Shown here: positions 1-33,736 of the stretch, one piece after another
How the letters are laid out: the number at the start of each line of letters is the position of its first letter
Position numbering within the stretch: position 1 is the stretch's first letter
Source: Candidatus Eisenbacteria bacterium
GTDB lineage: Bacteria; Eisenbacteria; RBG-16-71-46; CAIMUX01; VGJL01
Direction of reading: 5' to 3'
DNA length: 33,736 nucleotides
Assembly (NCBI GenBank): GCA_016867495.1
Contig: VGJL01000013.1
Coordinates: 1 to 33,736, forward strand
Program-made: the position numbers and the translations under genes
The notes under the pieces: model-generated
What the model was told of the DNA's origin: nothing
Databases searched by the model: none
What the model saw: only the letters and a program-made list of their open reading frames with translations

Positions 1-306
1 ACGTCGATGGGGCGCGTCGGGTTCCCTACCCTGACTCGCGGCATCCCGGGCCGATCCGAATCGAGCCTTCCGACCGACCCACCCGGGCGCCCACCGATGC
101 ATGCAAGATGCAACGTTCGTGCCGGTGTTACTCTCTGACGCCCCCATTTGTATCTCATTGACCTGCAATAGATTGCAAGATCGGTTGGATGGCGCGTGTC
201 GGAGCGACGGCCGCGAGATGGTCCCCTCGGTGTCGGAGAGATGTCACCGGCGGTGCCGCCTCATCGTGCTGACGGGACGGGGGCGCGCGGCTATCCTGAG
301 CGGGTG
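1..306. other. Gene-free left edge
   Basis: I see no convincing gene here; the open frames lack family resemblance. The only structure is a 14-bp perfect palindrome, TGCAATAGATTGCA at 164-177, in a locally AT-richer patch upstream of the PrmA-like gene. It could be an operator, but nothing else supports that. Confidence 0.4.
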
Positions 307-1230
307 ATGACCGAGGATCCCTCGTTGCAGCTCATGCTCGTGCGCACGAGCGAGCCCGCGGCGGAAGCGCTCGAGGCGCTTCTCGAGGAGATGGGCGTTC
401 TCGGGTCGGCGGTCGAGCGAAGGCGCGGCGCGCGGCTCGTCCTGCTGCAGGCCTACTTCCCGGGCGATGCCATCGTTCCGCTCGAGTGGGCGAGGGAGAA
501 GCTACGCGAGCTGCGAGCGAACGGCGTGCCGGTCGGGCCGGCCGAGGTGCGCGCGCGCCCGATGCGCGGCGAGGATTGGGCGGAGTCGTGGAAGCGGCAC
601 TTCAAGGCGATCCGCGCGACGGAGCGCCTCATCGTCCTCCCGAGCTGGGAGGAGGCTCCGGCCGGAGAGATCGATCTGATCCGCCTCGATCCGGGAATGG
701 CCTTCGGGCTCGGGGATCATCCGACGACGCGCGGGTGTCTGGAACTGATGGAGAGGCTGAGGCCTGGCGATGGGGATCTCGAGGGCCGCTTCGCAACAGC
801 GGACGTCAGAACGGGAACGGGGATTCTGGCGATCAGGGCGGTGCAGCTCGGGCTCGGGCCTGTCGAGGCCTTCGACACCGAGGCGGACGCGGCGCGAAGC
901 GCGCGGGAGAACGCCGAGCGCAACGGCGTCGCCGCGCAGATCGAGTTCCGCGAGGGCACGATGCCCCCACGCGGCGCAGGGCCATATCGATGGGTCCTGG
1001 CGAACATCCTGCTCGGGCCGCTCGAGACGCTCATGCCGCGCATGTCCCGATCGCTCGTGTCTGGGGGAGAGCTCGTGGCCGCGGGGATTCTGGCGGAGCA
1101 GGAGGATCGATTCGCGGAAGCGTGCGCCGGCGCGGGTTTCAAGGTCGTGGATCGGATTTGCGAGCGGGCGCAGCGGGGGGCGCGCCGCTGGCCGGTTCTG
1201 CTGTTGCGGAAGAGGAGGGGCCTCCGCTAG
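307..1230 (+). CDS. prmA: Ribosomal protein L11 methyltransferase-like (PrmA family)
   Basis: This is a 307-residue SAM-dependent methyltransferase of the PrmA family, which trimethylates ribosomal protein L11 in the cytoplasm. Family marks are the W-x-x-x-W-K-x-x-F segment (about residues 91-99), DPGMAFGLGDHPTT (128-141), the SAM-binding loop (about 166-172) and the LANILLGPL post-I motif (231-239). I chose the ATG at 307 because family similarity starts there; a GTG lies one codon upstream and the frame stays open back to 196 without recognisable sequence. Length fits the family. The SAM loop reads DVRTGTG where the family normally has DVG-x-G-x-G, so the first glycine is arginine (AGA against GGA). 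The fold should persist but activity is uncertain. The gene is followed by tRNA-Asn. Confidence 0.85.
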   Translation: MTEDPSLQLMLVRTSEPAAEALEALLEEMGVLGSAVERRRGARLVLLQAYFPGDAIVPLEWAREKLRELRANGVPVGPAEVRARPMRGEDWAESWKRHFKAIRATERLIVLPSWEEAPAGEIDLIRLDPGMAFGLGDHPTTRGCLELMERLRPGDGDLEGRFATADVRTGTGILAIRAVQLGLGPVEAFDTEADAARSARENAERNGVAAQIEFREGTMPPRGAGPYRWVLANILLGPLETLMPRMSRSLVSGGELVAAGILAEQEDRFAEACAGAGFKVVDRICERAQRGARRWPVLLLRKRRGLR

Positions 1231-1359
1231 ACTCGGAGATCTGAGCGGTGACGCGCGCAGTTGCCGGCGGCTTGCCGGAGCGGCGGTCGGCGGGAGCAAC
1301 GCCTTGGCGGAGTGGCAGCCTGCCGGAGTCGAGCGCGCGAGGGCGCCGCAAGCGATTAT

Positions 1360-1431
1360 TCCTCGGTAGCTCAATGGTAGAGCATGCGGCTGTTAACCGC
1401 AGGGTTGTAGGTTCGAGTCCTACCCGGGGAG
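1360..1431 (+). tRNA. tRNA-Asn (anticodon GTT)
   Basis: The cloverleaf folds completely. The acceptor stem is 1360-1366 with 1424-1430 (seven pairs, one G-T). The D arm has stems at 1369-1372 and 1380-1383, and the anticodon stem is 1385-1389 with 1397-1401. The loop CTGTTAA places GTT at 1392-1394. The T arm is 1407-1423 with loop TTCGAGT, and the discriminator is G1431. The 3' CCA is not encoded (GCATG follows). Degenerate copies of its 3' half recur downstream at 2308-2354 and 4671-4691, and those do end in GCCA. Confidence 0.97.
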
Positions 1432-1585
1432 CATGTGTCCTGGCTCTTCTCTCCACGTGGAAGGGCAGAGGGGGCTTCTGGGATGGGAGCAATGCGCACC
1501 CGTCCCCAATCCGTGGACTGCCGAGCCCGGCATTCTGCGCGGCGCAGCACAGCGGGATGGCCGCCGGCGCGAAGGGGGCTGGCCC

Positions 1586-1900
1586 ATGACCGTAACGGAT
1601 CTGTGTTTCGATCATGACCGTCTGAACGAGCTGTGCCGTCGCTACCACGTGGCGCGCCTTGAGGTTTTTGGCAGCTTCGCGAGAGGGGATGCGAGGCCGG
1701 AGAGCGATGTCGATGTCCTTGTCACTCTTGAGCCCGGGGTGGGAATCGGCCTCGAGTTCGTGGCGCTGAAGCAGGAGCTGGAGGGCTTGTTCGGTCGCAG
1801 GGTCGATCTGTTGACCCGAGCATCTGTGGAAAGATCGGCCAACAAGTACTTCCGCCGGTTCGCTCTCCAGCAGATCCGACCACTCTATGAACAAACCTGA
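1586..1900 (+). CDS. mntA: MntA-type nucleotidyltransferase antitoxin
   Basis: This is a 104-residue minimal nucleotidyltransferase. The signature is GSFARG (residues 29-34) followed by SDVDVLV (40-46), where Asp41 and Asp43 are the metal-binding pair. In the MntA/HepT (type VII) systems, MntA neutralises the HEPN toxin HepT by adding AMP to a tyrosine near its active site. The start at 1586 has GAAGGGGG about 8 nt upstream and matches the usual family length; the frame is open upstream without similarity. Its 3' end overlaps the HEPN gene by 14 bp, so the two are translationally coupled. It sits immediately after tRNA-Asn, a common insertion site. Being a MNT-domain protein is near certain; the antitoxin role comes from family knowledge and context. 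Confidence 0.9.
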   Translation: MTVTDLCFDHDRLNELCRRYHVARLEVFGSFARGDARPESDVDVLVTLEPGVGIGLEFVALKQELEGLFGRRVDLLTRASVERSANKYFRRFALQQIRPLYEQT

Positions 1901-2276
1901 TCCTCTTGCTCGCGATCTCGTCAAGTGTGAGGACATGCGTCTGAACGCGGAGCGGGCGAGGCGACATCTTGGCTCTCGAACGCTGTCAGCGTTTCTTTCC
2001 GACGCGCTCGTTCAGGATGCCGTCATTCGATGTGTGGAGGTCATCGGCGAGGCAGCCCGACAGGTCAGCGGATCTAGTCGACAGCGGGCTCCCGCCGTGC
2101 CCTGGACTCTCATCATTGGCATGCGGAACATCCTGGTGCACGACTACGGAGAGGTCGACCTCGAGCAAGTCTATCGGGTGGCCCGTGAGCACCTACCGAA
2201 TCTACTGAGTCAGCTTGGAGACCTGATCGCAGAACTCGAGCGAGATACTGGATGGCAGGGGGAGAAGGATGAGTAA
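1887..2276 (+). CDS. hepT: HepT-like HEPN toxin (DUF86)
   Basis: This is a 129-residue, mostly helical HEPN/DUF86 protein. It carries the diagnostic R-X4-H-X-Y motif as RNILVHDY (Arg80, His85, Tyr87). In characterised HepT toxins the Arg and His form the RNase site, and the Tyr is the residue AMPylated by the partner MntA. It starts inside the 3' end of the nucleotidyltransferase gene (14-bp overlap), the usual arrangement of the pair. All key residues are intact, so it could be active. The end of the gene lies about 30 bp from a decayed tRNA-Asn 3' half. Target RNA and physiological role (addiction or phage defence) cannot be read from the sequence. Confidence 0.9.
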   Translation: MNKPDPLARDLVKCEDMRLNAERARRHLGSRTLSAFLSDALVQDAVIRCVEVIGEAARQVSGSSRQRAPAVPWTLIIGMRNILVHDYGEVDLEQVYRVAREHLPNLLSQLGDLIAELERDTGWQGEKDE

Positions 2277-2307
2277 TCCGGGCGCCCCCGAGGTCTGCCA
2301 GGGGGCT

Positions 2308-2354
2308 GGCTGTTAACCGGGAGGTTGCAGGTTCGAGTCTGGTTCGGGGAGCCA
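2308..2354 (+). repeat. Degenerate tRNA-Asn 3' half (possible attachment-site remnant)
   Basis: Bases 2308-2352 align without gaps to 1388-1432 of the intact tRNA-Asn with 36 of 45 identical. This includes GGCTGTTAACCG (anticodon loop), GGTTCGAGTC (T arm) and CGGGGAGC (acceptor). The T stem no longer pairs well and there is no 5' half upstream, so it is not a functional tRNA. Unlike the intact gene, it continues into CA, giving an encoded GCCA end. Confidence 0.75.
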
Positions 2355-2427
2355 CTTGAAAACCGCGGACTATCCGCGGCGTCCCTGTTAGCGGAGAACC
2401 CCGAGAGCGAGAGCGATCGGGGTTTCT
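2346..2427 (+). repeat. 82-bp tRNA-end/hairpin/terminator repeat, copy 1
   Basis: This block runs from the acceptor end GGGGAGCCA through a 7-bp hairpin (2363-2369 with 2373-2379) to a terminator. It matches 4683-4764 at 74 of 82 positions without gaps. The intact tRNA-Asn at 1360 lacks this downstream block, which suggests the block is the displaced or copied native 3' flank of a tRNA gene. Confidence 0.8.
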
Positions 2428-2429
2428 TC
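2397..2429 (+). terminator. Rho-independent terminator in repeat copy 1
   Basis: The stem AACCCCGA (2397-2404) pairs perfectly with TCGGGGTT (2417-2424) around a 12-nt loop and runs into TTTCTTC. It would end transcription from the MntA/HepT pair, or formerly from a tRNA. Confidence 0.7.
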
Positions 2430-2726
2430 GTCTCCGGCCGCCCGGGAGGATATCCGCCCGCGGCCAATCCGCCGGCCGCGTACTCCGTTTCGTGAGAAAA
2501 CGACCGGGGTCCGGTGGGATAGGTGGGGTTTCCCACCGCGGCCCGAAGAACCGCGGCGAAATGCTCAGATTCTGCTTTGAAAACGCCGGTCGAGTTGCAT
2601 GAGGTCTGGTTGCGGTTTGTAGCGTGACCTGATAGCCCTGACGTGCGACGCATGGCGTGAGCCCCGGCACTAACGGCCATCCTTTGACCTCTATGCCACA
2701 TCACCCGCCGGTAGCTCTCAGCCTCC

Positions 2727-3520
2727 CTACGGCAGTCGTGAGATGAGCGCTTCCTGCACGCGTCGGAGTGCCGCCGGCGGATCAAAGGAGGTGCCAAGCG
2801 CGAGGAGTGGGGGAACATCGCCGAGAAAGACCGCATCCTCGATCTTCTCCGCCAGGTTCTGTTCGAACTCTCTGCGCGAGACCCTCAATCCGTCATTCTC
2901 CATGTAACGTGTCAGGCACTGGACAATGCGTGCGGCATCCAGATCGGCCAGGTGTGCGAGAGCCTCTGACAAGTCGAACAAGTCGCGGCCCTTCTTTCGC
3001 TGGTATAGTGCTCGCAGTTTGGTTCCGAGAAGCTCCTCGGGCTGGTAAGTGAGCACATCGGCGGAGCCTGAGTACCAGGGGCTGTCTACTCGAAACGGCA
3101 CTCGTCGCGGATCGAGGACGGAGAAGTGCTCTCTCGTTTTGATCTCGACCTTGAGCTTGAGCGGGGTGACCGGTCGCATCTCCGATTCGAATCGATAAAC
3201 GAACGTCACCCGCCCTTGGCCCTGCTTCCAGCGCGGCTCCCCAAGCCAGGAATCGAGCTGTGCACGCATCGCGCGAAGCACGGGCCCGATCGGTTCGGCG
3301 TGAACCTGGACGAGATCAATGTCCTCGGAGTACCGAACTGCCGGTCGGAGAAGGAGCTTGTGGAGCGCGGTGCCCCGCGAAATGCGACCTCGCGGGAGAG
3401 GATGTCGTCAGAGTACAGATCGACGAGAGCCCGGCAGACAACGAGATCCTGCTCCACCTGGGCGTCGGTGGCCCACGGCGCCTGGGCTCGCCATACCGTG
3501 ACGTGCGCGCGGGGAATCAC
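2727..3520 (-). pseudogene. abiEii: AbiEii-type nucleotidyltransferase toxin, frameshifted
   Basis: This is the toxin of an AbiE (type IV toxin-antitoxin / abortive infection) module, a DUF1814-type nucleotidyltransferase of about 264 residues. The N-terminal part reads from a GTG at 3520 (MIPRAHVTVWRAQAP) to AFRG. The rest, from the catalytic DID motif (YSEDIDLV) through LKVEI and the KKGRDLFDLSEAL motif to the TAG at 2727, lies in another frame. The switch is at the CCCC run 3373-3376 (GGGG on the coding strand). One missing base there turns the expected RGGTALHKL motif into RGAPRS. The frameshift falls inside the nucleotide-binding motif, so the product is dead unless the frame is restored by slippage or the base is a sequencing error. 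The start overlaps the antitoxin stop by 4 bp (3517-3520). Confidence 0.85.
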
Positions 3521-4332
3521 GTGTCCGCCTCGATCTTCTCGTTGACAAGAATCCTCCAGCGGGCGTCCTTGCGTGTGCTGCGTATGGAGCGGTCGGGCCG
3601 GAGAGGAATGTACCGGGGACGCCGTTCCGCGATCCAGTTGGCGAGCGGGCCGGCGGGAACCTCCGCACCGACCTGTTCCAGAAGATATCCGAGGCGCTGC
3701 GCGTTCGGCAGGTCCCCCTCGATCCTCGCGACCTCCGCGAGGCGTCCCGCGTCGAGCTTCTCGGCGAGATCAGCAAGCACGGTGGCGACGTTGCCGATGT
3801 GACCGGCGGCCTCGACATAGCGCAGCAGGTCGAGCGCGGTCGCCTCCGGAGTGGCTACGCGCATGAATCCCGTTTCCGTCTTTGTCTCACTGGTCGGAGT
3901 TCGGTCGATCCGTAGCTTCTGGAAGAACCTGATGCGCGCTCGACCGGCGACGACCGGACGAAGTTGGACGTCAGTGATGACCTGGAATTCCTGAGGCTGC
4001 TGATGGGCCGCGCTGTGCAGAGCTGCTGCACTCAAGAGCCCCACGTAGTAGCGACGGCCGCAGAACTTCATCAGCTCGTCGACGAACCAGCTTGGGGGTG
4101 GCGCTCCGGCGTGGCGGTACTCGACAGGCACGATGACGAAGAAGCCTCGGCGGGGGACAGCAAGGCGGCGCCTGGCCGCCAACCGCTGCACCGATTTCTT
4201 GAGGGCCTCATCGTTTGTCCGCAGCGCTTCGAGCGCTGTTTCGCGCGTCAGTACGTAGCGCCCGGCCGCCTGATAGGAATCCACCAGGTCGGCAAGACCT
4301 TTGGGTTGCGACTGCTCGTCCTTGGGCGACAT
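3517..4332 (-). CDS. abiEi: AbiEi-type antitoxin / transcriptional regulator
   Basis: This 271-residue protein has an N-terminal winged helix-turn-helix (about residues 15-70) followed by the AbiEi core, including YYVGLLSAAALHSAAHQQPQ (95-114) and TPEATALDLLRY. In known AbiE systems this protein neutralises AbiEii and represses its own operon by binding inverted repeats. The ATG at 4332 has a good GGAGGG ribosome site 8 nt upstream. Its TGA overlaps the toxin's GTG start (GTGA), so the genes are coupled. It appears intact although the toxin is frameshifted. That fits a decaying system that has lost its toxin but may still make its repressor. A 17-bp inverted repeat lies 68 bp upstream. Confidence 0.9.
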   Translation of the reverse strand: MSPKDEQSQPKGLADLVDSYQAAGRYVLTRETALEALRTNDEALKKSVQRLAARRRLAVPRRGFFVIVPVEYRHAGAPPPSWFVDELMKFCGRRYYVGLLSAAALHSAAHQQPQEFQVITDVQLRPVVAGRARIRFFQKLRIDRTPTSETKTETGFMRVATPEATALDLLRYVEAAGHIGNVATVLADLAEKLDAGRLAEVARIEGDLPNAQRLGYLLEQVGAEVPAGPLANWIAERRPRYIPLRPDRSIRSTRKDARWRILVNEKIEADT

Positions 4333-4399
4333 TGGCCAGCCCTCCGTCTACCGTGCCGGTGATGCGGAGGGTACCTCCTCGTGCCGTGGGCGTGCAATA

Positions 4400-4440
4400 C
4401 ATATGCGAAAAGGGACGTAGAGTGTCCCTTTTGGCGTATG
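4400..4440 (-). promoter_or_regulatory. 17-bp inverted repeat upstream of abiEi (candidate operator)
   Basis: The left arm CATATGCGAAAAGGGAC (4400-4416) and right arm GTCCCTTTTGGCGTATG (4424-4440) match at 15 of 17 positions around a 7-nt spacer. Position, 68 bp before the abiEi start, fits autoregulation by AbiEi, which is known to bind paired inverted repeats. The core AAAAGGGAC/GTCCCTTTT could equally act as a bidirectional terminator or be a stray REP-like element; no second copy is in the window. Confidence 0.55.
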
Positions 4441-4670
4441 GACTGGCGCGAGGGCGAAGAAGGGAGTACGAGTGGCGGCGGAGCCTCCTGCCAATCGCTT
4501 CCCCGTGTCCCCCGCAGAGTGCCAATGACCAGCCGAGTCCAACCAATAGCGTATCAACCTCCTGCGACCTGCATCGGAGGTGTCACCGAGGCGACCTGGG
4601 ACACTTCGCACCGATTCAGAGTCGGCTACGCCGCGATGAGGGCACCCACGAACGCCCGGACGGTTCGAGC

Positions 4671-4691
4671 AATTCCCTGTCCGGGGAGCCA
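4671..4691 (+). repeat. tRNA acceptor/T-arm remnant, copy 2
   Basis: Starting with GGTTCGAG at 4662 and continuing with TTCCCTGTCCGGGGAGCCA, this resembles a tRNA T arm plus acceptor end with a few extra bases in the T loop. No anticodon or D arm precedes it, so it is a footprint rather than a tRNA. Confidence 0.55.
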
Positions 4692-4764
4692 TTTGAACGC
4701 CGCGGACTTCCCGCGGCGTTCCTGTTAGCGGAGAGCCCTGAGAGCGAGAGCGATCGGGGTTTCT
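4683..4764 (+). repeat. 82-bp tRNA-end/hairpin/terminator repeat, copy 2
   Basis: This copy is 74/82 identical to 2346-2427. Its first hairpin is a perfect 9-bp stem (4697-4705 with 4711-4719). Its terminator stem (4734-4741 with 4754-4761) survives as G-T pairs where bases differ from copy 1, followed by TTTCT. Differences between the copies mostly keep pairing, so the structures appear to have been selected. Confidence 0.8.
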
Positions 4765-4924
4765 ACGAAACGCGCCTCGGGCAAGCGGTATCGCGTGGTC
4801 CTCAGACTCCGGGCGCGGTCTCTGGTTCGAGACAATCGCGAACTTACGAATCGCCACGCCAGACTTCGACCCTACAAGGGTTGTGGCGCGATGTCGTTTC
4901 AGATCCCGCACCCGACGGGGTGAA

Positions 4925-6085
4925 CTACCGGTGGTCTCCCGATCGCCGGTAATAGAGTCTTTTCGGGTCGGTCGGACTGCTACCGATCTCGACGACCGAT
5001 CCTCGGTCAACCAGGCTCCTCAGCCTGGTGCGGGCCGAACGCGGAGACAGGCCCACGAGTTCCGCGACCTGCCTTGTGCTGAGTCCGCCGCCGTCTTCAA
5101 TGGCCTGCAGAATCCGGGTTTCGACCGGGTCCACGGGCGGGGGGGACTGCCCCAAGAGCCGGAAGATCACTCGGAAGTGAGTGCCGACCTCCAGAAACTC
5201 CGGTCGGGGAAGGCCGTGGGTCCGGCAAGCGTCGATCATTCTCCCGATGCCGCTGCCCCATTGCTCAATGAGCCCCAGCTCCTTGAACACGCGCCCGATG
5301 ACACGGTTGCGCAGCCGGGAGACGCCGGCCTGGATGTCGTCCACCGTGAGCCCGAAGGGGAGGAGGCCGGGGCTCTCCACTTCCACGCGGTCATCGAACA
5401 CCGCGATCCGAATTGGCGCACCCCTCTGGCTGTAGTCGGAGTGGGTGATCGCGTTGATCACCGCCTCTCGTACCGCCGGCAACGGGATGCTCCAGTGTTC
5501 TTCTCGGCGGATCCCCTCGACCCGGAAGGACCGGAGGGCGTGTTTCTGGACGAACTCGACCGTCTTGGAGATGGCGGCAGCGGGATAGTCGTGGATATCG
5601 TCAGTGTCCAGGATGTGCGTGCGCGTCGTGCCCGAAAACCTGCCGACCTGCACCCAGGCGTCCGGAAAGGCCACCGCGCGCTGGACGCCGAAGAGGAGAA
5701 TCCCGCCGTTCGTCGGCACAAGCCGCCTCTGATGCCGGGTTAGAAGGCGGAGCGACTCCAGATCCTCCCGTCTCAGCTTCCGCACCGGGGCGAAGAGCTC
5801 TGAAGCTGCTCTGAAGTCGATGGCTTCAGAGCTCAGGGTCGGTAGCGGGAGCTCGTCATAGGATTCGTCACGGGCCGTTCGCTTCAGTTCCTCGCGCAAG
5901 GCCTCGTCGGCCAGGCGGTTGGAAGCGCCCACGCGGACGTACGTTCCGCGCTCTACCCCCTCCACGTTGACGTGGTGTGGCGGGGTGGAGCTCGGGAACA
6001 CTTCGACGACGATGACCTCCTTGTCGCGCCACGGCCAGACCTCGATGGCGGGCATGAGCGGCGGGGTGATGCCCGTGGCCACCAC
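4925..6085 (-). pseudogene. AlbA_2/Schlafen-type ATP-binding regulator, 5'-truncated
   Basis: This 386-residue frame matches bacterial AlbA_2-type putative transcriptional regulators (the RecG-like helicase annotation is common). Visible are the distal half of the AlbA_2 domain (GITPPLMPAIEV, TYVRVGASNRLAD), a GHKL-type ATP-binding segment with AVREAVINAITHSDY and EQWGSGIGRM, and a C-terminal winged helix with LSTRQVAELVGLSPRSAR. The first half of AlbA_2, with its EFK and AFANTAGGTLLIGV-type motifs, is missing. Family-like sequence (DVQERLANVV) continues upstream of the GTG at 6085 to about 6110 without a start codon, and an in-frame stop lies at 6191-6193. I infer a 5' deletion. It could be expressed from GTG 6085 as a fragment. 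It lies downstream of the DUF4143 ATPase on the same strand. Confidence 0.75.
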
Positions 6086-6331
6086 ATTCGCCAGTCGCTC
6101 CTGGACGTCGAGCGCCGACTCTCTGTTCGAGAAGGATCCCGGTCGGGCACGATCCGCGACGGTCTCCGGCCGTCCCGATCGGGTCGAGACTCACTGCGTC
6201 TCTCCCCAAACGGAGGGAGTGGCTCGCGGACCCGGAACGCTCCCACCTCAGACGAGACGGGGTTCGAACTCGTCCCCCTCGGTGATCGGCAAGGTGAGCC
6301 GAGCGGGCCGCGCGCAACGGCTTGCGAAGCC

Positions 6332-7516
6332 TCAGAAGACATCCCCCGAGTGCAACGCCCTCAGGAATCCGGTCACTGGGAGAACGCGGACATTCTCGAA
6401 ATCGTAGGCCCTGGACCCCGTGTAGATGCCGAAGCAGCGATCGACCTTCAGTCCCGACTGCGCGGCAAGCTCGGTCATCGGCTTCTCCCACGATCGATCC
6501 CATTTGGGAGAGAGCTTGACCTCGATGGCCACGACCTGCGGCGCCCTGCCGGTCTGACGTTTGCGGGTCTCGACGATAAAGTCAATCTCCACGCCAGAGG
6601 CTGTGCGGTAGTACGAAATCTGGCGATGTTTGCCCGCGGTCTCGTTGAAGACACGGAGTTCATGGTAGATCATGGTCTCCAGCGCCGTGCCTCGCCACGA
6701 CCGATCCAGGGGATCACGATGCAGCCCCGCTGCCGCCCGAGCCACCCCCGGATCGAACCAGTAGAACTTGGGGTGAGCGGACTCCCGAACCTTGACCCCG
6801 GGTCTCCAGGCCGGGAGAAAGTGTCCGAGGAGTGTGTCCGTCAAGATAGCGAAGTACGTGTCAACGGTGCTGCGCGGCACAGCGGCTTCGCGGGCGATAT
6901 TGTGCCCGTTGACCGCCTGACCATTCATCTGTCCGGCGACCCCTAGAAACCGGAGGAACGGCGGCACGTTCCGGACGAGGCCTTCCTCTCTGATTTCCTC
7001 CTTGAGGTACGTGTTCACGTAGGCGGCCAGGATCTCCGGCGCCTGGGATCGATCCATCTGGACGGACGGCAGGAGGCCCCAATCGATCGAGAAACCCGGA
7101 TCGAATCTATCCCGCAACTCCGCCGCAGAGAACCCCTCCATGTTGAGAGTCAGCGCCCTCCCGGCGAGCAGGTTTGCGCCGCCTCGGCGCAGCTTCCGCG
7201 CCGGAGAGCCACAGAGAGCGAAACGCCAGCGACGGGACTCCATCAATCGATGGACCTCGTCGAGCAGAGCGGGCGCTTTCTGGATTTCGTCGAGGATGAT
7301 CCAGGAGTTCGCCGAACGGTTGCCGATGATCGCTTCCAGGCGATGGGGATCGCGGGCCAGCTCGAGATAGAGCGAGGCATCGAGCAGGTCGAGGCGAGGA
7401 GCCCCCGGGAAAGTCTGCCTGAGCCAGGTGCTCTTGCCCGTCCCCCGCGGGCCGAAGAGGAAGAACGACCTCGTGGGAGGAGCAAGAAGCCGGGGGATGT
7501 GCGCAGCGGGTCGCAT
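6332..7516 (-). CDS. AAA ATPase with DUF4143 C-terminal domain
   Basis: This 394-residue protein has an N-terminal AAA_14-type ATPase with Walker A GPRGTGKST (residues 22-30) and Walker B WIILDEIQK (72-80). The C-terminal DUF4143 region contains a PD-(D/E)XK-like arrangement (GVEIDFIVE about 308-316, VVAIEVKLS 328-336). Such proteins are widespread on accessory DNA and of unknown function; roles in defence or nucleic-acid handling have been suggested. I chose the ATG at 7516 because the family starts just before the P-loop. No ribosome site precedes it, and a promoter-like -10 box lies only 6 bases upstream, so the mRNA may be leaderless. The key motifs look intact. Confidence 0.88.
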   Translation of the reverse strand: MRPAAHIPRLLAPPTRSFFLFGPRGTGKSTWLRQTFPGAPRLDLLDASLYLELARDPHRLEAIIGNRSANSWIILDEIQKAPALLDEVHRLMESRRWRFALCGSPARKLRRGGANLLAGRALTLNMEGFSAAELRDRFDPGFSIDWGLLPSVQMDRSQAPEILAAYVNTYLKEEIREEGLVRNVPPFLRFLGVAGQMNGQAVNGHNIAREAAVPRSTVDTYFAILTDTLLGHFLPAWRPGVKVRESAHPKFYWFDPGVARAAAGLHRDPLDRSWRGTALETMIYHELRVFNETAGKHRQISYYRTASGVEIDFIVETRKRQTGRAPQVVAIEVKLSPKWDRSWEKPMTELAAQSGLKVDRCFGIYTGSRAYDFENVRVLPVTGFLRALHSGDVF

Positions 7517-7522
7517 GTCGAC

Positions 7523-7550
7523 AAGATACACTTCTGTTGGACAATTGCAA
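7523..7550 (-). promoter_or_regulatory. Candidate promoter of the DUF4143 ATPase gene (leaderless)
   Basis: Read on the minus strand, TTGCAA (7545-7550), a 16-bp spacer and TATCTT (7523-7528) lie directly before ATG 7516. Transcription would begin at or within a base or two of the start codon. The patch is clearly more AT-rich than its surroundings. Confidence 0.4.
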
Positions 7551-7668
7551 TGGATTTGTCCAGGTCGTGGGACAGTCGGGCAGCCGGCGGGGAGGACCCT
7601 GGACTCCACATCCTCGAGACTCCGCCCCGGAACGAGGCCGCTGCCGGGCCGCGTCAGGCGGGCGCGGC

Positions 7669-8988
7669 TCAGAGAAACCGGTGCACCGCGGCTTCCACCC
7701 GGATCTCCTTCCCCTGGCGGCCGAGCACGAGCATGCGGACTTCACCCGGTCGCCCCCGAAGGGCATCGATGACAGTTCCCATGGTCGCTCCGGCGACCGT
7801 GAGATCGCCGATCCGCAGCAGCGTGTCACCGGTCTCGACCCCTTCGACAGCCGGCCTGCCGCCTCTCTGGATCACTCCGATGACGCTGTAGCCTCCATCC
7901 GCCTCCGGTCGCAAGGTCAGACCGACCAAGTCCAGGTCGTGAGGATCGACCTCCGGTCCCTTCTCGAAGTAGACCGCGCCTTCGGGGTAGTCGATCTCGA
8001 CGCAGAAGGCCTTGAAGGCGTTCGGGCCCAGAAAGCCATCGACAGCGCGGGCGGCCTTCTGGGAGTAGAAGGCGCTGAGCGAAGCCCCGCCCCGGAAGAT
8101 GTCAGGGAGCCCGACCAAACCGACCTGGGCCAGGGGAATCGAGCCCCAGGTGATCTCCGGCAGGCGAGTGATCGGGTAGTCCGGCTCTCCGGGCCACCAT
8201 CCCCAGATGTTGGCGCAGCCGACCGCCCCGACTGAACAGGGCCACTCGGGATGGTCCTCGACGAGCCGGTCAAACACAGCGGCGGAGACGAAACTGTAGG
8301 AGGCCCCGTTGTCCAGAGCCAAGCTGAGGCTGTCCCGACCCACCAGGGCGTCGAGCTGGACGATGCCGGTTCTGGGATTGACGACGGCAGGAGCGCGCAG
8401 GCCGCGGTGCTCAACGCTTCCCGGATCCCCGATGGTCACCATGCGTTGGGGATAGTCGAAGACGACCTGATAGTGCATCAGAACCGTGGAGGGGAGATTC
8501 GCGTCGACATGCATGGTATTGAAGAGCCAGGGTCGCCGGAAGATAACCGTCGTACGCACGCTGTCCACGCGGAGATCCTTCCCGCCGAACCGGACGGCCG
8601 GCGCCTCGACGACATCCACATCCGATGGAGCGGCATCGGAGGGCTTCCCGTCCTCCGCGGGGGGAGCGAGGCCGAGATCGCGCGCCAGTTGCTCGCTCAA
8701 CATGAAGTCCGGATTCCCAGTGTCGACCCAAAGGAGGGCCTTCCGCCATGTGCCGTCCTTCCTCTGGACCTGCACCTCGACGATCATCCGGTTGTGATCG
8801 AGGATCATGGGCACGATCCCCCGAGGCGGCGGGGATGGCGTGGCCGGCGGCTGTTCCGTCGAAGATTGCGCCGGTGGTGGTCGGCCGGCCGGAGATTGCC
8901 CCGTGGTCGGTGACGGCATCTGGAGCGCCAACGCGACTGAGAACGCGCACGCCAACGCCGAGAGAAGCTCGCGCAGACCCTTCGGCAT
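7669..8988 (-). CDS. Exported retropepsin-like aspartyl protease with C-terminal PDZ domain
   Basis: This 439-residue protein starts with a signal-like segment (about residues 5-23) and a Pro/Ser/Thr-rich linker to about residue 57. Two retropepsin-like halves follow. The first has VDTG (88-91) in a typical LLWVDTGNPDFML context. The second has LDNGASYSFVS (225-235), so its catalytic triplet is DNG rather than DTG. A PDZ domain (about 355-437) has IGVIQRGGRPAVEGVETGDTLLRIG. The architecture suggests a secreted or periplasmic aspartyl protease, or a non-catalytic relative, with PDZ-guided substrate binding. ATG 8988 is preferred over GTG 8994 because GGAGG at 8994-8998 is then correctly spaced. 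It stands alone with no operon partner. Confidence 0.8.
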   Translation of the reverse strand: MPKGLRELLSALACAFSVALALQMPSPTTGQSPAGRPPPAQSSTEQPPATPSPPPRGIVPMILDHNRMIVEVQVQRKDGTWRKALLWVDTGNPDFMLSEQLARDLGLAPPAEDGKPSDAAPSDVDVVEAPAVRFGGKDLRVDSVRTTVIFRRPWLFNTMHVDANLPSTVLMHYQVVFDYPQRMVTIGDPGSVEHRGLRAPAVVNPRTGIVQLDALVGRDSLSLALDNGASYSFVSAAVFDRLVEDHPEWPCSVGAVGCANIWGWWPGEPDYPITRLPEITWGSIPLAQVGLVGLPDIFRGGASLSAFYSQKAARAVDGFLGPNAFKAFCVEIDYPEGAVYFEKGPEVDPHDLDLVGLTLRPEADGGYSVIGVIQRGGRPAVEGVETGDTLLRIGDLTVAGATMGTVIDALRGRPGEVRMLVLGRQGKEIRVEAAVHRFL

Positions 8989-8999
8989 GTTCACCTCCC

Positions 9000-9392
9000 T
9001 GTCCGCATGATACGCCTCCCGAGTCGTCCGTTGTCGGTCCCGAAGTCCTGATCACGCGAGCAGGAGGAAGACGAAGGGGACCCGATTCCAAACGGTTGAA
9101 ACGACGAAGAAGTCGATGGCGGCGATGTTCGAAAAGCCTGCGCCTGCATGTCAAGAGGACGGTTGCCGCGGAGAAACCGCTGTGTCGCTTGCTCCGATCG
9201 TGCTTCGCCTACTACCATGGATCGAGGGCGCATCTTGCGCTCGAGAAGGCTCTCGGTCCACCGAAGCCATGAGACCGGGCGTCGCCTCGAAGTGTCTCCT
9301 GGCCGACAGTGGCCCACGCGAACGGATCGACTGCGAGCGTGGATTCCCGCGTATTTCCTGTTGGCCGAGATGCCCGAACGGAGGAGGACCAG
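9000..9392. other. Gene-free spacer
   Basis: This is the divergent intergenic region between the aspartyl-protease gene and the methyltransferase. I recognise no gene or RNA. ATGATA at 9007-9012 could be a minus-strand -10 box (TATCAT) for the protease gene, but no matching -35 is evident. Confidence 0.4.
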
Positions 9393-10166
9393 TTGGAACA
9401 CAAGGAGTACCGTAAGCTGCATGCGGAGTGGTACGAGCTGGTCTCCGCTTCGATGGGGCCGAGCAAGGAGGTCGACTACCTGGCCGCGAAGGTCAGGGCT
9501 TTGGGTCAGCCGGCGCTCGAGCTGGGGAGCGGCACGGGCAAGATCCTGATTCCGCTTCTGGAGCAGGGCCTTGACGTCATCGGAGTCGACACCTCCGAGG
9601 ACATGACGGCGCGATGCCTCGCCGCGTGCAAAGCGAAGAACCTGAAAGCAGAGATCCACGAGCAGTCCATGGTGAATCTCGACCTGCAGCGTCGATTTCG
9701 CCTGATCTTCCTTGCTTCAGGGGGGCTGGGGCTGTTCACCGAGGATCGGGACATCCACCTGACGTTTGCCCGGGTCATGGCCCACCTGGAACCGGGGGGC
9801 CACTTCATCTACGACTTCCAGCTCGTGCCGGCTCCCTATGAGGACAACGATCGATGGACCGGTGACTGGATCTGCGGTCCGGATGACACCGTGATCGCGT
9901 GGCGCAAGCGGATGAAGCACGATCCGGCGACCAACGTGTGGCAGTGGCTGTTCATCGTCGACAAGTTCGTGGGCGGCCGCCTGGTGGAATCGGAGGCGAA
10001 CGAAAGGTGGGGCCGCACCTTCACGCTCGAGGACGCGCTGCAATACGCCAGGGCGGCAGGATTCGAGGAGATCCAGGCTGCGGACTGGTTGACCGACGCC
10101 CCGCCGAACGAGACCTCGAAGTTGATCTCCGTTCAGTGCAGGAAGCCCACGGCGACTGCATGCTAG
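9393..10166 (+). CDS. Class I SAM-dependent methyltransferase
   Basis: This is a 257-residue Rossmann methyltransferase. Motif I is LELGSGTGKILIPL (about residues 42-55), motif II ends in VIGVDTSEDM, and a later segment HLEPGGHFIYDFQ corresponds to the strand before the substrate-binding loop. The DFQL end of that strand is common in small-molecule methyltransferases. I chose TTG 9393 as start because GGAGGA stands 4-9 nt before it and family similarity (EHKEYRKLHAEWYELVS) begins there; the frame is open to 9309 with unrelated sequence. The substrate is unknown and the neighbours give no hint. Confidence 0.8.
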   Translation: MEHKEYRKLHAEWYELVSASMGPSKEVDYLAAKVRALGQPALELGSGTGKILIPLLEQGLDVIGVDTSEDMTARCLAACKAKNLKAEIHEQSMVNLDLQRRFRLIFLASGGLGLFTEDRDIHLTFARVMAHLEPGGHFIYDFQLVPAPYEDNDRWTGDWICGPDDTVIAWRKRMKHDPATNVWQWLFIVDKFVGGRLVESEANERWGRTFTLEDALQYARAAGFEEIQAADWLTDAPPNETSKLISVQCRKPTATAC

Positions 10167-10222
10167 TATTCGGTCGTGAGTCAGGCCGCATGGACAACTT
10201 CAGTGATGAGTGGGCGCCAAAG

Positions 10223-10832
10223 TAGCGCGGCATCTGCCACTCCGACATCCACTTCGCGCGGAACGAATGGCAGTTCACCGTCTACCCCTGCGTGCCTGGA
10301 CACGAGATCGTGGGCCGCGTGGTGGATGTTGGAAGCGGCGTGACGCGCTACAAAGAGGGCGACCTGGTCGGCGTCGGCTGCTTCGTGAACTCGTGCCGTT
10401 CTGAGTCACTCGCCCTCGAAGGCGGCGGATGCCCGGCGCCTGGGCGCGCACGAGTTCGTGCTCACGAGCGGGACCAATGCGCTCGCCCCGCTCGCCGGGC
10501 GCTTCGACGTCATCCTCGACACCGTGTCGGCGGAGCACGACGTGAACGGCTATCTCAGCTGCTTGAAGAGGGACGGCACCCTGATCATGGTGGGAGCCTC
10601 GCCGACCCCGCTCTCCGTGTCGGCGTTTCCGCTCATTTTCGGGCGCCGGCGCATCCTCGGATCTCTCGTCGGCGGGCTGCCTCAGACGCAGGAGATGCTC
10701 GATCACTGCGGGAAGCATGGGATCACAAGCGACATCGAGCGGATCGACCCCGCGCAGATCAACGAGGCCTATGACCGGGCGGTGAGGGGAGAGGTCAAGT
10801 ACAGGTTCGTGATCGACTGCTCGAAGTTCTGA
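10223..10832 (+). pseudogene. Zinc-dependent alcohol dehydrogenase (CAD/YahK type), decayed
   Basis: Two pieces of a cinnamyl-alcohol-dehydrogenase-like gene lie in different frames. The first (from 10226) reads [15 protein letters not shown], then VPGHEIVG, then [12 protein letters not shown], covering the catalytic-zinc region. The second (from about 10410) reads [16 protein letters not shown] and continues through [13 protein letters not shown] to the natural C-terminus IDCSKF. Roughly 100 residues, including the structural zinc lobe and the first half of the nucleotide-binding fold, are deleted between them with a frame change. The N-terminal 35 or so residues are missing behind an in-frame TAG at 10223-10225. 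It cannot make an active enzyme. Confidence 0.88.
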
Positions 10833-10867
10833 TCCGCATTGCCCCGGGAGCCACTCTCCAACGAGAT

Positions 10868-10893
10868 GCCGTTCGGCGAGTAGGTCGAACGGC
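10868..10893 (+). terminator. Hairpin after the dehydrogenase remnant
   Basis: GCCGTTCG (10868-10875) pairs perfectly with CGAACGGC (10886-10893) around a 10-nt loop, followed by TTCTCCT. The T-run is weak, so termination is only possible. It lies between the convergent dehydrogenase remnant and beta-helix gene. Confidence 0.4.
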
Positions 10894-10950
10894 TTCTCCT
10901 GAGCGGGACTGGCAGTTGCGCCTGTGTAGTCCAGATGGCGTGGGTCTGCT

Positions 10951-12222
10951 CTACCTGAACGTCGCCTTGATGGCGCCCCATGTCGTCAGCTCCACCGCGG
11001 TCGCGCCACAAGCCACGGGGAACGCCCCGATCAGCCCACAGCCTCCGGAGTTCTCCGGCGCGCAAGGCGAGGCGGCGTTCAGTGTGCAGTCGTCATTCGC
11101 CATGTCGCAGAACAGCGGATCCATGCTGATGTTGCCGTTGATGCCGAGCTGGTCCTCGATCCAGGCCGTCCAGTCCCCGCCGGGATTCCCGTAGATGTTG
11201 CAGCAGACGAGCGTGACCGGGCACGCCACCTCGATTGCCTCCCCCTCGGCGCCGAAGGCGATGATCGTGTTCTCGAGGCGCGTCCATGACTCGCCGCACA
11301 TCAGCGTTCCCCAGCGCGCGCCATTCCTATAGAACGTGCAGTTCCGCATGATCGTTGTGGACATCTTCCCCGACGAGAAAGCCCCTCCGTCCGCGTACGC
11401 CGTGTTCCCTATGAAGGCGCAACCCTCGAGGACCAGGTCGGCGAAGAAGTTGAAGACCGCGCCGGCCTCATGGGCGCTGTTGTTCAGGAAGCGGCAATTG
11501 GACACTTGGCCCTGCGTGCCGTAGAGAAGCTGGAGCGCCCCGCCCCAGTCGTCGGTTGCGTTCCCATCGAACACACAGCCATCCAGGGTGACTCCGCCGG
11601 CGTGGGCCATGATCGCGCCGCCGGAGAGCGAGGACGAGTTTCCGAAGAAGGAGCATCGATTGACGACCGGCCACCCGGCGACGCTGTAGATTCCGCCGCC
11701 ATAGAAGCCAGCGTTGTTCCGGAACTCGCAGTTCTCGAAGCGGGGGGCGCAGCCGGTCGAGCAGAAGACGGCGCTCCCGTGGTTCCCATCGAAGAGGCAG
11801 CTCCGGAAGGTGGGCGAGCTCATCCCTTGAAGCAGCACGCCGCCTCCTCAGGGCGCTTCGCCGCTCCTTCCGCCGGTGATCTGGATCCCCTCGAGAAGGG
11901 CCTGCCCGGTCTCGCCGTTGCGGAGATGGAAGACCTTGTGCGGATCGGTCTCGGACCCGCCCCCGTCGAGCACGCAGGTCGCCGGGTCGCCCGTCTGCGA
12001 TCGGACGGTGACATCCTTCCCAAGAAAGTCGAGATCGCGGTTGCCGTCGCCGGTGTAGGTGCCGGCGGTCAGCTCAATGACGTCACCGGGGACGACCGCA
12101 TCGAGCCCGGCCTGGATGGTGGGGAAGTCGCCGGTGCCGTCCGGCAGCACGACATACGTCTCGGCGAAGGAAGTGGACGAGGCGAACAGAGCCAGGGCGA
12201 TGGAGAGCAGGAGCTGCCGCAT
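10951..12222 (-). pseudogene. Secreted right-handed beta-helix repeat protein with an in-frame TGA
   Basis: The gene would encode about 423 residues. It has a signal peptide (MRQLLLSIALALFASSTSFA) and an entry segment (YVVLPDGTGDFPTIQAGLDA). Repeated beta-helix coils carry C-x-F-x-x-N and GGA/GGG motifs, and the tail ends LTTWGAIKATFR. Such proteins are typically exported, often adhesin-like or carbohydrate-related. The reading frame is continuous except for a TGA at 11848-11850, between ITGGRSGEAP and GGGVLLQGMSSP. Similarity resumes in the same frame at once, so one substitution (for example CGA or GGA to TGA) explains it. TGA is used as a normal stop by neighbours. The ATG 12222 has a strong GGAGGGAGG site. 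The translated product may be a 124-residue stub. Confidence 0.85.
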
Positions 12223-12267
12223 GAAGTACCTCCCTCCTGGGCAGATCAGATCACTGCGGACGCGTTG

Positions 12268-12296
12268 ATTATACGCCCGTTCGGACGCTAGCGTCC
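12268..12296 (-). promoter_or_regulatory. Candidate promoter and palindromic operator of the beta-helix gene
   Basis: On the minus strand a perfect TATAAT lies at 12268-12273, about 46 bp before the start codon. No good -35 hexamer precedes it. In that place is the perfect 14-bp palindrome GGACGCTAGCGTCC (12283-12296), suggesting control by a dimeric regulator. Confidence 0.45.
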
Positions 12297-12373
12297 TCAA
12301 GAATCCGCGGCCGGCCTCCAGCGCAAACCGGCTGCATGCCAGACTTAGCCGGATCCGAGATCCTCATCGGCGG

Positions 12374-12403
12374 TTGACATGCCTTGTACCACTATGTATA
12401 GTG
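12374..12403 (+). promoter_or_regulatory. Sigma-70-type promoter with PadR-like operator
   Basis: TTGACA (12374-12379), a 17-bp spacer and TATAGT (12397-12402) form a near-consensus promoter about 70 bp before the PadR start. The 14-bp perfect palindrome CACTATGTATAGTG (12390-12403) covers the -10 box, as expected for autorepression by a PadR dimer. Confidence 0.75.
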
Positions 12404-12473
12404 CTGCTATGTACCGCGCGAAGGGAAGCGGCGGGCTTCCTCCAGACCGCTCTGGCGCCGTGGGACGCTTGAC

Positions 12474-12860
12474 ATGGAAATCAGCAAGGACCTGACAGCC
12501 GCCTCCTCGACCCCGATCGTCCTGGCGATCCTGGCCGAAGGGGACAGCTACGGCTACGCCATCCTCAAGAGAGTCCAGGAGCTGTCCGGAGGACGCATGG
12601 AGTGGACGGACGGGATGCTCTACCCCGTTCTGCACAGGCTCGAGCGGCTCGGCCATGTGGGGGCGCGCTGGCGGGTCGCAGAGAGCGGCCGCCGCCGCAA
12701 GTATTACCGGATCACCTCCCGGGGCCGGGCTCAGCTCGCCGAGGACCGCAGGCAGTGGCAAACTGTGGACGCGACGCTGCGGGGCGCATGGCGGGCCCTC
12801 TCCCTTTGTGTCCCGGCCGGCCAGCCGGCGTCAGTCGCGACACTTGCGCGGGAGGCCTGA
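12474..12860 (+). CDS. PadR-family transcriptional regulator
   Basis: This 128-residue protein has the PadR winged helix: LAILAEGDSYGYAILKRVQE, then DGMLYPVLHRLERLG, then GRRRKYYRITSRGRAQL. PadR proteins are dimeric repressors, often responding to stress or membrane-active compounds. It is followed after 3 bp by a membrane protein with a permease-prefix domain, a pairing widespread in Acidobacteria and related phyla, so it very likely controls that operon. The start ATG 12474 gives the family's usual length; its ribosome site is weak. The clear promoter and overlapping palindrome upstream indicate autoregulation. Confidence 0.92.
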   Translation: MEISKDLTAASSTPIVLAILAEGDSYGYAILKRVQELSGGRMEWTDGMLYPVLHRLERLGHVGARWRVAESGRRRKYYRITSRGRAQLAEDRRQWQTVDATLRGAWRALSLCVPAGQPASVATLAREA

Positions 12861-12863
12861 ACG

Positions 12864-14234
12864 ATGCCGCCCCCGGATCACGGACCGGATCTCGAGGAGC
12901 AGATCGCGACATGGCGGAGCTACCTCCGCCGTCGCCAGGCGATCCATGCCGTGGATGTGGCGGAGCTGGAGGATCACCTGCGCGAGCAGATCGCGGTCCT
13001 GATCGACGCGGGGCTCGCCGTCGATGAAGCGTTCCTGGTCGCGGTGAAGCGGATGGGGGACCTCGACGCCCTCTCGCGGGAGTTCGCGCGCGAGCACTCG
13101 GACCGCCTCTGGAAGCAACTGGTCGTCGCGCCGTCCCAGCGCGGGGAGCGGCAATCCGGGGCTCGAACTGAAGCCATCGTCGCTTTCTGCCTGGCGGCGG
13201 GCGCGGCGCTCGCCATCAAGGCGCCGGCGCTCTTCGGCATCGAGATCGGCAAGAATGCCGGTTTCTACGCGCGCAACCTGTCCTTCTTCGTGCTGCCCCT
13301 CTTGATCGCCTACTTCGCCTGGAAGCGGCGGACCGGGAGGACCGCCCTCCGGTGGGCGGCGGCGGCTTTCGTGGCGGCCGCCTGCTTCGCAAACGCCTAT
13401 CCCTTTGCGCCGGGCGGCCACACCGAGGCGCTCGCGTCGATGCACATGCCGATCGCGCTGTGGCTGCTGGTCGGCATCGTCTACGCTGGCGGCCGATGGA
13501 GCGAAGTCTCGGGCCGGATGGATTTCATCCGGTTCTCGGGCGAGCTCTTCGTCTATTACGTGCTGATCGCCCTCGGCGGGGGAGTCCTCGCCGCCTTCAT
13601 GACGATGATCTTCGGGGCCGCCGGGATCGATGCCCAGCCATTCTTCCAGTCGTGGCTGCTGCCGTGCGGCGCGGCGGGAGCCGTCATTGTCGCCTCATGG
13701 CTGGTGGAGGCCAAGCAGAGCGTGATCGAGAACATGGCGCCCGTGCTGACGCGCCTCTTCACGCCCCTCTTCGCGGCCGTGCTGATCGCGTATCTCGGGA
13801 CCTTGCTCTGGACCGGACGCGGAGTGGACATCGAGCGAAACGTGCTGATCGCCTTCGACCTCCTCCTCGTCGTGGTCCTCGGCCTCTTGCTCTATTCGGT
13901 GTCCGCCCGGGATCCCCATTCGCCCCCCGGCGCCTTCGATGTCGTGCAGGTCGTGCTGGTGCTGAGCGCCCTTGTGGCCGATCTGGTGGCGCTCTGGGCC
14001 ATCGCCACGCGCATCACCGAGTTCGGCATCACCCCGAACCGCGTGGCCGCCCTGGGCGAGAACGTGATCCTTCTGGTCAATCTCGCCTGGTCCGCCGTCC
14101 TCTACATCCGCTTTCTGCGGGGGCGCGGACCGTTCGCGGGCCTCGAGAGGTGGCAGACGAACTACTTGCTCGTCTATGCGGTGTGGGCGGCGATTGTCGC
14201 GATCGTCTTTCCGCCTCTATTCGGGTGCGTTTGA
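12864..14234 (+). CDS. Permease-prefix-domain membrane protein
   Basis: This 456-residue protein has an N-terminal soluble permease-prefix-like helical domain (about residues 8-90, with VAELEDHLREQIAVLIDAGL and EAFLVAVKRMGD). About ten hydrophobic membrane segments follow, ending in ERWQTNYLLVYAVWAAIVAI and PPLFG, reminiscent of DUF4153-type proteins. The prefix domain usually precedes MacB-type ABC permeases, but no FtsX/MacB domain is present here. It is transcribed with the PadR gene, 3 bp downstream of it. Function is unknown; a membrane-stress or export role under PadR control is an inference. Confidence 0.8.
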   Translation: MPPPDHGPDLEEQIATWRSYLRRRQAIHAVDVAELEDHLREQIAVLIDAGLAVDEAFLVAVKRMGDLDALSREFAREHSDRLWKQLVVAPSQRGERQSGARTEAIVAFCLAAGAALAIKAPALFGIEIGKNAGFYARNLSFFVLPLLIAYFAWKRRTGRTALRWAAAAFVAAACFANAYPFAPGGHTEALASMHMPIALWLLVGIVYAGGRWSEVSGRMDFIRFSGELFVYYVLIALGGGVLAAFMTMIFGAAGIDAQPFFQSWLLPCGAAGAVIVASWLVEAKQSVIENMAPVLTRLFTPLFAAVLIAYLGTLLWTGRGVDIERNVLIAFDLLLVVVLGLLLYSVSARDPHSPPGAFDVVQVVLVLSALVADLVALWAIATRITEFGITPNRVAALGENVILLVNLAWSAVLYIRFLRGRGPFAGLERWQTNYLLVYAVWAAIVAIVFPPLFGCV

Positions 14235-14273
14235 CCGGGAGGGTCATGACCAAGGTGTCGCGCCAACAGGGGC

Positions 14274-14522
14274 CTACCCGGGCTGCGACACTCCATCATC
14301 GACGGAAGGCGACTCGTCGTCCACGATGACGCGGCCGCGATGCGTCTCGACGAGCTCCGCGTTGGCCCGGGCCTGCGCTCCAAGGACATTCATCTTGTCG
14401 AAGAACGAAAGAAGCCCGCTCTCATCCGTGAAGACCGACTCCTCGCCGGTCGCCACGTGCCGGACCTTGCCTCGAAACGACGGTTCTCTCTGGTCGATGA
14501 ACCGGACGATGAACGTCGCCAT
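14274..14522 (-). CDS. Small conserved protein of unknown function
   Basis: This 82-residue protein begins MATFIVRFIDQREPSFRGKV, then RHVATGEESVFTD and LLSFFDKMN. The pattern resembles short conserved hypothetical proteins seen in several environmental phyla. The start ATG 14522 has AAAGGCGAG a few bases upstream. No enzyme motif, signal peptide or membrane segment is present. The C-terminal acidic tail is probably disordered. It is convergent with the membrane-protein gene and alone on its strand. Confidence 0.65.
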   Translation of the reverse strand: MATFIVRFIDQREPSFRGKVRHVATGEESVFTDESGLLSFFDKMNVLGAQARANAELVETHRGRVIVDDESPSVDDGVSQPG

Positions 14523-14722
14523 GGCTCGCCTTTCTTCTGCGGCACGCCGTTGCGACCGGGCGTGCCTCTGTCTGACTCACGATCCGAGACTAGGAGGGGC
14601 GCGTTACGGGGGGATTACGCGGATCGCCCCTGAGGAACCGCGGCCGAGGGTCCTACCGGGCGAGCCGTCAGATGATCCCGCCGGAGGCGGGCCCACGCGT
14701 CCCGAGCCAGGACGCTGCCCGG

Positions 14723-14752
14723 TTGCCGGCTCCCGCCCCGGTGGGCTATGAT
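14723..14752 (+). promoter_or_regulatory. Candidate promoter of the large BTAD regulator
   Basis: TTGCCG (14723-14728), an 18-bp spacer and TATGAT (14747-14752) lie about 67 bp before the GTG start, in otherwise very GC-rich sequence. The -10 matches five of six consensus bases. Confidence 0.4.
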
Positions 14753-14818
14753 TTTGGGGCTCACCCGGTTAGCCGGTCGAGGCGCAAACAAGAGCGGAGT
14801 GAAGCGAACAGGTAGCTC

Positions 14819-17800
14819 GTGAACCTGCCGATCCTTCCCGCCAAGCTCACGCCACCCCCTTTGCCGGCGTCCTACGTCGCTCGGGAGAGGCTCGACCGCC
14901 TGTGGACCGGATGGGCGGAGAAGCGGCTTCTGCTCGTCACGGCCGGAGCGGGTTTCGGCAAGACCTCGTTTCTCGCCGCCAGGGCCCGCGAGCTGGGGGA
15001 CGCATGCCTCTGGTATGCAATCGACGAGACCGACCGTGACCAGGCCTCGTTCCTGGCCCATTTGAGGGCTCTCGCCGAATCGGGGACGTCTCGAGCAATC
15101 GCTCAAGGCGCGCGGGCGCCCGCCGCAGAGGACGTCCCGGCTGTCGAGGTGCTCGCGCTGCTGGTGCACGCTCTCCGCGCTCGCGCGTCGCGGACCTTGC
15201 TCGTGATCGACGACCTACATCTCGCCTCGAGCGCTCCGGGCATGGAGCTCTTCCTCGAGCGGCTGATTCGATTCGTTCCCGAGGAGGCGACGCTCGCGCT
15301 CGCCTCGCGCGAGCCGATCGGCCTCGGGACGGCGAGGATGCGCGCCCAGGGCCACGTCGCGGCGCTTGCGGCCGACGATCTCAAGCTGACCGCGGCCGAA
15401 GTGGAACTCCTCTATCGGCGGCACTTCCCGGATGCCGCTCACCCGGCGCGGGTCTACGAGAGGATCGCGAGCCGCACGGAAGGATGGGCCGCGGGCATCG
15501 AGATCTTCCTGCAGAACCTCGAGGGGGACGATTCGGCGGCGATCGATGCCGCGCTGGCGCGCGTCGCGGCAGCCAAAACCGGGTGGTTCGGCTACTTCGC
15601 CGAGGAGGTGCTGCGCCGCCTCGATCCCGCGACGCAGGACTTCCTGTGCCGGTCCTCGCTCCTGTCACGGCTCGATCCCGCGCTCTGCGACCAAGTCCTG
15701 GAGATGCGCGGCAGCGGCGTCATTCTCGAGACCCTGCGCGAGCGGCATCTCTTCACGTTCGCGAGTGGAGGCCACCCGCCCCACTATCGCTATCACCAGC
15801 TCTTCCGCGAGTTCCTGCTCGAGCAGCTCCGCAGGAAGCTTCCTGCGGCCGAGATCTCGCGGCTGCAGCGTCGCGCGGCGCAAGCGCTGACGCGCGCGGG
15901 CGCGTGGGTCGATGCCTTGGGGGCGCATGTCGAAGGAGGCGACTACCCGGGCGCCCTGCGTCTCGTCGAACGCGTGGGCGAGGGGCTGCTTGTTTCGGGC
16001 CAGTATCATGCCGTGAGCGAGGCCCTGGCGAAGATCCCCGCGGACAAGCGCGACCGACATGCGAGCGCGCAGCTCGTGATGGGGAGACTCTGCGACATTC
16101 AGGCTCGCTGGCAGGAGGCGAAACGCCACTACGAGCAGGCGCTCCGGCTCTCGACTCGCGGGCGGCAGCGAGCGGATCTGATGCGATTGCTGGGCCGCCT
16201 GTGCTGCCGTTGGGGACGCTATGCCGCCGGCCTCGACTATGCCCGGCGCGGGCAGGCGGAGCCGGGAGCGCGCCACTGGCAGACGCGCGCGGGAATCCTC
16301 ATCCAGGCCGGGGTCGCCTCCAGCGAGCTGGGCAGGAACGATGAGGCGGAGGCGCTCTTCACGGAGGGGGGGAGGATCCTGGGCAGGCATCAGGATCGTT
16401 TCGGCGAGGCCCGCGCGCTCTCTCTCCTCGCGGCCAATGTGCATCGCACGAGGGGCGAATTCCAGCGGGGTCGGGAGGCGCTGCAGCAGGCGCTCGTCAC
16501 TCTTGAGAAGCTTGGCATGCGTCGCCAGGTCTGCCACGCCCAATGCCTCCTGGCCGACCTGACCCTCGCAGCCGGCGATCGCCGCGAGGCGCTCGATCTG
16601 GCTTCCGAGGGCCAGCGCCTGGCCGAAGCGCTCGAGTACCCGTCGGTCGAGGCGTACGCGCGTCAAACGCTCGGCCGCATCGCCCTGCTGGAGGGAGACC
16701 TCGGGACCGCGCGGACGCACCTGGAACTCGTGCTCAAGACCGGAGAAGCGCTCGAGGAGCAGGAATTCGCCGTGCTTCCGCGCCTGGGTCTGGCCGAGAT
16801 AGCGCTCAGGGAGGGGAACCGTCACGCGGCGCGGAGGCTCGCGCTGACCGCGTGCGCGTCGGCGACAGCCGCCAAGACGCCATGGCAGCTCGGCAGGTGT
16901 CATCTCCTGCTGGGCAGCTTCGAGTCGTCTCCCGGAAGGGCCGCCCTTCACTGGCGGCGCGCGGAGGCGCTCTTCCGGCGCATCGGCGCGCACTACGATC
17001 TGCACCACGCCTTGCTGCTCCGCCTCGCCGCGGGGGACGTCGCCGGAGGGCGGCGCGTGCGCCTTCTGCGGGAGCTTCTCTCGGGCGTGGCGCGCCTGGG
17101 ACACAAGGCCCTCCTGCGGGAGATCGCGCCCGAGGAGGGGATGACCGTTCTCATCGACGCGCTGCGTCTCGGGATCGAGACCGAGTACGTCTCCTCTCTG
17201 CTGATCGGAACAGGGCAGCAAGCGATCCCGAGGCTGAGGCCGCTGATGACGGATCCCGATCCTGCGGCGCGCGAGCGCATCGTCGGTCTGATCTCGATGA
17301 TCGGGGGAGAGCAGGCGCGTGGAGCGCTGGCGCAGGCGGCCGCCCGGAAGGGAGAGGGCGGGCGCGCGGCCCGCGAGGCGCTCGCAGTGGTCGCGGTCGG
17401 ACCTCAGCACCCGCTCAAGATCCGCGCGCTGGGCGAACTCGATGTCCTTGCAGGATCGCTCAGATTGACCCATGGCGGCTGGCGATCCGCGCGAGCGCTG
17501 CGGCTGTTCCTGCTGCTTCTGGTTCACCGTTTTCGTTGGGTGCCGCGCGATGTGGTTCTGGAAACGCTATGGCCCGACGCCGAACCGGAGAAGGCGATCA
17601 ACAACCTTCGTCAGAGCATCCTGGTCCTGCGCAGGACGCTCGAGCCCGATCTGCCGCGGAACGTGGAATCCCGCTATGTTCGCTTTCGCAACGAAGCCTG
17701 TCGGCTCGAGGCGGGAGAGGGACACGAGTATGACGTCGAGCGGCTCGAGGACGTGCTCCGCGAGGGCGAGCGATCCTGGCATGCGGGGCAGCGGGCCCGC

Positions 17801-18199
17801 GCAAAGGAGCGCTACCTCGAGGCCATGTCGCTTTACCAGGGGGATTTCCTGGCCGAGAGCCCCTACGAGGAGTTCGTTGCGGCCGAGCGGGAACACCTAC
17901 GCGACCGCATGCTCCCGGCGATCGAGCGCCTGCTCGAGCTTCGGGCCGCCGCGCGAGAGTGGGAGGAACTCGTGTTGCTCAGCCGCCGCGCGCTCACGAT
18001 GGACGCTTATCGCGAGAGCCACTACCGTCACCTCGTGCTCGCCCATCTCAATCTCGGGCATCGCCGCGAAGCGCTCTCGAGCTACCACGAGTACGAAGCG
18101 ATGATGATCAAGGAACTGGGCCTGCCGCCGTCAGAACGGATGAGATCGCTCGCCGATCGAGTCATCGCGTTGGGGCGGGCCTCCCTGGACGAGAACTGA
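14819..18199 (+). CDS. Large MalT-like NTPase/TPR regulator with C-terminal BTAD domain
   Basis: This 1126-residue protein resembles signal-transduction regulators of the STAND class. The N-terminus (ILPAKLTPPPLPASYVARERL) is MalT-like. Walker A is GAGFGKTS (about residues 43-50) and Walker B is LLVIDDLHLA (127-136). A long helical-repeat/TPR region follows (about 350-790), then a SARP-like winged-helix DNA-binding domain (about 865-960, with WPDAEPEKAINNLRQSI) and a bacterial transcriptional-activation domain (965-1115, with YQGDFLAE and ALSSYHEYE). MalT itself ends in a LuxR helix-turn-helix, so this is the alternative SARP/BTAD ending. It likely senses a ligand and activates transcription; targets are unknown, though the flippase gene follows 43 bp downstream. 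Start is GTG 14819. Confidence 0.88.
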   Translation: MNLPILPAKLTPPPLPASYVARERLDRLWTGWAEKRLLLVTAGAGFGKTSFLAARARELGDACLWYAIDETDRDQASFLAHLRALAESGTSRAIAQGARAPAAEDVPAVEVLALLVHALRARASRTLLVIDDLHLASSAPGMELFLERLIRFVPEEATLALASREPIGLGTARMRAQGHVAALAADDLKLTAAEVELLYRRHFPDAAHPARVYERIASRTEGWAAGIEIFLQNLEGDDSAAIDAALARVAAAKTGWFGYFAEEVLRRLDPATQDFLCRSSLLSRLDPALCDQVLEMRGSGVILETLRERHLFTFASGGHPPHYRYHQLFREFLLEQLRRKLPAAEISRLQRRAAQALTRAGAWVDALGAHVEGGDYPGALRLVERVGEGLLVSGQYHAVSEALAKIPADKRDRHASAQLVMGRLCDIQARWQEAKRHYEQALRLSTRGRQRADLMRLLGRLCCRWGRYAAGLDYARRGQAEPGARHWQTRAGILIQAGVASSELGRNDEAEALFTEGGRILGRHQDRFGEARALSLLAANVHRTRGEFQRGREALQQALVTLEKLGMRRQVCHAQCLLADLTLAAGDRREALDLASEGQRLAEALEYPSVEAYARQTLGRIALLEGDLGTARTHLELVLKTGEALEEQEFAVLPRLGLAEIALREGNRHAARRLALTACASATAAKTPWQLGRCHLLLGSFESSPGRAALHWRRAEALFRRIGAHYDLHHALLLRLAAGDVAGGRRVRLLRELLSGVARLGHKALLREIAPEEGMTVLIDALRLGIETEYVSSLLIGTGQQAIPRLRPLMTDPDPAARERIVGLISMIGGEQARGALAQAAARKGEGGRAAREALAVVAVGPQHPLKIRALGELDVLAGSLRLTHGGWRSARALRLFLLLLVHRFRWVPRDVVLETLWPDAEPEKAINNLRQSILVLRRTLEPDLPRNVESRYVRFRNEACRLEAGEGHEYDVERLEDVLREGERSWHAGQRARAKERYLEAMSLYQGDFLAESPYEEFVAAEREHLRDRMLPAIERLLELRAAAREWEELVLLSRRALTMDAYRESHYRHLVLAHLNLGHRREALSSYHEYEAMMIKELGLPPSERMRSLADRVIALGRASLDEN

Positions 18200-18242
18200 C
18201 GCGGACGCGCGCGGGAGGGGGTATGGAGGGGAAGAAGGCGCG

Positions 18243-19223
18243 ATGAGCCGGCGCACGGGCGTCCTGGCGCTCAAGTTCGCCCTGGGGGGCGTCCTCCTCG
18301 CTCTCCTCCTCGCGCGCGAGAACACGCTTCCCCACACGATCTCGGTCCTCGGCCGCTTCGACTGGAATCTCCTGCCTCCCCTGGCGGGCGTCACGATCCT
18401 CCTGCTGGGCCTGAGCTGCCTGAAGTGGCAGCTCGTCCTTCGCGCCCGCGGCGCGCGCGTCGGCCTCCTGAGACTCATGGGCCTCTACACGATCGGCAAC
18501 TTCTTCAGCAACTTCCTCCCCACGATGGTGGGGGGAGACCTCGTGAGGGGCTACGTGCTCGGCCGGCAGATCGACTCGCAATCGCGCTCGATCGCCTCCG
18601 TCTTCCTCGAGAGGTTCACGGGGTTTCTCGCGCTGATCCTCCTCTGCGCAGGGGCGCTGATCCTTCGGCCCGAACTGCTCCGCCGGCCGATCGTTCTCTG
18701 GACGTCAATCCTCATGATCGCCGGCTGCCTCTGCCTGGCCGCCGCGATCCGATGGCCCAGGGCGGTCGCTTCGCCGCTCTCGGCGCTATCGCGTGGAACT
18801 TGGGGGGCGAAGATCCTCCACTCCCTGGGCCTCATCCACGCCGAGGTCGACACTTTTCGCAAGCAGCCGCGGGCCGTCGCGGGAGCGATGGCCTACTCGT
18901 TCCTCTTCCACCTCTTCGCCGGGGTCAACACCTTCCTGGCGGCGCGCGCGATCGGCCTCGAAGTCGGGCTCGTCGAGACGATGGTCCTCACCCCCCTGAT
19001 CCTTCTCGTGTCGGCGGTTCCGCTGACGCCCAACGGGCTGGGGATCTGGGAGTGGGCGTTCAGCGTCTACCTTGGCACGGCCGGCGCTCTGCCCGCGCAA
19101 GGGCTGGCCGTCGCCCTGATCCTGCGCGCGGAGAGTCTCGCTTCATCCATCATCGGCGGCCTTCTCTTCCTCGCGGAAGGAAGACGCCGCTGGGCAGCGA
19201 GCGACCGCGACAACGGACGATGA
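18243..19223 (+). CDS. Flippase-like / lysylphosphatidylglycerol-synthase-type membrane protein (UPF0104)
   Basis: This 326-residue integral membrane protein has about eight hydrophobic segments. Family marks are LKWQLVLRARG, the stretch NFFSNFLPTMVGGDLVRGY with downstream SVFLERFTGF, and the late PLTPNGLGIWEWAF motif. Members include the membrane domain of MprF and the archaeal AglD-associated proteins, thought to move or modify lipids or lipid-linked sugars. It lies 43 bp after the BTAD regulator and beside the glycan cluster, and could flip the cluster's lipid-linked product. That role is an inference. ATG 18243 gives a natural first membrane helix. Confidence 0.85.
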   Translation: MSRRTGVLALKFALGGVLLALLLARENTLPHTISVLGRFDWNLLPPLAGVTILLLGLSCLKWQLVLRARGARVGLLRLMGLYTIGNFFSNFLPTMVGGDLVRGYVLGRQIDSQSRSIASVFLERFTGFLALILLCAGALILRPELLRRPIVLWTSILMIAGCLCLAAAIRWPRAVASPLSALSRGTWGAKILHSLGLIHAEVDTFRKQPRAVAGAMAYSFLFHLFAGVNTFLAARAIGLEVGLVETMVLTPLILLVSAVPLTPNGLGIWEWAFSVYLGTAGALPAQGLAVALILRAESLASSIIGGLLFLAEGRRRWAASDRDNGR

Positions 19224-19269
19224 TCTCCACCGGTTCGGAGGAGCTCTCATGGGCGGGCCGGTGGGCCCT

Positions 19270-19289
19270 GCGGGGTCCTGAAGCCCCGC
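19270..19289. terminator. Hairpin between convergent genes
   Basis: GCGGGG (19270-19275) pairs with CCCCGC (19284-19289) across an 8-nt loop between the convergent flippase and glycosyltransferase genes. There is no T-tract, so a terminator role is tentative. Confidence 0.3.
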
Positions 19290-19355
19290 GCCGCGAACGC
19301 GAGCATAGCGGGGCGAAAGGGACCGCGTAGGGCCCACCCGGAAGAGTCCTTGCGC

Positions 19356-21317
19356 TCAACGAGCGCGGCGCGTGAATCGGGCGATCAGCTTGTGGCCGGG
19401 CAGGAAGAAGAGCAGGGCGTCCATCGCGGCCGCCGCGCGAAGGAAGGGATAGGCGAACGCGAGCGCGGCGAGTTGCTTCCTCATTCCCTCGATCTCCGAC
19501 CGCGTGATGATGGTTCCCTTTCCCGGGCGGACCGCGCGCGCGGCCCTGCGTTCGGCCGCCCAGTTGAGGGCCGTGTCGATCATCTCCGAGAAGAAACGGG
19601 AGTAGGTCCGCTCCGTGTCGCAGTCGAAATCGGCCGAGAAGAGCCGTCGCAGCTCCTCCCTGTTGTATCCCGGCCGGAGATGGCCGTGCCAGGCATCGGT
19701 GAGGCCGATCGCGTCGCGAATCCGGCGCGTCGCGGAGCGCGGGCGCAGATGAGGCACGTTGACGATCAGCTTCCCGCCCGGCTTGACGATCCGTCCCAGC
19801 TCGGCCGCGAAGCCGCGGTCATTGGCGATGTGCTCCAGGAAGTCGATGATGACGACCAGGTCGAACTCCCCCTCGGCGAAGGACGTCGGTCCTCCGTCGA
19901 GGCGATGGATCTCGCCCCCGACGAGATCGCGAATGGCATCGACGCTCTTCGCGTCGAGATCGGCGCTGCGCCAGTCGCCGCCCCGGCGACGCAACAGCAG
20001 GCTCACGACGCCGTTGTCTCCGCCGATGTCCAGGCAGAGAAGCCCTCGCGGGTCGGGAAGAAGTCGCATGATCTCGGCGACCTTGCGCTGCTTGATCACC
20101 GAGCGGCGGTAGAGCGCTAGGGCCCATTCAGGATTGGGGCGGAGCGCTTCCTTCAGCCGCTCCCGGAATCGATCGACTTTGGCGCGGTAGGCCTCCCGGC
20201 TGTAATGCTCGCGGGCGCGCCGGCGCGCCGCGTCGGCGATGGCCCGCGCCCGCGCGGGGTTCGCGAGCAGCTCCTCCAGCCCTCGCGCCATGGCCTCCGT
20301 GGTCGGCTCCACGAGGCAGGCGGTGCCGTCGTCGAGAACTTGCGTGTGGGTTGGCAGGCGCGTCGCGAGAATCGGCACTCCACTGTCCATGTAGGAGAAG
20401 ATCTTCATCGGCGTGTTGAGCCCGCGGGTCCTCGGCGAGACGAGGACCGCGGCCTGGCGGAGATATCCCCCCAGCGACGCTAGGGGTCTCGGGCCGAGGA
20501 AGTGCGCGCGATCGGCGAGCCCGAGGCGGGAGGCCTTGCGCGCGAGCGCCGCGATATCCGAGGAAGTCCCGCCGATCACGACCAGGCGGGCCTCGGGCGC
20601 GGACCGGCGGGCGATCGCGAAGGCCTCGACGAGCAGATCGACGCCCTGGTATCGCTCGAGATTGCCCGCGTAAAGGACGATGGGAGCGGCCGCGCGGGAC
20701 CGACCGGGCTGAAGCCCGATCACGAGCGACAGCTCCTCGTCAATCGCCTCGTCGCCTGTGAGGAGGCTGAAGTCCTCGATCCGTTCGACCATGACGCCCG
20801 GCGCGCAACGGCGCGCGATCTCCTCGAGCGCGCGGCAGACGGTAACAGTGGCCAGGCTGTCCCGGATGGCGGTCTTCTCCATCCGCTCGAGCAGTGGAAG
20901 GACGATGCCCAGGACCGGGTGTTTCTCGACCATCTGCTGGGAGAGGGAGGAGTCCATGTCGTAGACGTACGGGATGCCATGACGGCGCTTGATCTCTCGC
21001 GCCATGAAGACGGACTCCTCCACGGCGTGGACCAGATCGTAGCGCCCCTCGCGCGCGAGGCGCCCGCAGAGCGCGATCATCCGCAGATCGCAGGCGATCT
21101 TCTTCCACGAGAATCCCGGGCGCACGCCGCGCATCACCCTCGGCTGGCGGATGCGATGAATCCGCAGGGCCGGAAGCTCGACATCCTCCCCCTCGCCGTA
21201 TGTGACCAGGTCGACCGAGTCGCCGCGCTCGGCAAGCGCCTCGATATAGGCCCGCTCGGCGATAGGCGTGCCCCGGTTCTGGAAGAAAGGATGGGGGGCG
21301 AGGAAGAGGACTCTCAT
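19356..21317 (-). CDS. Glycosyltransferase family 4 fused to a class I methyltransferase
   Basis: This 653-residue protein has two enzymes in one chain. Residues 1-390 are a GT-B family 4 glycosyltransferase: MRVLFLAPHPFFQNRGTPIA at the start, YAGNLERYQGVDLL at about 216-229, and the sugar-nucleotide region GLNTPMKIFSYMDSGVPILA (299-318). Residues 410-580 are a SAM methyltransferase: motif I CLDIGGDNGVVSLL, then VIIDFLEHIAND, then GRIVKPGGKLIVNVPHLRPR. A hydrophobic C-terminal patch (about 616-640) may bind membrane. It likely adds and methylates a sugar in the same pathway. The start ATG 21317 overlaps the upstream gene's TGA (ATGA), so the two are translationally coupled. Confidence 0.9.
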   Translation of the reverse strand: MRVLFLAPHPFFQNRGTPIAERAYIEALAERGDSVDLVTYGEGEDVELPALRIHRIRQPRVMRGVRPGFSWKKIACDLRMIALCGRLAREGRYDLVHAVEESVFMAREIKRRHGIPYVYDMDSSLSQQMVEKHPVLGIVLPLLERMEKTAIRDSLATVTVCRALEEIARRCAPGVMVERIEDFSLLTGDEAIDEELSLVIGLQPGRSRAAAPIVLYAGNLERYQGVDLLVEAFAIARRSAPEARLVVIGGTSSDIAALARKASRLGLADRAHFLGPRPLASLGGYLRQAAVLVSPRTRGLNTPMKIFSYMDSGVPILATRLPTHTQVLDDGTACLVEPTTEAMARGLEELLANPARARAIADAARRRAREHYSREAYRAKVDRFRERLKEALRPNPEWALALYRRSVIKQRKVAEIMRLLPDPRGLLCLDIGGDNGVVSLLLRRRGGDWRSADLDAKSVDAIRDLVGGEIHRLDGGPTSFAEGEFDLVVIIDFLEHIANDRGFAAELGRIVKPGGKLIVNVPHLRPRSATRRIRDAIGLTDAWHGHLRPGYNREELRRLFSADFDCDTERTYSRFFSEMIDTALNWAAERRAARAVRPGKGTIITRSEIEGMRKQLAALAFAYPFLRAAAAMDALLFFLPGHKLIARFTRRAR

Positions 21318-22942
21318 GAGCGCACCGCCGTGGAGCCGGCGCAGGGGAGAGGAGCGTAGGATCGCAGGACGGCATCGATCTCCCCCCCGCGCTCGGCGTC
21401 CGTCCATCCCAGCTCGTCACCCATCAGGGTCGCGAGCTTCTCGAGGATCGCGCGGGGCGGGGGCCCGGCGCTTCCCAGACCGATCCGCCGGAAGACGAGA
21501 TCGCTCAGATGGACGGCCATCTCATCGCCGATCGCCCGGCGGACGGCTCCCTCCAGACTGGCGCCATCGCTGTCGATGGGCCACGAGGACTCGCCCATCT
21601 CCGGGTCCGGGGGAACTGGGAGGATCGCGGTGTCGGTCGCGCACGGTCCGCCGGCGTGCCCGAGCCTTTCGCACACGAGATCGATTGCCTCCGCGGCGGC
21701 GAGGCGCGCGGTCGTGTACTTGACGCCGACCAGCGCCGCGAGTCCCCTGATCCCCGCCGTCTTCTTGCAATCGATGATGGCGTGACGGTTGGCGAGACGT
21801 AATCGCGCATCGGCGTTCCGGATCGCCGCGCCTCGGGCCGGCTCGCTCAGATCGCCGCGGCTTCCCCTCGCGTCGTTCCCTCCGGTCACGGGAAGGAGGC
21901 CGCAGTGGAAGTGGAGGACATCGTCCATCCTGACCTTCTCCGCGCCGAGCGCCCGGTTGGCCGCGTCGATGAGCCTCCGGATGTCCTCGATCGTCGCCTC
22001 GCTCTCCGCGGGACGCTCCGGGCGCAGCCGATATGAAGTTCCGATCATCGTGGTCCCGCGCCAGGGGACGAAGAACAGAGTGAGACCTTCCCTGTCGAGG
22101 GGACCTCGAGCGTCCGGGCGCGCGGCGCGAAGACCGAAGGCCGCGCGATCGGAAAGAGGACGGACGATCAGATTCATCGCCACGGCGCTCCGGATCAATG
22201 GCGGCGCCGATCCCAGCAGCTCGGCCGACTCACGGCGCGAAAGCGCGCCGCTCGCGAGGAGGACGCACCGCGCTCCGATCTGGCGATCGCCGCCCAAGAC
22301 GAGATCCCGGGCGCGAACGCCGGCGATCGCCGCGCCGTCGGTCAGGATTCGCTCGGCACGCAAGTAGTTCGCAGCATCCGCGCCGCGCTCGGCCGCCGCC
22401 AGGATGGGTGCCAGGGTCAGTCGCTCGGTGTCGACCGCCAGCGCCTCGTGCCAGAGGGCCGCCCGCTTCGTCCCTCTCGCCGCGAGGGACGGGGCCAGAC
22501 TCTCGATCTGGTCTTGCTCCACGATCCGGCCGGGGGGGAGGGGTTCCAGCCCCCGCATGTCCCGCGCGGCGCGCGCGGCGATCGCGCCGTGAATCCGCAG
22601 GGCCAGCCCGAGCGCCGCGCGGCTTCTGGTCGGCGAGCCCTCGGCGGGCAGGAGGCAGGGGAGCGGGCGGACGCACCAGGGGGCGATCCGCCGATGGATC
22701 GCCTGCTCGCGGGCCGACTCGAGCACGCGCCGCAGGTCCGCCTGCTGCAGATAGCGGAGCCCTCCATGGATGATCTTGAGGCTGTTGGCGGAGGCTCCCG
22801 CTCCAAAGTCGCCCTGATCGATGATCGCGACCCGAAGGCCCCTGAGGGTCGCGTCCCACGCCGCGAAGGCGCCGTGAATGCCGGCGCCCACGACGAGGAG
22901 GTCGTACCCGCCCCGAGAGAGGCGCTCCGGATCGCGCTTCAT
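21314..22942 (-). CDS. GlpD-like FAD-dependent oxidoreductase
   Basis: This 542-residue protein is of the glycerol-3-phosphate dehydrogenase/oxidase family. It shows the dinucleotide-binding GAGIHG (residues 19-24), the family motif SLKIIHGGLRYL (54-65), GVKYTTARLAAAEAIDLV near the C-terminal part and a DAO_C-like end. GlpD oxidises sn-glycerol-3-phosphate to dihydroxyacetone phosphate at the membrane. Here it is coupled by a 4-bp ATGA overlap to the GT4-methyltransferase fusion and follows the carbamoyltransferase, not a glycerol operon. A role in making or recycling a glycan or lipid building block is therefore plausible but unproven. ATG 22942 is chosen because the FAD fold starts right after it; the frame is open upstream without similarity. 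Confidence 0.87.
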   Translation of the reverse strand: MKRDPERLSRGGYDLLVVGAGIHGAFAAWDATLRGLRVAIIDQGDFGAGASANSLKIIHGGLRYLQQADLRRVLESAREQAIHRRIAPWCVRPLPCLLPAEGSPTRSRAALGLALRIHGAIAARAARDMRGLEPLPPGRIVEQDQIESLAPSLAARGTKRAALWHEALAVDTERLTLAPILAAAERGADAANYLRAERILTDGAAIAGVRARDLVLGGDRQIGARCVLLASGALSRRESAELLGSAPPLIRSAVAMNLIVRPLSDRAAFGLRAARPDARGPLDREGLTLFFVPWRGTTMIGTSYRLRPERPAESEATIEDIRRLIDAANRALGAEKVRMDDVLHFHCGLLPVTGGNDARGSRGDLSEPARGAAIRNADARLRLANRHAIIDCKKTAGIRGLAALVGVKYTTARLAAAEAIDLVCERLGHAGGPCATDTAILPVPPDPEMGESSWPIDSDGASLEGAVRRAIGDEMAVHLSDLVFRRIGLGSAGPPPRAILEKLATLMGDELGWTDAERGGEIDAVLRSYAPLPCAGSTAVRS

Positions 22943-23057
22943 CGAGCTGCGCGGCCCGCTTCGGCGCCGCGTTTCATGATCGCCGCCACGCGGGCCACTC
23001 TGCCCGCTCCGGCGCGTCTCGTCAATGCCATGGGAGAGCGAGGCGGCGCCGGCCGTC

Positions 23058-24881
23058 TCACCGGGACGTCGGAGAGTCGATCCGCCGTCCCCACTTGCTC
23101 TTCCCCTCCCACTTCTTGCGGGTCGCGTACGAGCCGACCGGGCCCGTGACGAGATGGTCGCCGATGGCGAGGTAGTCGAGACCGCTGTCGAGGAAGGCGC
23201 GGATCGCGTCGTCCGGCGTGCGGACGATCGGCTCTTCATGGATGTTGAACGAGGTGTTGATGATGACGGGGACGCCCGTCCGCTTGGCGTACTCCTCGAT
23301 GATCTTGTAGTAGGATGGATTCTCCTCGCGGCTCACGATCTGGGGACGGGCTGTTCCATCGACATGGACGACCCCCGCGCATCGCTCGGCCATCCATGGC
23401 TTGCAGTGGAACGTGATCGTCATGAACCGCGCCGCGTCCATCGCTCCCTCGGCCCTCTCATAGAGCCTGTCCGTGGCCTCGACGAGGGAGGCCGGAGCGA
23501 AGGGCATGAACTCGGTGCGGCGCAGCAGCTCGTTCAGCCAGTCGTTGACCGATGGATCGCCCGGCTGGTAGAGGATGCTCCGGTTCCCGAGGGCCCGAGG
23601 CCCGTACTCCATCCTGCCGTTGAAACGGGCGACCACTTTCCCAGTGGAGAGGTGCTCGGCCACGGTCTCCTCGATGCGGCCCGGAAGGTGTTTGGCCTCG
23701 AGACCCGTCCGGCGGATCGCCGCCTCGATCTCGGAGTCCCCGTACTCATGGCCGAAGTAGACGTCCCTCAGCCCGTTCGGGGCATAGGGTTCGCCTCCGG
23801 ACCGGCGCATCGCGGCGGAATAGGCGAGCCCCGCGCCCACCGCCAGCCCCTCGTCCGACATGCCGGGATGGATGAAGGTCGCCTCGACCCCGGGCAGATG
23901 ATGGATCTCCTCGTTGATCCGCACGTTTGCGAAGAGTCCTCCGGCGAGGGCGAGGTTGCGATGCCCGGTCTGGCGGACCCAGTGGCCGACGTAGGAGCGC
24001 GCCACGTCCTCGGCGACCGTCTGGATCGAGGCGGCCAGGTCCTCGATCTTCCATCCCTGGGGCAGGGCGCGGCGGATCTGTTCCATTGCCTGCTTGAAGA
24101 GGATCCTGCCCGTGTTGCGGGTATGGCCGTCGTCGGCGACGATCATCGATCCGAGGAGCTCCTTGTAGACGGGGCTGCCTCGCGGGGCGAGCCCCGTGAT
24201 CTTCCCTTCGTGCCGCTTGGCCTTGAAGCCGCAGATCGCCGTGATGTAGGCGTAGTAGTTTCCCAGGGAATCGTAGGAGTCGGCCGTGTTGAGGAGCTTG
24301 AGCTCGCCGTCACGCGCCCCGTAGATGTGCGAGGAGTGCCCGTCGCCTCCGCCGTCCATCGTGACGACCAGGGCCTCGCGGAAGGGGCTGGAGTAGTAGG
24401 CGGAGGTGGCGTGGGCGTAGTGGTGATGGAAGAAGCGGACCGGAGCGACGATGCCGTACTCCTTCTCGAGGATCTCGCGGATCCGCCTCCGCCGGTGGGC
24501 GTAGGCCGGGCTTCTGAGGGAGTAGTAGGCGCGCCTCAGGATCGGCACGCGCGGCGCGATGCCTCCGAATCGGGACGCGAACTGGAAGAACGCGCTGTGA
24601 AGATCCTCGTCCTGGTCGCGGGCCTCGAACCATCCGGGCCAGGGGAGGATCTCCTCGCGGATCTCCATGTTGACCTGCGCGACCGCCACGCCGGCGATCT
24701 CGGCGGGATCGGTCCCCGAGAGGGCGAGGACCTCCCGGATCGCCTGGCGCGGGAAGCCCCGAGCGAGCTTGATCCGGACGATCCGCTCCTCGTTGACCGC
24801 GGCGAGGATCCGGTTCCCCTCGATGATCGCCGCGCCGCTGGTCTGCCCGTCCGTGATTCCGAGGATTCTCGTTTTCGACAA
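23058..24881 (-). CDS. NodU/CmcH-type carbamoyltransferase
   Basis: This 607-residue protein has both halves of the family. The N-terminal ASKHA-like carbamoyladenylate domain has HHHYAHATSAYYSS (152-165) and VTMDGGGDG. The C-terminal Carbam_trans_C domain has GRMEYGPRALGNRSIL and VIINTSFNIHEEP. Such enzymes use carbamoyl phosphate and ATP to carbamoylate a hydroxyl, as on Nod factors, antibiotics or glycans. The start is TTG 24881, preceded by GGAG; the nearby ATG 24894 is out of frame. It heads a minus-strand set with the GlpD-like and GT4 genes (115-bp gap) and is divergent from the epimerase, consistent with O-carbamoylation of the cluster's sugar. Confidence 0.93.
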   Translation of the reverse strand: MSKTRILGITDGQTSGAAIIEGNRILAAVNEERIVRIKLARGFPRQAIREVLALSGTDPAEIAGVAVAQVNMEIREEILPWPGWFEARDQDEDLHSAFFQFASRFGGIAPRVPILRRAYYSLRSPAYAHRRRRIREILEKEYGIVAPVRFFHHHYAHATSAYYSSPFREALVVTMDGGGDGHSSHIYGARDGELKLLNTADSYDSLGNYYAYITAICGFKAKRHEGKITGLAPRGSPVYKELLGSMIVADDGHTRNTGRILFKQAMEQIRRALPQGWKIEDLAASIQTVAEDVARSYVGHWVRQTGHRNLALAGGLFANVRINEEIHHLPGVEATFIHPGMSDEGLAVGAGLAYSAAMRRSGGEPYAPNGLRDVYFGHEYGDSEIEAAIRRTGLEAKHLPGRIEETVAEHLSTGKVVARFNGRMEYGPRALGNRSILYQPGDPSVNDWLNELLRRTEFMPFAPASLVEATDRLYERAEGAMDAARFMTITFHCKPWMAERCAGVVHVDGTARPQIVSREENPSYYKIIEEYAKRTGVPVIINTSFNIHEEPIVRTPDDAIRAFLDSGLDYLAIGDHLVTGPVGSYATRKKWEGKSKWGRRIDSPTSR

Positions 24882-24979
24882 GGAGCCGCTCCATTCTCGC
24901 GCGCGACCGCCGGTTTGTCTCCTTTCGGCCGGACCGATCCTATCAGAAGCCGAGAGCCCCGAGGACGCGCAGATGCACT

Positions 24980-24985
24980 ATCATA
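24980..24985 (-). promoter_or_regulatory. Possible -10 box of the carbamoyltransferase operon
   Basis: TATGAT on the minus strand lies in a short AT-rich patch of the divergent spacer (24882-25096), with a weak TTCATT 17 bp further upstream. Support is slight. Confidence 0.25.
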
Positions 24986-25096
24986 CGGGTTATCGGCAAT
25001 GGAATGAACGAAGTAGCTGGAAATCCCGGACGATAGTTGAGGCGAGGGCTGGGCGGCCCGGATCGAATCGAGAGTCCCAGCGGGGATGGAGGCAGC

Positions 25097-26080
25097 GTGA
25101 AGATCCTCGTGACCGGCGGAACGGGTTTCACCGGCTCGGCCCTCGTCGAGCGGCTCCTGCGCGACGGGCATCGGGTCGTCGCCCTCGACTGCCGCGAAGG
25201 GCTCGCGCCCCAGCGCCTCCGGGATCTCGGCGCCGATGTCCGGATCGGCTCGGTGACCGATCGGGCCGTCGTCGACTCCTGCATGGCCGGAGCGGACGTC
25301 GTGCACCATCTCGCGGCGGCCTTTCGCGAGCTGAACGTCCCGGAGTCCCACTACGATGAAGTCAACGTGGGCGGAACCCGGACCGTCCTCGAGAGCGCCG
25401 CCGCGCACGGGGCGCGAAGGTTCATCTACTGCAGCACCTGCGGCGTGCACGGAGACATCAAGAAGCCGCCCGCGGGGGAGGACGCGCCGATCACCCCGGC
25501 GGACTACTACCAGCGGACGAAGCACGAGGGGGAGCTCGTGGTTCAGTCCGGAGCGCCCGGAGGCATGGCGACCGTGATTCTCCGCCCGGCGGCGATCTAC
25601 GGTCCCGGGGATCCGGAGCGCTTCTACATGATCTTCAAGCGGGTCTCCAAGGGATGGTTTCCCATGTTCGGAAGCGGGAAGACTCTCTACCACCCGCTCT
25701 ACATCGACAATCTCATCGACGTCCTCGCCCGCTGCACGGAAGCGGGAGTGGGTGACGGAGGGACCTACCTGATCGCCGACGAGAGGTACTACTCGATCGA
25801 GGAGATCGTCCGGAAAGTCGGCGAGGCGCTGGGCGCGCGGGTCGAGATCCGCCACTATCCTCTCACTCCCCTGATCGTCGCGGGGCACATCGTAGAGAAC
25901 GTATGCCGGCCCTTCCGGATCGCGCCGCCCATCTTCCCGCGGCGTGTCGACTGGTACCGGCAGAACCGCGCCTTCGACATCAGCCGGGCCAAGGGCGATC
26001 TGGGCTACCGCCCGGCGATCGATCTCGACGAGGGGCTCCGCCGAACGGCCGCCTGGTACCGGGAGCGCGGTCTCCTGTAA
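25097..26080 (+). CDS. NAD-dependent epimerase/dehydratase (extended SDR)
   Basis: This 327-residue short-chain dehydrogenase has VTGGTGFTGSALVERLL (GxxGxxG at 7-13), an acidic residue after beta-2 for NAD preference (ALDCREG), HHLAAAF, and the catalytic Ser/Thr in YCSTCGVHGD. The catalytic pair is Tyr138 and Lys142 in YYQRTK. The family includes sugar-nucleotide epimerases, dehydratases and 3-beta-HSD relatives, so the exact reaction is not clear; context favours a nucleotide-sugar. GTG 25097 is preceded by GGAGG at 25088-25092. It is the first gene of a plus-strand set, 22 bp before the amidotransferase gene. Confidence 0.88.
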   Translation: MKILVTGGTGFTGSALVERLLRDGHRVVALDCREGLAPQRLRDLGADVRIGSVTDRAVVDSCMAGADVVHHLAAAFRELNVPESHYDEVNVGGTRTVLESAAAHGARRFIYCSTCGVHGDIKKPPAGEDAPITPADYYQRTKHEGELVVQSGAPGGMATVILRPAAIYGPGDPERFYMIFKRVSKGWFPMFGSGKTLYHPLYIDNLIDVLARCTEAGVGDGGTYLIADERYYSIEEIVRKVGEALGARVEIRHYPLTPLIVAGHIVENVCRPFRIAPPIFPRRVDWYRQNRAFDISRAKGDLGYRPAIDLDEGLRRTAAWYRERGLL

Positions 26081-26102
26081 CGGAGACCTGGGGGGCGATC
26101 TC

Positions 26103-28031
26103 ATGTGCGGAATCGCCGGGGTGATCGCGAGCGATCCATCGCGTCTCGCCCGGATCGACGAGATGGTCGCCGCCCTCGCCCATCGCGGACCCGACGATGT
26201 CGGCATCGAGCGTCTCGATGGCGCGGCGCTCGGCCATCGGCGGCTTAGCATCATCGATCTCGTGACCGGACACCAACCCATGTTCAGCGTCGATCGCGCC
26301 GCGGCCATCGTGTTCAACGGCGAGATCTACAACTTTCGCCGCCTCCGTGCGGAGCTGGAAGCGGAGGGACGCGTCTTCCGGACGGAGTCCGACACGGAGG
26401 TTGTCCTTAACCTCTATGATCGCGACGGCGACGACTGCGTGCTGCGATTGGACGGGATGTTCGCCTTCGCTCTGCTCGATCTTCGGCGCGGGCGACTGCT
26501 CCTCGCGCGGGATCACATGGGCCAGAAGCCGCTCTTCTTTCTCGCGGCGCCGGGCCTCTTCGCCTTCGCTTCCGAGGTCAAGGGGCTGCTGGCGGGGGAC
26601 TTCCTGCGGCGCGGGATCGACATGGAGGCGCTCTACCACTACGTCTCCCTCCGGTTCATTCCAGACCAGAGGACGCTCTTTCGATCGATCCGGAAGCTCC
26701 CCGCCGCCCACAGACTGATCTACGAGAACGGAGAGGCGCGCGTCGAGCGCTACTGGGGATTCTCGTTCATCGACAAGGAGCGGGAGAGCGACGATGCGCT
26801 GCTCGATCGCCTGGACGGATCGCTTCGCGAGACGGTGAGGGGGCACCTGGTCAGCGACGTCCCGGTCGGCTGCTTCCTGAGCGGGGGGATCGACTCGAGC
26901 CTGATCACCGCGATGGCCGCATCGGAGTCGGCGGGGAAGCTGGCGACATTCTCGATCGGAGTTCGTGAGGAGAAGTTCGACGAGCTTCCTTACGCGCGCC
27001 GGGTCGCGGCGAGCTGTGGGACCGACCATCACGAGGAGATCGCCTCGGCCGATCTGATCCGTTTGGTTCCGGAGATGGTCTGGCACATGGATGAGCCCTC
27101 GGACCCCTTCGGCGTCGGCGTCTATCTCGCGTCCCGACTGGCCGCGCGACACGTGAAGGTCGTGCTGAGCGGCGACGGCGGCGACGAGCTTTTCGCGGGA
27201 TACGATCGATTCGCGGGCCAGGGGCTTGCCGACCGGCTTCGCATCATTCCCCCCCCGATCCGGCGCACGGTCCTGCGAGGGCTGATCGACCGGATGCCCG
27301 AGAGTTTCGCCTACAAGAGCGCCACGCAGAAGCTGAGATGGATCAACGAGATGTCTCTTCTGCGGGAAGGAGAGAGATACGCGGAGAGCATGAGCTTCCT
27401 GCGCTTCACCGAGACGGCGAAGAAGGATCTCTTCACGGAGACGATCCGCCGCGGTCTCGACGAAATCGACTCGCGCGTCAAGATCCTCGAGCCGTTCGAG
27501 TCGAAGATGGCCCATGACCCGATCGATCGGATGCTCTACACCGACCTTGTCACCCGCGTGCCGGATCATCTGCTCGTCATCGTCGACCGGATGGCGATGG
27601 CCCACGGCCTCGAGGTGCGGCCTCCGTTCCTCGAACATCGGATGGTCGAGCTGGCGGCCCGCGTCCCGTCCTCCCTGAAACTCAGGGGACGGACCCTCAA
27701 GTACGCGCTGCGCATGCTCGCCCGGCGATATGTCGACCCGGCGATCGCGAACCGACCGAAGCGGGGATTCGGTTTCCCGATCGCCTTCTGGATGCGCGAT
27801 GAGTTGCGCGGCTTCCTCCTCCATGTGGCCGAGAGAGCGAGGTTCGTCGAGGCGGGGATTCTCGAGAGGGAGACGGTGCATAGGCTCGTCCGCGAGCATG
27901 TCGATGGGAAACGGGACCACAACTTCAGACTCTGGATCCTCCTCAACCTGGAGGTCTGGCATCGCCTCTACATGGATGGGGAGTCGATCGCGGAGGTGAC
28001 CGAGTGGATCGAGAGGGAATCGGCGGCGTAG
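26103..28031 (+). CDS. asnB: Glutamine-hydrolysing asparagine-synthase-type amidotransferase
   Basis: This 642-residue enzyme has an N-terminal class II glutaminase domain with the nucleophile Cys2 (MCGIAGV), HRGPDD at 27-32 and NGEIYNF at 72-78. A C-terminal synthetase domain follows, with the ATP PP-loop SGGIDSS (260-266) and GDGGDELFAGYDRF. Length fits AsnB. Homologues in surface-polysaccharide loci amidate uronic acids or other carboxyls rather than aspartate. Its position between an epimerase and methyltransferase, opposite a carbamoyltransferase, points to that use here. A GGGGGG site stands 7 nt before ATG 26103. Its 3' end overlaps the methyltransferase start by 28 bp. Confidence 0.92.
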   Translation: MCGIAGVIASDPSRLARIDEMVAALAHRGPDDVGIERLDGAALGHRRLSIIDLVTGHQPMFSVDRAAAIVFNGEIYNFRRLRAELEAEGRVFRTESDTEVVLNLYDRDGDDCVLRLDGMFAFALLDLRRGRLLLARDHMGQKPLFFLAAPGLFAFASEVKGLLAGDFLRRGIDMEALYHYVSLRFIPDQRTLFRSIRKLPAAHRLIYENGEARVERYWGFSFIDKERESDDALLDRLDGSLRETVRGHLVSDVPVGCFLSGGIDSSLITAMAASESAGKLATFSIGVREEKFDELPYARRVAASCGTDHHEEIASADLIRLVPEMVWHMDEPSDPFGVGVYLASRLAARHVKVVLSGDGGDELFAGYDRFAGQGLADRLRIIPPPIRRTVLRGLIDRMPESFAYKSATQKLRWINEMSLLREGERYAESMSFLRFTETAKKDLFTETIRRGLDEIDSRVKILEPFESKMAHDPIDRMLYTDLVTRVPDHLLVIVDRMAMAHGLEVRPPFLEHRMVELAARVPSSLKLRGRTLKYALRMLARRYVDPAIANRPKRGFGFPIAFWMRDELRGFLLHVAERARFVEAGILERETVHRLVREHVDGKRDHNFRLWILLNLEVWHRLYMDGESIAEVTEWIERESAA

Positions 28032-28765
28032 GCGACGCGCGGGCGGCGGAGCGCGCGGATGTCGAGACGGCCTCGGAGGAGTATGCCGGGCGATTCGCGG
28101 GGCCGGTCGGCGAATGGTTCGTCAGTCTGCAGTCGCGGATCACGCTCCGCCTGATGGCGGGACTGCCGGCGGGGGCGCGCGTCCTAGACGTCGGGGGAGG
28201 CCACGCCCAGATCGCTCCCGCGCTCGCCGCGGCAGGCTACAGGACGACGGTCGCGGGAAGCGCCCCCGCGGCGGCCGCGCGCCTCGGCGACCTCATCGCC
28301 GCGGGCTCCCTCACCTTCGACACGGTTTGTTTCTCCAGGCTGCCTTACGCCGATCGGTCTTTCGACGCGGCGGTCTGCTTCCGGCTCCTTCCCCACTTCG
28401 CCGAGTGGAAGGAGTTGATCGCGGAACTCTGCCGCGTGACGCGCGTTCGCGTGGTCGTCGACTACCCGTCGATCCGCAGCGTGAACTTCGCTTCCGCGCG
28501 GCTCTTCGGACTGAAGAAGCGCGTGGAGGGGAACACGCGGCCTTTCGGCCTCTTCCACCCCTCCGAGATCGAAGCCGCGTTTCGCTCAAGAGGGTTCAGG
28601 CTGAGCGCGTCGGTTGCGCAGTACTTCTTTCCGATGGCTCTGCATCGGGCGCACGGGTCTCTCCTGGTGGCGCGCGGGATCGAGGCGCCGGCCCGATGGA
28701 TCGGGCTCACGCAGCGGCTCGGATCGCCTGTGATCGCGAGGGCCGATCGCCTCGAGCCAGGCTAG
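28004..28765 (+). CDS. Class I SAM-dependent methyltransferase
   Basis: This 253-residue methyltransferase has motif I VLDVGGGHAQIAPAL and the later FDAAVCFRLLPHFAEWKELI, followed by VRVVVDYPSIRSVN. GTG 28004 overlaps the asparagine-synthase gene by 28 bp; the first 20 residues are low-complexity, so a later start is possible. Translational coupling suggests it acts on the same product, for example O- or N-methylating a sugar. Its TAG stop (28763-28765) interlocks with the stop of the opposite-strand glycosyltransferase in the palindrome CTAG. Confidence 0.82.
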   Translation: MDREGIGGVGDARAAERADVETASEEYAGRFAGPVGEWFVSLQSRITLRLMAGLPAGARVLDVGGGHAQIAPALAAAGYRTTVAGSAPAAAARLGDLIAAGSLTFDTVCFSRLPYADRSFDAAVCFRLLPHFAEWKELIAELCRVTRVRVVVDYPSIRSVNFASARLFGLKKRVEGNTRPFGLFHPSEIEAAFRSRGFRLSASVAQYFFPMALHRAHGSLLVARGIEAPARWIGLTQRLGSPVIARADRLEPG

Positions 28766-29772
28766 CCGAGACGCCGCGCCCTCCCGCCCCGGATCAGGAG
28801 CGCGAGGCCGTTGCCCCCCATCGCGTCCGCGAGGGTGACCAGGATCCGCCGGCGGTGTGGCTGGTCGGACAGCGCGAGATGCCGGATCCTCTCGGCCAAG
28901 AGGCCCTGGAAGAAGATCGCGAGGAACGACTGCGCCAGGAGAACAACGGAGCCGATCGGCACGAGGATCCCGGCGAGAGTGGGCGCGGCGATGGTGCGCA
29001 GGACCCAGACGCAGGCGGGGATGGAGAGGAGAAGCGGGACCGAAGCGAAGGCGAGGAACCAGACGAGGGGGCGGTCGCTGAAGCGCGTGATCATGGTGAG
29101 CGTCGCAAGATCGGCCAGCACCCCAGGCACGCGCGTGAGACCGTACTTAGACCGGCCGAAGAGCCGGCCGCGATGATGCGTCTCGACCTCGGCGACCCTC
29201 CCGCCCCCGATCTGGGTCAGGGGCACGGCGAATCGGTGGAAGTCCGAGTAGAGGGTGCTCTGGCGGAGCAACTCTCCGCGGTAGGCCTTGAGACCGCATC
29301 CGAGGTCGTGGATCTTCGCCTTTGTCATGCATCGAACGAGCGCGTTGGCGACGACGGAAGGGACCCTCCGAGAGATGAGCTTGTCCTGCCGCGATCGGCG
29401 CCACCCGCTCACGATCTCATACCCCTCGTTCAGCCTCGCCAGGAGCTTCGGGATGTCGGCGGGGTCGTTCTGAAGATCGCCGTCCATCGTGACGATGATG
29501 CCGCCGCTGCTCCGATCGATCCCCGCTCTCAGAGCCGCCGTCTGCCCGAAGTTCCGGCTCAGACGAATGCCAAGAACGTGATCCGACGCTCTCGCGATTC
29601 GGGAGATCTCGCGCCAGGTCCCGTCCCTCGAGCCATCGTCGACGAAGATGATCTCGTGCCGCGCGCCGGCGCCCGCGAGCGCGGCGTCAATCTCCGCCGC
29701 GAGACGTGCGATCGAGTCCTCCTCGTCATAGACGGGAATCACCACCGAAATCGCTGGCGCCCCGCGGCTCAC
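28762..29772 (-). CDS. Membrane glycosyltransferase family 2 (DPM1/ArnC type)
   Basis: This 336-residue GT-A enzyme has ISVVIPVYDEE (residues 8-18), FVDDGSRDGT (43-52), the metal-binding MDGDLQNDP (96-104), and two C-terminal membrane segments (about 230-300). The family transfers a sugar from a nucleotide donor to a polyprenyl phosphate, giving a lipid-linked sugar donor. All catalytic motifs are present. The GTG start overlaps the TGA of the upstream paralogue (GTGA, 29769-29772), so the two are co-translated. The likely product feeds the GT39-type enzyme nearby. Confidence 0.92.
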   Translation of the reverse strand: MSRGAPAISVVIPVYDEEDSIARLAAEIDAALAGAGARHEIIFVDDGSRDGTWREISRIARASDHVLGIRLSRNFGQTAALRAGIDRSSGGIIVTMDGDLQNDPADIPKLLARLNEGYEIVSGWRRSRQDKLISRRVPSVVANALVRCMTKAKIHDLGCGLKAYRGELLRQSTLYSDFHRFAVPLTQIGGGRVAEVETHHRGRLFGRSKYGLTRVPGVLADLATLTMITRFSDRPLVWFLAFASVPLLLSIPACVWVLRTIAAPTLAGILVPIGSVVLLAQSFLAIFFQGLLAERIRHLALSDQPHRRRILVTLADAMGGNGLALLIRGGRARRLG

Positions 29773-30827
29773 TCCTTCCTCTCTCCTTCGTCCGTCCGCC
29801 CGGCGCGCTCCGCGACCCGATAGATCGCGTGGTCGCGGAAGTGGAGGTAGAGGAGGAGTTCCCCGAGAAGCCCGAGGACGATGATCTGGATCCCCGCTGT
29901 GACCAGGAGGAGCGCGAGGAGGAGCATCGGGCGGCCCGCGAGAGGCACGCTCAGGAACAGCCGCTGGTAGGTCAGGACCAGACCGAGGACGCCACCGGCC
30001 AGGAAGAGAAGGCCGCCGACCAGGCCGATCGGGCGGAGCGGCTTCTGCGTGAAGCGGACGAGGAAGCCGATCGTCAGCAGGCTCAAGAAGCGGTTGACGA
30101 AGACCCTGGGGCCGAAGATCCGCAATCTGGGCTCCGCCGGGTGCTGCCGCAAGGCGACCTCCCTGATCTCGAATCCCTCCCGATGGGCCATGATCGGGAG
30201 GAAGACCTGGGTGTCGCCATAGTCCGGGACCGCATCGAGGACCTCGCGGCGGAAGCCGTGGACGCTGCACGCGATGTCACGGAAACGCAGACCGGCCGCG
30301 AGCCCCATCCCCAGATTGAACAGTCTGCCCGAGAGGCGGTTCGTGAGCGAATCGCGGCGGCGCTCGCGGTAGCCGATCACGTAATCTGCGCCGCCCTTCA
30401 GGGCTTCGATCACTCGCGGGATCGAGTCGCAGGCGATCTGGGGGTAGGCGGGGAATGTGACGATCATAGGGCTGGAGCAGACGGCCGCGCCGGCCCGTAT
30501 CGTCGCGAGCTGGCCCCCATGCGAGTGGAGGATGAGCAGCTTGACGTCCGGAAGGCCCGCGATGCGGCCGCGGATCCGTTCGTACACCGGCCGCCGTTCA
30601 TGGTCGAGCGAGATGACGAGCTCCACGCGGCGCTGCTCGGCCTGGATCCACTTCAGGAGCTCCTCGAGCACCTCGAGAGCGTGTTCCGAGCGCTGGGAAG
30701 AGAAGAGGACGATCGACGCCTCGACGTCCGCGCGGCTGCCTGGACCGCTCGATGCGTTCACTTGCTGCACGATCCGACTTCCTCCGAGAACAGTCTCGAC
30801 CGCTGTGGCGGGTTCTCGCCCCGACAT
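29769..30827 (-). CDS. GT2-like protein lacking the catalytic acidic motif
   Basis: This 352-residue protein has the same layout as its downstream partner: a GT-A domain, then two membrane segments (about 258-325). It aligns with the partner through HGGQLATIRAGAA, RRRDSLTNRLSGRLFN, FRDIACSVHGFRREVLD and RIFGPRVF. But MDGDLQ of the partner is FPAYPQ here (residues 125-130), FVDDGSRDGT is replaced by VISLDHERRP, and the start of the domain lacks the VIPVYDE segment. I infer an inactive or altered-function paralogue that could scaffold or regulate the active enzyme. ATG 30827 fits. Its gene precedes the active copy with a 4-bp overlap. Confidence 0.85.
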   Translation of the reverse strand: MSGREPATAVETVLGGSRIVQQVNASSGPGSRADVEASIVLFSSQRSEHALEVLEELLKWIQAEQRRVELVISLDHERRPVYERIRGRIAGLPDVKLLILHSHGGQLATIRAGAAVCSSPMIVTFPAYPQIACDSIPRVIEALKGGADYVIGYRERRRDSLTNRLSGRLFNLGMGLAAGLRFRDIACSVHGFRREVLDAVPDYGDTQVFLPIMAHREGFEIREVALRQHPAEPRLRIFGPRVFVNRFLSLLTIGFLVRFTQKPLRPIGLVGGLLFLAGGVLGLVLTYQRLFLSVPLAGRPMLLLALLLVTAGIQIIVLGLLGELLLYLHFRDHAIYRVAERAGRTDEGERKE

Positions 30828-31133
30828 CGATCCATCCTACGGTCGGCATCGCGGGGGCTCAACCCCAGCGAAATCCGTGATTCCGCCCTCTCCGGCACGC
30901 ATGGAGAGTCCGCCCCGCGGCTCGGAGGAGTCGAACGAGCAGCGCGGTCGCGTGGCTTGCGCAAGGCCCCGAGTGGGCCTAGCGTGACGGCTGGGAGACT
31001 CGCCGGTCGCCGCAGCCGCATCGCCGCGAGACGCGCTTGGCCCGTGGCATCCGAAGCGCTAGAATGGACGCCGTTCGAACCGAGACGGGGGTCGGCGTCG
31101 TCGATTCATTCCCGTCCCTAAAGTGATGCAAAT
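30828..31133. other. Divergent spacer before the GT39 gene
   Basis: I see no gene. A candidate plus-strand promoter is listed separately; the rest is unremarkable GC-rich sequence. Confidence 0.4.
31037..31065 (+). promoter_or_regulatory. Candidate promoter of the GT39-type gene
   Basis: TTGGCC (31037-31042), a 17-bp spacer and TAGAAT (31060-31065) lie about 69 bp before ATG 31134. Spacing is ideal and the -10 matches five of six consensus bases. Confidence 0.45.
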
Positions 31134-32921
31134 ATGCAAGTTACGGCGGACAGGCCGAAATCCCCGGTTTCTCGCTCTCAACCTACGAGCGGAGGGGGCT
31201 ACCTGTCATCGTCCGCGGGACTCCTCCTGATCCTCGCCGCCGCCGCCGCGCTGCGTCTCTGGGGGATCAATCACGGACTGCCCTTCGTCTACCTCACGGA
31301 TGAGATCATGGAGGTCAAGCGCGCCCTGCAGCTCGGAGCCGGCCACTTCGACTACGACCGGGCGTTCAAGGGGGGGCTCTTCTATCTGCTGTTCGTGGGG
31401 TATGGAGCCCTATTCGCGGTCTGGAGGCTCGCCGGCGAGATCCGATCGACCGGAGACTACCTCTTTCGTTTTGCCGCTGATCCGACCCCCTTCTGGATGA
31501 TAGGCCGAGTCACAGTCGCGCTGATCGCGATTGTGAACATCTTCCTCGTCTACAGGCTGGGGAAGAAGCTCGGAGACAGGCGGGTCGGGATCCTCTCCGC
31601 CCTCTTCCTCTGTTTCGCCCTCGATCACCACACCGAGTCGCAGTCCATCACGGTCGATGTGCTGATGGTCACCCTCTTGACGGCGACCTTTCTCTATCTC
31701 GTCGAGATCGAGAGGATGGGAAGGCGGCGGGACTACCTGCTGACTTCCCTCTTCGCCGCGCTCGCGGTCATGACGAAGCTGCCGGCGATCGTCGTGCTCC
31801 TGCCGATCCTCCTTGCGCACGTCCGGCGGACGAGGGGGGAAGGGCTTGGCGCGGCCGCGGCGCTGACAGATCGCAGGTTCCTCTTCGCGATCTGTCTCTT
31901 CCTGGGAGTGACGGCCATCGGGAACCCCGGCTTCTTCGAGGCCTTCGTCCGCGCGGTCGAAGTCCGTTTGGGGCTGCTATCGGAGCCGACGCTGACCCAG
32001 TCGGCCGAGCCGTTCCGACTTCGCACGACGAATGTCTGGGTATACTACGTCCGTGCGATGGGCGCCTCGATGAGCCCGCTCATCTTCGCCGCCGCGCTGC
32101 CGGGGCTGGTTGTCGGACTCTGGAGGCGCGACCGCGCGGCGATCTCGATCGCTCTCTTCTGCTTTGTCTTCTATCTATTCATCTGCGTGCCGCAGAGGGA
32201 AGACCACGTCTATCCGAGATACACTCTCCCCGTCCAGATGCTGCTCTCGGTCGTGGCCGCGCGGTTCCTCGTGTCGATCGGGCGGGGGCTTCCTCACGGC
32301 CGTCTCGGGACGGGCGTCCGGGCGCTCGCGCCGCTCCTTCTCATCGTCCCCGGCGCGCTCCAGATCGTCCGCTACGACATGACGCTGACCCGAACCGACA
32401 CAAGGACGCTGGCGAAGAGATGGATCGAGGAGAACATCCCGGCGGGCTCCAGGATCCTGGTCAAGGGATCAGGCTACCGGCCCTCCCCGGACACAGTGGC
32501 CTTGTGGAACACCGCGGAAAACGTGGAGGCCCATCTGAACCGCCTCAAGGGCGACGACCCTCGCTGGAGGGAGACCTCCCGGTACTCCAGAAGGAAGGAC
32601 AGCTTCCATATCGCGCACCTCTCGGTCGCAAGGATGCGCGAGGGATACGACCTGGCCTTCTTTGGCTCGGACGCCTTTCCATATCGGAGTCTGGACGAAT
32701 ACCTCGACATGGGGGTCGAGTACATCGTCATCGATCGCGTGGAGGCCCAGGGATTCCTCAACGAGGAGGGTTCCGGGCGGTTCCCCGAGGTCATGCGGTT
32801 CTACGAGCGCGTCGGCCGGGATCCGCGTTTGGAGCTGATTCGCGAGTTCACCCCTCGGGGGAATCCGGGGCCGGCCTTGGAGCTGTACCGGGTTCGAGAG
32901 GGGCCGGATGTCGGCGGTTGA
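31134..32921 (+). CDS. GT39-type membrane glycosyltransferase (ArnT/PMT-like)
   Basis: This 595-residue protein has about ten membrane segments. The first luminal loop carries the acidic pair Asp56-Glu57 (YLTDEIMEV) that serves as catalytic base in ArnT, PMT and related GT-C enzymes. A soluble C-terminal domain of about 190 residues follows (from RTDTRTLAKRWIEENIPAGS). GT39-type enzymes take a sugar from a polyprenyl-phosphate donor and attach it to a lipid, glycan or protein outside the membrane. It lies next to a DPM1/ArnC-type gene that would make such a donor, so the two form a plausible pair. No clear ribosome site precedes ATG 31134. Confidence 0.85.
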   Translation: MQVTADRPKSPVSRSQPTSGGGYLSSSAGLLLILAAAAALRLWGINHGLPFVYLTDEIMEVKRALQLGAGHFDYDRAFKGGLFYLLFVGYGALFAVWRLAGEIRSTGDYLFRFAADPTPFWMIGRVTVALIAIVNIFLVYRLGKKLGDRRVGILSALFLCFALDHHTESQSITVDVLMVTLLTATFLYLVEIERMGRRRDYLLTSLFAALAVMTKLPAIVVLLPILLAHVRRTRGEGLGAAAALTDRRFLFAICLFLGVTAIGNPGFFEAFVRAVEVRLGLLSEPTLTQSAEPFRLRTTNVWVYYVRAMGASMSPLIFAAALPGLVVGLWRRDRAAISIALFCFVFYLFICVPQREDHVYPRYTLPVQMLLSVVAARFLVSIGRGLPHGRLGTGVRALAPLLLIVPGALQIVRYDMTLTRTDTRTLAKRWIEENIPAGSRILVKGSGYRPSPDTVALWNTAENVEAHLNRLKGDDPRWRETSRYSRRKDSFHIAHLSVARMREGYDLAFFGSDAFPYRSLDEYLDMGVEYIVIDRVEAQGFLNEEGSGRFPEVMRFYERVGRDPRLELIREFTPRGNPGPALELYRVREGPDVGG

Positions 32922-32946
32922 GGCTGATCGAGCCAGGAGGCGAGCC

Positions 32947-33736
32947 ATGATCTGCGTTCTTCGGATTGGTCTGGCAGTTCTATCCCTGTCCGCCAATCCA
33001 ACGGCGGCCGTAGACGTCTCGCCGCAGGCGGAGATGGTGAAGGCGCCGCCTGCATGCGTGGAACCCGCGCCACCCGCGGATGAACCGACCGGCCCGCGAG
33101 TGGGCGGGGAGACGATCGAGACCGCCTACCTCATCCCCTCGCAGCCGTTCTCTGACACGGGAAACACCTGCGGCTTCTCCAATGACTACGAGGAGGTCTG
33201 CCCCTACCACGCGACCGCGCGCGACGTCGTCTACAAGTTCGTGGCCGGCGGCGAGAGCTACATCGACATCGATCTCTGCGCGTCGGGGTTCGACACGAAG
33301 CTGTACGTCTACAGGAACATCTACACCCCGGGGCTGCCCTACGCGTGCAACGATGACGCCTGCGGGGCGAGCGGCTACAGGTCGCGTCTGGAACGCGTGC
33401 GCGTCACTCCAGGGGAAAGCTACTACATCGTGGTGGACGGGTATGGATCGGCCTGCGGCGAGTACGCGCTGAGCCTGGTCCAGAGCGTGACGCAGGATGT
33501 CACCTGCCCACCGGGAGCGACGATCGAGGGGGAGCCTTACTGCTACGATGGCTACGTGGACCGGTTCAACGGAGGCTGCTGCTGCGACACCCTCCATTTC
33601 TCCGTCCTGGAACCCGAGCCGGGCACGATCCACGTCTGCGGGACCGGAGGGACCTTCGTTCGTGGCGGAGCGGACTACCGCGATACGGACTGGTACGAGA
33701 TCAACCCGTCTGAGGCGATGACTCTCAACTACTGCG
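32947..33736 (+). CDS. Secreted cysteine-rich protein, cut by the window edge
   Basis: An open frame of 263 codons begins at ATG 32947, with GGAGG 6 nt upstream, and has no stop before the window ends. The N-terminus (MICVLRIGLAVLSLSANPTA) looks like a weak signal peptide. The mature part contains many cysteines (TCGFS, VCPY, DLCAS, ACNDDACG, GCCCD, VCGTG) and a PPC-like beta-sandwich stretch with FDTKLYVYRN and YYIVVDGYGSACGEYALSL. Pre-peptidase-type domains of this kind are common on exported proteins of Eisenbacteria-like genomes. It lies 25 bp after the GT39 gene on the same strand and may be co-transcribed. Function is unknown. Confidence 0.8.
   Translation, partial: MICVLRIGLAVLSLSANPTAAVDVSPQAEMVKAPPACVEPAPPADEPTGPRVGGETIETAYLIPSQPFSDTGNTCGFSNDYEEVCPYHATARDVVYKFVAGGESYIDIDLCASGFDTKLYVYRNIYTPGLPYACNDDACGASGYRSRLERVRVTPGESYYIVVDGYGSACGEYALSLVQSVTQDVTCPPGATIEGEPYCYDGYVDRFNGGCCCDTLHFSVLEPEPGTIHVCGTGGTFVRGGADYRDTDWYEINPSEAMTLNYC

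Follow-up and report, generated by a model that had tools for sequence, protein, structure and literature searches.

An open question about polyisoprenyl-phosphate glycosyltransferases (PI-GTs) is how a water-soluble sugar donor meets a lipid carrier that is bound to the membrane. The question is difficult to approach because one chain normally does both jobs, so that mutations confound them. GtrB, one of the closest described relatives of the proteins reported here, is a tetramer with a bundle of membrane helices and an active site that lies 15 Å from the membrane; its residues R122 and R200 hold the acceptor phosphate, and it loses activity when key residues of the donor or acceptor site are mutated (PMC4728340). 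Here, we studied a bacterial locus in which an intact enzyme of this kind is encoded together with a homolog whose donor-site motifs are altered. The locus lies in a 33,736-nucleotide stretch (the window) that covers positions 1 to 33,736 of contig VGJL01000013.1, from assembly GCA_016867495.1 of a Candidatus Eisenbacteria bacterium.

Results

A gene pair with one intact and one altered member

The two genes, B upstream and A downstream, are encoded on the minus strand of the window. The relevant features are as follows:

29769–30827, minus strand: gene B, a degenerate ArnC/GtrB-type GT2 of 352 aa with an ATG start, identified by ArnC homology
28762–29772, minus strand: gene A, an intact ArnC/GtrB-type GT2 of 336 aa with a GTG start, identified by ArnC homology and motifs
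29769–29772, minus strand: GTGA overlap of the B stop and the A start (translational coupling), read from the sequence
30438–30455, minus strand: FPAYPQ of B, at the place of DxD in the alignment with A
30594–30614, minus strand: ISLDHER of B, at the place of the VDDGS nucleotide motif in the alignment with A
29470–29487, minus strand: MDGDLQ (DxD) of A, intact, read from the sequence; DxD is invariant in all A
29629–29643, minus strand: VDDGS of A, intact, read from the sequence
29817–30062, minus strand: second juxtamembrane helix, two-helix membrane hairpin, and cytosolic tail of B, its most conserved part
28765–28851, minus strand: C-terminal tail of A (LIRGG...RRLG), predicted as beta strands in a low-confidence model
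31134–32921, plus strand: divergent neighbor, a GT-C (PMT_2) membrane glycosyltransferase of the kind that uses polyprenyl-phosphate sugars

The initial annotation, made from this sequence, had described two homologous proteins of like membrane topology, the altered copy first and joined to the other by a GTGA overlap, with FPAYPQ in place of MDGDLQ and no VDDGS-type motif in the upstream copy. The coordinates and the junction proved exact, and both replacements stand at the aligned places listed above. Homology is borne out by a BLASTP match of 28% identity over 205 aa (E = 2e-12), and hydropathy places a two-helix hairpin at the C terminus of each protein.

Against the ArnC profile, A scores E = 1.8e-45 and B scores E = 4.6e-23; both also match solved chains in the PDB of ArnC (5.9e-44 and 5.3e-22, respectively) and GtrB (4.5e-25 and 4.9e-5). 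By sequence homology, then, A and B are PI-GTs of family GT2. In A, the homology extends over the GT domain and the membrane hairpin, and VDDGS, DxD, and the equivalents of GtrB R122 and R200 are invariant in 34 of 34 sequences. B shares the homology and the architecture but has no DxD in any of 106 genes, and it keeps only half of the Arg pair that holds the acceptor phosphate, with an equivalent of R122 in 35 of 35 sequences and of R200 in none of the 35. Because DxD is absent, we class B as a PI-GT homolog and not as an active member. Its score against Pfam PF00535 (16.6 bits) falls under the 23.3 cut-off, so that a routine scan of its own genome misses it, and work that expresses an active GT2 by itself would overlook partners of this kind. 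Single-chain AlphaFold models, built from five to six sequences, are poor (pLDDT 62 and 64) and give no basis for judging an interface; the first fold matches of the B model are ArnC and GtrB, which at this confidence serves as support only.

The pair in four phyla

Among 47 Eisenbacteria genomes, six contain a high-scoring B, and the same six contain a high-scoring A, always adjacent. All six B orthologs read [FYL]P[AS][YF]PQ at the DxD place. Genome G001, which belongs to the same family as the window genome, corresponds to contig WJJW01000206.1 of Candidatus Eisenbacteria bacterium isolate Bin_251. A seventh genome (G004) carries a divergent pair in which A precedes B, with an ATGA overlap, located between homologs of the window's carbamoyltransferase and GT-C genes, the GT-C homolog directly downstream. 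A single contig scan with the Eisenbacteria B profile returned only five loci, all of the Eisenbacteria type; it requires exact peptide patterns, a demand too strict for the other phyla, and these came to light through profile searches. These searches recovered the same kind of pair in three more phyla, represented here by genomes G378 (pair in 20 of 249 sampled genomes), G145 (seven of seven), and G367 and G091 (strong B in 72 of 82). In plasmid records, tblastn with B found distant GT2 genes only, none of them covering 80% of the query.

The residues that replace DxD differ among these phyla. The phylum of G378 resembles Eisenbacteria with xPAYx[QR], the phylum of G145 shows xP[AG]xxP, and most B proteins from the phylum of G367 show xRVR. 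B proteins from the latter two keep a VDDG- or LDDGT-like motif, and thus loss of DxD is constant across B and loss of the nucleotide motif is not; where VDDGS is kept, in the phylum of G367, B may still bind nucleotide.

Since B might have been defined by its missing motifs, we rebuilt both profiles without the two motif regions. The masked profiles identified 106 distinct B genes, with a margin of at least 122 bits over the active profile. DxD occurs in none of these and in all 161 of the other homologs that could be assessed. Two further masked calls that do have DxD, at margins of 8 and 16 bits, are ordinary active GT2 genes and were set aside. In a maximum-likelihood tree of 87 proteins, computed by a quick search without bootstrap, B forms one clade and A another, and the split holds after removal of the motif columns (SH-aLRT 99 and 98). 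A recent duplication can be rejected, as the two deep clades are older than the split of the four phyla. On the sequences, the simplest reading would be a single loss of DxD in the ancestor of B.

Obligate linkage

B is obligately linked to A: 102 of the 106 B genes adjoin an intact A on the same strand, and the other four lie at contig ends. A first count had given 100 of 106, and further sequence resolved two apparent orphans, with A directly upstream of B in G707 and 1.4 kb upstream in G696. The G696 locus (L245, 5347–8830) is the only pair found with an intervening open reading frame (7009–7626). Two more apparent orphans are explained by a contig end (G645) and by a contig end with a truncated B (G641). 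Had most homologs of B stood by themselves, or regained the acidic motif, this would have spoken against the proposal of the initial annotation, which had also asked whether loss of the motif is conserved in pairs elsewhere; neither is seen, and the loss is conserved throughout.

A 4-nt ATGA, GTGA, or TTGA start–stop overlap joins 33 of about 100 pairs. A precedes B at every locus other than those of six Eisenbacteria, the window among them; the C-terminal tail of A, found in the A alignment in Eisenbacteria members only, coincides with this reversed order. Counted by genome, the two genes occur both or neither in Eisenbacteria (7 and 40 genomes) and in the phylum of G378 (20 and 229), where A scores at least 384 bits in exactly those 20. 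In the phylum of G367, 67 of 82 genomes have both and eight have neither, and the seven discordant genomes are explained by contig ends or by truncated copies, with a truncated B visible in one. Per genome, A and B thus co-occur essentially one to one in the three phyla that were compared in both directions. The sole borderline case is G512, with an A-like gene and no B, which at 380 bits falls just below the lowest paired A in the phylum of G378 (384) and which we count as a related solo enzyme. At one locus (L004, in G039), A is broken by one in-frame stop beside an intact B; the genome is metagenome-assembled, and the stop may be an assembly error.

Co-evolution and complementary conservation

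Pairwise distances among A and among B proteins are strongly correlated (mirror-tree r = 0.92, 34 pairs), and none of 2000 shuffles of partners within phyla reached this value (mean 0.81, maximum 0.89). The two chains are constrained in different parts. Mean pairwise identity, taken over one set of genomes for both chains, is 0.71 for A against 0.33 for B round DxD, 0.48 against 0.27 in the N-terminal half of the GT domain, and 0.26 against 0.51 in the membrane hairpin. In these alignments, A conserves its GT domain while its hairpin drifts, and B does the reverse. Related solo enzymes, whose divergence is not matched to that of the pairs, conserve both regions, with 0.65 round DxD and 0.45 in the hairpin.

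Besides the R122 equivalent, B keeps the equivalent of R125 in 30 of 35 sequences and the Asp equivalent to D156 of A in all 35; both DxD aspartates are absent from all 35, and the HH..R..G.SKYG loop is lost as well. Some juxtamembrane residues on which GtrB depends are missing from B, which has N where GtrB has K132 and no counterpart of R200; this weighs against a lipid-side role for B.

Gene neighborhood

In the window, the pair has the GT-C (PMT_2) gene on one side. On the other lies a block (23058–28765) with genes for a methyltransferase, an AsnB-like amidotransferase, an epimerase, and a carbamoyltransferase, which several relatives share wholly or partly; it shares 50–75% identity with that in L056, is partly present in L057 and L061, and seems likely to be a locus for a carbamoylated, amidated, and methylated glycan. 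Farther along, at 19356–21323, a GT4 glycosyltransferase and a methyltransferase domain are fused in one frame. Neighbors in other phyla include GT4 and GT2 transferases, epimerases, polysaccharide export proteins, O-antigen ligase, and FemAB, and flippase-like PF03706 genes recur by the pair in several genomes. In most loci of one series from the phylum of G367 (L157–L186), B is followed by a third GT2 with the motif NTDADNQY or NTDGDNQY. Surface-polysaccharide genes adjoin the pair in all four phyla; the neighborhood supports a role in surface glycan synthesis and does not specify the sugar.

Discussion

The reading that we favor, at a probability of roughly two in three, is that A and B are obligate subunits of one PI-GT, with B as the membrane- and lipid-side subunit. 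The complex would most likely be a mixed tetramer, built like the homotetramers of GtrB and ArnC. A would bind the nucleotide sugar and metal and transfer the sugar to polyprenyl-phosphate. B, with its donor site apparently lost (DxD, the acceptor-loop Arg, and, in this lineage, VDDGS), would anchor the complex at the membrane, and its retained juxtamembrane basic residues and conserved hairpin may help to present the lipid carrier to A. Loss of motifs that is conserved while the gene stays under constraint, together with obligate linkage to and co-evolution with an active homolog, makes B a candidate pseudoenzyme subunit. The initial annotation had suggested a heterodimeric synthase with a regulatory or scaffolding pseudoenzyme. 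The pairing and the conserved loss stand; the role of the altered chain is probably better placed on the membrane and lipid side than in mere regulation, because its hairpin is the part that has been kept.

Obligate linkage would also be predicted if B acted on the product of A. B could work at a downstream step of the same pathway, outside any enzyme complex with A, perhaps as the receptor of the lipid-linked sugar, its gate, or a flippase partner; a shared pathway is sufficient to produce both linkage and co-evolution, and the concentration of B's conservation in the membrane hairpin and juxtamembrane region, as well as the recurrence of PF03706 genes, would fit. We nonetheless consider this unlikely, given that B has only two membrane helices and has kept a full GT-A fold, that its relatives oligomerize via exactly these parts, and that the hairpin of A has drifted as if freed of constraint. 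Slightly less credit goes to the idea that B is itself an active glycosyltransferase, one that needs no metal and whose donor site has been rebuilt (PAY or RVR), responsible for the step before or after A. PfDPMS retains residual activity after the single replacement D89A or D91A (PMC5526996), and thus loss of DxD is not by itself proof that B is dead. Further, the replacement is conserved within lineages and is not random (PAY in two phyla, RVR in a third), and the Asp equivalent to D156 is kept in all 35 sequences. However, both DxD aspartates, the acceptor-loop Arg, and the HH..R..G.SKYG loop have gone together, the N-terminal half of the GT domain is the least conserved region of B, which is the opposite of catalytic constraint, and the presence of three different replacements in a single clade is better explained by relaxed constraint than by one new active site.

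Regulation and chaperoning are a well-known role of dead paralogs, and B might mainly control A allosterically or stabilize it during folding, with no handling of lipid; the VDDG-type motif in the phylum of G367 could then be a nucleotide sensor. This is improbable to a greater degree, as it gives by itself no account of why the hairpin, the segment that A conserves least, should be the one that B conserves most. Finally, the lost catalytic motifs might be taken to mean that B is a decaying duplicate without function. That is already contradicted by a single clade that is intact across four phyla, with 28 invariant positions in a 17-sequence alignment, and is always found beside A.

If the preferred reading of A and B as subunits of one enzyme holds, evolution appears to have divided the two jobs of a PI-GT between two chains, and each job becomes separately mutable. 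We would give about even odds to the wider claim that the pair represents a class of bacterial polyprenyl-phosphate sugar synthase not described before, in which one active and one dead GT2 chain form an obligate hetero-oligomer. In that view, lipid-carrier and membrane functions would have passed to the dead chain, and the class would have originated a single time, earlier than the divergence of at least four phyla, and persisted in most of the species sampled from two of them. The parts are known, namely the PI-GT fold, dead partner subunits, and the divided DPM1-DPM2-DPM3 enzyme; in the open-access literature that was searched, we found no description of a PI-GT that joins an active GT2 chain to a dead one, and subscription journals may differ.

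The comparison that the initial annotation drew with pseudo-glycosyltransferases is a poor one. That term mostly denotes VldE and ValL, active catalysts of C-N (and C-O) coupling (PMC3441724, PMC12041759), and the likeness to B is in name only. A better analog is the CHSY3-CHPF heterodimer, in which an active glycosyltransferase is joined by a partner that lacks DxD and most donor-binding residues and has a stabilizing role (PMC12748766); this is, however, a eukaryotic GT31/GT7 polymerase and not a polyprenyl-phosphate glycosyltransferase, and the pairing arose separately. In human DPM1-DPM2-DPM3, a type II dolichol-phosphate mannose synthase, catalysis and anchoring are split between chains, as proposed here (PMC5526996). 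DPM2 and DPM3 are small membrane proteins that lack a GT domain, and DPM1 lacks a membrane helix, whereas A and B each combine a GT-A domain with a two-helix hairpin, which sets the pair outside the type II synthases. The homotetramers of GtrB (Synechocystis sll0501) and ArnC resemble the pair in fold, in domain order, and in the C-terminal hairpin, and A has their full catalytic set. Yet GtrB and ArnC are homo-oligomers of one active chain, and the pair consists of two ancient paralogous clades that are encoded together, one of them without a donor site.
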